This document shows positions 1 to 64,000 of a stretch of 64,000 bases of DNA, piece by piece (the stretch's first letter is position 1; every line of letters starts with the position of its first letter). The stretch is from assembly GCF_000421545.1 (NCBI RefSeq), contig NZ_ATXF01000006.1, forward strand, positions 248,001-312,000. The letters run 5' to 3'. The stretch is from Agromyces italicus DSM 16388 (GTDB lineage Bacteria > Actinomycetota > Actinomycetes > Actinomycetales > Microbacteriaceae). Position numbers and translations under genes: made by a program. The notes beneath the pieces are model-generated. The model saw nothing but the letters and a program-made list of their open reading frames with translations. It was not told the DNA's origin and searched no databases.

Positions 1-1
1 G

Positions 2-967
2 GATGCCCCGACGATCGGCATCCTCGACGCCGACGGGCATGGCGTCGACCTCGAGGCGTGCGGCATCTGCTCCCCCGGCCATCGGGCGGCCTTCCCCGTG
101 CTGGCCCGCTTCATCACGCTCGCCCGGCTCACACCGTACGACGTACGCCGTCGCACCGGCGAGCTCAAGCACCTGATCGTCACCGAGTCGCCCGACGGCG
201 AGCTCATGATCCGCTTCGTGCTGCGCTCGACCGAGCCGGTGGCCCGCCTGCGCAAGCACCTGCCCGCGCTGCTCGCCGAGTTGCCGCACGCGCGCGTCGT
301 CACGGCGAACGTGCTGCCCGAGCACAAGGCGGTGCTCGAGGGCGAACACGAGATCGTGCTGACCGAGGCCGAGACCCTCGCGATGCGGCTCAACGACGTG
401 ACCATGCACCTGCGGCCGCAGAGCTTCTTCCAGACGAACACCGAGATCGCCGCGGCCCTGTACGCCGAGGCCCGCGACTGGATCCGCGACCTCGCGCCCG
501 ACACCGCCTGGGACCTCTACTCGGGTGTCGGCGGCTTCGCGCTGCACATCGCGGGGCGCGACGACGCATCGAGCGCCGGCCCGAGCGCCGGCCCCGGCCC
601 CGAGGTCACCGGCATCGAGACGAGCGTCGAGGCGGTCGCGAGCGCCGAGCTCTCGAGAACGGATGCCGCGCTCTCGCGCCTGCGCTTCGCCTCGGGCGAT
701 GCGACCGCCTTCGCCGCGGGCGCGGCGACGACCGAGGTGCCCGATCTCGTGATCGTGAATCCGCCCCGCCGCGGGATCGGCTCCGAGCTCGCGGGCTGGC
801 TCGAGGCATCCGCGGTGTCGCACGTGCTCTATTCGAGCTGCAACGCGGCCTCGCTCGCGAAGGACCTCGCGGCGATGCCGTCGCTGCGCCCCGTGAAGGC
901 GCGCGTCTTCGACATGTTCCCGCAGACGACGCACTTCGAGGTGATGGTGCTGCTCGAGCGGTGCTGA
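2..967 (+). CDS. rlmC: 23S rRNA (uracil-C5)-methyltransferase RlmC, 3' part
   Basis: The window opens inside this gene; about 320 C-terminal codons are present and the start lies upstream. It is a SAM-dependent RNA m5U methyltransferase of the TrmA/RumA/RumB family, expected to methylate U747 of 23S rRNA. Visible motifs in order: LTPYDVRRRTGELK, RPQSFFQTN, the SAM-binding DLYSGVGGFALH, NPPRRGIGSEL, the catalytic-cysteine motif SSCNAASLAKDL, and the closing FDMFPQTTHFEV. The motif series follows the E. coli RlmC pattern more closely than RlmD or TrmA. An internal insertion (SSAGPSAGPGPE) interrupts the SAM-domain loop. A short tandem repeat follows the stop codon. Confidence 0.92.
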   Translation, partial: DAPTIGILDADGHGVDLEACGICSPGHRAAFPVLARFITLARLTPYDVRRRTGELKHLIVTESPDGELMIRFVLRSTEPVARLRKHLPALLAELPHARVVTANVLPEHKAVLEGEHEIVLTEAETLAMRLNDVTMHLRPQSFFQTNTEIAAALYAEARDWIRDLAPDTAWDLYSGVGGFALHIAGRDDASSAGPSAGPGPEVTGIETSVEAVASAELSRTDAALSRLRFASGDATAFAAGAATTEVPDLVIVNPPRRGIGSELAGWLEASAVSHVLYSSCNAASLAKDLAAMPSLRPVKARVFDMFPQTTHFEVMVLLERC

Positions 968-990
968 ACGCGATCGACGCAGCGCGGTCA

Positions 991-1038
991 GCCGACACGC
1001 CGACACGCCGACACGCCGACACGCCGACGCGCTGACGC
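991..1038. repeat. 8-bp tandem repeat after rlmC
   Basis: Four exact GCCGACAC units are followed by two degenerate units (GCCGACGC, GCTGACGC). They lie between the convergent rlmC and sigma-factor genes, with no coding role visible. Slipped-strand copy-number variation is possible. Confidence 0.8.
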
Positions 1039-1053
1039 GTGGACCGCCGCAGC

Positions 1054-2334
1054 TCAGCCGGTTGCACCCGCCCGCGCCAGGCAGAAGCGCCGTACCGACT
1101 CCGTCGGGACGACTTCGGCGAGCCGCGCGTAGTGCTGCCGCGCTTCGTCGCGCCGCTCGGTACGCCACGCGAGGTCGGCGAGCGCGAGCTGCGCGTCGAC
1201 CGCCGCGTACGCCGCCGCCCCCTCCCCGAGTACACGCAGCTCTCGCTCGACGGCTCGCAGCCGCGTGGTCCGTTCCCCGGATGGCGGCGCGAGCAGCGCC
1301 CGGTGCAGCTCGGCCGAGAGCCGCGCGACGGTCACCGACGGCGCGCCCCACACCCGCTCGAGCGCGCGGTAGAACGCCACGACGCGGGTCCAGTCGGTAG
1401 TGGCGAAACTCGTGGCCGAACTGTGCAGTCCGGCGATCGCCGCCTCGAGCGCGAAGCGACCGTCACCGCGGTCAGCGGCCGCGGCCGCGTCGTCGAGCCC
1501 GGCCTCGATCAGCCGGGCGTCCCACCGGCTGCGGTCGACCTCGTCGAGCGGTACCGCCGCACCGTTCTCGTCGAGCCGGCCCGGTCGCCTTGCGAGCCCC
1601 AGACGGACGACGGCCCGGAGACCGCGAACCTCGGAATCGTCGGGATACTCCGCGACCATCGAGTCGGCGATCGAGAGCGCCTGGCGGCCGAGATCGTCGA
1701 GCGGCGTGGCCGGGTCGAGGACGTCGCGGTGGGCGACCGTGAACATGCCCGCGACCACGGCGAGCACGACGGGCAACCGACCCCGGCGCTCGGGCGCCTC
1801 GGGCACATGGAACCGCCCCCTGGCCTCGGCGAGGGCCCGCTTCGCCCGGGTGAGTCGCGCCGCTGCCGCCGACGCCTGCACGCCGAGGTGTGCCGCGATG
1901 CGCGCCACGTCGAGTCCGCAGACGACGCGCAGCGCGAGGACGACCCTGGCCTGCTCGGTCAGCGCCGGATCGCACGCGACGAAGAGCAGCGCAAGCCGAT
2001 CGTCGAGTGCGTCGCCGATGAACGGGTGGGCGGATGCCTCGTCGGCGGGGTCGGGCGACGTGGCATCCTCGACGAGTCGTGGCGCGTTGCGCCGCTCGAC
2101 GGCCGATCGTCGCCGGTCGTCGAGCCATGCCCGTTTGCCGACGGTCGTGCACCACGCGGCGAGCGAGCCGAGCGGCCTCGCGTCGTCGCCGGCCTGGGCG
2201 ACGGCCCTCGCGATCGCCTCGGCCGCGTATTCCTGCGCGTCGTCGAGGCTGCCCGTGTAGGCGGCCAGGGCGCGCACGATCCGCGGCCAGGCTTCGACGA
2301 AGTCCTCGCCGAGGCCGGCGATCGAGTCGCTCAC
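1054..2334 (-). CDS. ECF sigma factor with C-terminal TPR-like extension (ECF42 type)
   Basis: 426-residue RNA polymerase sigma factor. Region 2 lies at about residues 10-75 (FVEAWPRIVRALAAYTGSL ... WCTTVGKRAWLDDRRR). Region 4 is near residues 115-170 (LALRVVCGLDVARIAAHLGV and an Arg/Lys-rich recognition helix). A helical extension of about 240 residues with repeated Ala-rich helices follows, typical of the ECF42 group, which is known to be encoded beside YciI/DGPF proteins. The GTG start at 2334 overlaps the stop of the upstream YciI gene (GTGA), implying translational coupling and choosing this start over longer in-frame options. No anti-sigma factor is adjacent, as expected for this group. 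Its targets are unknown. Confidence 0.88.
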   Translation of the reverse strand: MSDSIAGLGEDFVEAWPRIVRALAAYTGSLDDAQEYAAEAIARAVAQAGDDARPLGSLAAWCTTVGKRAWLDDRRRSAVERRNAPRLVEDATSPDPADEASAHPFIGDALDDRLALLFVACDPALTEQARVVLALRVVCGLDVARIAAHLGVQASAAAARLTRAKRALAEARGRFHVPEAPERRGRLPVVLAVVAGMFTVAHRDVLDPATPLDDLGRQALSIADSMVAEYPDDSEVRGLRAVVRLGLARRPGRLDENGAAVPLDEVDRSRWDARLIEAGLDDAAAAADRGDGRFALEAAIAGLHSSATSFATTDWTRVVAFYRALERVWGAPSVTVARLSAELHRALLAPPSGERTTRLRAVERELRVLGEGAAAYAAVDAQLALADLAWRTERRDEARQHYARLAEVVPTESVRRFCLARAGATG

Positions 2335-2717
2335 GAGGTCGGGAACACTTTGCGCCACTCGACGTGTCCGCCAGTCGGAACGAGCGCGGCGATGCGCCGG
2401 GCGAGCGCCTCGTCGTCGGTCTCGACGAGGTAGAAGCCCGAGACGACCTCGGTGGTGTCGGGGTAGGGCCCGTCGGAGTAGACGGCGTCGGCTTCGACGC
2501 GGTCGCCCGCCCCGGGCGTGACCCGTCCTCCGTGACGGGCATTCTGCAGCGCCGATCCGCCGACGATCCGGGCGCCGAGCCGCTCGACCGCATCCTGGAA
2601 GGCCTGGTGCGCCGGGAAGTTCGTCTCCGGGGCCCCGCCGGGCACTCCCCCGCCCTCGAGGTAGTCGTCCGATTCCCAGTCGGGCTCGTGGATGAGGTAC
2701 GCGTACGTGTCGGTCAT
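2331..2717 (-). CDS. YciI/DGPF-domain protein
   Basis: 128-residue single-domain protein of the YciI-like (YCII/DGPF) superfamily, a ferredoxin-like alpha/beta fold. The C-terminal half (YSDGPYPDTTEVVSGFYLVE then DDEALARRIAALVPTGGHVEWR) carries the characteristic DGP-[YF] and VEWR-like motifs. A strong Shine-Dalgarno AAGGAGA precedes the ATG. It is the first gene of a two-gene operon with the ECF sigma factor, the standard arrangement for this sigma group. The biochemical role of DGPF proteins in such pairs is not established; they have been proposed as partners or targets of the sigma factor. Confidence 0.9.
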   Translation of the reverse strand: MTDTYAYLIHEPDWESDDYLEGGGVPGGAPETNFPAHQAFQDAVERLGARIVGGSALQNARHGGRVTPGAGDRVEADAVYSDGPYPDTTEVVSGFYLVETDDEALARRIAALVPTGGHVEWRKVFPTS

Positions 2718-2774
2718 GGTGTCTCCTTCGTCGATGCCCGTCGGGGGCCGTGACGACCATCGTCACACCATGGT

Positions 2775-2801
2775 GACGAAGTCGGACACGTGAATTCGAC
2801 A
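2775..2801 (-). promoter_or_regulatory. Candidate ECF promoter for the YciI-sigma operon
   Basis: On the minus strand TGTCGA (plus 2796-2801) is followed after 17 nt by CGTC (plus 2775-2778), 58 nt before the YciI start. This agrees with the TGTCGA / CGTC type of promoter I recall for ECF42 sigma factors and would make the operon self-activating. The region also carries GTGACGA (2750-2756) with a TCGTCAC arm (2760-2766) and a further GTGACGA (2773-2779). Motif match only. Confidence 0.5.
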
Positions 2802-2804
2802 GTC

Positions 2805-2841
2805 TTGCCCAGCACTGAACAAGTGTTTAGACTATTGAACA
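2805..2841 (+). promoter_or_regulatory. TetR-gene promoter with operator-like repeats
   Basis: TTGCCC (2805-2810), a 17-nt spacer and TAGACT (2828-2833) place transcription start at or next to the ATG at 2841, so the mRNA is probably leaderless. Two TGAACA copies 20 bp apart (2816-2821 and 2836-2841) flank the -10 and could be the binding site for autorepression. The divergent sigma-operon promoter lies only a few bases away. Confidence 0.6.
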
Positions 2842-3542
2842 TGCGTACAGCTACGTCCGACCTGACGACTCGCGCCCGAATCCGCGACGCGGCCGTCGTG
2901 CTGTTCGGTCGCGACGGCTACGCGGCGACCTCCGTGCGCGCCGTGGCCTCTCTGGCCGACGTCAGCCCGGCGCTCGTCGTGCACCATTTCGCCTCGAAGG
3001 AGGGCCTCCGCCTCGCCTGCGACGACTACGTGGTCGGCGAGTTCCTCGGGCGGAAGGACGACCTCTCCCACGGCGACGCCGCGTCGGCGATCCGGCGCTG
3101 GCTCGCCGACGTCGACACCTACCGCCCGCTGATCGACTACACCGCGCGCATGCTCACCTCGAGCGGCTCCGCCGGCGACGAGCTCTTCGACGCCCTCCTC
3201 GAGGGCACCTCGGCGATGGTCGACGAACAGGTGGCCTCCGGCATCATGCGCGAGCCGAGCGACCGCTCGGCGACCGCGCTCTACCTGACCCTGTACGGCC
3301 TGGTCCCGCTCGTGATGCATCGACAGCTGACACGAGCGCTCGGGGTCGAGCAACTCAGCGCGGCCGGCCTCCGCCGCACGACCGTGCCGATCCTCGAGCT
3401 GTACACCCACGGCCTCTACGCCGACGACCGGTTCCTCGTCGCCGCGCACGAGGCACTCGCGCGCACGAGCGGTCCCCGCTCCGACAAGGGCGAGAACGAC
3501 CCGAATCAAGATCCCGACCCGCCGCGCGGCGCCGGCTCGTGA
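2841..3542 (+). CDS. TetR/AcrR-family transcriptional regulator
   Basis: 233-residue regulator. The N-terminal helix-turn-helix occupies about residues 8-55 (RIRDAAVVLFGRDGYAATSVRAVA, VSPALVVHHFASKEGL). The rest is the helical ligand-binding domain. The ATG at 2841 is preferred over the in-frame GTG at 2790 because a -10 element ends 7 nt before it. The gene is followed 40 bp later by an ABC exporter ATPase and its permease in the same direction, so it most likely represses that exporter in response to the exported compound. The ligand cannot be read from the sequence. Confidence 0.9.
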   Translation: MRTATSDLTTRARIRDAAVVLFGRDGYAATSVRAVASLADVSPALVVHHFASKEGLRLACDDYVVGEFLGRKDDLSHGDAASAIRRWLADVDTYRPLIDYTARMLTSSGSAGDELFDALLEGTSAMVDEQVASGIMREPSDRSATALYLTLYGLVPLVMHRQLTRALGVEQLSAAGLRRTTVPILELYTHGLYADDRFLVAAHEALARTSGPRSDKGENDPNQDPDPPRGAGS

Positions 3543-3582
3543 TCATTCGGAGACGTTCTCGAACCTGAAAGGAGCATGGGCG

Positions 3583-4533
3583 ATGACCCCTGCCATTGAA
3601 ACGATCGGCCTGCAGAAACGATACGGAACGCACCCCGCGATCCATGACCTGAACATCTCGGTGGCACCCGGCACCGTCTTCGGACTGATCGGCCCCAATG
3701 GGGCCGGCAAGACGACGACGCTGCGCATGCTGCTCGACATCATCCGCCCGTCCGGAGGCGTGGCCCGGGTGCTCGGCGCCGACCCGCGAGCCGGCGGACC
3801 GACCCTCCGACGCCGGATCGGCTACGTGCCCGGCGAGTTGCGCCTCGAGGGGCGCATCCGCGGCCGCAACCTCCTGCGCCACTACGCGGAGATCAGCGGT
3901 CCGGTCGCACCGGGTGTGATCGAGAACCTCGCCGACCGGCTGGGCCTCGATCTGAACCGGAACGTTCGCACCCTCTCCAAGGGCAACAAGCAGAAGCTCG
4001 GGCTCATCCAGGCCTTCATGCACCGCCCCGAACTGCTCGTGCTCGATGAGCCGACGAGCGGGCTCGACCCGCTCGTGCAACGGGAGTTCCTCGAGTTGGT
4101 GCGGGAGGCGCGCGCGGGTGGCCAGACCGTGCTGCTGAGCTCGCACGTGCTCAGCGAGATCCAGCAGACCGCCGATCACGTCGCGGTGCTCAGCACCGGG
4201 CGGGTCGTGGCCGAGGGCGCGGTCGCGTCACTGCGCCTGGGGAAGATCCGGCGCATCAGGGCGAGCCTCGACGGCGCCGATCCCGGCGGGATCGAAGCCG
4301 AACTCGCGACCGTTCCCGGTGTCAGGGAGGTCACCGTGATCGGCGACGAAGCGACGCGGACGACGCGGCTCACCGCGACGCTCGACGGCGAAATCGATCC
4401 GCTCGTGCAACTCTTCGCGCGGCATCGGGTCGGCGACCTCGTCATCGAAGAGCCCGACCTCGAGGAGTCCGTGCTGCAGCTGTACGGCGGGTCGACCGGC
4501 AGCGCAAGCGGTGAGGAGGTGCGTCGTGGTTAG
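3583..4533 (+). CDS. ABC exporter ATP-binding protein
   Basis: 316-residue ATPase of an ABC-2 type exporter. Walker A is GPNGAGKTT near residue 39, the signature is LSKGNKQK, Walker B is LLVLDEPTSGLDP, and the H-loop is LLSSHVLSEIQQ. A C-terminal regulatory segment of about 90 residues follows the nucleotide-binding domain, as in drug-resistance/DrrA-like ATPases. AAAGGAG lies 10 nt before the ATG. The stop overlaps the permease start by 8 nt. Together with the permease and the upstream TetR it forms a likely self-inducible efflux unit for an antibiotic or other amphiphile. Confidence 0.92.
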   Translation: MTPAIETIGLQKRYGTHPAIHDLNISVAPGTVFGLIGPNGAGKTTTLRMLLDIIRPSGGVARVLGADPRAGGPTLRRRIGYVPGELRLEGRIRGRNLLRHYAEISGPVAPGVIENLADRLGLDLNRNVRTLSKGNKQKLGLIQAFMHRPELLVLDEPTSGLDPLVQREFLELVREARAGGQTVLLSSHVLSEIQQTADHVAVLSTGRVVAEGAVASLRLGKIRRIRASLDGADPGGIEAELATVPGVREVTVIGDEATRTTRLTATLDGEIDPLVQLFARHRVGDLVIEEPDLEESVLQLYGGSTGSASGEEVRRG

Positions 4534-5326
4534 GGTCCTTCCCGTGTTCCGTCGCTCACTCGGCGACTCCTGGCGATCCCTCATCGGGTGGAGCCTGGGT
4601 GTCGCGGCCGCCCTGCTCATGTACCTGCCGCTGTTCCCGAGCCTCGGCGGCGACGGCGAGATGCAGCAGATGCTCGAGACGCTGCCCCCTGAGCTCGTGA
4701 AGACGCTCGGCTACGAGCAGATCGCCTCGGGTCCGGGCTACACGCAGGGCACGTTCTACGGGTTGATCGGATTCCTGCTGCTGGTGATCGCGGCCACCTC
4801 GTGGGGGTCTTCGTCGATCGCGGGGGCCGAGGAGTCCGGCCGCCTCGAACTGACGCTCGCCCACGCCGTCGGCCGCAGCCAGTACGCCCTCGAATCCGCA
4901 CTCTCCGTCCTGGTCCGGCTCGCCTGGCTCGGCCTCCTCGCCGCCGGCATCGTGCTGGCACTGAACGAACCGTCCGAGCTCGGCATCGAACCGCCGCAGG
5001 TGTTCGCGGTCACGGCCGCGCTCGTCGGTCTCGCGTTCGTGTCGGGGGCGGTCGCACTGCTCGTCGGTGCCGCGACCGGCCGGCGGATCCTCGCGACCGC
5101 GGCCGGAGCGGGCATCGCCGTGGTCGGCTACGTGTTCAATGCGATCGCCAACCAGGTCGAGGACGCCGAATGGTTGCGCAGTCTCTCGCCGTATTCGTGG
5201 GCGTACCGGGAGCTTCCGCTCGTCGAGGGCGCCGACTGGGCCGGCCTCGGACTGCTCTGGGGGCTCGCCGCCGTCTCCGTCGTCGCCGGCACGCTGATCC
5301 TCCGCGAGCGCGACCTCACCGGATGA
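4526..5326 (+). CDS. ABC-2 type exporter permease
   Basis: 266-residue integral membrane protein with about six transmembrane segments, beginning LIGWSLGVAAALLMYLPLF and including FYGLIGFLLLVIAATSWG and a C-terminal LGLLWGLAAVSVVAGTLIL. The first extracytoplasmic loop (about 50 residues) is the largest. The GTG at 4526 is preferred over an in-frame GTG at 4511 because AGGAGG (4513-4518) sits 7 nt upstream; this overlaps the ATPase stop by 8 nt. It pairs with the upstream ATPase. The pattern resembles polyketide/quinolone-type ABC-2 exporters; the substrate is unknown. Confidence 0.88.
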   Translation: MVRVLPVFRRSLGDSWRSLIGWSLGVAAALLMYLPLFPSLGGDGEMQQMLETLPPELVKTLGYEQIASGPGYTQGTFYGLIGFLLLVIAATSWGSSSIAGAEESGRLELTLAHAVGRSQYALESALSVLVRLAWLGLLAAGIVLALNEPSELGIEPPQVFAVTAALVGLAFVSGAVALLVGAATGRRILATAAGAGIAVVGYVFNAIANQVEDAEWLRSLSPYSWAYRELPLVEGADWAGLGLLWGLAAVSVVAGTLILRERDLTG

Positions 5327-5332
5327 CCCGGG

Positions 5333-5365
5333 GCGGTGGGGTGCGGCGAAGCTGCACCCCACCGC
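5333..5365. terminator. Bidirectional terminator
   Basis: A perfect 12-bp stem, GCGGTGGGGTGC (5333-5344) with GCACCCCACCGC (5354-5365) and a 9-nt loop, fills the 41-bp gap between the convergent ABC permease and membrane glycosyltransferase-like gene. Confidence 0.85.
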
Positions 5366-5367
5366 GA

Positions 5368-6696
5368 TCACCACCCGGTGGCGAGCAGGTGCTGCCCGAC
5401 GAGCGCGAAGCCGAGTTGGCCCGCGAAGCCGAACCGTCGCCACCGGGCGCCGAGGAGCGCGGTGCCGAGCATCAGCCACGGCACGAACGGCAACCAGATG
5501 CGCTCGACCTCGGCCCTGCTCATCTGCGACAGGTCGGCCACGAGCACCGTCAGCATCGCAGCGAGCGCGAGCACGACGATGACGCGCTCACGATGGTCGA
5601 GGCGCCCCAGCCGGATGGCGCGGTGCACCGCCACGGCGACCGAGGCCCCCACCATCGGACCGGCGCTGACGGCGAGCGCGGCGAGGTCGCCCCAGATCCA
5701 GTACCCGAGCGGCCTGCGGCTCGCGATGCCGTCCCAGTACCGGTCGACGAGCACCGGGTAGGCCTCCCACCAGGCGAATCCGAATGCGGCGAAGGCGAGC
5801 ACCACAGCGAGGGCCGCCGCGGCGGCGATGGGCAGCGGCCACCAGCATCTGACCGACCAGAGCACGCCGAGCGCGAGCAGCCCGAGCAGCGGAAGCCCGT
5901 ACGACAGCATCACGCAGTACCCGAGCAGGGCGCCCGCGGCGAGCGCCCACCCGACGAGCGCGACCCGACCGCGGGCGGTGGCGGCGAAGCCGAGGGCGCA
6001 CAGCCCCCACGCGGCGATCGCGGCGAACATGCCGTCCGCCGAGACCGCGATCCAGATCGCCGAGGGCCCCATGATGAGGAACGGCGCGGCTCGGCGTGCC
6101 CAGCGCTCGGCGTCGAGTCGGCGCAGGAGCACGAGCACCGCGATCGGGGTCGTCGCGCCGACGAGCAGCACCACGAGGCCCGCGGCGAACCCGCTGCCGA
6201 GGCCGAGCTCCACCAGCACGACGAAGAAGAGCAGGGCGCCCGGCGGGTGGCCGGCGATGTGCACGGGCCAGTTGTCGACCGAGTCGAGCGGGATGCGCGA
6301 CACGTACTCGCGCAGCGTCGACGGGAGGTCGGTCACCGACCTCGCGGTGTCGAGGTACTCGTACGAGGTCTCGAGGATCACGCCGATGCCGTCCGCCCCG
6401 TCGACGGCAGCGAGGCTCGCGAGCCAGGCCGCGCCGACGACGAAGCCGCCCGCGAGCAGCGCCCACCACGGCGCCCTCGCGGCCGCCTCGACGCCGTACA
6501 CGGCGGCGGCGAGCGCGAGCACCACGGCGGGAAGCGTGCCGGGGCCGACGCGCGGCAGCCACTCCGCGTGCAACGGCGGAAAGGAGCGCACGTGCACGTT
6601 CCAATCGAAGACCGCCGGCACGACCACGGCGAGCACGATCAGCCCGACCGCGACGGACAGACCGATCCACGGCACGGCGGCTGGGCGTGCTGGCAC
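5368..6696 (-). CDS. Polytopic membrane protein, GT-C glycosyltransferase-like
   Basis: 442-residue membrane protein with about 11-12 predicted transmembrane segments. A large first extracytoplasmic region contains YEYLDTARSVTDLPSTLREY and VDNWPVHIAGHPPGALLFF. The acidic and His-Pro-Pro-Gly motifs in the first loop and the overall topology resemble GT-C lipid-linked-sugar glycosyltransferases, but I cannot assign a family. The GTG start at 6696 lies 6 nt after a TAGGGT -10, suggesting a leaderless mRNA. The upstream box at 6741-6758 is shared with two other units of the cluster, implying co-regulation with the GT2/DUF2064/methyltransferase operon. It probably transfers a sugar built by the neighbouring enzymes on the outer face of the membrane. 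Confidence 0.7.
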   Translation of the reverse strand: MPARPAAVPWIGLSVAVGLIVLAVVVPAVFDWNVHVRSFPPLHAEWLPRVGPGTLPAVVLALAAAVYGVEAAARAPWWALLAGGFVVGAAWLASLAAVDGADGIGVILETSYEYLDTARSVTDLPSTLREYVSRIPLDSVDNWPVHIAGHPPGALLFFVVLVELGLGSGFAAGLVVLLVGATTPIAVLVLLRRLDAERWARRAAPFLIMGPSAIWIAVSADGMFAAIAAWGLCALGFAATARGRVALVGWALAAGALLGYCVMLSYGLPLLGLLALGVLWSVRCWWPLPIAAAAALAVVLAFAAFGFAWWEAYPVLVDRYWDGIASRRPLGYWIWGDLAALAVSAGPMVGASVAVAVHRAIRLGRLDHRERVIVVLALAAMLTVLVADLSQMSRAEVERIWLPFVPWLMLGTALLGARWRRFGFAGQLGFALVGQHLLATGW

Positions 6697-6740
6697 GTCT
6701 CGACCCTATGGATTCCGGCCTGCCGCGACCCCGGCGAAAC

Positions 6741-6758
6741 CTTACGGAAGTGGAACGG
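6741..6758 (-). promoter_or_regulatory. Shared cluster box 1
   Basis: CTTACGGAAGTGGAACGG; read on the minus strand it begins CCGT and has a second CCGT 11 bp later, the spacing typical of OmpR/PhoB-family half-sites. It starts 45 bp upstream of the membrane-protein GTG, with 32 nt between box and -10 (TAGGGT). The same motif recurs at 8902 and 12737. Confidence 0.6.
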
Positions 6759-6786
6759 CCCGCCCCGCGGCATCCCGCCGTCGTCG

Positions 6787-7554
6787 TCAGGCCGGGCGGG
6801 TCGACGGCACCGAGCGCACGAAGTGCCGGCCGGCCGCCTCCCAGTGCGCCACCGTCTCGAGTCCGGCCCGTCGCGCCACCGCGACCACGGCGGCCCAGCC
6901 GATGCGTGCCCAGGGGAACGGCTCGCTCTCGTTGCCGTCGTCGTCGGCGACGGTGCACATCGCCCGCACCGACAGCTCGGGCTCGGCGTCCGTCTCGATC
7001 ACGACCGAACCGACGGGCGCGAGCAGCTCGCGGCAGCGCCGGAGCAGCGACTCGGGGTCGCCGCCGATGCCGACATTGCCGTCCATGAGCAGGATCGTCT
7101 GCCAGCAGCCCTCGAGCGGCACCCGGTCGAACACCGACCGCAACAGCACGGGGCTGCCGTCGGCCCGGGTGCGGGCGACCGCGAGCGGCGCGATGTCGAT
7201 GCCGAGCGCGGGGATCGAGCGCGCCGCCGCGGCGCGCACCATGCGACCCGGGCCGCACCCGACGTCGAGCGTGAGACCGGCCGCACCGTCGAGCGCGGTG
7301 AGATCGGCGGGGGTCGCCGAGCTGATCCAGCTGCCGGCGTCGAGGCGGTACGGGCCGTGACGGCCGTCGATGCTGCGGAGCACGAGCTCGCGAGCGGGTG
7401 CCGGTGCGACCCGGGCGGTGCGCGGCCGGCGCGGCAGCGTCGTGTCGACGACGACGACCGCGGCGGGGGCCGCATCGAGCAGCCGCCCGTACGGCTCGCC
7501 TCGTCCGGCGCCGAACGAGCCCGTTCGTCGGCCCTGCGGCGCCTGACCGCTCAT
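6787..7554 (-). CDS. Class I SAM-dependent methyltransferase
   Basis: 255-residue methyltransferase with a Rossmann core. Motif I is LTLDVGCGPGRMVRA near residue 95, motif II is LGIDIAPLAVARTRADG, and later motifs are LLMDGNVGIGGDPESLLRR and GSVVIETD. About 85 residues precede the core, with VVVVDTTLPRRPRTARVAP. The start overlaps the stop of the DUF2064 gene (ATGA), so it is the third gene of a tightly coupled operon GT2-DUF2064-methyltransferase. The acceptor is unknown; by context a sugar, lipid or nucleotide-sugar intermediate is likely. Confidence 0.82.
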   Translation of the reverse strand: MSGQAPQGRRTGSFGAGRGEPYGRLLDAAPAAVVVVDTTLPRRPRTARVAPAPARELVLRSIDGRHGPYRLDAGSWISSATPADLTALDGAAGLTLDVGCGPGRMVRAAAARSIPALGIDIAPLAVARTRADGSPVLLRSVFDRVPLEGCWQTILLMDGNVGIGGDPESLLRRCRELLAPVGSVVIETDAEPELSVRAMCTVADDDGNESEPFPWARIGWAAVVAVARRAGLETVAHWEAAGRHFVRSVPSTRPA

Positions 7555-8192
7555 CCGCGCGCTCCCGTGAACCGGCGGAACTCCCGCGCGAATCGGGTGC
7601 CGGGGGCCTCGCGCGCGACCAGGGCGGCCTCGGCGATCGAGTCGACGTCGGTCAGTTCGGGCAGCACACCGACGGTGAGGCCGGCCGCGACGAGCCGGAG
7701 ACGCTGCCGTGCCCCGGTGTCGCTGCGCGACATGGGCACACCCCGCACGAGGTCGCCCCTCGGTGCGCGGAGCGCGAGCAGCCAGAACCCGCCGTCGGCG
7801 GCCGGGCCGATCCAACCGTCCGCGGCGTCGGCGCCCGCGTCGCCGTCGAACGAGTCGAGCACGGCGGCGAGATGCGAGCCGGTGAGCTGCGGCGTGTCCA
7901 TGCCGACCAGGAGCACCGGCTCGCTCAGCACGTCGAACAGCTGCGCGAGCCGTTCATCGAGCGTTCCCGATCCCTGCGGCATCACCTCGAAGCCCGCCGC
8001 GCTCGCCGGCGGGCGCCCGCCCTCGAAATACAGGACGTGCCGCGACACGGGCAAGCCGGCCACCGCCACGAGCGTGTCATCGAGGCTCGCCGCCGCGAGC
8101 TGCGCCGCCTCGTCGAGCGTGAACGGCGGGTGCAGCCGCGTCTTCACCCGGCCGGGTACGCACTCCTTCGCGATGACCGCGACCGTCGTCAT
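7551..8192 (-). CDS. DUF2064 / GT-A superfamily transferase (TIGR04282-like)
   Basis: 213-residue protein with the nucleotidyl/glycosyl-transferase GT-A fold seen in CofC- and MobA-like enzymes. The signature near the N-terminus is AKECVPGRVKTRL, then LLVGMDTPQLT (metal-binding Asp) and IGPAADGGFWLLAL, all diagnostic of DUF2064. The ATG at 8192 overlaps the GT2 stop (ATGA) and its own stop overlaps the methyltransferase start. Databases often label the family 'arsenosugar biosynthesis glycosyltransferase' from gene context elsewhere. No radical-SAM or ArsM-like gene is visible here, so that label should not be transferred. A sugar-1-phosphate nucleotidyl transfer role is a reasonable alternative. 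Confidence 0.82.
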   Translation of the reverse strand: MTTVAVIAKECVPGRVKTRLHPPFTLDEAAQLAAASLDDTLVAVAGLPVSRHVLYFEGGRPPASAAGFEVMPQGSGTLDERLAQLFDVLSEPVLLVGMDTPQLTGSHLAAVLDSFDGDAGADAADGWIGPAADGGFWLLALRAPRGDLVRGVPMSRSDTGARQRLRLVAAGLTVGVLPELTDVDSIAEAALVAREAPGTRFAREFRRFTGARG

Positions 8193-8857
8193 CGCGGCAC
8201 CGCCGCGAACACCCGCGACATGTCGGCGACGGCGGTGACCGTGCCGCGGACCGTGCCGGTGACCTTCGAGCGGCCGGCGCGCGGGGTGTACGGCACGTCG
8301 ACCTCGCGGATGCGCCATCCGGCGGCCGCCGCCCGGAGCACGAGCTCGAGCGGGTAGCCGCTGCGACGATCGCGCACGCCGAGGGCGCGCAGCGCCTGGG
8401 TGCGCGCCACCCGGATCGGACCGAGATCATGCAGCCGCACTCCGGTGCGCCGGGCCACACGCGCCGCCAGCACGCGGTTGGCGAGTCGGGCGTGCACCGG
8501 CCACGCCCCCCGCGTCGTCGGACGGCGCCGACCGAGCACGAGGTCGGCATCGCCGTGCTCGACCGCATCGACGAGCCGGGCGAGCTCTGACGGGTCGAGC
8601 GACGCATCGGCGTCGCAGACCGCCACCAGCGGGGCCCGAACCGCCGCAAGGCCCGCCGCGACCGCCGCCCCGTAGCCGCGCCTGGGCTCGGCGACCACGA
8701 GCGCTCCGCGTTCGCGGGCGAGGTCGGCAGAGCGATCGGATGACCCGTTGTCGACGACGATCGCACGGCACCAGGTCGGCACCCGGTTGAGCACCCACGG
8801 CAGCGCCCGCTCCTCGTCGAGGCAGGGCAGCACGAGATCGACACGGGCTCCGGTCAT
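8189..8857 (-). CDS. GT2-family glycosyltransferase (dolichyl-P-glucose/mannose synthase-like)
   Basis: 222-residue inverting glycosyltransferase with a complete GT2 core: DLVLPCLDEERALPWVL, IVVDNGSSDRSADLA, GYGAAVAAGL, the metal-binding VAVCDADASLDP, then DLVLGRRRP and a lipid-acceptor-type C-terminal segment (SGYPLELVLRAAAAGWRI, VPYTPRAGRSKVTG). It is first in the operon. TAGCGT lies 6 nt before the ATG (leaderless), and the shared box (8902-8919) begins 45 bp upstream of the start. No C-terminal membrane helices are evident, so it acts on the cytoplasmic face, probably charging a polyprenyl phosphate for the membrane GT-C-like protein. Confidence 0.87.
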   Translation of the reverse strand: MTGARVDLVLPCLDEERALPWVLNRVPTWCRAIVVDNGSSDRSADLARERGALVVAEPRRGYGAAVAAGLAAVRAPLVAVCDADASLDPSELARLVDAVEHGDADLVLGRRRPTTRGAWPVHARLANRVLAARVARRTGVRLHDLGPIRVARTQALRALGVRDRRSGYPLELVLRAAAAGWRIREVDVPYTPRAGRSKVTGTVRGTVTAVADMSRVFAAVPR

Positions 8858-8901
8858 GGTTCGACGCTACGTCCGGCGTGCTCGCCGGTGGCGCGTCAAG
8901 T

Positions 8902-8919
8902 CTTACGGAACTCGGACGG
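8902..8919 (-). promoter_or_regulatory. Shared cluster box 2
   Basis: CTTACGGAACTCGGACGG, 45 bp upstream of the GT2 start with 32 nt between box and -10 (TAGCGT, plus 8864-8869), the same geometry as box 1. It lies in the divergent region between the GT2 operon and the response-regulator gene, so it may also serve autoregulation. Confidence 0.6.
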
Positions 8920-8923
8920 ATGC

Positions 8924-8939
8924 CGGGTTCGCGAACCCG
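8924..8939. promoter_or_regulatory. 16-bp perfect palindrome in the divergent promoter region
   Basis: CGGGTTCGCGAACCCG lies between the GT2 operon and the response-regulator gene, next to box 2 and 18 bp before the TACCCT element of the regulator gene. Its perfect symmetry suggests a dimer binding site; the protein is unknown. Confidence 0.45.
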
Positions 8940-8968
8940 CCGCACCGGCGCGGACGTACCCTGTGAAC

Positions 8969-9709
8969 GTGTCTCCCGCTGCGCCGTCGACGATCGGCAA
9001 CGAAGACCTCGTGGGCCGACGGGTCCTGCTGGTCGACGACGACCCCACCGTGGCCGAGGTGGCCTCGAGCTACCTGCGCGCCTCGGGGTTCGTCGTCGAC
9101 GAAGCCGGCGACGGCTTCGCGGCGCTGCACGCGGTGCAGGCTCATGCGCCCGACCTCGTCGTGCTCGATCGCATGCTGCCGGGCATCGACGGGCTCGAGG
9201 TGTTCCGCCGGCTCCGCGAGCAGACGGCCGCCCCGGTGATCCTGCTCACCGCCCTCGGCTCCGAAGACGACCGCATCGCGGGTCTCGAGGCCGGTGCCGA
9301 CGACTACCTCTCGAAGCCGTTCTCCCCGCGCGAGCTCGTGCTGCGCGCGCAGTCGGTGCTTCGCCGGTCGCTCGACGAGTTCGCCCCCGCGCCCGTGCTC
9401 GAATGCGGCGACTTCCGGCTCGATCCCTCGGCGCGCACCGCACGTCGAGGAGGCGTCGAGCTCTCGCTCACGACCCGGGAGTTCGACCTGTTCGAGTTCC
9501 TGTTGAAGCATCCCAACCAGGTGTTCAGCCGAGAAGACCTGCTGCGCACCGTGTGGGGATGGACGTACGGCGACCTCTCCACGGTCACGGTGCACGTGCG
9601 GCGGCTTCGCGAGAAGATCGAGCGCGACCCGCGCACGCCGACCATGCTGACGACCGTGTGGGGCGTCGGCTACCGATTCACGATGGGTGCTGAAGATGCC
9701 ATGGGCTGA
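8969..9709 (+). CDS. OmpR-family response regulator
   Basis: 246-residue two-component response regulator. The receiver domain has acidic residues in LLVDDDPTV, the phosphoacceptor Asp in DLVVLDRMLPG, Thr in ILLTALGSEDD and Lys in YLSKPFSPREL. The C-terminal winged helix ends VTVHVRRLREKIE ... VWGVGYRF. TACCCT (8957-8962) ends 6 nt before GTG 8969, favouring a leaderless start there; an in-frame GTG at 8963 is the alternative. It overlaps the histidine-kinase gene by 14 nt. It lies between the GT2 operon and the kinase, and the 11-bp-spaced half-sites of the three shared boxes fit an OmpR-type dimer, so it is the likely activator of the cluster. Confidence 0.92.
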   Translation: MSPAAPSTIGNEDLVGRRVLLVDDDPTVAEVASSYLRASGFVVDEAGDGFAALHAVQAHAPDLVVLDRMLPGIDGLEVFRRLREQTAAPVILLTALGSEDDRIAGLEAGADDYLSKPFSPRELVLRAQSVLRRSLDEFAPAPVLECGDFRLDPSARTARRGGVELSLTTREFDLFEFLLKHPNQVFSREDLLRTVWGWTYGDLSTVTVHVRRLREKIERDPRTPTMLTTVWGVGYRFTMGAEDAMG

Positions 9710-10841
9710 CCTCCTCGCGATCGCCGGCATCGCGTTCGCCTTCTCGGCCGTCGTCGGCGCCGTCGGCGTCGCGGCGCTGCTCCTGCTGCGCCGCACCTCG
9801 GTCGTGCTCCAGGTCTGCGTGCTCGTGGTCGCCGCCGTCGCCTCGATCGTGGCGAGCATGGTCGGCGTCGCGAACGAGATGTACCTCTCGGAGCACGATC
9901 TGACGGTGGCCGTCGCGGTCGCCGCGATCTCGGGCATCGTCTCGCTCGGCCTCGTCGCCGTGCTCGGCGGCCTCGTCGCGCGCAACGCCCGCGCCCTGTC
10001 GGCGGCGGCCCGCCGCATCGGCGCGGGCGAGCGGCTCGAATCCGCCGGCCGCTACTCCAACAGCGAGTTGAACGCCCTCGCCGACGAGCTCGTGGCGACG
10101 AGCGCGAAGCTCGCCGAGTCGCGCGAGCGCGAGCAGCGCATCGAGGCGTCTCGTCGCGAGCTCATCGCCTGGATCTCGCACGACCTGCGCACCCCGCTCG
10201 CAGGGATCCGCGCGATGGCCGAGGCGTTGGAGGACGGCATCGCGCCCGACCCCGAGCGGTACCACCGCCAGATGCGCTTCCAGGTCGATCGGCTCGCGAG
10301 CATGGTCGACGACCTCTTCGAGCTGTCGAAGATCGACGCCGATGCGATGCGTCTCTCGCTCGAGGAGGTGTCGCTGCCCGACATCGTGAGCGACACCGTG
10401 GCCGATCTGCGGCCGGCCTCACGGGGCCGCGAGATCCGGGTCGAGGCGGCGCTCGCGCACGACCTCGTCGTCATGGCCGACCCGCGAGAGCTGTCGCGCG
10501 CCATCGGCAACCTGCTCATGAACGCAATCCAGCACACCCCCGACGGCACCCCCATCACGGTCGCCGTCGACCTCGTGCACGACCGGGCGATGGTCTCGGT
10601 GATCGATGCCGGCGGCGGCATCGACGAGGCCGACCTCGAGCGCGTGTTCGACCCGGCCTGGCGCGGATCGAAGGCGCGCACGCCCTCGCTCGAGACCGGG
10701 CCCTCGGTCGGCGCCGGGCTCGGCCTCGCGATCGTGAAGGGCATCATGAGCGCGCACCGCGGCGAGGTCGCCGTGCGCAACGTGCCGGGCGGGTGCCGAT
10801 TCGATCTGCTCTTCCCGCTCGACTCCCCGGTCGGCGCCTAG
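9696..10841 (+). CDS. Sensor histidine kinase
   Basis: 381-residue membrane kinase. About three N-terminal transmembrane segments (about residues 5-30, 35-57 and 65-90) have only short external loops, so it probably senses the membrane or a partner. A HAMP-like linker (LVARNARALSAAARRIGAGE) follows. The H-box is LIAWISHDLRTPLAGI, the N-box NLLMNAIQHTPDG, the G1 motif VIDAGGGI and the G2 motif GLGLAIVKGIM. The ATG at 9696 overlaps the response-regulator gene; GTG 9687 is the alternative. Its stop codon overlaps that of the convergent epimerase gene (CTAG). It is the cognate kinase of the upstream regulator. Confidence 0.92.
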   Translation: MPWADLLAIAGIAFAFSAVVGAVGVAALLLLRRTSVVLQVCVLVVAAVASIVASMVGVANEMYLSEHDLTVAVAVAAISGIVSLGLVAVLGGLVARNARALSAAARRIGAGERLESAGRYSNSELNALADELVATSAKLAESREREQRIEASRRELIAWISHDLRTPLAGIRAMAEALEDGIAPDPERYHRQMRFQVDRLASMVDDLFELSKIDADAMRLSLEEVSLPDIVSDTVADLRPASRGREIRVEAALAHDLVVMADPRELSRAIGNLLMNAIQHTPDGTPITVAVDLVHDRAMVSVIDAGGGIDEADLERVFDPAWRGSKARTPSLETGPSVGAGLGLAIVKGIMSAHRGEVAVRNVPGGCRFDLLFPLDSPVGA

Positions 10842-11893
10842 ACCACCCGGTCCGTACTCGCGCCCGCGAACTCGCGGAGGCCCGACTCGAGGTCGATCGC
10901 GGCCGACCAGCCGAGCTCTTCGCGCGCCCGCGCCGACGAGGCGGTGATGTGGCGCACATCGCCGAGGCGGTACTCGCCCGTGACCTGCGGGGGCGGGCCG
11001 TGCATCGCGCGGGCGAGCCCGGCCGCGACCTCGCCGACGGTCGTGACCGTGCCCGAACCGACGTTGAAGGCGCGCACCGTCGACGGCGCCCGCGCGCCGA
11101 GCCAGTCGATCGCGGCGAGGTTCGCCCGGGCGACGTCGTGCACGTGCACGAAGTCGCGCCGCTGTCCGCCGTCCTCGAAGACACGCGGCGCCTGGCCGCG
11201 GGCGATCGACGAGCGGAAGATCGCGGCCACCCCGGCGTAGGGCGTGTCGCGCGGCATCCCGACGCCGTAGACGTTGTGGTACCGCAGCATCGCGACCGCG
11301 CCGCCCGTCGATCGCGCCCACTCGGCACCGAGGTGCTCCTGGGCGAGCTTCGTGAGGGCGTAGCCGTTGCGCGGGTCGAGCCGGTCGTCCTCGTCGATCA
11401 GCGCGGGCTCGAGCTGGGCACCCGACTCCGGGTCGCGCGGCTCGAACCGCCCCGCCTCGAGGTCGTCGGCGGTGCGCGGCGCCGGGCGCCGCCGACGGCC
11501 CTGCGCGTCTCGATAGGCACCCTCGCCGTAGACCACCATCGACGAGGCGAGCACGAGCGATCCGCAGCCCGAGCGACCCATCGCGGCGACCAGCTCGGCG
11601 GTGCCGAGCACGTTCGTCGACACGTAGTCGGGTGCGTCGGCCAGGTCGACGCCGAGTCCGACCTTCGCCGCCTGATGGCAGACGACGTCGACCCCGCCCA
11701 ACACCAGGTCGAGCGTCGCGGGGTCGCGAATGTCACCGCGGACGAACTCGACGCCGGGAATCGGTTGCGGCGGCGCGCGGTGCACATCGGGTCGCAGCGC
11801 GTCGAGCACCCGCACCGGTCGCCCCTCAGCGACCGCGAGTCGCACGATCTCGTGGCCGATGAACCCCGCACCGCCGGTGACGAGCAGCATCAT
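10838..11893 (-). CDS. NAD-dependent epimerase/dehydratase (extended SDR)
   Basis: 351-residue extended short-chain dehydrogenase. The NAD-binding motif is LLVTGGAGFIGHEIV at the N-terminus, then FVRGDIRDPATL, the catalytic Ser region LVLASSMVVYGEG, and the active-site YALTK (Tyr-x3-Lys). HNVYGVGMPRDTPYAGVA and RDFVHVHDVARANL fit nucleotide-sugar 4-epimerases/dehydratases. The start codon overlaps the stop of the MTA-phosphorylase-like gene (ATGA), so the two are one coupled operon read toward the histidine kinase. An insertion rich in Arg/Pro (about residues 120-150) distinguishes it from GalE. By context it modifies a nucleotide sugar used by the neighbouring glycosyltransferases. Confidence 0.85.
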   Translation of the reverse strand: MMLLVTGGAGFIGHEIVRLAVAEGRPVRVLDALRPDVHRAPPQPIPGVEFVRGDIRDPATLDLVLGGVDVVCHQAAKVGLGVDLADAPDYVSTNVLGTAELVAAMGRSGCGSLVLASSMVVYGEGAYRDAQGRRRRPAPRTADDLEAGRFEPRDPESGAQLEPALIDEDDRLDPRNGYALTKLAQEHLGAEWARSTGGAVAMLRYHNVYGVGMPRDTPYAGVAAIFRSSIARGQAPRVFEDGGQRRDFVHVHDVARANLAAIDWLGARAPSTVRAFNVGSGTVTTVGEVAAGLARAMHGPPPQVTGEYRLGDVRHITASSARAREELGWSAAIDLESGLREFAGASTDRVV

Positions 11894-12690
11894 CGCACCA
11901 CGGGCCGGGCGAGCACGGCCGCGATCGCGTCGTCGTCGATCAGCGGGCGCGGGGCGTACGAGGCGGGCACCGCCCCGACGATGCGCTCGAGCGCCCCGGC
12001 GATGCGGGGCTTCGCGGCCGTCAGACGGCCGAAGACGAGCTCGGCGCTCGCCGCGTCGGGGTCGTCGGCCGAGATGCCGCCGTCGGTGTCGGTCACGAAA
12101 CAGAGCGCGACGGTGCCCATGCCGAGCTCGGCGGCGAGCGCCACTTCGGGGCACAGGGTCATGTTGACGAGATCGACGCCGTGCCCGCGCAGGATGCGCG
12201 ATTCGGCCGCGGTCGAGAACCGCGGCCCGTCGATCACCGCGACGGTCGCGGCGGGGGCGGCGTCGGGCATCGCCGCGGCGGCGAGCGCGCGAAGCTCGGG
12301 GCAGAACGGCTCGGCGAACGGCACGTGGCGCACCACCCCGTCGGCGCCGTCGAAGTAGGTGCCGGCCCGGGCGGTCGTGCGGTCGACGAGCTGGTCGGCG
12401 ATCGCGAAGCGCTCGGGGGCCAGTTCGGGCCGGAGCGAGCCGACCGCCGCAGTCGACACGACCGCCCGAACGCCGAGGCGCGCCAGCGCCCACACGTTCG
12501 CTCGCGCGTTGATGCGGTGCGGCGGCACGGTGTGCCCCGCGCCGTGTCGGGCGATGAACGCGACCTCGCGGCCGCCGAGCTCGCCGACGGTCACCGTGCA
12601 CTCGCCGTACGGTGTGGCCACCGGGCGTCCGTCGCCGCCGACCAGGTCGCCCAGCCCGCTGCCGCCGATCACGCCCACCGAGCTCGCCAT
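11890..12690 (-). CDS. 5'-methylthioadenosine phosphorylase-like nucleoside phosphorylase
   Basis: 266-residue trimeric purine-nucleoside phosphorylase of the MTAP family. It shows GVIGGSGLGDLV (phosphate loop), FIARHGAGHTVPPHRINARANV, VSTAAVGSL, VIDGPRFSTAAESRIL, VNMTLCPEVALAAELG and FVTDTD. The two aspartates of TDTD match the adenine-recognising Asp pair of MTAP rather than the Asn of 6-oxopurine PNPs. Products from MTA would be adenine and 5-methylthioribose-1-phosphate. No other methionine-salvage gene is nearby. Instead it heads an operon with an SDR epimerase and carries the cluster box upstream, which suggests a specialised sugar-1-phosphate supply role; plain MTA salvage remains possible. 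Confidence 0.83.
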   Translation of the reverse strand: MASSVGVIGGSGLGDLVGGDGRPVATPYGECTVTVGELGGREVAFIARHGAGHTVPPHRINARANVWALARLGVRAVVSTAAVGSLRPELAPERFAIADQLVDRTTARAGTYFDGADGVVRHVPFAEPFCPELRALAAAAMPDAAPAATVAVIDGPRFSTAAESRILRGHGVDLVNMTLCPEVALAAELGMGTVALCFVTDTDGGISADDPDAASAELVFGRLTAAKPRIAGALERIVGAVPASYAPRPLIDDDAIAAVLARPVVR

Positions 12691-12736
12691 GCTCCCCACC
12701 CTGCCCCGCCTGCCGCGGCCCGGGCCCCTGAATTCC

Positions 12737-12754
12737 CTTACGATCCCATGACGG
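12737..12754 (-). promoter_or_regulatory. Shared cluster box 3
   Basis: CTTACGATCCCATGACGG, 47 bp upstream of the MTAP-like start, with 33 nt between box and a -10-like CAGGGT (plus 12698-12703). It keeps the CTTACG and ACGG ends and the 11-bp half-site spacing of boxes 1 and 2; the centre has diverged. Confidence 0.5.
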
Positions 12755-12844
12755 CTGCCCCGCGCGGACCCATTCTCCGCCCGTTGCGGCCTACCGTGGA
12801 ATCGGATCGTGGCGCCCAGCCCCGACCGTGAGGACGACCGAACC

Positions 12845-13345
12845 ATGCGATTACGCACACTCACCATCGTTCCCCTCCTGCTCGGCGCGCTTGCGGTCAC
12901 CGGTTGCTCCACGATGACTACGGATGCCCCGGGCGCGGGGCCGACCGCGAGCACGAGCGAGTCCGTGGAGACGACGCCGCCGGCCGCGGCGACGCCGACG
13001 GGCGAGGCCTCCCCCGAGGCATCCGAACCACCCGCGCCCGCCGGCGCCTATCTCGACTACGAAGACGGTGCGATCGAGGCGACGGCAGGGCCGAAGGCCC
13101 TGTTCTTCCACGCGAGCTGGTGCCCGAAGTGCCGCGCCCTCGATGAGGAGCTGCGCGCCGAAGGCCCGCCCGACGGCCTCACCGTGTTCAAGGTCGACTA
13201 CGACTCGCGCACCGACCTCCGGCAACGTTACGAGGTGACCCTGCAGACCACGATCGTCTTCGTCGACGACCGCGGCGACCTGATCTCGAGCACCGTGCTC
13301 TACGACGACCCGTCGATCGAGTCGCTGCGCGCAGCGATGCCCTGA
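12845..13345 (+). CDS. Thioredoxin-like lipoprotein
   Basis: 166-residue exported lipoprotein. A lipoprotein signal peptide ends in LAVTGC (lipidated Cys at about residue 21), followed by a Thr/Pro/Ala-rich linker of about 40 residues. The thioredoxin-fold domain carries the CxxC site FFHASWCPKCRALDEEL, and ETTIVFVDDRG-like sequence (TLQTTIVFVDDRGDL) follows. It should sit on the outer face of the membrane as a disulfide reductase/oxidase. The membrane electron carrier CcdA begins 14 bp downstream, so the pair probably moves electrons from cytoplasmic thioredoxin to extracytoplasmic substrates. Divergent from the MTAP-like operon; membership in that regulon is not shown. Confidence 0.87.
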   Translation: MRLRTLTIVPLLLGALAVTGCSTMTTDAPGAGPTASTSESVETTPPAAATPTGEASPEASEPPAPAGAYLDYEDGAIEATAGPKALFFHASWCPKCRALDEELRAEGPPDGLTVFKVDYDSRTDLRQRYEVTLQTTIVFVDDRGDLISSTVLYDDPSIESLRAAMP

Positions 13346-13359
13346 CCGACGCCGATCCC

Positions 13360-14112
13360 GTGACCGCGACCCTCTACCTCAGCTTCGCCGCCGGCGTGCT
13401 GACGGTCGCTGCGCCCTGCGTGCTGCCGTTGCTGCCGGTCGTCGCCGGCGGTGCGATCGTGCGAGGCGACGGCGGGAGCGGCGACGCTCGGCGGGCGCGC
13501 TGGCGGCCGTACGTCATCGCGGCGTCGCTCGCCGCGAGCGTCGTGCTGTTCACGCTGCTGCTGAAGGCGACGACGGTGCTGCTCGGGGTGCCGCCCCAGG
13601 TGTGGCAGCTCGTGTCGGGCGGCATCGTCGTGCTGCTCGGCCTCGACCTGCTGTTCCCCGCCGTATGGGACCGCATCTCGTCGGCGCTCCGGTTGTCGGC
13701 CCGCAGCGGCGCGGCGCTCGACCGCTCGGTCTCACGGCAGAGTTTCACGGGCGACGTGCTGACCGGCGCTGCGCTCGGCCCGGTGTTCTCGAGTTGCAGC
13801 CCCACTTACGCCCTCATCGTCGCGGCGGTGCTGCCGGTCTCGTTCGGCGAAGGTCTGCTCTACATCCTCGCGTACGCGGCCGGCCTCGCCGGCATGCTGC
13901 TGCTCGTCGCCCTGCTCGGGCGGGCGCTCGTGCGGCGGCTCGGCTGGCTTGCGAACCCCCTCGGGTGGTTCCGCCGCACGGTCGGGGCGGTCTTCGTGCT
14001 CGTCGGCATCGTCGTGATCGCAGGCTTCGACAAGCAGCTTCAGACGTGGATCCTCGACGCAGGGCTCTACGATCCGATCGCCCGGCTCGAGGAGCTGATC
14101 GGCGCGGGATGA
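13360..14112 (+). CDS. CcdA/DsbD-type transmembrane thiol-electron carrier
   Basis: 250-residue protein with about six transmembrane segments. The first helix carries the redox motif VAAPCVLPLLPVVAGG and the fourth has GPVFSSCSPTYALI, giving the membrane Cys pair typical of CcdA. It accepts electrons from cytoplasmic thioredoxin and passes them to extracytoplasmic thioredoxin-like proteins, here most likely the lipoprotein encoded immediately upstream. The GTG start follows the lipoprotein stop by 14 bp. Cytochrome c biogenesis is the usual role of the family, but no c-type cytochrome or Res gene is in the window. Confidence 0.88.
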   Translation: MTATLYLSFAAGVLTVAAPCVLPLLPVVAGGAIVRGDGGSGDARRARWRPYVIAASLAASVVLFTLLLKATTVLLGVPPQVWQLVSGGIVVLLGLDLLFPAVWDRISSALRLSARSGAALDRSVSRQSFTGDVLTGAALGPVFSSCSPTYALIVAAVLPVSFGEGLLYILAYAAGLAGMLLLVALLGRALVRRLGWLANPLGWFRRTVGAVFVLVGIVVIAGFDKQLQTWILDAGLYDPIARLEELIGAG

Positions 14113-14296
14113 CCGAGCCCGGCCGACATTGAAGTCGAGGCCTGCGCTCGTCGCTGTCGACCACGCACCGTAGGGTGGAGTTCGCAGGCGCCGCTCGACG
14201 GTGCCCTTCATCCTCGGTCCTCGCGCAACGGGGCGCTCGACCCTCGACTCTATCCACTGGTTCCCGAGAACCCTGCCCCGACCTGGAGACCCGATC

Positions 14297-15814
14297 TTGG
14301 CGATCACGCCGCGTTCCGCCGCGCCCGAACGATACCGAGCCGAACCGTCGGTCCTGACCGCGCTGCGAACCCCGCGCCTGCTCACGAAGGAGGTGCTCGC
14401 CGGCCTGGTCGTCGCACTCGCCCTGATCCCCGAGGCGATCTCGTTCTCGATCATCGCCGGCGTCGACCCGCGCGTGGGCCTGTTCTCCTCCTTCGTGATG
14501 GCGGTCTCGATCGCCTTCCTCGGTGGTCGACCCGCGATGATCACCGCCGCGACCGGCGCGGTGGCGCTCGTGATCGCGCCGGTCGCGCGCGAGTACGGCA
14601 TGGACTACTTCATCGCGACCGTCATCCTCGCCGGGGTCTTCCAGTTGGTCCTCGGCGCGGTCGGCGTCGCGAAGCTCATGCGGTTCATCCCGCGCAGCGT
14701 GATGGTGGGCTTCGTCAATGCGCTCGCCATTCTGATCTTCACGGCTCAGCTCCCCCAGTTGATCGACGTGCCGTGGATGGTCTACCCGCTCGTCGCGGCG
14801 GGCCTGCTCATCATGGTCTTCTTCCCGAAGCTCACCAAGGTGGTGCCCGCTCCGCTCGTGTCGATCGTCCTCATCACGGCGGCGGTCGTGACCGTCGGGC
14901 TCAATGTGCCCACGGTCGGCGATCAGGGCGAGCTGCCCGAGAGCCTGCCCGAACTGTTCATCCCGAACGTTCCGCTCACGTGGGAGACGTTCACGACCAT
15001 CGCCCCGTACGCACTCGCGATGGCGCTCGTCGGACTGCTCGAGTCGCTCATGACCGCCAAACTCGTCGACGACGTCACCGACACCCGTTCACGCAAGACC
15101 CGTGAGGCGCTCGGGCAGGGCGCCGCGAACGTGCTGTCGGGCCTGTTCGGCGGCATGGGCGGCTGCGCGATGATCGGGCAGACCATGATCAACGTGAAGG
15201 TGTCGGGCGCCCGAACCCGCATCTCCACCTTCCTCGCCGGCGTGTTCCTGCTCATTCTGGTCGTCGTGCTCGGCGACCTCGTCGCGATCATCCCCATGGC
15301 CGCGCTCGTCGCCGTCATGATCATGGTCTCGGTCGCCACTTTCGACTGGCATTCGATCCGCTGGAGCACCCTGAAGCGGATGCCGAAGAGCGAGACCGCC
15401 GTCATGGTCGCCACCGTCGTCGTCGTCGTCGCGACGCACAACCTGGCGATCGGCGTCATCGTCGGCGTGATCGTCGCGATGGTCGCGTTCGCCCGCCGCG
15501 TCGCGCACTTCGCCACCGTCGAGCGGAGCATCGACGAGCAAGCCAGCGTCCCCACCGTGAACTACCGTGTCGAGGGCGAACTGTTCTTCGCCTCGTCGAA
15601 CGACCTCACCACGCAGTTCGAGTACGCGAGCGACCCTGATCGCGTCGTCATCGACCTGTCGAACTCTCACATCTGGGATGCCTCGACCGTCGCCGCCCTC
15701 GACGCGATCACCACGAAATACGAGCATCACGGCAAGCGCGCAGTGATCGTCGGTTTGAACGACGCGAGCGCGGCCATGCATCAGCGCCTCGCCGGGCGTC
15801 TCGGCGGTCACTGA
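14297..15814 (+). CDS. SulP-family anion transporter with STAS domain
   Basis: About 505 residues. Ten or more transmembrane segments start at LTKEVLAGLVVALALIPEAI, with the SulP signature region GVDPRVGLFSS ... ITAATGAVALVIA and GGMGGCAMIGQTMINVKVSG. A cytoplasmic STAS domain is at the C-terminus (ELFFASSNDLTTQF, VVIDLSNSHIWDASTVAALD). Likely substrates are sulfate, bicarbonate or a similar anion. The start is uncertain: TTG 14297 has GGAG 8 nt upstream, whereas GTG 14201 adds 32 atypical residues without a ribosome site. TAGGGT (14171-14176) is a possible -10. It stands alone after ccdA. Confidence 0.88.
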   Translation: MAITPRSAAPERYRAEPSVLTALRTPRLLTKEVLAGLVVALALIPEAISFSIIAGVDPRVGLFSSFVMAVSIAFLGGRPAMITAATGAVALVIAPVAREYGMDYFIATVILAGVFQLVLGAVGVAKLMRFIPRSVMVGFVNALAILIFTAQLPQLIDVPWMVYPLVAAGLLIMVFFPKLTKVVPAPLVSIVLITAAVVTVGLNVPTVGDQGELPESLPELFIPNVPLTWETFTTIAPYALAMALVGLLESLMTAKLVDDVTDTRSRKTREALGQGAANVLSGLFGGMGGCAMIGQTMINVKVSGARTRISTFLAGVFLLILVVVLGDLVAIIPMAALVAVMIMVSVATFDWHSIRWSTLKRMPKSETAVMVATVVVVVATHNLAIGVIVGVIVAMVAFARRVAHFATVERSIDEQASVPTVNYRVEGELFFASSNDLTTQFEYASDPDRVVIDLSNSHIWDASTVAALDAITTKYEHHGKRAVIVGLNDASAAMHQRLAGRLGGH

Positions 15815-15831
15815 ACGCGGGGCAAGACGGG

Positions 15832-16158
15832 CGAGAAGCCCCCGGCCGGTTCGATGCCGGGAGGCTACCGTCGAGCGGACGGTAGTCGACGCCCCGCTGG
15901 TCGAGCCACACAAGGTAGCCGGGCAGCCGCTCGGCGAACGCGGCCGAGCGGCCCGCCGTTCCAGGCGACCTCGGCGAACGCCCCGAGCCTCGGGGACACG
16001 GCGTAGTCGAGCCGCTCGCGCGTGTCGAGGTGCTCGGTCCAGACCTGCCCCCCGCGATGCGCTCGGCATACCATTCGGGCGCATCCGTGGGCACAGGGCC
16101 GAAGGTCGAGACATCCCCGGGCGAGAGCACGGTGCCCGCCGAGATCGGCTCCTCCGCG
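15832..16158 (-). pseudogene. Frameshifted fragment of a GH20 hexosaminidase gene
   Basis: This region matches the last third of the intact GH20 protein encoded just upstream on the same strand. EEPISAGTVLSPGDVSTFGPVP, AERIAGG, then in another frame QVWTEHLDTRERLDYAVSP and AEVAWNGGPL, and back in the first frame FAERLPGYLVWLDQRGVDYRPL. Two indels are therefore needed, and no N-terminal or catalytic part exists. It is a partial, decayed duplicate of its neighbour. No promoter or start is visible. Confidence 0.82.
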
Positions 16159-16247
16159 GCATCCGCAACCGAACCTCGCGGCGATCGAGTCGCGTACGCG
16201 CGAACCCGGCACCGATTCGAACGAGCTCGAGATGATCGAGCGCAGGC

Positions 16248-17588
16248 TCAGAGGTTCGCGGTGAGGCGGGCGAGCTCGGCGAGCCGGTCGGCGCGGTCGC
16301 GCGGCACGCCGGGCACGCCCGGGCGCTGCTGCTCGGGCCGGGGTCCGGCGAGCGGTCGGTAGTCGACGCCCTGCTCTTCGAGCCACGCGAGGTACGACGG
16401 CAGCCGGCCCTCGAAGTCGGACCAGTCGAGCGGGCCGCCGTTCCACGCGACCTCGGCGAACGCGCCGAGCCGCGGGAACACTGCGTAGTCGAGTCGGTCG
16501 CGACCGTCGAGGTGCTCGCACCAGACATTCGCCTGCACGCCGACCACGCGGTCGGCGAACCACCTCGGTGCGCCGGCCGGCACGGGGTCGAAGGTGCCGA
16601 CGTCCTCGAGCGAGAGCACGGTGCCGACGGGGATCGGCTCGTCGTCCCGCTCGGACTGGCGGTAGTCGAAGTACGTCCACAGGTCGGGGCAGAGCACGAC
16701 CTCGTGCCCGAGCCGGGCGCCGAGCTCGGCGCCGACAGGCCCGCGCCACGAGGCGACGACGGCGTCGGGTGCCGGGTCGCGGCCCTCGAGCATCTCGTCC
16801 CAGCCGACGACGCGGCGACCGTGCCCGCGCACCCGATCGGCGATCTGCGCGAGGAACCACGACTGCAACTCATCTTCGTCGGCGAGCCCGCGCTCGACCA
16901 TGAGCTGCTGCGTGCGCTCGTCACCGCGCCACCGGTCTTTACGCACCTCGTCGCCGCCGAGGCCGACGAGCTCCGAGTCGAACACCTCGCACAGCTCGTC
17001 GAACACCGTGCCGATGAACTCGAGCGTCGCGTCCTCGACGTTCAGCACCTCGTCGCTGACACCGAAGCGCGGCCACGGCTCTGCGACGCGCTCGCGCACG
17101 GCGTCGGCCCCGCCGACCCCGAACTCGGGATACGCGGCGAGGATCGACTGCGCGTGCCCCGGTACGTCGATCTCGGGCACGATGCGGATGCCACGCTCCG
17201 CCGCGAATCGCACGAGCCCTCGCAGTTCGTGCTGGGTGTACCAGCCCTCATGCGGCACGCCGTCGAGCGTCGAGCGCGGCCCGTGCCCGAGCTGCGTCTG
17301 CGAGCGCCGCCCGCCGACCTCGGTGAGGCGGGGGTAGGCGCGCACCTCGAAGCGCCAGCCCTGGTCATCGGTGAGATGCAGTTGCAGCACGTTGAGGCCG
17401 TGGTCGGCGAGCAGCTCGATGAATCGCTCGAGATCGGCCACGGGGCGGAAGCGCCGTGCCACGTCGAGCATGACGCCGCGCCAGGCGAAGCGGGGCTCGC
17501 CGTCGAGCCGGAGACCTGCGGCTCCCGCCCCGGCGGGTTGAGGAGCGCCCGACGCAGGAGGACGCGTCTCGAAACCCCGCCCGCTCAT
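16248..17588 (-). CDS. GH20 beta-N-acetylhexosaminidase
   Basis: 446-residue glycoside hydrolase family 20 enzyme. The (beta/alpha)8 domain starts FAWRGVMLDVARRF near residue 34. The catalytic Asp-Glu pair is in LVGLGGDEVRKD (about residue 215); VVGWDEMLEG and GVQANVWCEHL are also conserved. It removes terminal GlcNAc/GalNAc, e.g. from chitin or murein fragments. No signal peptide and no GH20b domain are seen, so it is probably cytosolic. The ATG overlaps the proC stop. Residues about 4-19 (FETRPPASGAPQPAG) are encoded by the R1 repeat, so the present N-terminus looks repeat-derived. A broken partial copy follows downstream. Confidence 0.9.
   Translation of the reverse strand: MSGRGFETRPPASGAPQPAGAGAAGLRLDGEPRFAWRGVMLDVARRFRPVADLERFIELLADHGLNVLQLHLTDDQGWRFEVRAYPRLTEVGGRRSQTQLGHGPRSTLDGVPHEGWYTQHELRGLVRFAAERGIRIVPEIDVPGHAQSILAAYPEFGVGGADAVRERVAEPWPRFGVSDEVLNVEDATLEFIGTVFDELCEVFDSELVGLGGDEVRKDRWRGDERTQQLMVERGLADEDELQSWFLAQIADRVRGHGRRVVGWDEMLEGRDPAPDAVVASWRGPVGAELGARLGHEVVLCPDLWTYFDYRQSERDDEPIPVGTVLSLEDVGTFDPVPAGAPRWFADRVVGVQANVWCEHLDGRDRLDYAVFPRLGAFAEVAWNGGPLDWSDFEGRLPSYLAWLEEQGVDYRPLAGPRPEQQRPGVPGVPRDRADRLAELARLTANL
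17532..17578. repeat. R1 repeat within the GH20 5' end
   Basis: Inverted-orientation R1: CGGGTTGAGGAGCGCC ... GGACGCGTCTCGAAACC. It lies inside the GH20 reading frame immediately after the start codon and just downstream of proC. Confidence 0.75.
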
Positions 17589-18448
17589 GCGCCCGCCGCC
17601 ATCTCGCGGGCGCGGGCGAGGGCTGCGTCGGTGGCACGATCGAAGATCTGCTCGAGCGCGGCCTCCTCGAGCACGGCAACTGCGCGCTCGGTGGTTCCCT
17701 TCGGACTCGTCACCCGACGGCGGAGCTCGGCCGGATCCTCCCCCGAGGTCGCGAGCAGCTCGCTCGCGCCGCGGAACGTTCCCTGCACCATGAGTGCCGC
17801 CTGTTCGGGCGTGAATCCCTTGCCGATCGCCGTCGCGGTGAACTGCTCGATCAGGTAGAAGACGTACGCCGGTCCCGAGCCCGAGATCGTCGAGAGGGCG
17901 TCGAGCTGCGACTCGGGTACGACGAGCACCTCGCCGACGGTCTCGAACATCGTCACGGCGAGCGCGAGGTCCTCGTCGCTCGAACGCGTGCCGGCCGACA
18001 CACCGGTGACGGCCCGGCCCACGACGGCGGGGGTGTTCGGCATGGAGCGGATCACCGAGACCGAGGCGGGCAGCAGTTCCTCGAACGTCGCGACAGTGAC
18101 TCCGGCTGCGACCGAGACGACGACCGTGCCCGGTTCGAGCACACCGGCGATCTCGCGAAGAAGATCGGGCACCATCGCGGGCTTCACCGCGACGACCACG
18201 AGCTTCGCGCCGACGACCGCGCGACGGTTCGCCGCGGCATCCGATTCGGTGGCGTAGGCGGTGATGCCGTCGACGCCCGCGAAGGTCGCGGCCTTCCCGG
18301 CGGTGCGGTTCGTGGTGCGGATGCCTCCGTCGACGACGACGCCCGGCCGGCGCAGCCCCGAGATCACGGCGCCGGCCATGGCGCCCGCCCCGAGGAAGGC
18401 GATCGCGGGCAGGGTCACGGTCGCTGGCTCGGATGCTTCGATGCTCAT
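17585..18448 (-). CDS. proC: Pyrroline-5-carboxylate reductase
   Basis: 287-residue enzyme of proline biosynthesis, reducing 1-pyrroline-5-carboxylate with NAD(P)H in the cytosol. The Rossmann motif is AIAFLGAGAMAGAVISGL, followed by VVVAVKPAMVPDLL, VIRSMPNTPAVVGRAVTGVS, the ProC signature LDALSTISGSGPAYVFYLIE and VTSPKGTTERAVAVLEE. The ATG at 18448 lies 7 nt after a TAGGAT -10 formed by the palindrome at 18456-18465, so a leaderless transcript is likely. The stop overlaps the GH20 start (ATGA). The divergent gene is a cation transporter using the mirror-image promoter. Confidence 0.95.
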   Translation of the reverse strand: MSIEASEPATVTLPAIAFLGAGAMAGAVISGLRRPGVVVDGGIRTTNRTAGKAATFAGVDGITAYATESDAAANRRAVVGAKLVVVAVKPAMVPDLLREIAGVLEPGTVVVSVAAGVTVATFEELLPASVSVIRSMPNTPAVVGRAVTGVSAGTRSSDEDLALAVTMFETVGEVLVVPESQLDALSTISGSGPAYVFYLIEQFTATAIGKGFTPEQAALMVQGTFRGASELLATSGEDPAELRRRVTSPKGTTERAVAVLEEAALEQIFDRATDAALARAREMAAGA

Positions 18449-18455
18449 GGCGACC

Positions 18456-18465
18456 ATCCTAGGAT
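18456..18465. promoter_or_regulatory. Palindromic double -10 element for divergent leaderless genes
   Basis: ATCCTAGGAT contains TAGGAT on both strands. Each copy is separated by exactly 7 nt from an ATG: proC at 18448 (minus) and the cation transporter at 18473 (plus). The two promoters share the central bases and should be mutually exclusive. Confidence 0.7.
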
Positions 18466-18472
18466 TGACCGC

Positions 18473-19435
18473 ATGAGCGCATCCGGCGGCACCAAAGCAA
18501 TCATCGCGGCCTTCCTCGCCAACACGGGCATCGCCCTGACGAAGTTCATCGCATGGTTCTTCTCGGGGTCCGCCTCGATGCTCGCCGAGGCTGTGCACTC
18601 GGTCGCCGACGCCGGCAACCAGCTGCTGCTCATCCTCGGCGGCCGCAAGGCCCGCAGGGCCGCCGACAAGGAGCACCCGTTCGGGTACGGTCGCGAGCGC
18701 TACGTCTACGCGTTCGTCGTCTCGATCATCCTGTTCTCGGTCGGCGGCATCTTCTCGATCTACGAGGGCGTCGAGAAGCTGACGAACCCGCACGAGCTCG
18801 AGAACGCCTGGCTGCCGCTGCTCGTGCTCGGGATCGCGATCGTGCTCGAGTCGTTCTCGCTGCGCACGGCGGTGAAGGAGTCGAACCACGTGCGCGGGCG
18901 CCAGAGCTGGGTGCAGTTCGTGCGGCGCGCGAAGGCTCCCGAGCTGCCGGTCGTGCTCCTCGAAGACGTGGCGGCCCTGATCGGCCTCGTCTTCGCGTTC
19001 GCCGCCGTGAGCCTCACGGTCATCACCGACAACCCGCTGTTCGACGCGATCGGCACGCTCATGATCGGTACGCTGCTCGTGCTCGTCGCGATCGTGCTCG
19101 GCATCGAGACGAAGTCGTTGCTCGTCGGCGAGGGCGCGAGCGACGACGACATCGAGAAGATCGAACAGGCGATCGTCGCGGGCCCCGAGGCCGAGCGCAT
19201 CATCCACATGAAGACCCTGTACCTGGGGCCCGACGAGCTGCTCGTCGCCGCGAAGCTCGGCTTCGCCGCCGACCAGCGCCTGCTCGAGGTCGCCGCCGCG
19301 ACGAACGCGATCGAGCAGCGCATCCGCGCCGCTGTGCCGGCGGCCCGCGTCATCTACATCGAGCCCGACGTCTACGTCGAGCCGAACCTGCCTGCGCCGC
19401 CGACCGACGCGATCGTCATCAAGGGCCTCGAGTAG
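18473..19435 (+). CDS. Cation diffusion facilitator transporter
   Basis: 320-residue CDF-family divalent metal/proton antiporter. About six transmembrane helices; TM2 carries the metal site in AEAVHSVADAGNQ (His-x3-Asp) and TM5 carries VLLEDVAALIGL, where an Asp-type site replaces the usual HxxxD. The C-terminal cytoplasmic metal-binding domain runs from about residue 215 (VIYIEPDVYVEPN near the end). The TM5 variant resembles the ZnT9-like branch rather than classical Zn exporters, so the metal is uncertain. Leaderless start at 18473 (TAGGAT 7 nt before). Confidence 0.9.
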   Translation: MSASGGTKAIIAAFLANTGIALTKFIAWFFSGSASMLAEAVHSVADAGNQLLLILGGRKARRAADKEHPFGYGRERYVYAFVVSIILFSVGGIFSIYEGVEKLTNPHELENAWLPLLVLGIAIVLESFSLRTAVKESNHVRGRQSWVQFVRRAKAPELPVVLLEDVAALIGLVFAFAAVSLTVITDNPLFDAIGTLMIGTLLVLVAIVLGIETKSLLVGEGASDDDIEKIEQAIVAGPEAERIIHMKTLYLGPDELLVAAKLGFAADQRLLEVAAATNAIEQRIRAAVPAARVIYIEPDVYVEPNLPAPPTDAIVIKGLE

Positions 19436-19468
19436 GCCCGGCTCTCGCGACATCCGCCGCGGGGTTTA

Positions 19469-19534
19469 CAGGACAAAGGCCGCTTTACAGGACAGTTCTC
19501 TTGAGAATCGTCCTGTAAAGCGGCCTTTGTCCTG
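19469..19534. terminator. R3 palindrome 1 (long hairpin after the CDF gene)
   Basis: A perfect 25-bp stem (CAGGACAAAGG at 19469 pairs with CCTTTGTCCTG ending at 19534), with a 16-nt loop that itself contains TTCTC/GAGAA. It lies between the convergent CDF and HxlR-peroxiredoxin genes. TTTACAGGAC occurs twice on the left side (from 19465 and 19484). It likely works as a bidirectional terminator; it belongs to a dispersed palindrome class. Confidence 0.8.
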
Positions 19535-19595
19535 CACACCCGGCCACCCGAGCGCAGCGGGGGCCGGCGGCCCCGCTAGCCGGGGAGGCTCGACG

Positions 19596-20510
19596 TCAGA
19601 AGTGCGTTCCGCCGTCGTTGCTCGCGAGCCAGCCGGCAGGGGGGACGAGGTCGCGCACCAGCGCGAGCACGTCGTCGACGGACTGCGCGGGGTCGGTGAC
19701 CGGTGCCTGCACGTGACGCACCACGCCCTCGGGGTCGACCAGCAGGGTGACGCGCTTCAGCCGGTCGGCGCCGCCGGCCCGGAACACGGGCAGCCGCAAC
19801 GCGGACGCCGCGAGCCCGTCCTGGTCGGAGGCGAGCAGGTAGGGCAGCTCGGCGTGCGTCGCGAACGCCGCGAGCTGGTCGGGATGCTGGGTGCTCACCC
19901 CGAGCACGCGTGCGCCGGCCGCCCCGAGGTCGGCGTGCCGCCGTGCGTACGTCACGCATTCGAGCGTGCAGCCGGCGGTGCCCGGCACCTCACCCCATCG
20001 CGGCGGATAGCCGTGGGTGCCGGGGGCGTACGCGCCCGGGAAGAAGAAGAGGGCCGTCCAGCGGTCGGGGTCGACGAGGCGCACCGCGGATCCGTCGTGC
20101 GCCTCGAGGACGACGTCGGGCACCTGGGTGCCCTCGAGGGCGCGAGCGCGCACCAGATCGCCGTCGCCGAGTGCGCCGCTCAGGCTGCCGTCGCCGCTGA
20201 CGAACCTCGTCCCCCACTCCTGCAACGCGAGCAGCGTCGGAAGCAGCCCCTCGCCGCTCGGGGTGAGCCGGTAGTCGTGGCGCAGCGGGCGGGCCGAGTA
20301 CGGCACCTTCTCGAGCACGCCGTGCTCGACGAGCGATCCCAGCCGCTCGGCGAGTGCACGGCGCGAGAGCCCGAGCTCGCGGTCGAAACCCTCGAATCGA
20401 GTGACCCCCGCGGCGGCTTCACGCACGATCAGCAGGCTCTGCCAGTCGCCGACGACGCCGAGCGACTGCGCGATGCCGCACGAGCTGTCGGTGAGGTCCT
20501 CGCGGCGCAT
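19596..20510 (-). CDS. HxlR-type regulator fused to a peroxiredoxin
   Basis: 304-residue two-domain protein. Residues about 5-110 are an HxlR winged helix (CGIAQSLGVVGDWQSLLIVRE, LGLSRRALAERLGSLVEHGVL, YRLTPSGEGLLPTLL). Residues about 145-300 are an AhpC/Bcp-like peroxiredoxin fold (LFFFPGAYAPGTHGYPP, the Cys motif GTAGCTLECVTYARRH, VLGVSTQHPDQLAAF, LLVDPEGVVRHV). The fusion suggests redox control of DNA binding: oxidation of the peroxidatic Cys could release the operator. ATG 20510 is chosen because GGAGG lies 9 nt upstream; ATG 20519 is the alternative. A palindrome at 20560-20582 lies between it and the divergent MFS exporter, its probable target. Confidence 0.85.
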   Translation of the reverse strand: MRREDLTDSSCGIAQSLGVVGDWQSLLIVREAAAGVTRFEGFDRELGLSRRALAERLGSLVEHGVLEKVPYSARPLRHDYRLTPSGEGLLPTLLALQEWGTRFVSGDGSLSGALGDGDLVRARALEGTQVPDVVLEAHDGSAVRLVDPDRWTALFFFPGAYAPGTHGYPPRWGEVPGTAGCTLECVTYARRHADLGAAGARVLGVSTQHPDQLAAFATHAELPYLLASDQDGLAASALRLPVFRAGGADRLKRVTLLVDPEGVVRHVQAPVTDPAQSVDDVLALVRDLVPPAGWLASNDGGTHF

Positions 20511-20559
20511 GGTCTCCATCCTCCCGCCGAGCGGAGGATGTGTCCATCCGGCCCGTCGT

Positions 20560-20582
20560 GTAAGTTCCATTATGAAACTTAC
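20560..20582. promoter_or_regulatory. HxlR-type operator
   Basis: A 23-bp near-perfect palindrome with arms GTAAGTT and AACTTAC around a symmetric AT-rich core lies between the divergent HxlR-peroxiredoxin gene and the MFS gene. Position and symmetry fit the operator of the HxlR fusion. Confidence 0.65.
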
Positions 20583-20641
20583 CAGTGACGACTCGAGCTC
20601 GCCTCTTCCCGCGCGGCTCGCCCCGACCGAGGAGGTGGCCG

Positions 20642-21940
20642 ATGGCCACGAGCGCACGGCCATTCTGGATCTACTGGACCGCGAGCACGACGAGCGGCAT
20701 CGGCACCGCCGTCACCGCCGTCGCGCTGCCCCTCACGGCCGTGACCGTGCTCGGGGCCGGCCCGATCGAGACGGGCCTGCTCGCCGCGTCGTCGTACCTT
20801 GCCTGGGTGGTGCTCGGCCTGCCGGCCGGCGCGATCGTGCATCGGCTGCCGCTCCGCGCCACGCAGGTGGTCGCCGACCTGGTGCGGGCGACGGCGATCC
20901 TCACCGTGCCGCTGGCCTGGTGGCTGGGCGAACTCTCGCTCGCCCACCTCGTCATCACGGCCCTCGCGGTCAACGTCGCCGAGGTGATCTATTTCACGGC
21001 CAACACGACGTTCCTGCCCTCCGTCGTGCCGAGGCACGAACTGACGAGCCGCAACAGCCTCGTCTCGGGCACTCAGGCCGCGACCCAGCTGGGCGGCCCG
21101 TCCGCCGCCGGCCTGCTCGTGCAGGCGATCGGCGCGGTCCCCGCCCTCCTCGTCGACGCAGTCTCCTATCTCGCGTCGGCCCTGCTGCTTCGGCGGCTGC
21201 CCGAGCGGCGCGAGCCCGCACCCGTCGACGGGCGGGAGCGGCCGGGGATGCGAGCGATGATCGCCGAGGGCTGGCGGTTCGTGGTGCGGCACCCGGTGAT
21301 GGCACCGGCCACCTGGTGGGCGTGCGCCGTCAACCTCGTGTGCGGCGTACAGGCCGGCCTGTTCGCGGTGTACCTGGTGCGCGAGCTCGAGGCGCCGCCG
21401 GCCATGGTCGGGCTGTTGCTCGCCGCCGACGGCCTGGGCTCATTGATGGCCGCGGCGGCCACGCCGTGGCTCGTGCGCCGGTTCGGGTCGGCGCGGGTGC
21501 TGCTGGTCGACGGGCTGATCGGATTCGCCGGGGCCGTGCTCATCCCACTCGGCGCCGGCGCCGTCGGCTGGCTGTGCTTCGCGATCGGCACCCTCGTGTT
21601 CGGCGCGTCGGTGGTGCCCGGCAGCGTCGTGACGCGCACCTACCGGCAGGTGGCGAGTCCGCCCGAGCTGCTCTCGCGCGTCATGGCGACCGTGCGCTTC
21701 GTCTCATGGAGCATGATCCCGCTCGGCGCCGTCGTCGCCGGCCTGCTCGCCGAGCAGGTGGGCAGCCGGGCCGTGCTGCTGGGCTCGGCGTTCGTCCTGC
21801 TGCTCGCCCCGATCATCGTGTGGTTCAGCCCCGTCCGGCGACTGCGCGACCTCGACGACTACGACGAGGGGCGGCGCAGCGGGTCCTCGAAGAATTCGAG
21901 CAGCAGCGCTGCGGATGCCTCGGCCTCGACACCCGCGTAG
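20642..21940 (+). CDS. MFS exporter
   Basis: 432-residue major facilitator with about 11-12 transmembrane helices (SGIGTAVTAVALPLTAV, YLAWVVLGLPAGAIVHRLP, AGLLVQAIGAVPALLVDAVSYL). The overall pattern fits MFS_3/MefA-like drug exporters. The ATG at 20642 is set by GAGGAGG. A charged, Ser-rich tail ([13 protein letters not shown]) is encoded by DNA antisense to the 3' end of tadA, an 82-bp convergent overlap. Divergent from the HxlR-peroxiredoxin gene with a shared operator, so probably induced by thiol-reactive or oxidising compounds; substrate unknown. Confidence 0.87.
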   Translation: MATSARPFWIYWTASTTSGIGTAVTAVALPLTAVTVLGAGPIETGLLAASSYLAWVVLGLPAGAIVHRLPLRATQVVADLVRATAILTVPLAWWLGELSLAHLVITALAVNVAEVIYFTANTTFLPSVVPRHELTSRNSLVSGTQAATQLGGPSAAGLLVQAIGAVPALLVDAVSYLASALLLRRLPERREPAPVDGRERPGMRAMIAEGWRFVVRHPVMAPATWWACAVNLVCGVQAGLFAVYLVRELEAPPAMVGLLLAADGLGSLMAAAATPWLVRRFGSARVLLVDGLIGFAGAVLIPLGAGAVGWLCFAIGTLVFGASVVPGSVVTRTYRQVASPPELLSRVMATVRFVSWSMIPLGAVVAGLLAEQVGSRAVLLGSAFVLLLAPIIVWFSPVRRLRDLDDYDEGRRSGSSKNSSSSAADASASTPA

Positions 21941-22341
21941 ACCTCGACCCGATGATTGAGCCGTCGGTCGCGCAGCACGTCGTAGAGCGATCCGGCGGCG
22001 CCGGCCTTCTCGTCCCAGGCGCCGAAGACGACGGTCGGCACCCGTGCGGCGAGGATCGCCCCGGCGCACATGACGCACGGCTCGAGCGTGACGACGAGCG
22101 TGCAGCCCTCGAGTCGCCAGTCGCCGGTCGCCTCGGCCGCGCGTCGCAGCGCGAGCACCTCGGCGTGCGCGGTGGGGTCGCCGTGCAACTCGCGCTCATT
22201 GCGACTCGACGCGATGACGCGGCCGTCGCGGTCGACCACCACGGCGCCGACCGGCACGTCTCGGGTCGCCGGAGCCTCGGCCGCCTCGGCGAGCGCGAGT
22301 CGCATCCACTCGCGGTGGATCGCCGGCCCCGAAGCATCCAT
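21859..22341 (-). CDS. tadA: tRNA(Arg) adenosine-34 deaminase
   Basis: 160-residue zinc deaminase of the CDA fold that converts wobble adenosine of tRNA-Arg(ACG) to inosine. The tRNA-Arg(ACG) gene lies in this window at 27745. The zinc/catalytic motifs are [12 protein letters not shown] and [13 protein letters not shown], with DVPVGAVVV upstream. GAGGGGAG precedes the ATG at 22341. The C-terminal coding region overlaps the MFS gene on the other strand by 82 bp. A guanine/cytosine deaminase is less likely given the full TadA motif set. Confidence 0.93.
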
Positions 22342-22389
22342 GCCGCTCTCCCCTCGCCGAGCCCCTGACGGGAGCAGACCCCCGCAAAC

Positions 22390-22395
22390 TAGAAT
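22390..22395 (+). promoter_or_regulatory. -10 element of leaderless upp
   Basis: TAGAAT lies 7 nt before the ATG of upp at 22403, implying a leaderless transcript. Confidence 0.65.
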
Positions 22396-22402
22396 CAAGC
22401 CT

Positions 22403-23035
22403 ATGCGAGTCCACGTTGCCGATCACCCGCTCATCACCCACAAGCTGACGGTGCTCCGCGACGTGAACACCCCGTCACCCGTCTTCCGCGCGCTCGTCGA
22501 AGAGCTGATGACCCTGCTCGCCTACGAGGGCACGCGCAACGTGCGCGTCACGCCGGTCGAGATCGAGACACCGGTGGCACCGACGACAGGCGTGCGCATC
22601 GCCGAGCCGAAGCCGCTCGTCGTCCCGATCCTGCGGGCGGGCCTCGGCATGCTCGAGGGCATGGTGAAGCTCGTGCCGACGGCCGAGGTCGGGTTCCTCG
22701 GCATGGCGCGCAACGAAGAGACGCTCGAACCGGCGACCTACGCCGAGCGCCTGCCCGACGACCTCTCGGGGCGGCAGTGCTTCGTGCTCGACCCGATGCT
22801 CGCGACGGGCGGCTCGCTCGCCGCGGCGATGGAGTACCTCTTCCAGCGCGGCGCCGACGACGTGACGGCCATCTGCATCCTCGGCACGCCCGAGGGTCTC
22901 GAGGCGGTCGAGAAGGCGATGCACGGCCGCGAGGTCACCATCGTGCTCGGCGCGGTCGACGAGCGCCTCAACGAGCACGGCTTCATCGTGCCGGGTCTCG
23001 GCGACGCGGGCGACCGCCTCTACGGCACGGTATAA
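22403..23035 (+). CDS. upp: Uracil phosphoribosyltransferase
   Basis: 210-residue type I PRTase of pyrimidine salvage: uracil + PRPP gives UMP. Visible motifs: [18 protein letters not shown] at the N-terminus, [14 protein letters not shown], the PRPP-binding loop [19 protein letters not shown], and the uracil-binding end [19 protein letters not shown]. Length and motifs are standard. Divergent from tadA. Confidence 0.96.
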
Positions 23036-23270
23036 GCGCGCCCCGAGGCATCCTCTTCGCAGATTCTTCACGCCTCGACACGCCGGAGCGCAGATCGAGT
23101 GCGGAAGATTCTCTAGATTCGTATCTGATCGCAGAATCTTTCATGCGTGGCATCGGGTCGCCTGATTCCTCCGTATGCCTCGCGCTGACGCGCACCCACT
23201 GCGACGTCACACCCCGTCATCCGAGGGTCATGAATTGACACATGCCCGACCGTCGGATTTACTCGCACCC
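23036..23270. other. Intergenic region with AGATTC repeats
   Basis: No gene seen. It contains AGATTCTT at 23061-23068 and an inverted pair AAGATTCT (23105-23112) / AGAATCTT (23133-23140), with a CTAGATTC in between, in a locally AT-richer stretch. This may be the upp terminator or a binding site upstream of the leader-peptide promoter. Confidence 0.4.
23235..23263 (+). promoter_or_regulatory. Promoter of the Cys-rich leader peptide
   Basis: Consensus TTGACA (23235-23240), a 17-nt spacer and TTTACT (23258-23263). The start point falls at or next to the ATG at 23271, so the leader peptide is translated from a leaderless mRNA. Confidence 0.75.
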
Positions 23271-23372
23271 ATGACTGACAACGCACGCACCCTGACCGCC
23301 CCCGGCGCTCTCAGGACGAACGACATGATGATGTCGTCGCGTGCACCCATGTGTTGTCGAATGTGCCGCTGA
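23271..23372 (+). CDS. Leaderless Cys-rich leader peptide (33 aa)
   Basis: The 33-codon open frame starts MTDNARTL and ends SRAPMCCRMCR, with three Cys codons among the last six. It begins where a consensus promoter would start transcription. In mycobacteria, leaderless short ORFs encoding poly-Cys tails act as cysteine-responsive attenuators: ribosome stalling at Cys codons changes folding of the mRNA ahead of the next gene. Here 159 nt with several alternative hairpins separate it from a winged-helix regulator gene. By analogy it should sense Cys-tRNA supply; that function is inferred, not shown. Confidence 0.65.
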   Translation: MTDNARTLTAPGALRTNDMMMSSRAPMCCRMCR

Positions 23373-23398
23373 CCGCGACCCCTCCGCCGAGTCACGCA

Positions 23399-23498
23399 GC
23401 CGATCAGCATCCCGATCGGCACGGACTCCACTGAACCCGCCGATCTCGGGTTCGCCAGGCCGATCGGCCATTCGTTCAGACCCCGCAGATCGGGGTCT
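23399..23498 (+). promoter_or_regulatory. Candidate attenuator hairpins
   Basis: Between the leader stop and the winged-helix gene: GCCGATC/GATCGGC (23399-23420), GAACCCG/CGGGTTC (23433-23453), palindrome GGCCGATCGGCC (23458-23469) and AGACCCCG/CGGGGTCT (23478-23498). The repeated CCGATC segments can pair in alternative ways, as an attenuator requires. The last hairpin ends about 20 nt before the AAGGA ribosome site. Confidence 0.5.
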
Positions 23499-23531
23499 CC
23501 TGCAGCACCCTCCGACACAAGGATCCCCGTC

Positions 23532-24347
23532 ATGTCTCTCGCACTCGCTCCCGTCCGCACCGCTCCCGTCCGCGCCGTCCAGGCCCGCACCGCTCCGTCG
23601 CTGTCGACCGCCGCCTCGGCCGCTCCGCTCCGCTCGCTCTCGAACGCGGCGGCCGCCGATCTCGCCGCCGCTCACGTCGCGCCCACCGTTGCGGCGTCGG
23701 CTGCCGCTCCCGCAGGGCCCCGTGTCCGCGCCGTGCCCGAGGGCACCGAGGCCCGCGGCTTCGTGCTCTACGTCGGCATCGACGAGTCGAAGGCCGCCGA
23801 GGACGGCACCACCCTCCACCGCATCGTCGAGGCGCTGCGCGCGCTGACCGCCGAGGTCTCGCCCTCGTCCGAGACGTACGCCGCCGTCGCGCTGGCCCCC
23901 GAAGGCGCCGGCGGACGCGACGTCGACGTCGTGCGCCTCGCCCTCCAGGACCCGTCCGCACTCGCGAAGCAGCGCGAGGCGCAGGGCGGCACCCGCGACG
24001 ACGCCGACCGCCACCCCAACGGGGTCATCATCGACATCTCGCGCAAGCGGGTGCTGCTCGACGGCGATGCGGCCGGCCTCACCTACAAGGAGTTCGAACT
24101 GCTCCAGTACCTCGTGCTGCGCGAGGGCCGCACGATCGACCGCCACGAGCTCATCGAGAGCCTCTGGGACGCCGACGACGAGGCGCCCAGCGAGCGCACG
24201 ATCGACGTGCACGTGCGCCGACTCCGCTCGAAGCTCGCGCACTACCAGGACATCGTGCGCACCGTGCGCGGCGTCGGGTACCGCTTCGACCGTCACGCCG
24301 ACGTGTCGATCCGCCAGGCTTCCACGCCCTCGCCCGACCTCTACTGA
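23532..24347 (+). CDS. Orphan winged-helix transcriptional regulator
   Basis: 271-residue protein with a C-terminal OmpR-type winged helix from about residue 175 (LTYKEFELLQYLVLREGRT, SERTIDVHVRRLRSKL, IVRTVRGVGYRFDR). There is no receiver domain: residues 1-60 are Ala/Pro-rich and low-complexity, and residues about 70-150 form a small alpha/beta segment (GFVLYVGIDESKAAEDG) without a phosphoacceptor motif. AAGGA precedes the ATG. It is preceded by a leaderless Cys-rich leader peptide and hairpins, so expression is probably attenuated. It may regulate sulfur or cysteine metabolism; targets are unknown. Confidence 0.82.
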   Translation: MSLALAPVRTAPVRAVQARTAPSLSTAASAAPLRSLSNAAAADLAAAHVAPTVAASAAAPAGPRVRAVPEGTEARGFVLYVGIDESKAAEDGTTLHRIVEALRALTAEVSPSSETYAAVALAPEGAGGRDVDVVRLALQDPSALAKQREAQGGTRDDADRHPNGVIIDISRKRVLLDGDAAGLTYKEFELLQYLVLREGRTIDRHELIESLWDADDEAPSERTIDVHVRRLRSKLAHYQDIVRTVRGVGYRFDRHADVSIRQASTPSPDLY

Positions 24348-24758
24348 GCGCGCGACCGAGCCCCGACCCACGCGGCCCGGTCGGCTGCAGGAACATCCGG
24401 CCGGCAGCGCCGAATACGGGTGTGCCGGTCGGCTCATCCTGCAAGTTCGATCGGGTGCCGCTGCAGATCGCCGCGCGCTGACGAAGTGAGCGGATGCGCG
24501 AGACCCGTGAGGAGCTTCGTCTTCACTTCTGAGCTCCCCTCTTCGAAAAATCACGAAACGATAACTAGCGCCTGTTACCGATCCGTTATATATTCGGAAG
24601 TGCGCCGAACGTTTGCTGTGGCGGACGGCGCGGAATGTGATTGCAGGACACTCTTGGTGCAAGGGCGAGGGTCGGTCGTCAGCCTCTACGACCGGCCCTC
24701 AACCGTTTCCTCCGCCGATTCCCTAATGTTGGATGAGTCGCTGACGAAGGGAGCCCCG
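24348..24758. other. Gene-free region between two regulators
   Basis: No gene supported. It holds the R3 palindrome 2 (24386-24443), then an unusually AT-rich stretch around 24540-24600 (AAAAATCACGAAACGATAAC and TTATATATTCGG) that may be a promoter or a binding site. TAATGT (24724-24729) is a possible -10 for the marR gene. Confidence 0.4.
24386..24443. repeat. R3 palindrome 2
   Basis: Outer arms TGCAGGA (24386-24392) and TCCTGCA (24437-24443); inner arms CCGGCCGGCA and TGCCGGTCGG. The centre has GAATACGG, also present in palindrome 4 at 42259, so the two are related copies. Lies downstream of the winged-helix gene. Confidence 0.7.
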
Positions 24759-25202
24759 ATGGCCGAACGCGCACTCACGGTCGCTGCATGGGAGGCGCTC
24801 TTCCGCACCCAGGTCACGACCATGCGAGAACTGGCAGCGGAGTTCCCGACCGAACTCATGTCGCTGAACGAGTACGACGTGCTCTTCAACATCTCGCGCG
24901 CTCCCGGCCGACGGCTCCGGTTGAAAGAGCTCAATCGCAACTCGCTGATCACGCAGCCGAGCATCAGCCGGCTCATCGACCGGCTCACCGCACGCGGCCT
25001 CGTCGTGAAGGAGCCCGACCCCGACGACGGGCGCGGCACGATCGTCGGCATCACCGACGCCGGATTCGCCCTGTTCCGCCGTGTCGCGATCCAGCACATG
25101 GACGCGATCCACCGCCGGTTCGGCGCCTCCCTCTCGGAGGAGGAGCTACAGAAGCTCGCCGAACTCAGCGTCCGGGCGCGCCCCGAGTCCGCTCGCGACT
25201 GA
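24759..25202 (+). CDS. MarR-family transcriptional regulator
   Basis: 147-residue winged-helix regulator. The helix-turn-helix and wing are at residues about 55-100 (LRLKELNRNSLITQPSISRLID, LVVKEPDPDDGRGTIVGITDAG), flanked by dimerisation helices. GAAGGGAG five nt before ATG 24759 sets the start; an in-frame ATG at 24726 would overlap the -10-like TAATGT. No co-directional partner gene, so its target may be itself or a distant gene. A hairpin terminator follows at 25256-25281. Confidence 0.9.
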   Translation: MAERALTVAAWEALFRTQVTTMRELAAEFPTELMSLNEYDVLFNISRAPGRRLRLKELNRNSLITQPSISRLIDRLTARGLVVKEPDPDDGRGTIVGITDAGFALFRRVAIQHMDAIHRRFGASLSEEELQKLAELSVRARPESARD

Positions 25203-25502
25203 TCCGGGTCGAAGCATCCGCGCCGGCCCGAGCCGGCACGAGCGGGCATGACGACGGGGTGGGAACCCTACCTCCCACCCCATCGCGGTCTCCTGAGGAG
25301 ACCTTCTCACCGAGCGACCCGAACTGAGCTCGGCGAGCCTGACCCGAGCGATCGAGAGGGACACTCCGATCGCTCGGCCGTCGAGGCATGACCGGCCGGT
25401 CCGGTCGGACTCGGGTTGTGATCGAAATCGTAATCCTGCGACGCTCGCCCCGCACCGCCCCCAACAGGGGGTGATTCCGCACCGAGCTGCCGAACAGCCC
25501 GC
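25203..25502. other. Intergenic region between convergent marR and GNAT genes
   Basis: No gene seen. It contains the marR terminator (25256-25281), a second inverted repeat GAGCGATC/GATCGCTC near 25340-25375, and short GC palindromes. Confidence 0.4.
25256..25281 (+). terminator. Terminator after marR
   Basis: Perfect 9-bp stem GGGGTGGGA (25256-25264) / TCCCACCCC (25273-25281) with an 8-nt loop, 54 bp after the marR stop. Confidence 0.7.
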
Positions 25503-25802
25503 TCAGGGCCAGTCGACGGTTGCCTCGTAGTCGCCGTGACGGCGAAGATATGCCGCGATGAACGGGCATTCGGGGACGATCCGCTCCCCCCGGGCCACCG
25601 CCTCGTCGAGCACGTGCTTCGCGAGCCGGCTGCCGAGCCCGCGGCCCTCGTACTCGGGCTTGATGACGGTGTGGGTGAACACCACCCTCCCGGGTTCGAG
25701 GCGGTACTGGGCGAAGCCGGCGCGCGCGCCGTCGACCACGAGCTCGTAGCGGTGCCGATCGTCGAGTCGCGTGATCTCGACCGCCCCGCCGGCGTCGCTC
25801 AC
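25503..25802 (-). CDS. Small GNAT-like N-acetyltransferase (YjdJ type)
   Basis: 99-residue single-domain protein of the short GCN5-related branch. The acetyl-CoA loop is PEYEGRGLGSRLAKHVLDEA (Q/RxxGxG/A form), preceded by VVFTHTVIKPEYE and followed by IVPECPFIAAYLRRH. The GTG start overlaps the stop of hsp20 (GTGA), so it is translationally coupled to the heat-shock gene. Substrate unknown; these small acetyltransferases often act on amines or side chains. Confidence 0.85.
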   Translation of the reverse strand: MSDAGGAVEITRLDDRHRYELVVDGARAGFAQYRLEPGRVVFTHTVIKPEYEGRGLGSRLAKHVLDEAVARGERIVPECPFIAAYLRRHGDYEATVDWP

Positions 25803-26260
25803 GGCTCTACCGGTTCGACCGGCCCGACGCGATCGCTCGCGGTCGACTCGGTGCCCGAGGCATCCGTCTGCTCGACCGCGATCTTGCGCGGCTTCGCCTT
25901 CTCGCTGACCGGAATGGTGACGCTCAGCACGCCGTTGCGGTAGCTCGCCGAGATGCGCTCGGTGTCGACGCCCTGACCGAGGTTCAGCTGGCGCAGGAAC
26001 GACGCGGCCTCGCGCTCGCGCGTGATCCACTTGACGCCGTCGCCGGTGGTGAGCGTGCGCTCAGCCCGGATCGTGAGCAATTGGCCGTCCACGTCGATGT
26101 CGACGGAGCCGGGGTCGATGCCCGGCAGGTCGGCGGTGAGCACGTAGTGGTCGCCGTCTCGGTAGAGATCCATCGGCATGCGCCGCGGCCCGCGGCGGGG
26201 CTCGAACAGCGCCGACGCGACTCGGTCGAGGTCGCGGAACGGGTCGTATGCGGTGGCCAT
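25799..26260 (-). CDS. Hsp20/alpha-crystallin small heat-shock protein
   Basis: 153-residue ATP-independent chaperone. The alpha-crystallin domain spans about residues 30-130: MDLYRDGDHYVLTADLPG, VDIDVDGQLLTIRAER, FLRQLNLGQGVD and ASYRNGVLSVTIPVSEKA, followed by an Ala/Glu tail. ATG 26260 has AGGAGG upstream; an in-frame ATG at 26290 lies before it. A HAIR operator lies 21 bp upstream, so it is probably repressed by HspR and induced by heat. Coupled to the GNAT gene. The tail of the upstream DUF998 frame overlaps its 5' 200 bp in another frame. Confidence 0.92.
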   Translation of the reverse strand: MATAYDPFRDLDRVASALFEPRRGPRRMPMDLYRDGDHYVLTADLPGIDPGSVDIDVDGQLLTIRAERTLTTGDGVKWITREREAASFLRQLNLGQGVDTERISASYRNGVLSVTIPVSEKAKPRKIAVEQTDASGTESTASDRVGPVEPVEP

Positions 26261-27377
26261 CTTTCCTCCTGATCGGTTTTCTTGAGCCATCTCGACTCAA
26301 CTCTCTACCGAACCCAACGCTGCGCCCGTCGGAGGATTCCGCCCCGGCGTGCGCCGACAGCGAACGGCCGTGACCGTGATGGTGGCCGGAGGTCGTCGCG
26401 ACGAGCGCGATCAGCCAGGCGAAGACGAGCGCGAACGCGATGATCTCGAAGACCGTCAGGCTGAACCAGCCGAGCGCGTCGTAGCCCGCCATCGCCACGA
26501 GCTCGAGCGCCAGCGCGGCGTACGAGAACACGAGGAGCCGACGCGGCAACCGCCGCGCGTACCACCGGGCCCCGACGCACAGGAGCGCGAACGCGAGGGC
26601 GGCGCCGAGCGCGAAGGCGTTGTGCAGCTCGGCCTGGCGGTCGATCGGCACCGTGCCGACACCCATGAGCCCGAATCCGACGAGCCCGATGAGCACTCGC
26701 ATCGTCGTACGCGCCCCTCGCCGAATCGCGAAGGCGCCGAACGCGAGCGCCCGGGTGAGCGCGCCCGAGAGACCCGCCATGCCCGCGCCCGAGACGACCA
26801 CGGCGACGTTGAAGCAGACGGCGGCGAGGTCGTTCGACGTGCCGAGGGTGCTGAAGTTGTGCGCCCACCAGTCGCCCGTCGGGGTGATGCTCATGCTCGC
26901 GAGACTTCCGGCCGCGAGCAGCATCGCGACGAGGTTGAAGGTGCGGTACGCCTCGTGATCGAGGGCATGCCGATGCAGGCGGTACGTGCCGACGCCGAAG
27001 GCCGCCCCGAGCAGGCAGCCGATCGTTCGGGGCCCGCCCGGCAGCGGCTCGAAGGCCGCCGCGGTGAAGTGCACGGCGAGCAGCGCGAGCGCCGCCCAGG
27101 TGAGTCCGTTGGCGACCGCCCTGGGCCCCGGGCCGAGACCGGGCAGGCGCAGGTGCGCGATCGAGGCGAGACCCGCGTGCGACGCGGAGACGGCGGTGAG
27201 CGCAGCACACACCGCCGCACCGCCCGCGAGCGCGGGAATGAGCCCGACGACGTCGAGGGCACTCGCGGGATCGAGCGCGGCGGGCGCGAACGCGCGGGCG
27301 AGGACGACCGAGATCGCCGCGGCGATGAGCAGCGCGTAGAGCCGACGCACGAGCGAGACGAGGCGGCCCGGATGCAT
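26061..27377 (-). CDS. DUF998-family membrane protein (3' end uncertain)
   Basis: Polytopic protein with about nine transmembrane segments; ITPTGDWWAHNFSTLG and GTVPIDRQAELHNAFALGAALAF are typical of DUF998. The membrane part ends near residue 345 (IALVATTSGHHHGHG). The open frame then continues about 90 Arg-rich, non-conserved residues to 26061, running 200 bp into hsp20 in another frame and across the HAIR operator. Another frame has a TAG at 26305, so a one-base indel near 26340 would end the protein there; either a frameshift or a real overlap is possible. Start 27377 (MHPGRLVSL) is tentative, with no clear ribosome site. Function unknown. Confidence 0.6.
   Translation of the reverse strand: MHPGRLVSLVRRLYALLIAAAISVVLARAFAPAALDPASALDVVGLIPALAGGAAVCAALTAVSASHAGLASIAHLRLPGLGPGPRAVANGLTWAALALLAVHFTAAAFEPLPGGPRTIGCLLGAAFGVGTYRLHRHALDHEAYRTFNLVAMLLAAGSLASMSITPTGDWWAHNFSTLGTSNDLAAVCFNVAVVVSGAGMAGLSGALTRALAFGAFAIRRGARTTMRVLIGLVGFGLMGVGTVPIDRQAELHNAFALGAALAFALLCVGARWYARRLPRRLLVFSYAALALELVAMAGYDALGWFSLTVFEIIAFALVFAWLIALVATTSGHHHGHGRSLSAHAGAESSDGRSVGFGRELSRDGSRKPIRRKDGHRIRPVPRPRPSRVGAVRAPPRAAAHADGSLPRRRPLRAHRRPAGHRPRLRRHRRGRPIAHDPG
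26281..26301. promoter_or_regulatory. HAIR (HspR) operator upstream of hsp20
   Basis: CTTGAGC-N7-ACTCAAC matches 12 of 14 positions of the HspR-associated inverted repeat CTTGAGT-N7-ACTCAAG and sits 21 bp before the hsp20 ATG. hspR itself is not in the window. Confidence 0.75.
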
Positions 27378-27708
27378 CGATTCGTGGCTCGGGGGCTCGA
27401 CCACCGGCCGACCATGCCCCTCATGGTCGGCTCTCCTCGGGTGGTGCATCGCGTCGAAACGCGACGCGACTCCCGAGGCTGACGAGACGGGGAACTCCCT
27501 CGCACACACAACCCTCATGGGTCGAACCTCGATCAACGGGAACCAAGCCTGAGGCGAGCCTAGTGACCGCCTCAGACAGCTGTCACCACGCGGATGGCGT
27601 CGCTGACTGCATGCGCAGTTGATTCACAGGCGGTGAACACCGAGTGGGCCGCCGCGCAGCCCCGATACGCCGCCGCCCCGATAGCCGCAGCCCCGAGCAG
27701 AAAACAGT
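27378..27708. other. Gene-free stretch between DUF998 and tRNA-Arg
   Basis: No coding sequence supported. A GAGGAGAG ribosome-like site precedes an ATG around 27418, but its frame does not match DUF998. The promoter for the DUF998 gene should lie here. Confidence 0.35.
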
Positions 27709-27739
27709 GAAGGCGGCTCGCAAGCTGCGAACCGCCTTC
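27709..27739 (-). terminator. Terminator of tRNA-Arg
   Basis: GAAGGCGG (27709-27716) pairs with CCGCCTTC (27732-27739). On the minus strand the hairpin is followed within a few nt by a short T run, just downstream of the tRNA. Confidence 0.7.
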
Positions 27740-27744
27740 TTCCG

Positions 27745-27817
27745 TGCGCCCGGAGGGACTCGAACCCCCAACCTTCTGATCCGTAGTCAGATGCTCTATC
27801 CATTGAGCTACGGGCGC
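27745..27817 (-). tRNA. tRNA-Arg (ACG)
   Basis: Full cloverleaf on the minus strand: acceptor GCGCCCG/CGGGCGC with discriminator A, D-arm GCTC...GAGC, anticodon stem TCTGA/TCAGA with loop CTACGGA (anticodon ACG), T-loop TTCGAGT. CCA is not encoded. A34 is the substrate of the TadA enzyme encoded at 21859-22341. Confidence 0.95.
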
Positions 27818-27951
27818 ATGGCTCGTCGCCTGCCGCATCATCTGCGATCAGGCAACCACGTAACTCTAACGCACCGTTCGCGTTCTCGCCAATCGAGCGG
27901 TCGTGCCGCCCCTGCCCGCCGAGCGTGCGAGGACGGCGTCGCTGGATCGTC

Positions 27952-28350
27952 TCACCCGCCGGCGTGCTCGGGTCGCTGCGCATCGAGCGCGGCGAGCTGG
28001 CGGCGGTTCGCGACCTGCCGGTACGAGGTCTCGATGAGTTCGGCGAGCAACTCCCAATCGGTGGCGGGGCCGTCGAGATCGGTCGCGACCCACCTGGCGC
28101 GGTCGTAGTACGGGGGCCCGAAGAACCGCCCGTCCTGCACGAGCGCGAGGTGCTCGTCGGGGTCGGTCTTCACGACGATGGAGAGCGGCCGTTCCATGCT
28201 CGCCGACACGTGCACGAAGATCGGCTTCGCCGCCCGGAACGTCGGCCGCCCCCACGCCTCGACCTCGACGGCCTCGGGCAGGGCGAGGCAGAGCGCGCGC
28301 ACGCGTTCGACCAGCGGGTGCTCGGGATCGACGACCCGGGGATGCTCCAC
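27952..28350 (-). CDS. MmcQ/YjbR-family protein
   Basis: 132-residue protein of the MmcQ/YjbR (CyaY-like fold) family. Typical segments: LCLALPEAVEVEAWGRPTFR, FVHVSASMERPLSIVVKTDP, FFGPPYYDRARWVATDLDG, and a C-terminal helix LLAELIETSYRQVA. Family members are described as possible DNA-binding proteins, but no function is established. Monocistronic, between tRNA-Arg and the sugar-transport operon terminator. Confidence 0.88.
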   Translation of the reverse strand: MEHPRVVDPEHPLVERVRALCLALPEAVEVEAWGRPTFRAAKPIFVHVSASMERPLSIVVKTDPDEHLALVQDGRFFGPPYYDRARWVATDLDGPATDWELLAELIETSYRQVANRRQLAALDAQRPEHAGG

Positions 28351-28382
28351 GCCGCCACCCTACCCGCGGGCGCCGACACCCA

Positions 28383-28417
28383 CCACGGTGGGGGCCAGGA
28401 CGGCGCCCCACCGTGGC
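28383..28417 (-). terminator. Terminator of the GH13-ABC operon
   Basis: CCACGGTGGGG pairs with CCCCACCGTGG around a GC-rich loop directly after the last permease gene. Strong stem, no long T run. Confidence 0.7.
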
Positions 28418-28421
28418 ATCC

Positions 28422-29408
28422 TCAGCCCTTGACCGCCCCGCCGAGCCCAGCCGAGCGCAGGAACACGCCTTGGAAGAGCAGGAACAGCGCGACCGGGATG
28501 AGCGTCGAGATCGCGAGGGCGGCGAGGAACACGTCGAGCTCGATCGACTGCTGAACCGCGGGCAGGCGCACCGAGAGGGGCTGCACCGCGGGATCGGGCA
28601 GCACCAGCATCGGCCAGAGGAAGTCCTTCCACGCCGCGATGATCGCGAACACCGACACGACGCCGAGGATCGGCTTCGACATCGGCAGCACGATCGACCA
28701 GAACAACCGGAACGGGCCCGCGCCGTCGGTGCGCGCGGCCTCGAACACCTCACGCGGCAGCGCGTCGAAGAATCGCTTCACGAGCAGGATGTTGAACGCG
28801 TTCGCCGCGGCGGGCAGCCAGACCGCGAGGTAGTTGTTGAGCAGCGACACGTCGCCGGGCAGCGGCGGATTCACGATCGTCAGGTACAGCGGCACGAGCA
28901 GCACGACGGCGGGAATGAACATGGTCGCGAGGATCGCGCCGTTGAGGATCGGCGCATACCTCGGCCGCAGCACCGAGAGCGCATATCCGGCCGTCGTGGC
29001 CACGACGAGTTGGAACGCCCACGACCCTGCGGCGATCACGATCGTGTTCCAGAAGAACTGGTCGATGTGCACGTCGTTCCACGCCTGCGGGAGGTTCGCC
29101 CAGTCGATGCCGTTCGGCCAGAGCGCGAGCGGCTGGCGCAGCGTGTCCTGGGTGGGCGTGACGGCGGCTTTCGCGAGCCAGAGCAACGGCCCGAGCCCGG
29201 CGACGACGAGCCCGACGAAGAGCACGAGATGCACGCCCGAGAGGCCGAGCTTGACGCTCGGCTTCTTGCGTTCGGCCGCCGAGACGACTCCGCGGTCGCC
29301 GCCGTCGCTGCGGCGGTCGGCGCGCCGTCGGCCGAACACGCCGCGCAGCCCGCCGGCCGCACGCGGCGCATCGAGCTGTTCGAAGACGGGCGGTCGGGTC
29401 GTGGTCAT
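28422..29408 (-). CDS. CUT1 sugar ABC permease (MalG type)
   Basis: 328-residue inner-membrane permease with six transmembrane helices after a charged cytoplasmic N-terminus of about 55 residues. The ATPase-contact EAA loop is EAARTDGAGPFRLFWSIVLP. It pairs with the MalF-type permease, whose stop its ATG overlaps (ATGA). No ATPase is encoded in the operon, so a shared MsiK-like ATPase elsewhere must energise it, as is common in actinobacteria. Substrate by context: an alpha-glucoside. Confidence 0.92.
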   Translation of the reverse strand: MTTTRPPVFEQLDAPRAAGGLRGVFGRRRADRRSDGGDRGVVSAAERKKPSVKLGLSGVHLVLFVGLVVAGLGPLLWLAKAAVTPTQDTLRQPLALWPNGIDWANLPQAWNDVHIDQFFWNTIVIAAGSWAFQLVVATTAGYALSVLRPRYAPILNGAILATMFIPAVVLLVPLYLTIVNPPLPGDVSLLNNYLAVWLPAAANAFNILLVKRFFDALPREVFEAARTDGAGPFRLFWSIVLPMSKPILGVVSVFAIIAAWKDFLWPMLVLPDPAVQPLSVRLPAVQQSIELDVFLAALAISTLIPVALFLLFQGVFLRSAGLGGAVKG

Positions 29409-30382
29409 CAGGAGCTCCAGCGTTCGGTGAGCTTGAAGTACAACCAGCTGAGCAGTGCCAGCACGACGGCGAGCATGACGCTGAGCGCCGTCGCCTCGCC
29501 GTAGTCGCCGCCCAGGCTGTTCTGGAAGGCGTACCGGTAGATGAGCAGCAGGATCGTGACGGTCGCGTTGTTCGGCCCGCCCCCGGTGAACAGGTACGGC
29601 TCGAGGAACACCTGCGCGGTACCGATGATCTGCAAGATCAGCATGATGAAGAGGATGCCCCGCAGCTGCGGCAGCGTGACGTGCCAGATCTTGCGCCAGA
29701 TCGAGGCGCCGTCGACCTCCGCCGCGTCGTACAGCTCGGGCGGCACGCTGAGCAGCGCCGCGAGGTAGATGATGATCGATCCGCCGGCGGCCGCCCAGGT
29801 CGCTTCGAGCACGAGCGACGGCATGGCGGTCGCGGGCGACTGCAACCAGGGCTGCGGGGGGATGCCGACCCAGCCGAGGATCGTGTTGAACAGGCCCGTC
29901 GGGCTGGCGTCGAAGAACACCTTCCAGAGGAGCACGGCCACGACCGGCGGGATCACGACGGGCAGGTACGCGAGCGCGCTGTAGAAGCCCTTGCCGCGCC
30001 GGACCTCGCTCATGAGCACGGCCATGATGATCGGCAGCGGAAAGCCGAGGACGAGCGCGAGCCCCGCGAAGTACAGGGTGTTCACGACGGCGGTGCCGAG
30101 GAGCGGGTCGCTCAGCACGTTGGCGAAGTTGTCGAGCCCGACCCAGGTCGGCGGGTCGAGCAGGTTCGTCTTCTGCAGGCTCATGATCACCGACTGCACG
30201 ATCGGCGACCAGCTGAAGAATCCGAACACCACGAGCATCGGCGCGAGGAACACGAGCGTCGAGAGGCCGCCGCCGCGCACCCAGGTGCGCGGGTTGCGGG
30301 TTCGTTTCGGGCGGGCGGATGCCGCGGGCGGCCCGGGTTCGTCGGCCGACGGCATCGCCGGCGGTTTCGCGGTGAGGGTCAT
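29408..30382 (-). CDS. CUT1 sugar ABC permease (MalF type)
   Basis: 324-residue permease with six transmembrane helices starting LSTLVFLAPMLVVFGFFSWSP. The EAA loop is YDAAEVDGASIWRKIWHVTLP. GAAGGAC precedes the ATG. A 224-bp spacer containing R1 repeats separates it from the binding-protein gene upstream, probably lowering permease expression relative to the binding protein. Works with the MalG-type permease and the lipoprotein. Confidence 0.92.
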   Translation of the reverse strand: MTLTAKPPAMPSADEPGPPAASARPKRTRNPRTWVRGGGLSTLVFLAPMLVVFGFFSWSPIVQSVIMSLQKTNLLDPPTWVGLDNFANVLSDPLLGTAVVNTLYFAGLALVLGFPLPIIMAVLMSEVRRGKGFYSALAYLPVVIPPVVAVLLWKVFFDASPTGLFNTILGWVGIPPQPWLQSPATAMPSLVLEATWAAAGGSIIIYLAALLSVPPELYDAAEVDGASIWRKIWHVTLPQLRGILFIMLILQIIGTAQVFLEPYLFTGGGPNNATVTILLLIYRYAFQNSLGGDYGEATALSVMLAVVLALLSWLYFKLTERWSS

Positions 30383-30403
30383 CGGAGTCCTTCGTGCGGT
30401 CGA

Positions 30404-30599
30404 GCGGGTTGAGGAGCGGCAGGCGAAGGAGGACGCGTCTCGAAACCTTGTGGGGTTTCGAGACGGTCGCTGCGCTCCCTCCTCAACCCGCTCGACGTTC
30501 ATGTCGCGGTTTCGAGACGGTCGCTGCGCTCCCTCCTCAACCCGCTCGACGTTCATGTCGCGGTTTCGAGACGGTCGCTGCGCTCCCTCCTCAACCCGC
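30404..30599. repeat. R1 repeat cluster: one inverted copy plus a 54-bp tandem array
   Basis: An inverted R1 copy (30404-30447) is followed by three direct copies starting at 30454, 30508 and 30562, exactly 54 bp apart (GGTTTCGAGACGGTCGC ... CTCCTCAACCCG then CTCGACGTTCATGTCGC). The inverted and direct copies can form a strong stem-loop between the binding-protein and permease genes. Confidence 0.85.
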
Positions 30600-30606
30600 G
30601 AATGGG

Positions 30607-31965
30607 CTACTGGTCGAGCAGCGCCTGCGCGTCGAGGTCGGCCTGCGCGAGGAGGGTGTCGATGTCGGCGTTCCGATCGGTAAGCACAGCCTGCACCACG
30701 GTGTCGAGCAGGGCGTAGATCTCCTGCGTCTTGCTCTTCGGCTCTCCGACCGGGGTCTGCTCCCAGACGCCGTCGATGAACGGGGTCATCTGCTCGCGCG
30801 GCACGTTGATGTACGGCTCGATCCAGGTGAGCGACTCCTCGTAGGTCTCGCGATCGAGCACGGGCAGCACCGGCGTGCCGACGGCCTGGTCGCTCTCGGC
30901 GAGCGTCTTGGCGTCGAGCACCGCGGCGTCTTCGTCGAGGAGCTTCTGCATGTAGTACCAGTCGATCCAGGTGACCGCGGCGGCCTTCGTCGTGTCGTCG
31001 ACCGTGGGGCTCACCACGGCGATGTCGCCGCCGCCGAGCGTGCCGCCGCCGTTCTCGACGGGCACGACCGTGAGGCCGTAGTCGTCGGGGTTCAGCGAGA
31101 AGTCGCGCACCAGCGCGGTGTAGACGTCGGAGCCCGACGAGTACATGCCGATGTTGCCCGCGGCGAACTCCTGGTTGATGGTGCCCCAGTCGAGCAGCAT
31201 GTTCGAGCCGAGCGAGTCGTCCTCCCAGCGCAGCGCCTGCAGGAACTCGAGGGCCGACGCGGTGGCGTCGTTCGCGATGGTCGACGTGTACGTGCCGTCG
31301 CCGTTGTCCTCCTGGATGCTGCCGCCGCGCGCGACGGTCGCCGCGGTGAGCTGCCAGCCGCCGGTGTTGTTCTGCGTCATCTCCATGAAGCCCGCCTTGC
31401 CGGTCTGCTCCGAGATGGCCTTCGCCGCCTCGCGTACCTCGTCCCACGTGGTGGGCGGGCTGTCGGGGTCGAGGCCGGCCGCTTCGAAGAGCGTGCGGTT
31501 GTAGTGGAGGCCCATGGCGTAGGCCTGGCGCGGGAACCCGTAGATGCGATCGCCGTCCTTGACGGCGTCGAGGATGATCGGGTTGAACTTGTCGGTGTAG
31601 CCGAGCTCGTCGATCTCGTCGGTGACATCCATGAGCTGGCCGTTCTCGAGCAGCGTCTTCGCGTCGGTGAACGGCACGGTGAACACGTCGGGCAGGCTGC
31701 CGCCGGCGAGCTGCACGGCGAAGGTCGGTCCCTCCCACTCGTACTCGACGCCGATGATGTCGATGTCCTCGTGCTCGGCCTCGAACTGTTTCTCCTGCTC
31801 GGCGAAGGCCGTGTACGCGGCCTCGTCGGCCCCGGGCGGGAACGTCGCGACGCGCAGCTCGGTCTTGCCGCTCTCGCTCGATGCTCCCGCGCTGCAGGCG
31901 GCGAGCGAGCCGACCATTGCGATCGCGGCGAGGCCGGCGATCGCGACTGTTCTCGATGACTTCAT
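30607..31965 (-). CDS. Sugar ABC transporter substrate-binding lipoprotein
   Basis: 452-residue extracellular solute-binding protein family 1. The lipoprotein signal ends in GSLAAC (lipidated Cys 24), followed by TELRVATFPPGADE. Sugar-binding features include GFPRQAYAMGLHYNRTLFEAAG and DIAVVSPTVDDTTKAA. AAAGGA precedes the ATG. It delivers a sugar, probably an alpha-glucoside judged from the GH13 gene 82 bp upstream, to the two permeases encoded downstream. Confidence 0.93.
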   Translation of the reverse strand: MKSSRTVAIAGLAAIAMVGSLAACSAGASSESGKTELRVATFPPGADEAAYTAFAEQEKQFEAEHEDIDIIGVEYEWEGPTFAVQLAGGSLPDVFTVPFTDAKTLLENGQLMDVTDEIDELGYTDKFNPIILDAVKDGDRIYGFPRQAYAMGLHYNRTLFEAAGLDPDSPPTTWDEVREAAKAISEQTGKAGFMEMTQNNTGGWQLTAATVARGGSIQEDNGDGTYTSTIANDATASALEFLQALRWEDDSLGSNMLLDWGTINQEFAAGNIGMYSSGSDVYTALVRDFSLNPDDYGLTVVPVENGGGTLGGGDIAVVSPTVDDTTKAAAVTWIDWYYMQKLLDEDAAVLDAKTLAESDQAVGTPVLPVLDRETYEESLTWIEPYINVPREQMTPFIDGVWEQTPVGEPKSKTQEIYALLDTVVQAVLTDRNADIDTLLAQADLDAQALLDQ

Positions 31966-32047
31966 TGTCCAGTCCTTTCGGTGCTGTGTGGAGCGGTGAT
32001 GGTGACGCCGCGGGTGATGCAGGTGGTGCAGGGTGCGGCCTCGACGG

Positions 32048-33733
32048 TCAGGCGGTTCGGTGGAGCCAGGCCGTGGAGTCGTGGGCCAGCAGTCCGCCGA
32101 CGAGCGGCGCGCTGCTGATGAGGATGCGGTCGTGGTCGGGCAGGGCGACGGGCTCGGCGCCGAAGTTGGTGACGCAGACGACGTCCTCGCCACGGCTGAA
32201 CGCGAGCACGCCCGGTTCGCTCGGCATCCACGTCATGGGGCCGTCGCCGAGCGAGCGCTCTCGCTTGCGGATGCGCAGGGCCTGCCGGTACAGCCAGAGC
32301 ATCGAGCCCGGGTCGGCCTCCTGCGCCTGCACCGTGAGCTCCGCCCACTCGGGAGGCTGCGGCAGCCATGGGGCGGCGGATGCCGCGTGGCCGGCGCCGT
32401 CGGGACTGAAGCCGAACGGCGTCGCGGCGCCCCGCCACGGCAGCGGCACGCGGCATCCGTCGCGGCCGGGGTCGATGCCGCCCGAACGGAAGTGCATCGG
32501 ATCTTCGAGCACCTCGCGCGGCAGCTCGACCTCGGGCAGGCCGAGCTCGTCGCCCTGGTAGACGTAGAGGGAGCCGGGCAGTGCTGCGGCGAGCATGGCG
32601 GCGGCGCGCGCCCTGCGCGTGCCGAGCTCGAGGTCGGTCGGCGTGCCGAACCGCTTCTTCGCGAAGGCGAAGCCCGAGTCGTCGCGGCCGTACCGGGTGA
32701 CCGGGCGGGTCACGTCGTGGTTCGAGAGCACCCAGGTGCTCGGCGCCCCGACCGGCGCGTGCGCCGCGAGCATGAGGTCGATCGAGGCGCGCAGCTCGTC
32801 GGCGCTCCACGGGCGCGTCATGAAGTCGAAATTGAACGCGGTGTGCATCTCGTCGGGCCGCAGGTAGGCCGCGAAGCGGGAGGCATCCGGCACCCAGACC
32901 TCGCCGACGAGCACCCGGGTGCCCTCGTACGAGTCGACCACGCGCCGCCATGCCCGGTAGACCTCGTGCACCTCGTCGCGGTCCTCGGTGGGGTGCTCCC
33001 CCTGCCGCGGCTCGGCCGGCACCTCGGGCAGCGCCGGGTCCTTGATGAGCAGGCCGGCCGAGTCGATGCGCACGCCGGCGACGCCGCGGTCGAACCAGAA
33101 CCGCAGGATGTCCTCGTGCTCGGCGCGCACCTCGGGGTGATTCCAGTTGAGGTCGGGCTGCTCGGGTGCGAAGAGGTGCAGGTACCACTCGCCCGGGGTG
33201 CCGTCGGGGTTCGTGGTCCTGGTCCACGTGTCGCCCTGGAAATTCGAGACCCAGTTCGTCGGCATCTCGTCGCCGTTCGGTCCCTTGCCCGGGTGGAACC
33301 AGAACCGCTCGCGCTCGGGACTGCCCGGGCCGGCGGCGAGCGCCTCGCGGAACCACCGGTGCTCGGAGCTGACATGGTTCGGGACGATGTCGATGATGGT
33401 GCGGATGCCTCGGGCCGCCGCCTCGGCGATGAGCTCCTCGGCGTCGGCGAGGGTGCCGAAGGCCGGGTGGATGCCGCGGTAGTCGGCGACGTCGTAGCCA
33501 CCGTCGGCGAAGGGCGACGGGTACCACGGGTTGAACCAGAGCGCGTCGACGCCGAGTTCCTGAAGGTAGCCCAGGCGGCTGCGAACCCCGCGGAGGTCGC
33601 CCGTGCCGTCGCCGTCGGAGTCGGCGAAGCTGCGCACGTACACCTGGTAGATCACGGCGCTGCGCCACCACAGCGGGTCGCGGGTGAACGCGGTCGGCGC
33701 GATGGCGGGGGTGTCGGTGAGCGGCATGGTCAC
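32048..33733 (-). CDS. GH13 alpha-glucosidase/oligo-1,6-glucosidase
   Basis: 561-residue glycoside hydrolase family 13 enzyme, cytosolic (no signal peptide). Conserved regions: DALWFNPWYPSPFADGGYDVADY, DIVPNHVSSEH, nucleophile in GVAGVRIDSAG, acid/base in VLVGEVWVPD, and the third carboxylate in WVLSNHDVTR. It should hydrolyse maltose, isomaltose or related alpha-glucosides taken up by the transporter. GTG 33733 is chosen (GAGGAG 10 nt upstream); ATG 33727 is the alternative. First gene of the operon; promoter at 33804-33832, probably controlled by the LacI protein encoded just upstream. Confidence 0.92.
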   Translation of the reverse strand: MTMPLTDTPAIAPTAFTRDPLWWRSAVIYQVYVRSFADSDGDGTGDLRGVRSRLGYLQELGVDALWFNPWYPSPFADGGYDVADYRGIHPAFGTLADAEELIAEAAARGIRTIIDIVPNHVSSEHRWFREALAAGPGSPERERFWFHPGKGPNGDEMPTNWVSNFQGDTWTRTTNPDGTPGEWYLHLFAPEQPDLNWNHPEVRAEHEDILRFWFDRGVAGVRIDSAGLLIKDPALPEVPAEPRQGEHPTEDRDEVHEVYRAWRRVVDSYEGTRVLVGEVWVPDASRFAAYLRPDEMHTAFNFDFMTRPWSADELRASIDLMLAAHAPVGAPSTWVLSNHDVTRPVTRYGRDDSGFAFAKKRFGTPTDLELGTRRARAAAMLAAALPGSLYVYQGDELGLPEVELPREVLEDPMHFRSGGIDPGRDGCRVPLPWRGAATPFGFSPDGAGHAASAAPWLPQPPEWAELTVQAQEADPGSMLWLYRQALRIRKRERSLGDGPMTWMPSEPGVLAFSRGEDVVCVTNFGAEPVALPDHDRILISSAPLVGGLLAHDSTAWLHRTA

Positions 33734-33803
33734 GCGGTCGCTTCTCCTCGAGTCGGGCGGGCTTCGCGCCGGACGGTTCGAGACGCCGGCGTCGATGCGC
33801 CTC

Positions 33804-33832
33804 AACGTAATGAGAGCAACAGAATGATGCAA
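33804..33832 (-). promoter_or_regulatory. Promoter of the GH13-ABC operon
   Basis: On the minus strand TTGCAT (plus 33827-33832), a 17-nt spacer and TACGTT (plus 33804-33809). Repeated TTGCG words (plus 33855-33893) just upstream may be regulator binding sites; no clean LacI palindrome is seen. Confidence 0.55.
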
Positions 33833-33901
33833 CTATTCAACAATCAAGCATCAGTTTGCGACAACTTGCGTCGATTTGCGGCAGCCGCTTGCGGAAACCG
33901 C

Positions 33902-33946
33902 CGGCTGAGGAGCGCGCGACGAAGGAGCCCGCGTCTCGAAACCCTG
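33902..33946. repeat. R1 repeat after the lacI gene
   Basis: Diverged inverted R1 copy (GGCTGAGGAGCGCG ... GCGTCTCGAAACC) ending 4 bp before the lacI stop codon. Confidence 0.65.
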
Positions 33947-33949
33947 GGC

Positions 33950-34957
33950 TCAGCCCACCGCCGGAGCCGTCGAGGCGCGCACCACGAGCTCGGGCGCGAA
34001 GAACACCTCGTCGCCGATCGTCCGCTCGCTCGACATCTGGCGCATGAGCAGTTCGATGATCATCTTGCCCATCGACTCGATGGGCTGCCTGACGGTCGTG
34101 AGCGGCGGCTCCGTGCAGTTCATGAGCGCGGAGTCGTCGAAGCCGATCACCGAGACGTCCTCGGGCACCCGGAGGCCGGCCCGCCGTGCCGCGCGCACCG
34201 CGCCGAGCGCCATCGGGTCGCTCGCGCAGACGATGCCGGTGACGCCTGCGGCCAGGAGCTTCGTCGCCGCGGTCTGCCCCGACTCGAGGGAGTAGAACGA
34301 GTGGACGACCCGCTCGTCGGGAAGCTCGAGCCCGAGCCGCGCCGCCATGGCGATCGCCGCCGCGTGTTTGCGCCGCGACGGCATGTGATCGCCCGGCCCG
34401 AGCAGGATCCCGATGCGCTCGTGCCCGAGCTGCGCGAGGTGTCCGAGCGCCTGCTCCATCGACATCGCGTCGTCGCACGAGACGGTCGCGAAGCCGAGGC
34501 CGTCGATGGGCGCGTTGACCAGCACCGTCGGGAGCCCCAGCTCGCGGAGGCGCTCGTAGTGGTCGTGATTGACGTCGGCCTGAGCGTACGCCCCGCCGGC
34601 GAAGATCACGCCCGAGACCTGCTGGTGCAGCAGGAGTTCGACGTAGTCGGACTCGGAGATCCCGCCCGCGGTCTGGATGCAGAGCACCGGGGTGAAGCCG
34701 TTCTGGGCGAGGCCACCGCCGATGACCTCGGCGAGCGCCGGAAAGATCGGGTTCTGAAGCTCGGGCATCACCAGCCCCACGAGCCGGGCGCGCTCACCCC
34801 GGAGTTTCGTCGGGCGCTCGTAGCCGAGCACGTCGAGGGCCGTCAGCACGGCGTCGCGAGTCGAGGCCGAGACCCCGGGCTTGCCATTGAGCACCCGACT
34901 GACGGTCGCCTCGCTCACTCCGACCTTGCGCGCGACGTCCGCCAGCCTTCTCGACAT
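33950..34957 (-). CDS. LacI-family transcriptional regulator
   Basis: 335-residue repressor. The N-terminal LacI helix-turn-helix is MSRRLADVARKVGVSEATVS plus the hinge RVLNGKPGVSASTRDAV. The periplasmic-binding-like sensor domain contains LVGLVMPELQNPIFPALAEVI, GIVCASDPMALGAVRAARRA and VSVIGFDDSALMN. It reads toward the GH13-ABC operon on the same strand, so it most likely represses that operon in the absence of the sugar. Hinge and sensor are complete. Confidence 0.93.
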   Translation of the reverse strand: MSRRLADVARKVGVSEATVSRVLNGKPGVSASTRDAVLTALDVLGYERPTKLRGERARLVGLVMPELQNPIFPALAEVIGGGLAQNGFTPVLCIQTAGGISESDYVELLLHQQVSGVIFAGGAYAQADVNHDHYERLRELGLPTVLVNAPIDGLGFATVSCDDAMSMEQALGHLAQLGHERIGILLGPGDHMPSRRKHAAAIAMAARLGLELPDERVVHSFYSLESGQTAATKLLAAGVTGIVCASDPMALGAVRAARRAGLRVPEDVSVIGFDDSALMNCTEPPLTTVRQPIESMGKMIIELLMRQMSSERTIGDEVFFAPELVVRASTAPAVG

Positions 34958-35080
34958 GGCGCAATGCTACGCGAGGCCACGCAAGAACTCGACAAGATCC
35001 CGACCCTCGTGGAAGTCGTCGAAGCCCTTGCCGCCCGGCACCGGCGGAACCAGCATCGGAATGGGACGAAGGGAGTCTTG

Positions 35081-35809
35081 ATGACCCGCGACGCCGCGAC
35101 CGATCCGCAGCGAGACCCGCAGCGAGCGACGAGGCGCGGCCGCGGACCTGCCCGATGGTTCCACGAGCACGCCCTGTTCCTCGTCTGCATGGCGATCTTC
35201 GTGCTGTGTCTCGCCGGCATGGCCGCAAGCGGGTTCCAGGTGACGAACGAGGAACGGTTCGACCACGGCGCCGACCCGCTCGCGTTCGGCGAGTACCTGC
35301 GCTCCGGGCAGTTCATCGAGGCGACGTTCGAGAACTGGGAGTCCGAGTTCCTGCAGATGAGCGCCTACGTCGTCTTGACGGTCTTCCTCTTCCAGAAGGG
35401 TTCGAGCGAGTCCAAGCCCGTCGGCGAGCGAACCCCGCAGGACGACGACCCCCGGACGGTCGAACACGGCCCTGGCACCCCGTGGCCAGTGCGCCGCGGA
35501 GGCATCGTGCTCGTGCTCTACGAGAACTCCCTGGCGATCTTCTTCTTCGTGTTCTTCGGACTCTCGTTCTGGTTGCACGCCGTCGGCGGGGCGGAGGCGT
35601 ACTCGGAAGAGCAGTCGCTCCACGGACTGCCGGGCGTCTCAGCGTGGGAGTACCTCGGCACGGCGCAGTTCTGGTTCGAGTCGATGCAGAACTGGCAGAG
35701 CGAGTTCCTCGCCGTGGCCGCGATCGTCGGGGCCACGGTCTACCTGCGCCAGCGCGGCTCGCCCGAATCGAAGCCGGTCGCGGCGCCGCATCACGAGACC
35801 GGCGCGTAG
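35081..35809 (+). CDS. DUF6766-family membrane protein
   Basis: 242-residue protein with four transmembrane segments in two similar halves: each half has a helix followed by a loop ending W(E/Q)SEFLQMSAYVVLTVFLFQKGSS or WQSEFLAVAAIVGATVYLRQ. The repeated WxSEFL and SPESKP motifs show an internal duplication. GAAGGGAG sets the ATG at 35081. No function is known for the family. Next to stress-related and DNA-repair genes, but not obviously in an operon with them. Confidence 0.8.
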   Translation: MTRDAATDPQRDPQRATRRGRGPARWFHEHALFLVCMAIFVLCLAGMAASGFQVTNEERFDHGADPLAFGEYLRSGQFIEATFENWESEFLQMSAYVVLTVFLFQKGSSESKPVGERTPQDDDPRTVEHGPGTPWPVRRGGIVLVLYENSLAIFFFVFFGLSFWLHAVGGAEAYSEEQSLHGLPGVSAWEYLGTAQFWFESMQNWQSEFLAVAAIVGATVYLRQRGSPESKPVAAPHHETGA

Positions 35810-35871
35810 CTTCGAGGGTACTGCTGCGGGCGTCGTTCCGGCGGCGCGCACTCCAGGATTAGAGTGCAGCC

Positions 35872-36195
35872 ATGGGCAAGCTGATCTACAACTCCTCGAC
35901 ACGCGAGCTCGACATCGACGACCGCACCCTCGCCCACCTCCGGGTCGCGATCCTGAACAAGCTGCGACGCTCGGAGAGCTTCGCGATGACGTGGGAGCAC
36001 GGCATCGAGAACGGCAGCGGTCGCACGACCCTGTGGCTCAACGAATCGATCCCGCTCCAGTTCGTCTTCAGCGGCAATCGCGCGCCGACACTCAACCGCC
36101 TCTGGATCGAGCAGTTGGTGCTGACGGCCAACAGCACCAGCGGCCTGCACTTCGTGCCCGAGCCCGCCGAGAGCGAGGAGTTCGAGACCGACTGA
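35872..36195 (+). CDS. DUF7882-family protein, copy 1
   Basis: 107-residue protein of a small family I know mainly from Microbacteriaceae (DUF7882). Start MGKLIYNSSTRELDIDDRTL, then LAHLRVAILNKLRRSESFAMTW, TTLWLNESIPLQFVFSG and WIEQLVLTANSTSGL. TAGAGT lies 6 nt before the ATG, so the mRNA is probably leaderless. The second copy is encoded about 240 bp further on, on the opposite strand. Some databases call such proteins 'ATP-dependent DNA ligase', for which nothing in the sequence speaks. Confidence 0.82.
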   Translation: MGKLIYNSSTRELDIDDRTLAHLRVAILNKLRRSESFAMTWEHGIENGSGRTTLWLNESIPLQFVFSGNRAPTLNRLWIEQLVLTANSTSGLHFVPEPAESEEFETD

Positions 36196-36204
36196 ACGGT
36201 CGCC

Positions 36205-36423
36205 TCAGTCGACCGGCTCGATCTGCGTGAGCACGAACCGCCGCTCCTCGTGCGAGAGCAGATCGGGTGACCTCATCCCCGAGATGCGCTCGATCTCGGC
36301 CGCGACCTCGGCGTGCAGCGGCGCCTCGAGATCTTCGAGGAGACGATGCTTCGCGCCGATCGAGAGCCTCGGCCACCAATCCTCGATCGCCGGCCGTGCC
36401 GACTGCGAGTCAGCGAAATCCAT
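36205..36423 (-). CDS. Small acidic hypothetical protein (72 aa)
   Basis: 72-residue protein with a strong ribosome site (AGGAGGT 9 nt before the ATG). It lies 13 bp downstream of DUF7882 copy 2 on the same strand. Contains AIEDWWPRLSIGAKHRLLED and EVAAEIERISG; helical, no membrane segment. Resembles short proteins found beside DUF7882 genes; function unknown. Confidence 0.65.
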   Translation of the reverse strand: MDFADSQSARPAIEDWWPRLSIGAKHRLLEDLEAPLHAEVAAEIERISGMRSPDLLSHEERRFVLTQIEPVD

Positions 36424-36436
36424 CGATCACCACCTC

Positions 36437-36850
36437 CTACCTCGAGTCCGCGCCCTCGCGCGCCTCGACCGATGAGCGACCCTGCTCGACCTTCTGCACA
36501 TCGACGCCGACTTGGACCGGTTGTTCGTCGACGGTCTGGATCGCCCCGGTGTCGAGATGCTCGGGAACGAGCTGCACGCCCCCGGTGCTGTTCGCCGACC
36601 GCATCAGGTCTTCTATCCACGTTCGGCTGAGTTCGGGCGGCTCGGGTTCGTCGAACACGAAGCGCAGCGGAATGGACTGGTGCACCCAGAGGGTGCTCCG
36701 TCCGCGAGGCTGGTCGTCGGTGTGACGCCACGAGAGGGTGAAGCTCTCGCCGCGCCGCAGCTTCGTGATGATCGCGACCTTGAGGTGCGCGAGGGCACGG
36801 TCCTCGATGCCGATCGGCGTGCCGGAGTCGCCGTAGTAGAGGGTTCCCAC
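36437..36850 (-). CDS. DUF7882-family protein, copy 2
   Basis: 137 residues, clearly paralogous to the protein encoded at 35872: VGTLYYGDSGTPIGIEDRAL, LAHLKVAIITKLRRGESFTLSW, STLWVHQSIPLRFVFDE, WIEDLMRSANSTGG. It carries an extra C-terminal tail of about 30 residues. The GTG at 36850 lies 7 nt after TAGGCT (plus 36858-36863), so it is probably leaderless. First gene of a two-gene operon with the 72-aa protein. Confidence 0.82.
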   Translation of the reverse strand: MGTLYYGDSGTPIGIEDRALAHLKVAIITKLRRGESFTLSWRHTDDQPRGRSTLWVHQSIPLRFVFDEPEPPELSRTWIEDLMRSANSTGGVQLVPEHLDTGAIQTVDEQPVQVGVDVQKVEQGRSSVEAREGADSR

Positions 36851-36908
36851 GTGCGTCAGCCTATGCCTCCCGCCCTTCCGCGGCACCTGATGCGAGACGA
36901 GTGGCGCG

Positions 36909-36947
36909 CGATCGAGCGGGGGGCCCGATGGGCTCCCCGCTCGATCG
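36909..36947 (-). terminator. Terminator after the small membrane protein gene
   Basis: CGATCGAGCGGGG (36909-36921) pairs with CCCCGCTCGATCG (36935-36947), 13 bp, downstream of the minus-strand gene ending at 36963. Confidence 0.75.
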
Positions 36948-36962
36948 AGAACGGCATGGGTT

Positions 36963-37127
36963 TCACACCGCGCGGTTGCCGCCGATGTATCGCACCAGGA
37001 ACGCGATGACGGCGACGACGGCGAGCGCGAGACCGACCCAGAGCAGGAAGTTCAGTGTCGGCACGATCCCGCCCGTGATGAGCAGCGCGACGGCGGCGAT
37101 GGCGATGATGACGACAAGGATGTTCAT
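36963..37127 (-). CDS. Small two-helix membrane protein (54 aa)
   Basis: 54 residues, almost entirely two hydrophobic helices: NILVVIIAIAAVALLITGG and LNFLLWVGLALAVVAVIAFL, ending in a basic RYIGGNRAV. GGGAGGA precedes the ATG. Similar small proteins are common stress-induced membrane proteins in actinobacteria; no function can be given. Divergent from the SDR gene. Confidence 0.7.
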   Translation of the reverse strand: MNILVVIIAIAAVALLITGGIVPTLNFLLWVGLALAVVAVIAFLVRYIGGNRAV

Positions 37128-37323
37128 GATTCCTCCCTCACCTCTCCGAGGTTTGGGCCAGTCGCCGGCCGACGCGAGGGGTTGACGTTGCGCTGGAGTG
37201 CCGTGTACCGCGCACGGGCGCTCCAGCCGGGGTCGATTCATCCGCCTGTCAATCCCCTGCCGCGCGCCCGCGCCGCCGCGTACCGTGGCACGCGTTCGAG
37301 GGTCGCGCGGGTTCGAAGGGTGG

Positions 37324-38214
37324 ATGAACATGATGAACGACCGACTGATCGATCCGACGACCAAGCACACCACCGACCGGTTCCCGCGTCAGGAGCAGAC
37401 GCCACCGGGGCTCACCGATGCGATGTCACCGCGCCCCGACCACGGCGAGCAGAGCTACCGCGGCCACGGTCGGCTCGACGGCCGCTGCGCACTCATCACC
37501 GGCGGCGACTCGGGCATCGGCCGGGCGGTTGCGATCGCCTTCGCCCGCGAGGGCGCGAGGGTCGCGATCGCGTACCTGCCCGAGGAACAGCCCGACGCCG
37601 AGGAGACTGCGAGCTGGATCACCGACGCCGGCAGCGATCCGCTGCTGCTTCCGGGCGATCTCCGCAGCGAGACGCACTGCACCGAACTCGTCGAGCGCAC
37701 CGAACGGGCCTTCGGCAGCCTCGACGTGCTCGTGCTCAACGCCGCGCACCAGCGCGACCGCGGGGGCATCGAGCACGTGCCGAGCGATGATTTCGAGGCG
37801 GTGATGCGAGTGAATCTGTTCGCCCCCGTATTCCTCGCCCGAGCGGCAGTGCCCCTCATGGAGCCGGGGTCGAGCATCATCACGACCACCTCGATCCAGG
37901 CCTCCGAACCCTCCCCGGCCCTCGTCGACTACGCGATGACGAAGGCCGCGCTCGTCGCGTTCACGAAGGCCCTCGCCGAGGAGCTCGGGCCACGTGGCAT
38001 CCGCGTCAATGCCGTCGCGCCGGGGCCGATCTGGACCCCGCTGATCCCGGCCACGGGATGGCCCGACAAGATCACAGACTTCGGCAGGAACACCCCGCTC
38101 GGGCGGGCGGGCCAGCCGGCCGAGCTCGCCCCGGCGTACGTGTACCTCGCATCCGACGACGCCTCGTACGTGTCGGGGGCGGTGCTGCCGGTCACCGGCG
38201 GACGCGCGTTCTGA
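37324..38214 (+). CDS. SDR-family oxidoreductase (general-stress type)
   Basis: 296-residue NAD(P)-dependent short-chain dehydrogenase of the YghA/GsiB-like group. A Gln/Pro-rich N-terminal extension (RFPRQEQTPPGLTDAMSPRPDH) precedes ALITGGDSGIGRAVAIAFA, LDVLVLNAAHQ, and the active-site YAMTK with upstream Ser in TTTSIQAS. The C-terminal VTGGRAF is typical. Several ATGs at 37324, 37330 and 37333 follow a GAAGGG; 37324 is taken. It ends 33 bp before the DUF7218 gene, likely co-transcribed. Probable role in stress protection; substrate unknown. Confidence 0.85.
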   Translation: MNMMNDRLIDPTTKHTTDRFPRQEQTPPGLTDAMSPRPDHGEQSYRGHGRLDGRCALITGGDSGIGRAVAIAFAREGARVAIAYLPEEQPDAEETASWITDAGSDPLLLPGDLRSETHCTELVERTERAFGSLDVLVLNAAHQRDRGGIEHVPSDDFEAVMRVNLFAPVFLARAAVPLMEPGSSIITTTSIQASEPSPALVDYAMTKAALVAFTKALAEELGPRGIRVNAVAPGPIWTPLIPATGWPDKITDFGRNTPLGRAGQPAELAPAYVYLASDDASYVSGAVLPVTGGRAF

Positions 38215-38247
38215 CGACCGGAACGCCACGAGAGGAAGGAGCACATC

Positions 38248-38514
38248 ATGCCCGGACGCACGAACGCGTCGCTCGAAGATCCGGAGCTCTACGAAGAGCT
38301 CCGCGAAGACGGCGCCTCGAAGGAGAAGGCCGCGCGCATCTCGAACGCCGCGGCGAAGCAGGGCCGGAGCGCGATCGGCCGCAAGGGAGGGCAGCACGGC
38401 GACTACGAGGACTGGACGGTCGACGAGCTGCGCAAGCGCGCGCAGGAGCTCGGCCTCACCGGCTACAGCGGCAAGCGCAAGGCCGAGCTGATCTCGGCAC
38501 TGCGCAATCACTGA
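38248..38514 (+). CDS. DUF7218 protein with SAP/Rho-N-like domain
   Basis: 88-residue basic protein. The N-terminal half (ELYEELREDGASKEKAARIS, then SAIGRKGG) matches the DUF7218 stress-protein pattern. The C-terminal half (DWTVDELRKRAQELGLTGY then KRKAELISALRNH) is a SAP/Rho-N helix-extended-helix nucleic-acid-binding motif. AGGAAGGAG precedes the ATG. Located between the SDR and ligD, consistent with a DNA-binding stress protein. Confidence 0.82.
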   Translation: MPGRTNASLEDPELYEELREDGASKEKAARISNAAAKQGRSAIGRKGGQHGDYEDWTVDELRKRAQELGLTGYSGKRKAELISALRNH

Positions 38515-38648
38515 GCCGGCCCGCCGGTCTCCCCGAGCGCCACCTCGCGCGCGATCGAGTCGCCAGAAACCGCTGTTCCTCGAAGCAGGAAGAGCGTTTT
38601 TCGGCGACTCGATGGCACGCAACGGGCGGTGCGCCCGCGCGCAGTGCG

Positions 38649-41132
38649 TCAGGACTCCCGAAGCACCTCGTCGGGCGACTTGTCGGGTCGCAGCCCGCGC
38701 CAGCGCGGGTGCCGGGCGACGCCCGTGCCCGTCCACTCGCTGAACTCGATCTCGCCGACGAGCTCGGGGCGCACCCAGACGGCGTCGGCGGCGTCCGCGG
38801 CCGGCACCTCGGCGAAGGGCGCATCGGGTTGAACCGTCGCGTCGAGCCGGGCGAGCAGCCGTTCGAGCTCGCGCTCCCGGAACCCCGACCCCACGCGTCC
38901 GACGTACTCGAGCGAGGGCTCGCCGTCGGCGCCGTCGCGCTCGGCAGGAATGCCGACGAGGAGCGAGCGGATGCGCCCGGCCCGGCTTCCGACGCCGCGA
39001 CGGTAGCCGCCGACGACGACCTCCTGCGTGCGGGTGAGCTTGAGCTTCACCCAGTCGTCGGAGCGCACGCCGGGCCGGTAGACCGAGCCGGGCCGCTTTG
39101 CGACGAGGCCTTCGAGGCCGAGCGCCCGGCTCTCCTCGAGCGCATCCTCGGCATCGCCGGTCGCGGGCGCCGGCACCTCGACCGGCACGCCGCGACGCGG
39201 CCGCACGAGCGATTCGAGGCGGGCCCGGCGCACCCGGTACGGTTCCTCGACGAGCGGGGTGCCGCCCGCTTCGAGCACGTCGAAGAGCAGCAGGCGCACC
39301 GGCACGGATGCCGCGGCCTCGGCGATCTCGCGCGGCTTCGTGAGGCCCATCCGCTGCTGGAGCACGCCGAAGTCGGGCCGGCCCTCGGCGTCGAGCGCGA
39401 CGATCTCGCCGTCGAGGAGCGCATCGCCGTCGACCGCCTCCGGCAGGCGGTACAGCTCGGGGTAGCGCACGGTGATGTCGATGCCGTTGCGGCTCAGCAG
39501 TCTGACCCGATCGCCCTCCACCCGGGCGAGCGCGCGGATCCCGTCCCACTTCCATTCGAGCACCCAGTCCTCGCCCCGAAGCATCCCGAGCGCGCCCGCG
39601 GTCGCGAGCATCGGCTTCTCGGCGACTCTCGCGGGCTGAGGAGGGAGCGCAGCGACCGTCTCGAAACCGGGGTCGCGCGAATTTCGAGACGTGTCCTCCT
39701 TCGTCGGGCGCTCCTCAACCCGCTGGGCCGGGCGCTCCTCAACCCGCTGGACGCTCTGCTCCTTCATCCGGTGCAGCAGCCAGGTGCTCTTCTCGCCACT
39801 GCCGTCGGTGCGGATGAGCACGAGCCGCACTCGGCCGAGCGGCCCGCCGGTCGATCCCGTGAGCGTGAAGATCACCTCGTCGTCGCGCCATTTCTCGACC
39901 GCGTAGGTGCCGGTGTCCCACACCGTCATCGACCCGGCGCCGTACTCGCCGGCGGGGATCGTGCCCTCGAAGTCGAGGTACTCGATCGGGTGGTCCTCGG
40001 TCTGCACGGCGAGGTGGTTCTTGCCCGAGCTCTCGGGCACGCCCTTCGGCACGGCCCAGCTCTTCAGCACCCCGTCGCGCTCGAGCCGCAGGTCGTGGTG
40101 GAGCCGCCGCGCATGGTGCTCCTGGATCACGAAGCTCGGCTCCTCCCCCGCCCGCCCGTCGCCGGGAGCGCCCGGCATCGGCTCGGGCGTGCGCCCCTCC
40201 CGGCGCATCGAGAGGTACGTCGCGAGCGGGCCGGGCCCCGTGGCATCCGCGAGCCCGGCCATCGGGTCGCCGTGCTCGGCGATCCGCGCGAGCACCTCGT
40301 GGGCTTCGAGGTGCCGCAGCTCCGGGTCCTCGAGCTCCTCCCAGCTGCGCGGCGCGGCGACCGTCGGCCGCAAGCGGCCGCGCAATGAGTACGGGGCGAT
40401 CGTCGTCTTCTTGCCGTTGTTCTGGCTCCAGTCGATGAGCACGCGACCGCCCCGCAGCGACTTACGCATGCTCGAGACGACGAGTTCTGGGTGATCGGCC
40501 TCGAGGGCGCGGGCGAGTTCGTGGGCGACCTCCGAGACCTGCTGCGAGGTCTGCGAGCCGTCGAGCTCGGCGTAGAGATGCAGACCCTTGCTGCCGCTCG
40601 TCACCGGCATCGCCGCGAGGCCCATGCCGGCGACGAGGTCGCGCACGAGCCTGGCGACCGCGGCGCACTCGGAAAGGCCCATGCCGGGGCCGGGGTCGAG
40701 GTCGAAGACCATGCGGTCGGGGTTCGACGGCGCACCGTCGGGGGCGAAGCGCCACTGCGGAACGTGCAGCTCGAGCGCGGCCTGCTGGGCGAGCCACACG
40801 AGCGTCGCCCGGTCGCCCGCGATCGGGTAGGTCTTCGGCCCGTCGGAGTGCTCGATCACGCCGCGCCTGATCCAGTCGGGGGCGTGGTCGGCGAGGGTCT
40901 TCTCGAAGAACGGCGACTCGGGGGCATCCGCCGTGCCCACCCCGTGCACCCAGCGCTTGCGCGTGATCGGACGCCCCGCGACGTGGGGCAGCATGACGGG
41001 GGCGATCTCGGCGTAGTACGAGATCACCTCGCCCTTGGTCATTCCCGACTCGGGATACATGACCTTGTCGAGGTTCGTCAGCCTGAGCCTCCGGCCGTCG
41101 ACCTCGACGAGTTGCCGCTCCCCATCGGCCAT
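38649..41132 (-). CDS. ligD: Multifunctional ATP-dependent DNA ligase LigD (Pol-PE-Lig)
   Basis: 827-residue NHEJ ligase. Polymerase/primase domain residues about 10-290 (RMVFDLDPGPGM metal site, TSGSKGLHLYAEL). 3'-phosphoesterase about 330-450 (FVIQEHHARRLHHDLRLERD, LDFEGTIPAGEYGAG). Ligase about 500-827 with nucleotidyl-lysine in EWKWDGIRAL and DGEIVALD. It fills, trims and seals double-strand breaks held by Ku, whose gene starts 187 bp away in the opposite direction. The interdomain linker, residues about 460-498 (QRVEERPAQRVEERP, GFETVAALPPQPAR), is encoded by R1 repeat DNA. Confidence 0.95.
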   Translation of the reverse strand: MADGERQLVEVDGRRLRLTNLDKVMYPESGMTKGEVISYYAEIAPVMLPHVAGRPITRKRWVHGVGTADAPESPFFEKTLADHAPDWIRRGVIEHSDGPKTYPIAGDRATLVWLAQQAALELHVPQWRFAPDGAPSNPDRMVFDLDPGPGMGLSECAAVARLVRDLVAGMGLAAMPVTSGSKGLHLYAELDGSQTSQQVSEVAHELARALEADHPELVVSSMRKSLRGGRVLIDWSQNNGKKTTIAPYSLRGRLRPTVAAPRSWEELEDPELRHLEAHEVLARIAEHGDPMAGLADATGPGPLATYLSMRREGRTPEPMPGAPGDGRAGEEPSFVIQEHHARRLHHDLRLERDGVLKSWAVPKGVPESSGKNHLAVQTEDHPIEYLDFEGTIPAGEYGAGSMTVWDTGTYAVEKWRDDEVIFTLTGSTGGPLGRVRLVLIRTDGSGEKSTWLLHRMKEQSVQRVEERPAQRVEERPTKEDTSRNSRDPGFETVAALPPQPARVAEKPMLATAGALGMLRGEDWVLEWKWDGIRALARVEGDRVRLLSRNGIDITVRYPELYRLPEAVDGDALLDGEIVALDAEGRPDFGVLQQRMGLTKPREIAEAAASVPVRLLLFDVLEAGGTPLVEEPYRVRRARLESLVRPRRGVPVEVPAPATGDAEDALEESRALGLEGLVAKRPGSVYRPGVRSDDWVKLKLTRTQEVVVGGYRRGVGSRAGRIRSLLVGIPAERDGADGEPSLEYVGRVGSGFRERELERLLARLDATVQPDAPFAEVPAADAADAVWVRPELVGEIEFSEWTGTGVARHPRWRGLRPDKSPDEVLRES
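39631..39751. repeat. R1 repeats inside the ligD linker
   Basis: Two facing R1 copies (GGCTGAGGAGGGAGCGCAGC ... GTCTCGAAACC and TTTCGAGACGTGTCC ... CTCCTCAACCCGC) plus a second CTCCTCAACCCGCTGG, all kept in the ligD reading frame. Confidence 0.8.
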
Positions 41133-41160
41133 TCCCCCATCATGCCGCCTCCCCCACGGG

Positions 41161-41234
41161 TTTACAGGACATCTCGAGGTTTGCAGGACGTACTCGGCGG
41201 CACGTGTCCTGCAGATCGGGAATTGTCCTGTAAA
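41161..41234. repeat. R3 palindrome 3, between ligD and ku
   Basis: Outer arms TTTACAGGAC (41161-41170) / GTCCTGTAAA (41225-41234); inner arms TGCAGGAC (41182-41189) / GTCCTGCA (41206-41213). It lies between two divergent genes, so here it cannot be a simple terminator for either. Confidence 0.75.
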
Positions 41235-41318
41235 CGCGGGGGCGTGTCGGGGGGGGTGTCGGGGGCGTGGATGCCTCGGGGTATCGCCGAGGCATCCCCC
41301 GGGTGTCTACTGGAGGGT

Positions 41319-42239
41319 ATGCGAGCCGTCTGGAAGGGGGCGGTCACATTCGGCCTCGTCAATGTGCCCGTCAAGTTGTACAGCGCCACCGAAGACCACG
41401 ACGTGTCCCTGCATCAGGTGCACGACGAAGACGGCGGGCGCATCAGGTACCAGCGCAAGTGCGAGGTGTGCGGCAAGGTCGTCGCCTACCAGAACATCGA
41501 CAAGGCCTACGACGACGGTGAACGCACGGTCGTGATCACCGACGCCGACCTCAAGGCGCTGCCCGCCGAGCGCAGCCGCGAGATCGAGGTCGTCGAGTTC
41601 GTGCCGAGCGAACAGATCGACCCCATCATGCTCGACAAGAGCTACTACCTCGAACCCGACTCGGCCTCGAACAAGGCCTACGTACTGCTGCGCGAGACCC
41701 TCGAGTCGACCGAGCGCACCGCGATCGTGCAGATGGCGCTGCGCCAGAAGACGCGCCTCGCGGCGCTGCGGGTGCACGGCGACGTGCTCGTCGTGCAGAC
41801 CCTGCTCTGGAGCGACGAGGTGCGCGCGGCCTCGTTCGCCTCGCTCGACGAGCCCGTCAAGATCTCCTCGAAGGAGCTCGATCTCTCGAAGCAGCTCGTC
41901 GAGAGCCTCGTCTCCGACTTCGATCCCGAGCAGTACGTCGACGAGTACCAGCAGGAGCTGCGCACCCTCATCGAGGCGAAGCTCGAGCAGGGCGAGGCGC
42001 TCGACACCGCCGCGACGTTCGGCGAGGAGCCCGAGGAGGAGGAGGGCGGAGAGGTCATCGACCTGATGGAGGCGCTGCGCCGGTCGATCGCCGAGAAGCG
42101 CGGGGGGCCGGGCGGCAAGACGACGGGCGGCGGCAGCGCCGGCACGGCGACGAGGGCGGATGCCTCGGCGACGCCGAAATCGACCGCGAAGGCGAAGTCG
42201 TCGGCTGCCGACAAGCCGAAGAAGTCGAAGTCGGCCTGA
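41319..42239 (+). CDS. ku: Ku protein (NHEJ)
   Basis: 306-residue Ku homodimer subunit that binds DNA ends and recruits LigD. N-terminal MRAVWKGAVTFGLVNVPVKL, HQVHDEDGGRIRYQRKCEVCG, then SYYLEPDSASNKAYVLLRET and KISSKELDLSKQLVESL. After about residue 235 there is an acidic stretch (GEEPEEEEGGEV) and a Lys/Ala/Ser-rich C-terminal tail typical of actinobacterial Ku, thought to bind DNA. TCTACT lies 7 nt before the ATG, and GGAGGG lies in the same 7 nt, so start mode is ambiguous. Divergent from ligD. Confidence 0.95.
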   Translation: MRAVWKGAVTFGLVNVPVKLYSATEDHDVSLHQVHDEDGGRIRYQRKCEVCGKVVAYQNIDKAYDDGERTVVITDADLKALPAERSREIEVVEFVPSEQIDPIMLDKSYYLEPDSASNKAYVLLRETLESTERTAIVQMALRQKTRLAALRVHGDVLVVQTLLWSDEVRAASFASLDEPVKISSKELDLSKQLVESLVSDFDPEQYVDEYQQELRTLIEAKLEQGEALDTAATFGEEPEEEEGGEVIDLMEALRRSIAEKRGGPGGKTTGGGSAGTATRADASATPKSTAKAKSSAADKPKKSKSA

Positions 42240-42258
42240 TCCTACCTCCGGCTCCGCC

Positions 42259-42328
42259 GAACTTGCAGGACTATCCGGCCAGCACCCGTGAATACGGACC
42301 TGGTGTATGGATAATCCTGCAAGTTCGC
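42259..42328. repeat. R3 palindrome 4, after ku
   Basis: Perfect 13-bp arms CGAACTTGCAGGA (42259-42271) / TCCTGCAAGTTCG (42316-42328). The internal CCGGCC...GAATACGG is shared with palindrome 2. It lies between ku and a convergent lipoprotein gene, a plausible bidirectional terminator. Confidence 0.75.
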
Positions 42329-42418
42329 GAGTTCGCAGACCCCCTCGTCCCCGCAGACGCGGAACGCGCGGCACCAGATCGACAGGCGCCGCGCGTTCGC
42401 GGGGTACAGCGGTGGCGA

Positions 42419-42856
42419 TTACTCGGCTTCGCACACCTCGGTGACGGTGACCGCGGCGGCCTGGATGTCGCCGGTCACCGCGGCCTGCGCCTCGGCGTCG
42501 GCCTCGAAGGTCTCGTCGGGCGCGGTGGGGAGGGTGCCCGCGTAGTCTTCGGCGGCGGTGACCTTCTCTTGAAGGCCCGCGATCGCGTCGGCGATCTTCG
42601 GGTTGTCGGCGTTGTCGGCCGCGAGGTCGTCGAGTCGCGTCGAGTAGCCGTCGAGCTTCTCGAGGAGCGCCGCCTGCTCGGTGCCCGTGAGCACCGCGTT
42701 CTGCGCGCCGTTCGAGACGTCGCGCACGGCGACCCGGACGATCTCGCAGTTGTCGTCGCCCTGGGCGGTGGTGTCGTCGTTGCTGCCCGCGGCGCAGCCG
42801 GTGAACAGCAGTGCGCCGGCGAAGACGATCGCGGCGGAAGTGATGATTCGTTGCAT
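42419..42856 (-). CDS. Hypothetical lipoprotein
   Basis: 145 residues. The lipoprotein signal ends in LLFTGC (Cys 21), followed by a short acidic linker with DDNCEIVRVAVRDVSNGAQN, helical segments (ALLEKLDGYSTRLDDLAADN) and a second Cys near the end (VTEVCEAE), so a disulfide is possible. Acidic, soluble, outside the membrane. I do not recognise a family. Monocistronic, facing ku. Confidence 0.75.
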   Translation of the reverse strand: MQRIITSAAIVFAGALLFTGCAAGSNDDTTAQGDDNCEIVRVAVRDVSNGAQNAVLTGTEQAALLEKLDGYSTRLDDLAADNADNPKIADAIAGLQEKVTAAEDYAGTLPTAPDETFEADAEAQAAVTGDIQAAAVTVTEVCEAE

Positions 42857-42940
42857 GGTGCAATTCCCCCTGAATTCAGTGACCAGAAGAGTCTAGCGAC
42901 GCGCACCGACAGCTGCCGCCGAGCCGCCTCCCTCCGGCCG

Positions 42941-43729
42941 CTACGCCCGACGGGCGCGCACGTCCTTCAGGCGGCGCAGCAGCATCTGGAGGAAGACGAA
43001 CACGAGGAAGATCGAGAAGACGACGTTCGACCAGAACGGGTCGATCCCAGCCGCAATCAGGGCGCCGAGCGGCGACATCACGCTCGCCGCGATGCCGACG
43101 ACGGCCGCGGTGCGCAGGTCGACGTTCTTCCGGCGCCAGTTCGCGAGCGTGCCCGAGATCGATCCCGGGATCATCATCGTCAACGAGGTGCCCTTGGCGA
43201 CGAGGTCGCTCGCGCCGAAGAAGAACATCAGCACGGGAACGACGATGATGCCGCCGCCGACGCCGAGCACGCCCGAGAGCACGCCCGTCACGAAGCCGGT
43301 GACCACGAGCAGCGCGCCGGCGAGCCAGGTCATGCCGATCTCGCTGTCGCGCTGCGGCACCACGAACCAGAGGCTCACGATCACGACGAGCAGGAACGCC
43401 AGGAAGAACCAGTGCAGCGTGCGCACGGGAAGCTTCGCCAGGAGCGCGCTGCCCACTTGCGAGCCCACGATGATTCCGGCCGCGAGCAGCAGTGCGGCGA
43501 CCCAGTCGACGTGGCCCTGGATCGCGTAGCTCACCGCCCCCACCGCAGCAGCCGGCAGGATCGCCGCGACCGAGGTGCCCGCCGCGAGACGTTGCGGCAT
43601 CCCGAGCAGCAGCACGAGCGCCGGCACGATGACGAGGCCGCCGCCGATGCCGAAGAGTCCCGAGAGGAGCCCCCCGAGCATGCCGACGAGGATGAGGGGC
43701 AGGACGGCGGGGCGGTGGTTCTCGGTCAT
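42941..43729 (-). CDS. TauE/SafE-family membrane permease
   Basis: 262-residue protein with about eight transmembrane segments. The two family repeats are GLLSGLFGIGGGLVIVPALV and GVLSGVLGVGGGIIVVPVLM. Members export organosulfur compounds or sulfite; the substrate here is unknown. The ATG at 43729 is taken; an in-frame upstream ATG about nine codons earlier is possible. Confidence 0.88.
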   Translation of the reverse strand: MTENHRPAVLPLILVGMLGGLLSGLFGIGGGLVIVPALVLLLGMPQRLAAGTSVAAILPAAAVGAVSYAIQGHVDWVAALLLAAGIIVGSQVGSALLAKLPVRTLHWFFLAFLLVVIVSLWFVVPQRDSEIGMTWLAGALLVVTGFVTGVLSGVLGVGGGIIVVPVLMFFFGASDLVAKGTSLTMMIPGSISGTLANWRRKNVDLRTAAVVGIAASVMSPLGALIAAGIDPFWSNVVFSIFLVFVFLQMLLRRLKDVRARRA

Positions 43730-43848
43730 CGATTCCGGTTTCGTGGTGATGGTGATCGCGCGGCGACGCGGACGATACGACCGTAGCGAACGCGAGTGAC
43801 GTCGTCCCGAGATATGGGATGCTTCAGGTCGCCGAGCACCAGGGGCAC

Positions 43849-44671
43849 ATGACCGACGCCGAGACGACCGACCGGCCGCGACACCGTGCCCCGCCGCTTC
43901 TGGGTGGGGCTCCTCGCCGTCGCGGTGTACGTGCTGATCGCCGGCGTGGGCGCGAACCTGCTGCTCGAGCTCGCCGCGCCGAGCGACGAGCTCGTCGACT
44001 TCGCGCTCGGACACTTCATCTCCGTCCCGGTCCTCATCGTCGCCGGGCTCGTCTTCGTACGCCGCTCGGGATGGTCGCGCGACGTCTGGCGCGCCCCGCC
44101 TCATGGGAGACCCGGCCTCGGCACTGGTGGCTGCTCGCCATCCCGGCGCTCATGCTCATCCAGTCGCTCGTCCAGCTCGGCACCGCGCCTTGGGGCGACC
44201 AGCAGCTCGGCGCGATCGTCGTCGTCGCGGTGGGCCTCGCGCTCGTCGGCATCGGCGAGGAGCTCTACTTCCGCGGCATCCTGCGCGTCAGCGTCCGGGC
44301 CCACCACGGAGAGTTCCTCACGCTGCTCGTGACGGCCTCGCTCTTCGGCCTCGCCCACTCCTTCGGCTCGCTCATGCAGCGCATCCCGCTCGAGACCATC
44401 GCGTTCCAGGTGAGCGTCACCGCGTTCACGGGCGTCTCCCTCTACGCCGCGTTCCGTGCCACGGGCCGGCTCTGGGTGCCGATGGCCCTGCACGCACTCG
44501 ACGACTTCTCGATCTTCCTGCACTCGGGCGAGCCAGGCAGCGTGCAGGCGCCCGGCACCCCCGGTGACCGTCACGGTGCAGCTGCTCCTCGGCGTCCTCG
44601 CCGTCGTCCTCGTCGTCAGCACGATCCGTGAAGACGCCGGCGCCCGGAGAGCGGCCCGCGCGGGCGCGTGA
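43849..44671 (+). pseudogene. CPBP-family intramembrane protease, frameshifted
   Basis: The pieces of one CPBP (Abi) protein lie in alternating frames: RRFWVGLLAVAVYVLIAGVG (frame of 43886), then HWWLLAIPALMLIQSLVQLG, the catalytic GIGEELYFRGILR, LFGLAHSFG and MALHALDDFS (frame of 43819), then VTVQLLLGVLAVVLVVSTI (first frame again). The shifts fall at C runs near 44097 and 44565; the first codons (MTDAETTDRPRH) may need a third shift near 43888. All catalytic motifs survive, so either a recently inactivated gene or homopolymer sequencing errors. The family includes CaaX-like proteases. Confidence 0.75.
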
Positions 44672-44685
44672 CGCAGAAACGGCGA

Positions 44686-44708
44686 AAGCCCCGCGAATCG
44701 CGGGGCTT
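44686..44708 (-). terminator. Terminator of tRNA-Ser (GCT)
   Basis: AAGCCCCGCG (44686-44695) pairs with CGCGGGGCTT (44699-44708); on the minus strand the stem is followed by TTCGCCGTTTCT. Confidence 0.75.
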
Positions 44709-44732
44709 CCAGGCGTCTGTTCTGTCTCTGTG

Positions 44733-44821
44733 CGGAGACGAGGGGATTTGAACCCCTGGTCCCCTTACGGGGACTCCACCTTAGCAGGGTGGTGCACTCG
44801 GCCGGACTATGCGACGTCTCC
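44733..44821 (-). tRNA. tRNA-Ser (GCT)
   Basis: 89-nt class II tRNA. Acceptor GGAGACG/CGTCTCC with discriminator G, anticodon stem CCACC/GGTGG with loop CTGCTAA (anticodon GCT), and a long variable arm AGTCCCCGTAAGGGGAC. CCA not encoded. Confidence 0.95.
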
Positions 44822-44919
44822 TTGCGGGTGCGCACGCGCACACGCGACTGTCATCATAACCCGACGACGGGCCGAACGACGATTCGAACGAGAACGAGGG
44901 GCCGCCGAGCGGCCCGAAG

Positions 44920-46218
44920 CTACTGGTCTTCGAGGGTTCGACCCGCCGAACAGCGCGTCTCGGCCGCCGTCTGCCCGGTCACGTCGGTCGGCAGCGCCTC
45001 GGACGTGGGAGCCGGAGCCTCGGCGGCAGGCTCCTCGGCGACCGGCTCTTCAGCCACCGGCTCCTCTGCGGCCTCCTCGCCTTCGACCGGCACCGCCGTG
45101 GGGTCGCCGGCCGACGCGAACGAGGTTTCATCGGCCTCGGGGTCGAAGACCACCGGGGTGTCGTTCTGCAGCGCGAGGTTCACGATCTCGGCCGAGTCGC
45201 TCGGGATGACCCCACCGTCGGTGGTGCCGGTCGGGTACTGGATGAACGCGATCTTCGAGAGGTCGATGTCTTTCATCGCCTTCGCGATCGAGACCATCGT
45301 GGTGGGGTTCGCGAGCGAGTCGGAGAGCTCCATGTTGCCGAGGGCAGCCTTGGCGATCGAGTAGAGCGCGACGGGGTCGCCGAGGGTGCCGCCGTCTTGC
45401 AGCTTGCGGGCGAGCGCCGACATGAAGACCTGCTGGTTCGAGATGCGCCCGAGGTCGGAGCCGTCGCCGACGCCGTGCCGAGTGCGCAGGAACTGCAGCG
45501 CCGGGAGCCCCTTGAGCTCGTGCATTCCGGCGTCGAGGTAGAGGTCGGTGTACTCGTCTTCGATGGGCTCGGCCACGCAGACCTCCACGCCGCCCACGGC
45601 CTCGCTCATCGCGGCGACACCCATGAACTGCACCGTACCCGCGAAGGGGATCGTGACGCCCGTGAGCTGCTCGACGGTCTTCACGACGCAGCCCAGCCCG
45701 CCATAGTCGAGCACCGAGTTGATCTTCACGCCGTACTGCTCGTAGAGCGGCTCGCCGGCGGGGTCTTCGGGGTCGGTGCACGCTGGCACGTCGACGAACA
45801 TGTCGCGGGGGAAGCTGATGACCTCGACGTGCGAGTGGTCCTGCGAGATGTGCATGAGCATCGTGACGTCGTTGAGCACGGCGGTCTCTTCGTCGGGGTC
45901 GCCGAAGCCGTTGCCCTGGCCTTCACGGCTGTCGCTGCCGACGAGCAGCACGTTCACGCCGCCCTCCATCGCCCCGACGTCGGGCACGCCCTCGAGCACG
46001 TCTTCGTTGCCGAGCGAGACGGTGGGCTTCAGGGTGTTCGCGAGGTCCCACGCGGCGTATGCGGCGACCGCGCCGCCCGAGACGAGCGCGACCGACAGGC
46101 CGATGCCCGCCACCTTCGCGAGCGTGCGTCCGATCGATCGACGACGGAGCTTGCCGTGCTGCGCCACCGCGGGGTTCTTCGCGGCGCGCCGCGAGCTGGG
46201 TCGCAACGCTTCGTTCAC
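44920..46218 (-). CDS. LytR-CpsA-Psr (LCP) family cell-wall ligase, copy 1
   Basis: 432-residue type II membrane protein. One N-terminal transmembrane anchor (KVAGIGLSVALVSGGAVAAY), then the LCP domain: VNVLLVGSDSREG, LNDVTMLMHISQDHSHVEVI, SFPRDMFVDVP, GGVEVCVAEPIEDEY and FLRTRHGVGDGSDLGRISNQQ, with the Arg residues that bind polyprenyl pyrophosphate. The tail is Glu/Ala/Pro-rich and ends in ETRCSAGRTLEDQ. LCP enzymes attach glycopolymers to peptidoglycan. GTG 46218 follows GAGAGGA; the tRNA-Ser(TGA) gene ends 28 bp upstream. Confidence 0.9.
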   Translation of the reverse strand: MNEALRPSSRRAAKNPAVAQHGKLRRRSIGRTLAKVAGIGLSVALVSGGAVAAYAAWDLANTLKPTVSLGNEDVLEGVPDVGAMEGGVNVLLVGSDSREGQGNGFGDPDEETAVLNDVTMLMHISQDHSHVEVISFPRDMFVDVPACTDPEDPAGEPLYEQYGVKINSVLDYGGLGCVVKTVEQLTGVTIPFAGTVQFMGVAAMSEAVGGVEVCVAEPIEDEYTDLYLDAGMHELKGLPALQFLRTRHGVGDGSDLGRISNQQVFMSALARKLQDGGTLGDPVALYSIAKAALGNMELSDSLANPTTMVSIAKAMKDIDLSKIAFIQYPTGTTDGGVIPSDSAEIVNLALQNDTPVVFDPEADETSFASAGDPTAVPVEGEEAAEEPVAEEPVAEEPAAEAPAPTSEALPTDVTGQTAAETRCSAGRTLEDQ

Positions 46219-46246
46219 CGGGATCCTCTCGTGTGTGGTGGTCGCG

Positions 46247-46331
46247 CGGAGGGCGTGGGATTCGAACCCACGAGACATTTCTGCCCACTGGTTTTCAAGA
46301 CCAGCTCCATCGGCCGCTCGGACAGCCCTCC
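46247..46331 (-). tRNA. tRNA-Ser (TGA)
   Basis: 85-nt class II tRNA. Acceptor GGAGGGC/GCCCTCC with discriminator G, anticodon stem CTGGT/ACCAG with loop CTTGAAA (anticodon TGA), long variable arm. It directly precedes LCP copy 1 and may be co-transcribed with it. Confidence 0.95.
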
Positions 46332-46456
46332 TCGCCCGCGCGCGACCCGTCGAGGGGATTCGTCGTGCAGGCAGGCCCCGATTCTAGCCGAATCGCGTTC
46401 GGTTCAGCCTCGCAGGCGCTCCTGAAAGAGCGCTGAGGCGAGGTCGGATGCCTCGC
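46332..46456. other. Short intergenic region between LCP copy 2 and tRNA-Ser
   Basis: 125 bp upstream of the tRNA on the minus strand; should hold its promoter. No gene or strong hairpin recognised. Confidence 0.35.
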
Positions 46457-47764
46457 TCAGCCGTCGTTCGACGTGGTGCAGCGCACCTCGTCGCCGGTGA
46501 GTCCGGTGATGTCGGGCGGCAGTTGCTCGGCGGGCGGCGCCGACGCCGTGGCATCCGGTGCCGGGGCCTCGGTCGCCGGGTCGACCGGTGTCTCGGTCGC
46601 CGGGGCGGCCGGGGCCGTGCCGAACTCGGAGTTCTCGTTCGCGCTCGGGTCGAGCACGACCGGGCGGTCCTCTTGGAGAGCCAGGTTCACGGCCTCGGCC
46701 GAGTCGGCGGGGATCACGTGCTGGCCGTCGCCGTACTCGGCGGTCGGGTACTGGATGAACGCGATCTTCGAGAGGTCGACGTCTTGCAGGGTACGGGCGA
46801 TCGACATGAGCACCGTGGGGTTCTGCAGCTTGTTCGAGAGCTCCATGTTCGAGAGCACGGCCTTCGCGATCGAGTAGAGCTTCACCGGGTCGCTCAGCGT
46901 GCCGCTCGACTGGAGGGTGCGGGCGAGCGAGGCCATGAACGCCTGCTGGCTCGCGATTCGCGCAAGATCACTGCCGTCACCGACCGCTTTGCGGGTGCGC
47001 AGGAACGCGAGCGCGTCGTAGCCCTCGATCGTGCTCGTGCCCGCCGGCAGGTGGAGCCCCGAGTCGATGTCGTCGATGGGGTCGACGAGGCAGACCTCGA
47101 CGCCGCCGACCGCCGACGACAGCGCGGCGACGCCCTTGAACTCGACGACCCCGCCCACGGGGATCTTCGTTCCGGTGAGCAGCTCGAGCGTCATCACGAC
47201 GCAGCCGAGGCCGCCGTGTTCCAGCACGCTGTTGAGCGGCACCTCCGACATCGCGGAGAGCGGGCCGGAATCGGGGTCGACGGGGTCGGGGCATTCGGGC
47301 ACCGCGACCATCATGTCGCGCGGAAAGCTCACGACCTCGACGTGCGAGTGGTCCTGCGAGATGTGCAGCAGCATGTTGACGTCGTTCAGGATGCCGGAGT
47401 CGACTTCGGGGTCGCCGAACGAGCCGTCGGCCGGCCGCTTGTCGCTGCCGACGAGCAGGAAGCTGAGCCCGCCGTCCATCGCGCCGATGTCGGGCACGCC
47501 CTCGAGGATCTCCTCGTTGGCGAGCTTGACGCCTTCGGTGCCCGTGACGGAGCCGACGAGATCGGCGGCCGCGTAGGCGCCGACGGCGCCCGCACTCACG
47601 AGCAGTACGGCAGCGGCGGATGCCACGAGCTTCACCGCGGTGCGAGGCCCCGTGTGCCGGGGCAGGCGACCGTGCCGTGTGGGCACTCCCGACGCGCCCC
47701 GCTCCTCGGCCTCATCCGCGGCATCGGTCGACGGTCGGAACGCTTCTGCGGTCTCCTGATCCAA
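46457..47764 (-). CDS. LytR-CpsA-Psr (LCP) family cell-wall ligase, copy 2
   Basis: 435 residues, paralogous to copy 1 over the whole length: anchor VKLVASAAAVLLVSAGAVGAY, LSFLLVGSDKRPADG, LNDVNMLLHISQDHSHVEVV, SFPRDMMVAVPEC, GGVEVCLVDPIDD, FLRTRKAVGDGSDLARIAS. Pro/Ala-rich tail ending DEVRCTTSNDG. The start is TTG 47764, supported by GGGAGGGG six nt upstream. The two copies flank a tRNA-Ser gene; a tandem duplication is likely. Confidence 0.9.
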   Translation of the reverse strand: MDQETAEAFRPSTDAADEAEERGASGVPTRHGRLPRHTGPRTAVKLVASAAAVLLVSAGAVGAYAAADLVGSVTGTEGVKLANEEILEGVPDIGAMDGGLSFLLVGSDKRPADGSFGDPEVDSGILNDVNMLLHISQDHSHVEVVSFPRDMMVAVPECPDPVDPDSGPLSAMSEVPLNSVLEHGGLGCVVMTLELLTGTKIPVGGVVEFKGVAALSSAVGGVEVCLVDPIDDIDSGLHLPAGTSTIEGYDALAFLRTRKAVGDGSDLARIASQQAFMASLARTLQSSGTLSDPVKLYSIAKAVLSNMELSNKLQNPTVLMSIARTLQDVDLSKIAFIQYPTAEYGDGQHVIPADSAEAVNLALQEDRPVVLDPSANENSEFGTAPAAPATETPVDPATEAPAPDATASAPPAEQLPPDITGLTGDEVRCTTSNDG

Positions 47765-47806
47765 CCCCGTCCCCTCCCGACCAATCGATCCTACCGCCGG
47801 CCTCTG

Positions 47807-47933
47807 CTGTTTCTCAGGACGGGGCCGAGCGGCGAGGGCGGGCGACCCGCGTGTTTCCGCGCGACCGAGGCCCCAGGGGTTCCCGCACGCTCCTGAGAAA
47901 CCCCGTATCGGCCGAATCTCTCCTGAGAAACAG
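47807..47933. repeat. R3 palindrome 5, between HAD and LCP genes
   Basis: Perfect 13-bp outer arms CTGTTTCTCAGGA (47807-47819) / TCCTGAGAAACAG (47921-47933), with a third copy TCCTGAGAAAC at 47891-47901. At about 127 bp it is the longest of the class. It lies upstream of LCP copy 2 and downstream of the HAD gene. Confidence 0.75.
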
Positions 47934-47953
47934 AATCGGGGAGGGGTCAGGGA

Positions 47954-48862
47954 TCAGGGGAGGGAGTCGAGCGCCGAGGCGAGACCCGCTTCACCGACCG
48001 GGCCGGTCACCTCGCCGGCGGCGGCCCGCACCTCGTCGGGGGCCTGTCCCATGGCGACGGCACGCCCTGCCGAGCCCGCCCAGGCGAACATCTCGAGGTC
48101 GTTGCGCCCATCGCCGGCGGCGAACACGCGCGCGGCGTCGACGCCGAGCCATCCGCGGACCCGCTCGAGCGCGGTCGCCTTGTTGACGCCGTCGGGGGCG
48201 ATGTCGAGCCACGCCGTCCAGCCGATCGCGTAGCTCACGTGGTGGAGCCCCATCTGGTCGACGATGCCGAAGAACTCCTCGAGCCCGTGCTCGAGGCTCG
48301 TCACGACGACGCGCGTCGCGCGCTGGTCGAGCAGTTCGTCGAACACGACCTCGCGGGCGTTCTCGAGGTTCCACTCGGTCATGCCCTCGGTGTAGAGACG
48401 GTAGCCGTCGGCGAGCTCGACCATGAACTTGCCCGAGGGCAGGAAGGTGCGGATGCGCTCGAGCACCGCCGTCGGATCGAAGGTCTCGACGTGCGTGCGC
48501 ACGTACCCGCCGTCGGCGGTGTCGTCACGGCGCATCGTGATGGCGCCGTTCGCGCACACCACGTACTCGGGCGCGAGACCGAGCGCCTCGATCACCGGCC
48601 TCGTCGTCGACCACGAGCGGCCGGTCGCGAGCGTGACGAGGTGGCCCCGATCGACCGCGCGGGCGACCGCCTCGGCGACGGCGTCGTCGATCGTGCCGTC
48701 CTCGTGCATGATCGTGCCGTCGACGTCGAGCGCGACGAACCACGAGTCGTCCGTGGATCGAGGAGCGTCCGAGGAACGAGGACGCGTCTCGAGAGCCTCG
48801 CCACGGGGTCTCGAGACGCTCGCGGCGCTCGCTCCTCGACCAGCGGGGTTCGCCATGCTCAC
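47954..48862 (-). CDS. HAD-superfamily hydrolase (Cof type) with repeat-derived N-terminus
   Basis: 302-residue phosphatase of the HAD IIB/Cof group: motif [15 protein letters not shown] (Asp nucleophile), [10 protein letters not shown], Lys in [10 protein letters not shown], and motif [19 protein letters not shown]. Acts on small phosphorylated metabolites. The GTG at 48862 overlaps the serS stop (GTGA); ATG 48856 is the alternative. Residues about 5-38 ([31 protein letters not shown]) are encoded by an R1 repeat pair and have no HAD counterpart. Second gene of the serS operon. Confidence 0.88.
48755..48846. repeat. R1-like repeat pair within the HAD 5' end
   Basis: Facing copies (GATCGAGGAGCGTCC ... 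GTCTCGAG and GGTCTCGAGACGCTCG ... CTCCTCGACCAGCGG) form an extended palindrome inside the coding sequence, next to the serS stop. CTCCTCGACC rather than CTCCTCAACC marks a subfamily. Confidence 0.75.
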
Positions 48863-50124
48863 GCGACGGGCTCGAGTCGCTCGAGTCCGCCGAGGTAGCC
48901 GCGCAGCGCCTCGGGCACCACCACCGAGCCGTCGGCCTGCTGGTGCGTCTCGAGGATCGCCACGAGCCAGCGCGTCGTCGCGAGCGTGCCGTTGAGGGTC
49001 GCGACGGGCGCCGTCTTGCCGCTCTCGGTGCGGTGGCGGATGTCGAGGCGGCGAGCCTGGAACGTCGTGCAGTTCGAGGTCGAGGTGAGCTCGCGGTACG
49101 CGCCCTGCGTCGGCACCCACGCCTCGACGTCGTACTTGCGGGCAGCGCTCGACCCGAGGTCGCCGGCCGCGGTGTCGATCACGCGGTACGTGAGACCCAG
49201 GTCTTGCAGCATGCCCTCCTGCCAGGCGAGCAGGCGCTGGTGCTCGGCCTCGGCGTCGGCCGGGTCGATGTAGCTGAACATCTCGAGCTTGTTGAACTGG
49301 TGCACGCGGATGATGCCGCGGGTGTCCTTGCCGTGGCTGCCGGCCTCGCTGCGGTAACAGGTCGACCAGCCGGCGTAGCGGACGGGCCCGTTCGACACGT
49401 CGATGATCTCGTCGGCGTGGTACCCGGCGAGCGCGACCTCGCTCGTGCCGGTGAGGTAGAGCTCTTGTTCGGGCAGGTAGTAGACCTCGTCGGCGTGCGC
49501 ACCGAGGAACCCGGTGCCGTTCATGATCTCGGGGCGCACGAGCGTGGGCGTGATGAGGGGCGTGAAGCCGGCCGCGATCGCGCGGTCGAGGCCCATGTTC
49601 ATGAGCGCGAGCTCGAGGCGGGCGCCGACGCCCTTGAGGTAGTGGAAGCGCGCTCCCGACACCTTCGCGCCGCGCGGCATGTCGATCGCGTCGAGCAGCT
49701 CGCCGATCTCGAGGTGGTCGCGCGGCTCGAACGCGAAGGCGGGGATCTCACCGACCTCGCGGAGCACGATGTAGTCGTCTTCGCCGCCCGCGGGCACCCC
49801 GTCGAGCACGATGTTGCCGAGCTTCTGCACGGCGAGCGTGAACGAGGCCTCGGCATCGCTCACAGCCTGGTTCGCGGCCTTCACCCGGCCCGCGAGCTCT
49901 TGCGCCTGCGCGACCAGCGCGGCCTTGGCGTCTTTCGGCGCCTGCGCGACCTGCTTGCCGAAGGCGTTCTGCTCGGCGCGCAGCGCCTCGAAGACGGTGA
50001 TGGCGGTGCGGCGCGCAGCGTCGGCGGCCACCGCCTCGTCGACGTACTCCGAGGACTCGCCGCGGAGCTCCTGCGAACGCTTGATCAGGTCGGGGTTCTC
50101 GCGGAGCAGTACGGGATCGATCAC
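48859..50124 (-). CDS. serS: Seryl-tRNA synthetase
   Basis: 421-residue class II aminoacyl-tRNA synthetase charging tRNA-Ser (two such tRNAs are in this window). The N-terminal helical arm is residues about 30-110. Motif 2 region is [23 protein letters not shown], with [15 protein letters not shown] before and [19 protein letters not shown], then [15 protein letters not shown] (motif 3) after. The GTG start at 50124 lies 7 nt after TAGACT (plus 50132-50137), so leaderless. Heads an operon with the HAD gene; divergent from the diacylglycerol-kinase gene. Confidence 0.96.
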
Positions 50125-50216
50125 CCGAGCAAGTCTAGCCCGCGACATCCGACACCCTTCTTGGGCCGGATGCGCCGTTCCGCAGCGTTCTCGGGCGGAT
50201 GGAATACGGTGGCAGC

Positions 50217-51227
50217 GTGTCGGACGATCAGAACGAGCGCCAGGGGGATGCCACGCACCCGCGCCTGCGCGCCGCCGTGATCTTCAACCCGAGCAAGCAG
50301 GGTACCGATGCGCTGCGCGCCGCGGTAGGCCGCGCCGAGGAGCGGCAGTCGTTCGCGCCGAGCCTCTGGATCGAGACCACCCTCGACGACCCCGGCAAGG
50401 GTATGGCGCACGAAGCGGTCGACGCCGAGGCCGACCTCGTGATCGCCGCCGGCGGCGACGGCACCGTGCGATCGGTCGCCGCCGCGCTTCGCGGCACCGG
50501 GATCCCCCTCGGCATCGTGCCGCTCGGCACCGGCAACCTGTTCGCCCGCAACCTCGGCATCCCCGTGAACGACATCGACGACGCGGTCGTGCTGGCCTTC
50601 GCCGGAGCCGACCGTGCGGTCGACGTGATCGTCGCCGACGTCACCCGCCCCGACGGCGACGACGAGACGCACGTCTCGCTGGTCATGGCCGGCATCGGCA
50701 TCGACGCCGAGATGATCCAGAACACGAACCCCGAGCTCAAGAAGCGCGTCGGGTGGCTCGCGTACGTCGACGCTGGCATCCGCGCGCTGCCCGCCTCGAA
50801 GCCGTACCGGGCGATGTACCGCCTCGACTCGAGGCGACACCACCGGGCCCGGGTCGCGAGCATCCTCGTCGCGAACCTCGGCTACCTGCCGGGCAACATC
50901 GAACTCATCCCCGACGCCGAGATCGACGACGGTCGCCTCGACGTGGTCGTGCTGCAGCCGCGCAACATGCTCGGCTGGCTCTTCATCTGGCGCACCGTCG
51001 TGTGGGAGAACCGGGTGCTGCGCAGATCGGCACTCGGTCGACAGTTCATCGATCTCACGAGCGGCAACCGGCGTCAGCAGATCGTCTACCGCCGCGGTCG
51101 TTCGGTCGAGCTCGAGATCGAGGGCGGCCCGCAGGAGTTCGAGATCGACGGCGACGAATTCGGCAGCGTCGTGTCGGCGCGGTTCAGGGTCGACGCGGCG
51201 GCGCTCGTGGTTCGTGTGCCTCGCTGA
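50217..51227 (+). CDS. Diacylglycerol/lipid kinase
   Basis: 336-residue DAGK catalytic-domain protein (YegS/DgkB type). The nucleotide-binding motif is [17 protein letters not shown] with [18 protein letters not shown] after it; [11 protein letters not shown] is at the N-terminus. Phosphorylates a lipid such as diacylglycerol using ATP at the inner membrane face. GTG 50217 is 6 nt after TACGGT (50205-50210), a leaderless arrangement; an upstream in-frame ATG at 50199 would overlap that promoter. Divergent from serS. Confidence 0.9.
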
Positions 51228-51264
51228 CCCTTCGGCGATCGGGCAGCGGAGCGTATCGGGTCCG

Positions 51265-52167
51265 TCAGCGGTGCGCAGCGCGCGCCGTTCGACCGGCGCG
51301 CCCGGCCTCGATGACCGCGATGGCGACGAGCGCGGCGACCGCGGCGGACGCGAACGGCCCGATCAGCATCTGGGCGACCTGACCGAGCGCCATGGTGTCC
51401 ATCTTCGCCTGCTGATCGTCGGTGACGTTCCCGTCGACGGCGAACGAGAGGGACGAACCTGCCGCATTGCCTTCGGCCGCGCGCGCGACCGCCCACGCGA
51501 TCAGCACGACCGCGGCCACCGCGATCACCGGCAACGCCCACCACGCGGGGGCACGCCGGAACCCTGGAGCCTCCACCGCCACGGGAGACGGCACGGCATC
51601 GTGCAGGCTCGCCGCCACGCCGGTCACCACGACCGCGCCGACGGCACCGATCACGAGCAGGGCCGGCGCGAGGGTCCAGCCGAGGACCCGCAGGTTCTCC
51701 GACGCCTGGTCGACGACGCCACTGTAGTAGCTGAAGTCCGAGTTCACGCGCCATCCCAGCCAGGCGCCGAGCAGCATCGCTCCCCCGGTCACCGCCCACC
51801 CGGCGAGCAGCCAGTTGCGCACGCGCGCGTGGGCCGCACGGCGACCCGCCTCAGTCGTCGGAACCGGGTTCGGGTCCGGAACCGCGGCCTTTGCCGATTC
51901 CGTGGCCTGCTTCGGCGCCGCCGCCGGTTCGCGATCCACGTCGGACGACGGGTCGGGGCCCGGGAGTTCGGCGATCCACTCGGCCGCCGTTTCGCGCACC
52001 GCCGCGGGCTCGGCGTCGCCTGCCCGGACGCGCCCCGCTTCGACCCCGGACCCGGCGACCCCTGCGGAGCCGGCGAGCGCCGAGGCATCCCCATCGCCCG
52101 ACCCGTCGTACCCACGCTGGAACCGCGGATCGTACCTCGGGTCGATACCCCGATCGGTGTCGGTCAT
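51265..52167 (-). CDS. Hypothetical membrane protein
   Basis: 300 residues. Residues 1-115 are hydrophilic, Ala/Pro/Asp-rich (disordered). Four transmembrane segments follow: WLLAGWAVTGGAMLLGAWLG, LAPALLVIGAVGAVVVTGVA, WALPVIAVAAVVLIAWAVA and a C-terminal one (FASAAVAALVAIAVIE). DFSYYSGVVDQASENLRV lies between helices 1 and 2. No family recognised. It starts 34 bp after pheA on the same strand, so co-transcription is likely. Confidence 0.7.
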   Translation of the reverse strand: MTDTDRGIDPRYDPRFQRGYDGSGDGDASALAGSAGVAGSGVEAGRVRAGDAEPAAVRETAAEWIAELPGPDPSSDVDREPAAAPKQATESAKAAVPDPNPVPTTEAGRRAAHARVRNWLLAGWAVTGGAMLLGAWLGWRVNSDFSYYSGVVDQASENLRVLGWTLAPALLVIGAVGAVVVTGVAASLHDAVPSPVAVEAPGFRRAPAWWALPVIAVAAVVLIAWAVARAAEGNAAGSSLSFAVDGNVTDDQQAKMDTMALGQVAQMLIGPFASAAVAALVAIAVIEAGRAGRTARAAHR

Positions 52168-52201
52168 CGTCGACCACCCCCTCGCTCGCGACGCGCCACC
52201 G

Positions 52202-53164
52202 TCAGGCGCCGTCGGGCTCGCCGCTCAAGATGCCGCGCAACCAGTCGCGCGCCTCGATGAAGATCTCGTCATCGTACTTCGAGTGGTAGGCGACCTCCTG
52301 CTCGTCGGCGCGCGGGTACGAACCGAGGAAGATCACCTTCGGGCTCGTGCGGCGCAGGCCGAGCAGCGCGTCGGCGACGCGTTCGTCGGCCGCGTGCCCG
52401 TCGAGGTCGACGACGAAGCGGTACCGGCCGAGGGCATCGCCGATCGGCCGCGACTGGATGAGCGAGAGGTTCACTCCCCGAGTCGAGAACTGCTCGAGCA
52501 TCGCGAGCAGCGCACCCGGCTCGTCGTCGGGCAGTTCGACGATGAGGCTCGTCTTGTCGGCCCCGGTCGGTTCGGGGAGTGTGCGCGAGCGGCTGACGAG
52601 CACGAAGCGCGTCACCGCGTTGGGGTTGTCGCCGAGGTCGCGGGCGAGCACCTCGACGTCGAGATGCTCGGTGATGCCGGGCGGCGCCACCGCCGCATCG
52701 GCCTGACTCGATTCGAAGAGGGATGCCGCGGCCGCGACATTGCTCGTCGCCGGGATGTGCCCGTGGTCGGGCAGCTCGCGCTCGAGCCAACCGCGCGACT
52801 GGGCGTAGGCGACGGGATGCGCGTTGACGATGCGGACATCGGCGAGGGCGGTGCCCGGGCGAGCGACCAGCACGAAGTTCACCGGCACGAGGTACTCGCC
52901 GATGATGCGGAGGCCCGGCACCGTCGCCAGTGCGTCCTGCGTGGCGCTCACGCCGCCGTCGATCGAGTTCTCGATCGCGATCATCGCCGCCGTCGAACGA
53001 CCGCTCACGACGTCGGAGAGCGCCTCGCCCACGTTGTTCACCGAGCGCCAGTGCCTGCCCGCGGCCTCGGGTACCTGCTTCAGGGCCGCCTCGGTGAAGG
53101 TGCCGGCCGGACCGAGGTACGAGTACGTCTCGTCGGGGGGTGTCGGCGTGGCATCCGTGGTCAT
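52202..53164 (-). CDS. pheA: Prephenate dehydratase
   Basis: 320-residue enzyme converting prephenate to phenylpyruvate in phenylalanine synthesis. The PDT domain begins YSYLGPAGTFTEAAL, with AAMIAIENSIDGGVSATQDAL and the catalytic-site region NAVTRFVLVSRS. The C-terminal ACT domain (TSLIVELPDDEPGALLAMLEQF, GVNLSLIQSRP) gives Phe feedback inhibition. No chorismate-mutase domain, as usual in actinobacteria. ATG 53164 is 6 nt after TAGGCT (plus 53171-53176), so probably leaderless. Divergent from the DUF445 gene. Confidence 0.94.
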   Translation of the reverse strand: MTTDATPTPPDETYSYLGPAGTFTEAALKQVPEAAGRHWRSVNNVGEALSDVVSGRSTAAMIAIENSIDGGVSATQDALATVPGLRIIGEYLVPVNFVLVARPGTALADVRIVNAHPVAYAQSRGWLERELPDHGHIPATSNVAAAASLFESSQADAAVAPPGITEHLDVEVLARDLGDNPNAVTRFVLVSRSRTLPEPTGADKTSLIVELPDDEPGALLAMLEQFSTRGVNLSLIQSRPIGDALGRYRFVVDLDGHAADERVADALLGLRRTSPKVIFLGSYPRADEQEVAYHSKYDDEIFIEARDWLRGILSGEPDGA

Positions 53165-53212
53165 GCGCCAAGCCTAACGAGCGCCGCGCGAGGCTCCTGA
53201 AATACTGCGGAG

Positions 53213-54496
53213 ATGGATCCCGCGACGACGAGGGCCGCGTCGCCCGCGCCGGGCGACGCGGAGCGGCTGGCCGCGCTGCGGCGCATGAAGCGGGTCGCGA
53301 CGAGCCTGCTCCTCGTGGCCGCCGCGGTATTCGCCGTCTCGTTCGCCCTGCAGGACGAGTTCGCGTGGCTCGGGTACGTGCGCGCCGCCGCCGAGGGCGC
53401 GATGGTCGGCGCGATCGCCGACTGGTTCGCGGTGACGGCGCTGTTCCGGCACCCGCTCGGCATCCCCATCCCCCACACCGCGATCATCCCGAAGCGCAAG
53501 GACGAGATCGGGGCGAGCCTCGGCGCGTTCGTCGAGCACGAGTTCCTCTCCGACGAGGTCGTCCTCGGCAAGCTCCGCTCGATCGGCATCTCGCGGCGGG
53601 TCGGCGGATGGCTCGCTTCGCCCGAGCATGCAGAACGGGTCGCCGCCGAGGCCTCGGTCGCGGCCCGGGGCATCCTCACCCTGCTCGGCGACGACGACGT
53701 CGAGGACGTCATCGAGCGCCTCGCCCGCCGCCACCTCTTCGAGCCCGAGTGGGGGCCCGCGATCGGGCGGATCGGTTCGAGCCTCGTCGCGGCCGACCAG
53801 CAGCGCGCCGCCGTCGACGCCGTGCTCGAGAAGGCGTCGTCATGGCTGAGCGCGCACCCCGAGGCGTTCGGGCGCATGGTGTCGGAGCGGCTGCCGCGAT
53901 GGATGCCCGGCTTCGTCGACCGCCTCGTCGACGACCGCGCCCACCGCGAGGTGCTCGCCTTCGTGCGGGCGGTGCGCGCCGACGACGCGCACCCGCTGCG
54001 GCTCGCGATCGACCGCTACCTCGCCGAACTCGCCGACGACCTGCAGCGCGACCCCGGAATGATCGCCCGCGTCGAGCGGCTGAAGGCCGAGCTGCTCGCG
54101 AGCCCGCGCGTGCGCGAGTTCGCCGGCGAGGCCTGGGGCGCGGTGAAGTCGACGCTGCTCGACGGGCTCGGCGATCCTGCGAGCGAACTGCGGACGGGGC
54201 TGCGGGCGGCGATCATCGAGGTCGGCACCCGCCTCGCGAGCGACGAGGCGCTCGCCGCGAAGGTCGACGCCTGGCTCACGGATGCCGCCGCCTACGTCGT
54301 CCGCAACTACCGGCACGAGATCGCCGGCGTCATCACCGAGACCGTCGAGCGGTGGGATCCGCGCGAGACGACCGAGAAGCTCGAGCTTCAGGTGGGGCGC
54401 GACCTCCAGTTCATCCGCATCAACGGCACCGTGGTGGGCGCCCTCGCCGGGCTCGCGATCTTCTCGATCGCAACCGCCCTGCACGCGCTCGCCTGA
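53213..54496 (+). CDS. DUF445-family membrane-associated protein
   Basis: 427 residues. An N-terminal transmembrane helix (SLLLVAAAVFAVSFALQ) and the diagnostic AAAEGAMVGAIADWFAVTALFRHPLGIPIPHTAIIP motif region (given here in pieces: EGAMVGAIADWFAVTALF and PHTAIIPKRKDEIG). A long helical domain follows, with a final transmembrane segment GALAGLAIFSIATALHAL. Family of unknown function, widespread in actinobacteria. AATACT (53201-53206) lies 6 nt before the ATG (leaderless). Confidence 0.88.
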   Translation: MDPATTRAASPAPGDAERLAALRRMKRVATSLLLVAAAVFAVSFALQDEFAWLGYVRAAAEGAMVGAIADWFAVTALFRHPLGIPIPHTAIIPKRKDEIGASLGAFVEHEFLSDEVVLGKLRSIGISRRVGGWLASPEHAERVAAEASVAARGILTLLGDDDVEDVIERLARRHLFEPEWGPAIGRIGSSLVAADQQRAAVDAVLEKASSWLSAHPEAFGRMVSERLPRWMPGFVDRLVDDRAHREVLAFVRAVRADDAHPLRLAIDRYLAELADDLQRDPGMIARVERLKAELLASPRVREFAGEAWGAVKSTLLDGLGDPASELRTGLRAAIIEVGTRLASDEALAAKVDAWLTDAAAYVVRNYRHEIAGVITETVERWDPRETTEKLELQVGRDLQFIRINGTVVGALAGLAIFSIATALHALA

Positions 54497-54561
54497 CCTG
54501 ACAACCGCCACTCGCCCTCACCCCGCCCTCACCCTCGCCCCATCCCCGCCCTCACCCCGCC

Positions 54562-54625
54562 CGGGGGTGCATTTCCGCAATCTCAGGGCATTCGAACCCG
54601 GTTCAGTTGCGGAAATACACCCCCG
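54562..54625. terminator. R3 palindrome 6 between DUF445 and pgm
   Basis: 19-bp arms with one mismatch (CGGGGGTGCATTTCCGCAA at 54562-54580 against TTGCGGAAATACACCCCCG at 54607-54625). Likely terminator of the DUF445 gene; same general architecture as the other long palindromes, but without the CAGGA ends. Confidence 0.7.
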
Positions 54626-54669
54626 TGACGCACCTGTCGGCGGGAGGGGCGCGATGCCAGACTGGGGGC

Positions 54670-56295
54670 ATGCATGAGCGCGCAGGAGAACCGGCTGCCG
54701 AATCCGACCTCATCGACGTGGAGGCCCTCGTCCGGGCCTACTACGAGCAGAAGCCCGATGCCTCGGTGCCCGGCCAGCGCGTCGTGTTCGGCACCTCGGG
54801 CCACCGCGGCTCCTCGCTCACGACGAGCTTCAACGAAGACCACATCCTCGCGACGACGCAGGCGATCGTCGAGTACCGCGCCGCACAGGGCATCACCGGG
54901 CCGCTCTTCATCGGCGCCGACACCCACGCGCTGAGCGCACCGGCGCAGACCACGGCGCTCGACGTGCTCGTCGCGAACCGCGTGCGGGTGCTTGCCGACG
55001 AGTTCGACGACTACGTACCCACGCCCGCGCTCTCGCACGCGATCCTGAAGTGGAACAACGACCCGGTCAGGCGCGCCGAGGGCGAGGCCGACGGCATCGT
55101 GATCACCCCGTCGCACAACCCCCCGCAGGACGGCGGGTTCAAGTACAACCCGCCGCACGGCGGCCCGGCCGATTCGGATGCAACGAAGTGGATCGCAGCC
55201 CGGGCGAACGAGCTCATCGAAGGCGGCCTGCGCGGCGTCCTCCAGGCCGAGCCGAGCGCGGTCGAGACCTACGACTTCCGCGGCGCGTACGTCGCCGACC
55301 TCGCGAACGTAATCGACTTCGGCGCGATCCGGCGCTCGGGCATCCGCATCGGCGCCGACCCGCTCGGCGGGGCGTCCGTCTCGTACTGGGGCGCCATCCG
55401 CGACGCCTACGAACTCGACCTCACGGTCGTCAACGAGCGGGTCGACCCGCGCTGGGCGTTCATGACGCTCGACTGGGACGGCAGGATCCGCATGGATCCG
55501 TCCTCGCCGAGCGCCATGGCCTCGGTGCTCTCGCACGAGGGCTACGACATCCTCACGGGCAACGACGCCGACGCCGACCGGCACGGCATCGTCACCCCCG
55601 ACGGCGGCCTCATGAACCCGAACCACTACCTCGCGGTCGCGATCGAGTACCTGTTCGCGCACCGTCCGGGCTGGCGGTCGGATGCCGCGATCGGCAAGAC
55701 CCTCGTCTCGTCGTCGATGATCGACCGCGTCGCGGCCTCGCTCGGCCGCCGCCTCTGGGAGGTGCCCGTCGGCTTCAAGTGGTTCGTGCCGGGGCTCGTC
55801 GACGGCTCGGTCGGTTTCGGCGGCGAAGAGAGCGCGGGCGCGTCGTTCCTGCGCTTCGACGGCAGGGTCTGGACGACCGACAAGGACGGGATCCTGCTGT
55901 GCCTCCTCGCGGCGGAGATCCGCGCGGTCACCGGCAGATCGCCGTCGGAGCTCTACGCGGAACTCGTCGAACGGTTCGGCGACCCCGCCTACGAACGAGT
56001 GGATGCCCCGGCGAACGCCGCACAGAAGGCCGCACTCGGCCGGCTCGACGGTGACGCGATCGCGGCGACCGAGCTCGCCGGCGATCCGATCACGGCGAAG
56101 CTCTCGCACGCGCCCGGCAACGGGGCCGCGATCGGAGGGGTGAAGGTCGAGACGGCCGACGCGTGGTTCGCCGCCCGGCCGAGCGGCACCGAAGACGTCT
56201 ACAAGATCTACGCGGAGTCGTTCAACGGCGCCGACCACCTCGCGGAGGTGCAGGCCGAGGCGAAGCGCATCGTCGACGCGGCGCTCGCGTCATAG
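54670..56295 (+). CDS. pgm: Alpha-D-glucose phosphoglucomutase
   Basis: 541-residue alpha-D-phosphohexomutase interconverting glucose-1- and glucose-6-phosphate. The active-site Ser lies in [19 protein letters not shown], the Mg site is [10 protein letters not shown], the sugar-binding loop is [13 protein letters not shown], and the phosphate-binding loop is [25 protein letters not shown] is near the N-terminus. ATG 54670 is 6 nt after a CAGACT -10-like element. R1 repeats follow the stop. Provides glucose-1-phosphate for nucleotide-sugar and glycogen synthesis. Confidence 0.94.
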
Positions 56296-56339
56296 CGAGG
56301 GCGGGATGCGGAGCGAGCGCCTCGGAACGCGGTGGACGC

Positions 56340-56414
56340 GGTTTCGAGACGGCGCTGGAGCGCCTCCTCAACCCACCGGGTTTCGAGACGGCGCTGGAGC
56401 GCCTCCTCAACCCG
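56340..56414. repeat. R1 direct repeat pair after pgm
   Basis: Two tandem copies (GTTTCGAGACGGCGCTGGAG CGCCTCCTCAACCC) at 56340-56375 and 56380-56414 separate the convergent pgm and amidase genes. Confidence 0.8.
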
Positions 56415-56423
56415 CTTCGGCGG

Positions 56424-57848
56424 TTACTCCAGCGAGAAGTAGCTGACCGAACCGCCGCCGGAGGCGAGGGCCTCGTCGACGTTCCAGTAGTCGGCGTCCT
56501 TGGTGTGGCCGCCCACCCAGACGGCGGTGCCGTTCGCCGAGTGCTCGACCCGGGTGACCACCGCGGTGTGGTCGCGGTCGCCCGAGCCGTCCCAGTCGAA
56601 CTGGGCGATGTCGCCGACCTTCACGAGGCCGCGGTGCGAGTCGTCGAGCGGGGTCGCGAGGTCGGGTCGCGAGGTCAGCCAGTCGCGCATCGCGGTCGAG
56701 CTCGACCAGCTCGGTGACATGGCGCCGGTCGCGCGGTCGTAGTACCAGCCCGCGTCCATCGCCCAGCCGCGGGCGATGAGCGACTGGCTCGTGAAGTTCG
56801 CGCAGTCGACACCGCTCAAGACGGTGTACTCGGCGGAGTTGTAACTGCTCCAGTAGGTCAGCACATAGCCGAGCTGCGCGTCGATGGCCCGATTGCTCGT
56901 GTAGGTGAGCGTGAGCGCGTCGAGCTGCTCGGTCGGGGCGACCGTCGTCGCCTTCAGTTCGACGCCCGCGGCGGCGATCGATGCGACGGTCTCCTCGACG
57001 GGCACGGGCTCGCCCGAGACATCCGAGAACTGCACTTCTGCGCCGCCGAGCGCGTCGGCGGTGGTTGCGGGCACCGCGAAGGTGACCGCGCTCTCGTCGG
57101 CGGCGACGATCGTCGCGGGAACGCCCGCAACGCTGACGGCGCCGACCTGGTCGAGTTCTTCACCGGTGACGGTGATCTGCTGGCCGCCGGTGAAGGGCAC
57201 CGAGGCGGTCGAGAGCCCGCTCGTGACGGTGGGCCCGTCCTCCTCGGCGACGACCGGGGTGGAGACGATCTCGTCGGCGGCTCCCGCCGCGACCGAGCTC
57301 TCCGCCGCGACCGACTCCTCGGCGAGCAGCGAGGCCCCGCCGGGGGTGTCGGTCCACGCGGCGACGGCACCGAAGGCGCTCACGCCGAGGATCGCGGTGC
57401 TGCACGACAGCGCCATGAGCCGGCGGGCGGCGCCGCTCGACGGGCGTCGGTTCCGCACGTGATCGGCGCGGTGGCGCGGCTGGTGCTCCTGCGCGCCGGC
57501 CGGTTCCGAGATCGCCGCGGCGGCCTGTTCCGAGATCGCCGCGGCGCCCGAGACAGGGCTCGGCGCGGCGTCGGGCTCGGAGCCGACGGATGCCGACGAT
57601 TCGGGGGCGGCTTCAGTTCGGCTGCCGGCAGCCGGGTCGCGCTCGGCTGCTTCGGCGGCCGCGCGGAATCCGCGGCGACGACGCGGGGCCGTCGACGTCT
57701 CGACCGGATCGGATGCGGTCGAACGCACCTCACCCTCGGCGGCCGTCGCCGGGTCGGGCACCGTCCCGTCGGTCGTCGCCCCCTCCGCGAGGAGGGCGGT
57801 GTCGATCGCTCCGGGCGCGCGGAAGGTCGAGCGACGGCGTTCGGGCAT
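56424..57848 (-). CDS. Secreted amidase-domain (Amidase_6) protein with IPT/TIG-like domain
   Basis: About 474 residues. Residues 1-140 are charged and Ala/Pro-rich. A membrane or signal helix (LMALSCSTAILGVSAFGAV) follows at about 145-165. An IPT/TIG-like beta-sandwich (GQQITVTGEELDQVGAVSVAGVP) comes next. The C-terminal Amidase_6 domain has catalytic Cys in VLSGVDCANFTSQSLIARG and His in GDRDHTAVVTRVEH. It probably cleaves cell-wall peptides outside the cell. The start is uncertain: ATG 57848 lacks a clear ribosome site and the frame is open to 57932. Confidence 0.78.
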   Translation of the reverse strand: MPERRRSTFRAPGAIDTALLAEGATTDGTVPDPATAAEGEVRSTASDPVETSTAPRRRRGFRAAAEAAERDPAAGSRTEAAPESSASVGSEPDAAPSPVSGAAAISEQAAAAISEPAGAQEHQPRHRADHVRNRRPSSGAARRLMALSCSTAILGVSAFGAVAAWTDTPGGASLLAEESVAAESSVAAGAADEIVSTPVVAEEDGPTVTSGLSTASVPFTGGQQITVTGEELDQVGAVSVAGVPATIVAADESAVTFAVPATTADALGGAEVQFSDVSGEPVPVEETVASIAAAGVELKATTVAPTEQLDALTLTYTSNRAIDAQLGYVLTYWSSYNSAEYTVLSGVDCANFTSQSLIARGWAMDAGWYYDRATGAMSPSWSSSTAMRDWLTSRPDLATPLDDSHRGLVKVGDIAQFDWDGSGDRDHTAVVTRVEHSANGTAVWVGGHTKDADYWNVDEALASGGGSVSYFSLE

Positions 57849-58035
57849 GGAGGCAGGCGGCGTCTTGCTGAGGCGTTTGAACACGAAGGGGGATTCCGGG
57901 TCGGCGTTTCGGAGGACAGGACACCTCATCACGCGATTTTGTGAGGAAGCCTCCTGAACTCTGGGAGAGCGGTGAGAACGCTCTCCTGAAAGGCGAACGG
58001 AGCTCGGCTTCGCGATCGGTCCCGGCCATCCCCAG
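57849..58035. other. Divergent upstream region of the amidase and GntR genes
   Basis: No gene assigned. It holds an inverted repeat GGAGAGCG (57964-57971) / CGCTCTCC (57979-57986) and the possible extended 5' end of the amidase frame. Confidence 0.35.
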
Positions 58036-58062
58036 AACTGTTCTAGTATTTATAGAACAGTT
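58036..58062. promoter_or_regulatory. GntR (YtrA-type) operator
   Basis: Perfect 10-bp arms AACTGTTCTA (58036-58045) and TAGAACAGTT (58053-58062) with a 7-bp AT spacer, 15 bp before the GntR start codon. Symmetry and position indicate autoregulation of the GntR-DUF1648 operon. Confidence 0.75.
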
Positions 58063-58076
58063 GTGAAGGAGTACCG

Positions 58077-58427
58077 GTGCTGATCCGAGTCGATCCCTCG
58101 AGCGAGACCCCGATCTTCGCCCAGGTCGCGGCGTCCGTCCGCGCCGACGCCGCAGCCGGCCGATTGCGCTCGGGCGACCGTCTGCCGTCGGCCCGCGAGG
58201 TCGCCGCCTCGCTCGGCGTGAACCTGCACACGGTGCTGCGCGCCTACCAGCTGCTGCGCGACGAGGGGCTCGTCGACATGCGACGCGGTCGCGGCGCCGT
58301 GGCCACCGACGCGGTCGAACCGCTCGCCCGGCTGCACCACGACATCGAGGCGCTCGTCGCCCGCGCTCGCACCCTCGCCCTCTCGCCCGACGCCCTCGCA
58401 GCCCTCGTCAAGGAGACGTACCGATGA
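58077..58427 (+). CDS. GntR-family regulator (YtrA subfamily)
   Basis: 116-residue regulator: winged helix in residues about 10-75 (TPIFAQVAASVRADAAAGRL, RLPSAREVAASLGVNLHTVLRAYQLLRDEGLV in pieces) followed by a short helical dimerisation tail rather than a ligand domain, as in YtrA. GAAGGAG sets the GTG start. Its stop overlaps the DUF1648 gene start (ATGA), and a perfect operator precedes it, so it likely represses the operon encoding itself and the membrane protein. Confidence 0.9.
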   Translation: MLIRVDPSSETPIFAQVAASVRADAAAGRLRSGDRLPSAREVAASLGVNLHTVLRAYQLLRDEGLVDMRRGRGAVATDAVEPLARLHHDIEALVARARTLALSPDALAALVKETYR

Positions 58428-59437
58428 CCCGCTCAGACGAATTCCGCACCGCCCGCCGGCGCTTCCTGCTCGTCGCCGCCCTCGCGCCCGTGCTCGTCAC
58501 GATCGTCGGGGTCGCTCTCATGCTCGCCTGGCTGCCCGAGGTGCCGTCGACCATCGCGACGCACTGGAGCGGTGGCGGCGCCCCCGACGGCTTCGCCCCG
58601 GCGTGGACCGCGCCGCTGGGCGCGGCACTGCTCGGCCTCGGCCTCACCGCGCTCTTCGTCGGAATCATGTTCGGCGGCACCCGCGACGGTCGCTGGGGGC
58701 CGATGATGCGGCTGCTCGGTGCGTTCTCGCTCGGCACGACCGTGCTGCTCGTGGTGCTGCTGACCTGGTCGCTCGGCATGCAGCGCGGACTCGACGACCC
58801 CGCCGAGGCGCCCGGCATCGGCGTCCCGCTGCTGGTCTCGGCGGGGCTCGCCGTGCTCTCGGGCGTCGTGGCCTGGTTCGCCCAGCCCCGCACGACCCTC
58901 GCCGGGCCGCACGCGAGCGAGTCGGTCGCCCCGCTCGAGCTGAATCCGAACGAGCGTGCCGTCTGGGTGCGCACCACGACGATGTCGCGTGCCGCGATGA
59001 TCGCGATCGGGGCGGGCGTCGCGGGGCTGGCCATCGGCTCGATCGTCGCGGCGGCGGTCGGTTCGCCGGCCTGGTGGATCCTGCTCGCCACGAGCCTGCT
59101 GCTCGCAGCGCTCGCCGCCACGACCTTCGTGTTCCGCGTGCGCGTCGACGAGCGCGGCCTCGAGGTGCGTTCGTCGATCGGCGCACCCTGGTTCAGAGTG
59201 CCGCTCGCGCAGATGCGCCAGGTGTCGGTGACCGACGTGAACCCGACCGCCGAGTTCGGCGGGTGGGGCATCAGGCTCGCCCCGGACGGCGCGTTCGGCG
59301 TCGTGCTGCGCAGCGGCGAGGCGCTGCAGCTCGTACGCGAGAACGGTCGGCGCTTCGTCGTGACGGTCGACGACGCGGCGACCGCAGCCGCGCTGCTCGA
59401 GGCGCTCAGCGCACGGGCTCGCGAGGCGCGTCACTGA
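58424..59437 (+). CDS. DUF1648-domain membrane protein
   Basis: 337 residues with about six to eight transmembrane segments. The DUF1648 signature is LPEVPSTIATHWSGGGAPDG after the first helix. A C-terminal soluble PH-like segment (VRVDERGLEVRSSIGAPWFR) follows. Such proteins are often paired with YtrA-type GntR regulators, as here. Function unknown; a role in cell-envelope stress is usually proposed. Its 3' end overlaps the convergent MFS gene by 32 bp. Confidence 0.85.
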   Translation: MTRSDEFRTARRRFLLVAALAPVLVTIVGVALMLAWLPEVPSTIATHWSGGGAPDGFAPAWTAPLGAALLGLGLTALFVGIMFGGTRDGRWGPMMRLLGAFSLGTTVLLVVLLTWSLGMQRGLDDPAEAPGIGVPLLVSAGLAVLSGVVAWFAQPRTTLAGPHASESVAPLELNPNERAVWVRTTTMSRAAMIAIGAGVAGLAIGSIVAAAVGSPAWWILLATSLLLAALAATTFVFRVRVDERGLEVRSSIGAPWFRVPLAQMRQVSVTDVNPTAEFGGWGIRLAPDGAFGVVLRSGEALQLVRENGRRFVVTVDDAATAAALLEALSARAREARH

Positions 59438-60812
59438 CCTCGGCACCGGCGCCGCCCGACCGGGCCGCACGCACGCCCGCGACCACGAGCGGCACGAGCA
59501 CCAGCACGGCGACCATGTTCACCCCGGCGAAGCCGCCGACGCCGAGCACGAAGCCCGAGAGCGCGGCCGCAATCGCCGCAGCGAGGTTCATCGCCGCGTC
59601 GGTCGCACCTTGCAGCGGCACGCGGATCGACGGGTCGACGGCGCTCGTGACGAGCGTCGAGCCGCCGATGAGTCCGCACGACCAGCCGAGCCCGAGCAGG
59701 CCCAGCGCGAGCGGCACCATCAACATGTCGTCGGCCGGCGCGAGGATGCCGGTGCCGGTCGCCGCGAGCAGCACCCCGACGCCGAGGTAGATCACGCGCG
59801 ACGGGCCGATGCGGTCGACGAGCCACCCGACGAGCGGGCTCGCGCCGTACATGCCGAGGATGTGAATGCTGATCACCACGCCGACGAGCGTGAGCGAGAG
59901 CCCGTGCGCCATCATGTGCACGGGCGTCATGACCATGACCCCGACCATGACGGTGTGCGAGCAGACGATCGCGAGAATGGCGAAGAGCGCCCGCGGGTTC
60001 GCGGCCGCGATGCGCAGCGCACCCCACGCGCCGATCGGCCTCGCCGGGTCGGGGGCGGATGCCTCGGCGACCGTCGAGGCGGAGACCTCGGCCCCGATCG
60101 GCTCGGCGAGCGCCGCCTCGGGTGCGCCGCCGCCGCCCGCGCCGGGTGCGACCTCGGTGGGCGACACGGCGGCACCCGGCACCGCATCGGCCGCGAGCTG
60201 CCCCGCCTTCGGCAGTCGCAGCAGGGTCGCGACGAGCAGGGTCGACAGTCCGAACGCCGCGCCCGAGAACAGGAACGGGCCGACGAGCGGCGGGAGCCCG
60301 AGCGCGAGCCCCACCGTGTCGCCGGTCTCGGAGAGCAAGGGGCCCGCGACCGAGCCGAGCGTCGTCGCCCAGAGCACGAGCGACATCGAACGGGCCTCGA
60401 ACCCGGGCGCGGCGACCTCGGTCGCGGCGAAGCGCGCCTGCAGGCCGGCGGCTGCGCCTGCGCCGAACGCGGCGAGCCCGAGGAACACGAGCGGCACCCA
60501 TCCGCTCGTCGCCGCGACGACGATGAGCACGGCGCCGATCATGCCGAGGGCGTAGCCCGTTGCGAGGGCGACGTGACGGCCCGAGCGCACCGCGAGGCGC
60601 GCGAGCGGGATCGCCGTGATCGCCGCGCCGAGCACGCTCGACGACTGGGCGAGCCCACCGAGCACGGCGGCACCGGTCAGCTCGCCGATGAGCAGTGCCG
60701 CGACGGCGATGCCCGAGGCCACCCCGACTCCGGCGAGCAGCTGGTTGACGATGAGCACCGCGAGCGACAGACCGCGGTGCGGTACGGGGGTCGCGCGAGG
60801 CATCCGGCTCAT
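59406..60812 (-). CDS. MFS transporter
   Basis: 468-residue transporter with 12 predicted helices; the central loop is long and Ala/Glu-rich (VSPTEVAPGAGGGGAPEAAL). Segments include AVLGGLAQSSSVLGAAITAIP, HMMAHGLSLTLVGVVISIHIL and GWLVDRIGPSRVIYLG. Substrate unknown. The ATG overlaps the stop of the VanY-like gene (ATGA), so the pair is translationally coupled. Confidence 0.87.
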   Translation of the reverse strand: MSRMPRATPVPHRGLSLAVLIVNQLLAGVGVASGIAVAALLIGELTGAAVLGGLAQSSSVLGAAITAIPLARLAVRSGRHVALATGYALGMIGAVLIVVAATSGWVPLVFLGLAAFGAGAAAGLQARFAATEVAAPGFEARSMSLVLWATTLGSVAGPLLSETGDTVGLALGLPPLVGPFLFSGAAFGLSTLLVATLLRLPKAGQLAADAVPGAAVSPTEVAPGAGGGGAPEAALAEPIGAEVSASTVAEASAPDPARPIGAWGALRIAAANPRALFAILAIVCSHTVMVGVMVMTPVHMMAHGLSLTLVGVVISIHILGMYGASPLVGWLVDRIGPSRVIYLGVGVLLAATGTGILAPADDMLMVPLALGLLGLGWSCGLIGGSTLVTSAVDPSIRVPLQGATDAAMNLAAAIAAALSGFVLGVGGFAGVNMVAVLVLVPLVVAGVRAARSGGAGAEVSDAPREPVR

Positions 60813-61615
60813 TGCGCTGCGCCGCCCGGCACGTCGAAGAACTCTTCGAGAGTCGTGATGCCGCGGTCGTGCATCTCGGTGGCGAGCTCGACGCCGACGT
60901 AGCGGAAGTGCCAGGACTCGTGGGGGTATCCGGTGATCTCGACCTTGTCGGCGGGGTAGCGGAGGATGAAGCCGAAGCGATACCCATTGGCCCTGAGCCA
61001 TTCGCCTTCGGCGCTGTCATCCATGCACTCGAAGGTGCAGCCGCCCTCGGTGCCGATGTCCATCGCGAGGCCGGTCTGGTGCTCGGAGTGCCCGGGCGGC
61101 GCGGTCGTGGGGTCGTCGCCGTCGCCGTAGAGCTCGACCTGCGTGTCGTAGCTGCGGAAGGCGCTGTTCGAGGCCAGGTAGTAGTCGGCCTCGTCGGCGG
61201 CCGCGGCGAACATCGCGACGACGGCATCGGAGGCCTCCTGCCGGAGTTCGGGCACCCAGGTGTGGGCCACGGGCACCTCGACGAGGTCGTCGGGCACGTA
61301 GTCCTCGGGGTTCAGCGCGCGCACCTGGTTGACCACGACCCAGATGCTCGCCGGGTCGTCGAGCGAGTGGGCGGACTTGTCGAAGGTGTCGACGACGGCG
61401 GGCTCGGGCGGTGCGGTGGGCGCCGGTCGCGGGGTGGTTGACTCCTCGGCGGATGCTTCGGGGCCGGCGTTCGCACCGCCGCCGCCGGCGCCGACGACCG
61501 CGCCGATGATGATCACGGCGATCGCAACGAGCACCGCGATGAGCGAGAGCGCGATCGTCATGCGGCGTCGCTGAGCCGTCTCGTCGATGGGGGGCAGGCC
61601 TGCGGGATCGGACAC
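60809..61615 (-). CDS. M15-family D-alanyl-D-alanine carboxypeptidase (VanY-like)
   Basis: 268-residue exported zinc peptidase. An N-terminal membrane anchor (IALSLIAVLVAIAVIIIGAVV) and a Thr/Pro-rich linker precede the catalytic domain: SNSAFRSYDTQVELY, the zinc motif SEHQTGLAMDIG (His and Asp) and the second zinc His in HESWHFRYVG. It trims the terminal D-Ala of peptidoglycan stem peptides outside the membrane. GTG 61615 lies 7 nt after TAGACT (plus 61623-61628), favouring it over GTG 61621 and longer frames. Coupled to the MFS gene. Confidence 0.9.
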   Translation of the reverse strand: MSDPAGLPPIDETAQRRRMTIALSLIAVLVAIAVIIIGAVVGAGGGGANAGPEASAEESTTPRPAPTAPPEPAVVDTFDKSAHSLDDPASIWVVVNQVRALNPEDYVPDDLVEVPVAHTWVPELRQEASDAVVAMFAAAADEADYYLASNSAFRSYDTQVELYGDGDDPTTAPPGHSEHQTGLAMDIGTEGGCTFECMDDSAEGEWLRANGYRFGFILRYPADKVEITGYPHESWHFRYVGVELATEMHDRGITTLEEFFDVPGGAAQ

Positions 61616-61719
61616 TCTCACGAGTCTACGCTCGGCCCCCGGGGCGCTCCGGCCCGGAGGCAGAGTCGTTCCCGGCATCGCGCGCATCGGCCGTGCGAGG
61701 GCTCCTCGGCAGCCTCCAT

Positions 61720-61812
61720 GAGAGCGCTCTCTTGACATCGCGCAGAATCCCTCGTAGAGTCACCTCCCGACAGCGTGAGAGCGCTCTCACATCGACGTGA
61801 GAGAGCGCTCTC
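61720..61812 (+). promoter_or_regulatory. Promoter with three LacI-type operators
   Basis: TTGACA (61732-61737), a 17-nt spacer and TAGAGT (61755-61760) form a consensus promoter. The identical palindrome GAGAGCGCTCTC occurs at 61720-61731, 61777-61788 and 61801-61812: one abuts the -35 and two lie downstream of the start point, 57 and 24 bp apart. This arrangement suits DNA looping by a LacI-family repressor that is not encoded in the window. Confidence 0.8.
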
Positions 61813-61869
61813 ATCCTTGGCACCGATACACATCCCGTAACCACAATCCACGCACACAAAGGAGTGACC

Positions 61870-63174
61870 GTGAAGCTCTCACGACGCACCCGCGGTGCCG
61901 TCGCCCTCGCCGGCGCGGCATCCATCGCCCTCCTCGCCACCGCATGCTCGACGGGTGGCGACCAGGGCTCCGACGGCGAGGACATCACCCTCACCGTCAC
62001 CACCTTCGGCACGTTCGGATACGACGACCTCTACACCGAGTACGAGGAAGCGAACCCCGGCGTGAAGATCGAGGCCACCAACATCGACACCGGTGGCAAC
62101 GCCCGCACCGATGCGTTCACGAAGATCGCCGCGGGCTCCGGCCTCAGCGACGTCGTCGCGATCGAGGAGGGCTGGCTCGGCGCGATCATGGAGGTCTCGG
62201 ACCAGTTCGTCGACCTCACCGAATACGGCATCGAGGACCGCAAGGGCGACTGGGTCGACTGGAAGTACGACCAGGCGACCGACGCCGACGGCCGGGTCAT
62301 CGGCTACGGCACCGACGTCGGCCCGACGGGTCTCTGCTACAACGGCCCCGCGTTCGAAGCCGCCGGTCTGCCGAGCGACCGCGAAGAGGTCGCCGCGCTT
62401 CTCGAGGGCGACTGGGCGCACTACTTCGACATCGGTCGCCAGTACCAGGCGGCGACCGGCAAGGCGTGGTTCGACCAGTCGGGCTTCGTCTGGAACTCGA
62501 TCGTGAACCAGATGCCCGAGGGCTACTACACGAGCGACGGCGAACTGAACGTCGAAGACAACGCGGAGCTCAAGGCGAGCTTCGACCTGCTCGCCGCCGC
62601 GGTCGGCGACGGCCTCTCGGGCGCCCAGGCGGAGTGGGACTGGAACGGCGGCAAGTCGTTCGTCGACGGCACCTTCGCGACGGCCGTCTGCCCGGGCTGG
62701 ATGCTCGGCGTCATCCAGGGCAGCGCAGAGGCCGGCGGCGCCGACGCCTCGACCGGCTGGGACTTCGCCGACGTGTTCCCCGGCGGCCAGGGCAACTGGG
62801 GCGGCGCATGGCTCTCGATCCCCGAGACCAGCAAGCACAAGGAGGAGGCCGCGAAGCTCGCCGACTGGCTGACCCAGCCGGAGCAGCAGGTGAAGCAGTC
62901 CGCTGCCGCCGGCAACTTCCCGAGCACGCTCGGCGCCCAGGAGGAGCTCGCGTCCGCAGCCGAGCCGAACGAGTTCTTCAACGACGCGCCCACCGGCGCG
63001 ATCCTCGCCAAGCGCGCGGAAGGCATCGTCGCCCAGTTCAAGGGCGCCGACGACTCGGTGATCCAGGAGAACGTGTTCGGCCCCGTGCTCGACGCACTGG
63101 ACCGCGGTGAGGTCGACGCCACCACCGGGTGGGACCAGGCCATCGAGCTGCTCCACGAGCTCGTCGAGGACTGA
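61870..63174 (+). CDS. CUT1 sugar ABC substrate-binding lipoprotein
   Basis: 434-residue solute-binding protein family 1. The signal peptide ends in LLATAC (lipidated Cys at residue 26 from GTG 61870, chosen for AAAGGAG six nt upstream; GTG 61864 is the alternative). DITLTVTTFGTFGYDDL starts the mature domain; GTDVGPTGLCYNGPAFEAAG and FPGGQGNWGGAWLSIPETSK are typical ligand-region segments. First gene of an operon with the permease downstream, repressed by an unseen LacI protein. Sugar unknown; cellobiose-type transporters have similar operators. Confidence 0.92.
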   Translation: MKLSRRTRGAVALAGAASIALLATACSTGGDQGSDGEDITLTVTTFGTFGYDDLYTEYEEANPGVKIEATNIDTGGNARTDAFTKIAAGSGLSDVVAIEEGWLGAIMEVSDQFVDLTEYGIEDRKGDWVDWKYDQATDADGRVIGYGTDVGPTGLCYNGPAFEAAGLPSDREEVAALLEGDWAHYFDIGRQYQAATGKAWFDQSGFVWNSIVNQMPEGYYTSDGELNVEDNAELKASFDLLAAAVGDGLSGAQAEWDWNGGKSFVDGTFATAVCPGWMLGVIQGSAEAGGADASTGWDFADVFPGGQGNWGGAWLSIPETSKHKEEAAKLADWLTQPEQQVKQSAAAGNFPSTLGAQEELASAAEPNEFFNDAPTGAILAKRAEGIVAQFKGADDSVIQENVFGPVLDALDRGEVDATTGWDQAIELLHELVED

Positions 63175-63184
63175 TCGGCCCCTC

Positions 63185-63275
63185 GCAGGTCGAGTAGCGA
63201 GCGTCAGCGAGCGTATCGAGACCCGGTGACCCGATCTCGGGTCTCGATACGTCGCTCCGCTCCTACTCGACCTGC
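63185..63275. repeat. R2 nested palindrome between binding-protein and permease genes
   Basis: Outer arms GCAGGTCGAGTAG (63185-63197) / CTACTCGACCTGC (63263-63275) and inner arms CGTATCGAGACCCG (63212-63225) / CGGGTCTCGATACG (63238-63251). Related to R1 in its TCGAGAC core. The hairpin probably sets the ratio of binding protein to permease. Confidence 0.75.
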
Positions 63276-63296
63276 GGTTCCAGAGAGGACTTCCAG

Positions 63297-64000
63297 ATGA
63301 CCACCACGCTCCGCACCCCCCGCGCGGACGCGGCGCCGACCCCGCCGCCCGCGGGCCCGCCCCGACCGACGTTCAGGCAGCGACTGTCCAGGTTCGACCT
63401 GAAGGCCTCCCCCTACTTCTACGTCTCACCGTTCTTCCTCCTCTTCGCCCTCGTCGGCCTCTTCCCGCTCGCCTACACGCTCGTCGTCTCGATGCACGAG
63501 TGGGACCTGCTGAAGGGCCAGGGCCCGTTCGTCGGGCTCGACAACTTCGTCGAGATCCTCGGCGACGGCATGTTCTGGAACTCGATCTTCAACACCGTGA
63601 GCATCTTCCTGCTCTCGGCCATCCCCCAGCTGATCGTCGCCATCGTCGTCGCGTATCTGCTCGACCAGGGCCTGCGCGCCCCCACCTTCTGGCGCATGGG
63701 CGTGCTGCTGCCCTTCGTCGTGACGCCCGTCGCGGTCGCCCTCATCTTCTCGAGCATCTTCAACGAGGCCGACGGTCTCGCGAACAACCTGCTGAACCTC
63801 ATCGGCATCCCCGACCAGGCGTGGAAGCACGACACCTTCCTCAGCCACTTCGCCATCGCCACGATGGTGAACTTCCGCTGGACCGGCTACAACGCCCTCA
63901 TCCTGCTCGCCGCGATGCAGTCCGTGCCGCGCGACCTCTACGAGTCCGCCGCGATCGACGGCGCCGGCAGCATCCGCCGCTTCTTCTCGATCACCATCCC
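63297..64000 (+). CDS. CUT1 sugar ABC permease (MalF type), 5' part
   Basis: The gene runs off the window end; about 234 codons are seen. A Pro-rich cytoplasmic N-terminus precedes YFYVSPFFLLFALVGLFPLA (first helix), VGLDNFVEIL, and the start of the EAA loop (RDLYESAAIDGAGSIRRFF). GAGAGGA precedes the ATG at 63297. It partners the upstream binding protein; a MalG-type permease gene should follow beyond the window. Confidence 0.92.
   Translation, partial: MTTTLRTPRADAAPTPPPAGPPRPTFRQRLSRFDLKASPYFYVSPFFLLFALVGLFPLAYTLVVSMHEWDLLKGQGPFVGLDNFVEILGDGMFWNSIFNTVSIFLLSAIPQLIVAIVVAYLLDQGLRAPTFWRMGVLLPFVVTPVAVALIFSSIFNEADGLANNLLNLIGIPDQAWKHDTFLSHFAIATMVNFRWTGYNALILLAAMQSVPRDLYESAAIDGAGSIRRFFSITI

Follow-up and report, generated by a model that had tools for sequence, protein, structure and literature searches.

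In the 64,000-nucleotide stretch of Agromyces italicus DSM 16388 DNA analysed here (the window), a short open reading frame with Cys codons before its stop precedes the gene of a winged-helix regulator. This leader is more frequent than chance, and in most cases it immediately precedes the same winged-helix gene. We lean towards interpreting it as a leaderless translated attenuator that would couple cysteine supply to synthesis of a sulfur regulator.

Results

Layout of the locus

A sequence-only reading had described a TTGACA-N17-TTTACT promoter, an ATG at 23271, a 33-codon frame ending in MCCRMCR, hairpins and a winged-helix gene, and we found all of these elements where it had placed them, on the forward strand. 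The −35 element TTGACA (23235–23240), which as read from the sequence is of the TTGAC type present in most of the homologous loci listed, is followed after 17 nt by the −10 element TTTACT (23258–23263), ending 7 nt before the ATG. The frame of leaderless type, as judged from the sequence and its homologues, has 33 codons encoding MTDNARTLTAPGALRTNDMMMSSRAPMCCRMCR (23271–23372), with the core codons TGT TGT CGA ATG TGC CGC, also seen in homologous leaders, preceding the stop (23352–23369). After a spacer (23373–23531), in which the sequence AAGGA (23519–23523) reads as the Shine–Dalgarno (SD) sequence of the regulator, the regulator gene (23532–24347) encodes an unnamed N-terminal part and an OmpR/PhoB-type winged helix similar to the DNA-binding domain of GlnR. 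The description of the promoter as a consensus promoter held only in part, for the −35 element is perfect but TTTACT lacks an A at its second position, and a sigma-70 consensus scan of 23040–23600 reported no promoter; the leader promoter is credible because it is conserved across loci, not because of its consensus.

The genes preceding the leader, both named by eye, are tadA (21859–22398, reverse strand) and upp (22403–23035, forward strand), and genes likewise named by eye as tadA and upp were located upstream in 70 and 74 of 80 homologous loci, respectively. A gene for a small heat-shock-like protein (MATAYDPFRDLDRVASALFEPRRG..., by eye) is found at 25799–26290 on the reverse strand. Searching the window for Rfam families at gathering scores gave nothing beyond three tRNAs. 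As to a possible link with tRNA-Arg, no such gene was found in the 3-kb flanks of the 25 loci scanned; that of the window lies 3.4 kb downstream, outside the flanks covered by the scan.

Conservation of the leader upstream of the regulator gene

Using the best 80 of at least 103 regulator relatives in named genomes, we found the leader core upstream in 79, with the sole exception (locus L018) being a sequence that begins 43 nt ahead of the gene match. Of 199 Microbacteriaceae genomes, 127 contained a strict DNA pattern for the leader end, TGYCGAATGTGYNSYTRR, and the backward control had zero matches. Among the 133 matches of the pattern, 116 sit on the same strand as the regulator and 37–471 nt ahead of where the regulator match starts, 7 are placed otherwise (one being at a contig edge), and the remaining 10 are in genomes outside the regulator matches listed. 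A class-wide draw gave the strict pattern in 17 of 21 Microbacteriaceae and in 6 of 373 other genomes. It matches once in the A. italicus genome itself, which thereby has one leader copy, and we rejected the idea of a second.

Regulator matches were listed for 150 of the 199 genomes, within which variant leaders were also sought. The strict pattern was missing in 32 of these 150, and a leader was held by 38 of 40 stretches representing those 32 and 8 others, the exceptions being L115 and L125 (contig end). The variant leader ends, selected by eye, include MCCRMHA, MCCRMSA, SSCRMPA, RRRMCR and ACTRMCCCN. The leader together with its promoter was found in 126 of 129 Microbacteriaceae loci (a set to which the leader pattern had itself contributed 8 loci and in which certain genomes are counted twice), with 116 distinct leaders, and conservation of the Cys-rich tail upstream of regulator orthologues was thereby confirmed.

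When promoters were picked regardless of frame, 6–7 nt separated the −10 element from an ATG in 121 of 123 loci, and in 122 of the 123 the reading frame of this ATG was that of the core, a test of the frame that is weakened by pre-selection of the loci for an in-frame start and for a stop 1–5 codons after CGA-ATG. In 3 of 126 loci there was no ATG near the chosen promoter. The leaders are 22–44 codons long, and searches of Pfam and NCBIfam with the leader peptide gave no family. At locus L063 (Curtobacterium UCD-AKU), having its leader stop 243 nt before position 3001, the frame is shifted in relation to the core, by either natural loss or a sequencing error. In at least five loci (L003, L016, L017, L037 and L045), the frame of the regulator has in-frame starts inside the leader, an observation that bears on a possible fusion of the two by frameshifting.

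The regulator and its possible link to sulfur

By its Trans_reg_C winged helix (PF00486, 80.8 bits versus a cut-off of 26.2), the product of the regulator gene is assigned to the OmpR/PhoB type. It is 93% identical to its counterpart in Agromyces lapidis, and the closest solved DNA-binding domain is that of GlnR (8hml, 46% identity). Pfam gave no match before residue 182, receiver domain included, and the AlphaFold model has a pLDDT of 36–65 per block over residues 1–160; we gave up naming the N-terminal domain from this model, which is too weak there.

When 296 genomes of the class were searched with regulator residues 60–166, 6 of them, belonging to three other families, gave matches. Within one family of the same order (f2), a leader ending in CCRMHA was present in 6 of 18 genomes drawn, as compared to 0 of 230 other genomes, with the regulator motif behind it in 5 of the 6. 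In another family (f27), a regulator orthologue was found in 7 of 22 genomes, in 4 of which the query matched the C-terminal domain only. All seven orthologues are preceded by a leader ending in QLC[RH] and followed by a match to a sulfate-binding protein, typed as such in L155 only (TIGR00971, 176.4 bits versus 155.5). The f27 leaders (L165–L171) constitute a second short leader type, VPRLLLTQRRAVDLMRVASQLC[RH], with a GTG start. The f6 family locus L152 has a homologue of the regulator together with a candidate uORF, MTAMHRSPCHRLARSAIAMMRCVRGLR; an upp-like C-terminus was noted upstream by eye.

Adjoining the −35 element of the leader promoter is a putative operator (23206–23231, forward strand) of direct repeats with a period of 10/11 nt, formed by GTCAC at 23206 and GTCAT at 23216 and 23227, and GTCAC-N5-GTCAY-N6-GTCAY stands beside the −35 element in the majority of the 23 leader promoters listed from Agromyces. 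Searching the A. italicus genome for GTGACN{5,6}RTGAC gave 19 matches versus 3 for the backward control. Two of these precede a sulfite reductase gene and a gene for an NlpA-type (MetQ-like) lipoprotein followed by an ABC ATPase, a pair that by our reading is metQ-metN. Others precede a DUF4349 lipoprotein (three GTGAC with a period of 11 nt; L235, near 1501–1527), a solute-binding protein and a UbiA-family gene; in total, 17 of the 19 lie away from recognised sulfur genes and 8 are inside predicted frames. Within Agromyces the repeats were found at 9 of 11 sulfite-reductase promoters, at 20 of 24 leader promoters (which had themselves defined the motif, were scanned over 85 nt, and include one genome more than once), and at 7 of 9 metQ promoters, counting that of A. 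italicus where this site was first noticed. As controls, a GTGAC repeat occurred in 7 of 1097 random 300-nt segments, mostly within genes, and before 9 of 53 other predicted frames, of which 6 proved to be sulfite-reductase or metQ promoters, leaving 3 of 47 at two places. One repeat precedes a frame starting PPALVGISHG that is perhaps a siroheme-type gene (by eye; L218, 1564).

The motif is limited to Agromyces and one nearby genus. In other genera it was found at 0 of 101 leader promoters, the lone match filed there (L086) being the locus of the window, and outside Agromyces at 2 of 8 sulfite-reductase promoters. A full-length sulfite reductase was present in only 8 of 24 chosen leader-bearing genomes of other genera, with none in the other 16, and sulfate reduction can therefore not be the sole target of the regulator. 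A role in sulfur metabolism is thus hinted at in Agromyces and f27, and the protein may be a sulfur regulator; the sulfate-binding neighbour in f27 together with the shared repeats in Agromyces also makes a cysteine or sulfur signal likely. The regulator had been called an orphan, but functionally it may not be one.

The leader could be as described here and the regulon still be wrong, if the GTGAC repeats are sites of GlnR, which exerts nitrogen control, while the regulator behind the leader has other targets. GlnR boxes have the form GTnAC-n6-GTnAC, GlnR itself could bind the repeats, and leader and regulator are also present in genera without them. We regard this as a serious but unlikely possibility, as two of the few promoter-placed matches in the A. 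italicus genome belong to sulfite reductase and the NlpA-type lipoprotein, and the orthologue in f27 adjoins a sulfate-binding protein.

The spacer between leader and regulator

No intrinsic terminator was found between leader and regulator, with 0 terminator-like sites in 23040–23600, and this empty scan led us to reject intrinsic termination as in a classical trp-type attenuator. A consensus fold of 13 Agromyces sequences contains four spacer hairpins, all on the forward strand: GAGTC/GACTC around CCGATC/GATCGG (23389–23428), GAACCC/GGGTTC (23433–23453), GGCC/GGCC (23458–23469) and GACCCC/GGGGTC (23479–23497), the last without a T tract behind it. Of the 74 pairs predicted in this fold, 4 have a double change. 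The CCGATC hairpins noted earlier are thus indeed present between leader and gene, but they are not intrinsic terminators and are confined to Agromyces, since 10 of 13 Agromyces spacers contain both CCGATC and GATCGG, as compared to 0 of 29 spacers from elsewhere in the family.

The spacer of the window (C 0.43, G 0.25) is a candidate Rho loading region. Over 42 loci, hand-chosen from the 80 and including that of the window, the spacer was C-rich and G-poor in every case, with a mean C-over-G skew of 0.27 and a minimum of 0.20, as compared to a mean of 0.03 (range −0.17 to 0.23) for upstream control sequence. This resemblance to a Rho loading region suggests Rho as the terminating factor, and the C-rich, G-poor spacer combined with the lack of an intrinsic terminator favours Rho-dependent attenuation.

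An alternative is translational attenuation, a mechanism also proposed for cysteine leaders of mycobacteria, whereby leader RNA at the Cys codons would pair with the ribosome-binding site (RBS) of the regulator and a ribosome stalled at these codons would free that site. In the consensus fold of the 13 Agromyces sequences, UGUGU of the Cys codons does pair with ACACA beside AAGGA, and of the masks tried, that of 30 nt from leader position 54 raised SD accessibility most, by +0.06 on average and by more than +0.1 in 12 of 28 loci. Cysteine genes of Mycobacterium smegmatis are also described as being under translation attenuation in PMC13236596. However, the pairing of leaders with their own RBS was on average no different from cross-locus pairing (−9.03 versus −9.09 kcal/mol, in the same hand-chosen 42 loci), and the masking effect, with a standard deviation of 0.18, was missing or reversed in many non-Agromyces loci. 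These two results weaken sequestration of the SD sequence as a family-wide mechanism, and we consider translational attenuation rather improbable.

Codon usage in the leader

At least one Cys codon was present among the last eight codons in all of 125 leaders and at least two in 122, the number being down to one in the remaining 3. Within these last eight codons TGT outnumbers TGC by 261 to 70, in contrast to 30 versus 302 in neighbouring genes (TGT in 30 of 332 Cys codons). Across the 80 loci, codon −5 is TGT in 73 and TGC in 7, while codon −4 is CGA in all 80 although any CGN was allowed and CGA makes up 6.5% of the Arg codons in nearby genes; as the search had fixed TGY at −5, CG at −4 and ATG at −3, the third base of CGA was the only free base of the CGA-ATG pair. 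The variant leaders likewise read CGAATG. In the Microbacteriaceae leaders found, CGA-ATG is invariant and the Cys codons shift in number and place. The tail is accordingly Cys-rich as had been noted, with Cys codons at the leader end, but the codons that never vary are CGA-ATG. This is an argument against a pure Cys sensor, which should keep its Cys codons invariant and leave CGA-ATG free, the reverse of what was seen.

Mean column entropy in the 80 leaders, with ATG codons excluded, was 0.905, 0.993 and 0.983 for codon positions 1–3, and as there is no peak at the third position, selection on the peptide itself is not apparent. It looks as if nucleotides and codons are conserved rather than the peptide. 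The proposal of a Cys-responsive attenuator thus retains a conserved Cys-ending frame of leaderless type tied to a transcription factor gene, but selection at the level of the peptide is not visible.

These codons give rise to another explanation, namely a codon or nascent-chain sensor that is not specific for cysteine, with CGA-ATG as the decisive slow step and with translation stress (the signal of whiB7/wblC leaders), arginine-tRNA or tRNA modification as the signal. CGA is read by the inosine-containing tRNA-Arg, for which TadA makes the inosine. The invariance of CGA against local usage, its retention with ATG in the f2 leaders and the frequent presence of tadA upstream would all agree with such a sensor. 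On the other hand, CGAATG was not seen in the sequence preceding the f6 and f27 homologues inspected (L152–L156), the missing three-base periodicity speaks against a sequence-specific arrest peptide, and the sulfur association would be left unexplained. Moreover, tadA and upp are absent beside the leader at L150, the only f2 locus listed, which also weakens the tadA neighbourhood as a cause of the CGA codon. All in all we find this explanation quite improbable, and continue to prefer an attenuator responding to cysteine.

A hairpin within the frame

Covariation and consensus folds pointed to a hairpin inside the leader frame, ACGACAT-GATG-ATGTCGT with 7 bp (23320–23337, forward strand), over three consecutive Met codons. 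The top covarying column pair in the alignment of 80 sequences (53–64) falls within it, and its versions at other loci include GCCGGCAT-GATG-ATGCCGGC, TGCCGACAT-GATG-ATGTCGGCG and GCCGGC-ATGATGATG-GCCGGC. Taken together with a small preceding hairpin, it gave a covariation of 0.153 versus 0.102 in shuffles (65 leaders; reached by 0 of 500), scores that are inflated by relatedness, with 26 versus 8.9 double changes, and slid versions of the pairing scored 0.044–0.099. The number of pairs with a double change was unexceptional (reached by 94 of 500 shuffles), as were further pair types (228 of 500). The RNAalifold covariation term for the leaders was not favourable (+0.11), RNAalifold on the 80 leaders with 40 nt downstream gave no structure, and the hairpin is absent from several short leaders such as L041, L042 and L121. 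The hairpin hence appears to covary in part. Concerning two mutually exclusive structures, a feature of trp-type attenuators, the first covaries partly while a competing second hairpin over the Cys codons had zero double changes and was discarded as a candidate.

A structured 5′ RNA with an incidental open frame, which would fit conservation of nucleotides rather than peptide, the partly covarying hairpin and the frameshift at L063, is highly improbable, because the frame is kept at 22–44 codons in nearly all of the loci (selected for an in-frame start), the ATG is fixed at the predicted start site and every leader has Cys codons.

Discussion

We propose that RNA polymerase would start at or beside the leader ATG and that a ribosome would load at once, the latter deduced from the conserved spacing to the −10 element. 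With plentiful Cys-tRNA the ribosome would pass the slow TGT-TGT-CGA-ATG-TGY codons, stop and leave, whereupon 129–266 nt of C-rich untranslated RNA would let Rho terminate transcription before the regulator gene. With scarce Cys-tRNA it would instead halt on the Cys codons before the stop and cover the entry to the spacer, such that transcription could continue. A ribosome halted just before the stop represents a tnaC-like geometry. The mid-frame hairpin may serve to pace both the polymerase and the ribosome. The signal of the leader is likely cysteine. The regulator would subsequently act at the GTGAC direct repeats of the sulfite-reductase operon, metQ and its own promoter, which are sites seen in Agromyces with presumed binding. 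Lying upstream of a regulator of several promoters, the leader would therefore gate that regulator and not a single pathway.

A more far-reaching version is doubtful in our view. In that version, leaderless frames throughout the family would sense cysteine supply through a slow, invariant CGA-ATG pair, with rare TGT codons on its flanks and a pause hairpin ahead of it, and would gate a sulfur master regulator. Control would have two tiers, the leader and autoregulation at the GTGAC repeats, and the CGA step would also tie the output to the inosine tRNA-Arg made through the neighbouring tadA.

Should the preferred interpretation of a cysteine-responsive attenuator be right, a whole regulon instead of a pathway would be set by one short leader, and a single locus would reveal the regulator together with its likely sites and signal. 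The TGT and CGA codons, apparently selected against local preference, would also offer a case in nature for testing why regulation relies on rare codons. No account of this leader, or of sensing of sulfur supply in Microbacteriaceae, came up in our searches of open-access literature.

Leaderless polycysteine uORFs of mycobacteria are reportedly described by Canestrari et al. in 2020. Such uORFs are also covered in PMC9031893, PMC9094748 and PMC13236596, and Cys-ending uORFs before cysA2 in the related PMC4633059. The leader studied here is similar in having a leaderless start (here predicted), Cys codons, the position of a short frame upstream and a sulfur theme. It differs in that a transcription factor gene comes next, that CGA-ATG interrupts the Cys codons, that a hairpin lies within the frame and that other families are involved. 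The Cys codons cluster before the stop in all 125 leaders as they do in polycysteine uORFs, but instead of a sulfur or cysteine operon a winged-helix regulator gene follows, making the link to sulfur indirect.

Actinobacterial cys and cbs operons have leader peptides with Cys runs for which no terminator was found and Rho was suggested, according to PMC1262725, which rated its own Rho prediction for the mycobacterial leaders as rather weak. The leaders described there share with ours the Cys codons near the stop, the lack of a detected terminator and the suggestion of Rho, although they precede metabolic operons and are from mycobacteria, Propionibacterium and Bifidobacterium.

With GlnR (PDB 8hml, 8hig and 8hih) the regulator shares a DNA-binding domain of 44–46% identity and a direct-repeat operator, putative in our case, but unlike GlnR it has no Pfam family before residue 182, and its genomic links are to sulfur, not nitrogen.

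The leader of whiB7/wblC has a Rho-independent terminator. In PMC13236596, whiB7/wblC is named as a transcription factor under uORF control, and in both systems a uORF would gate a transcription factor gene and hence a wider programme. The signal there is the inhibitor-stalled ribosome, whereas the leader described here has Cys codons, no intrinsic terminator and an unrelated regulator.
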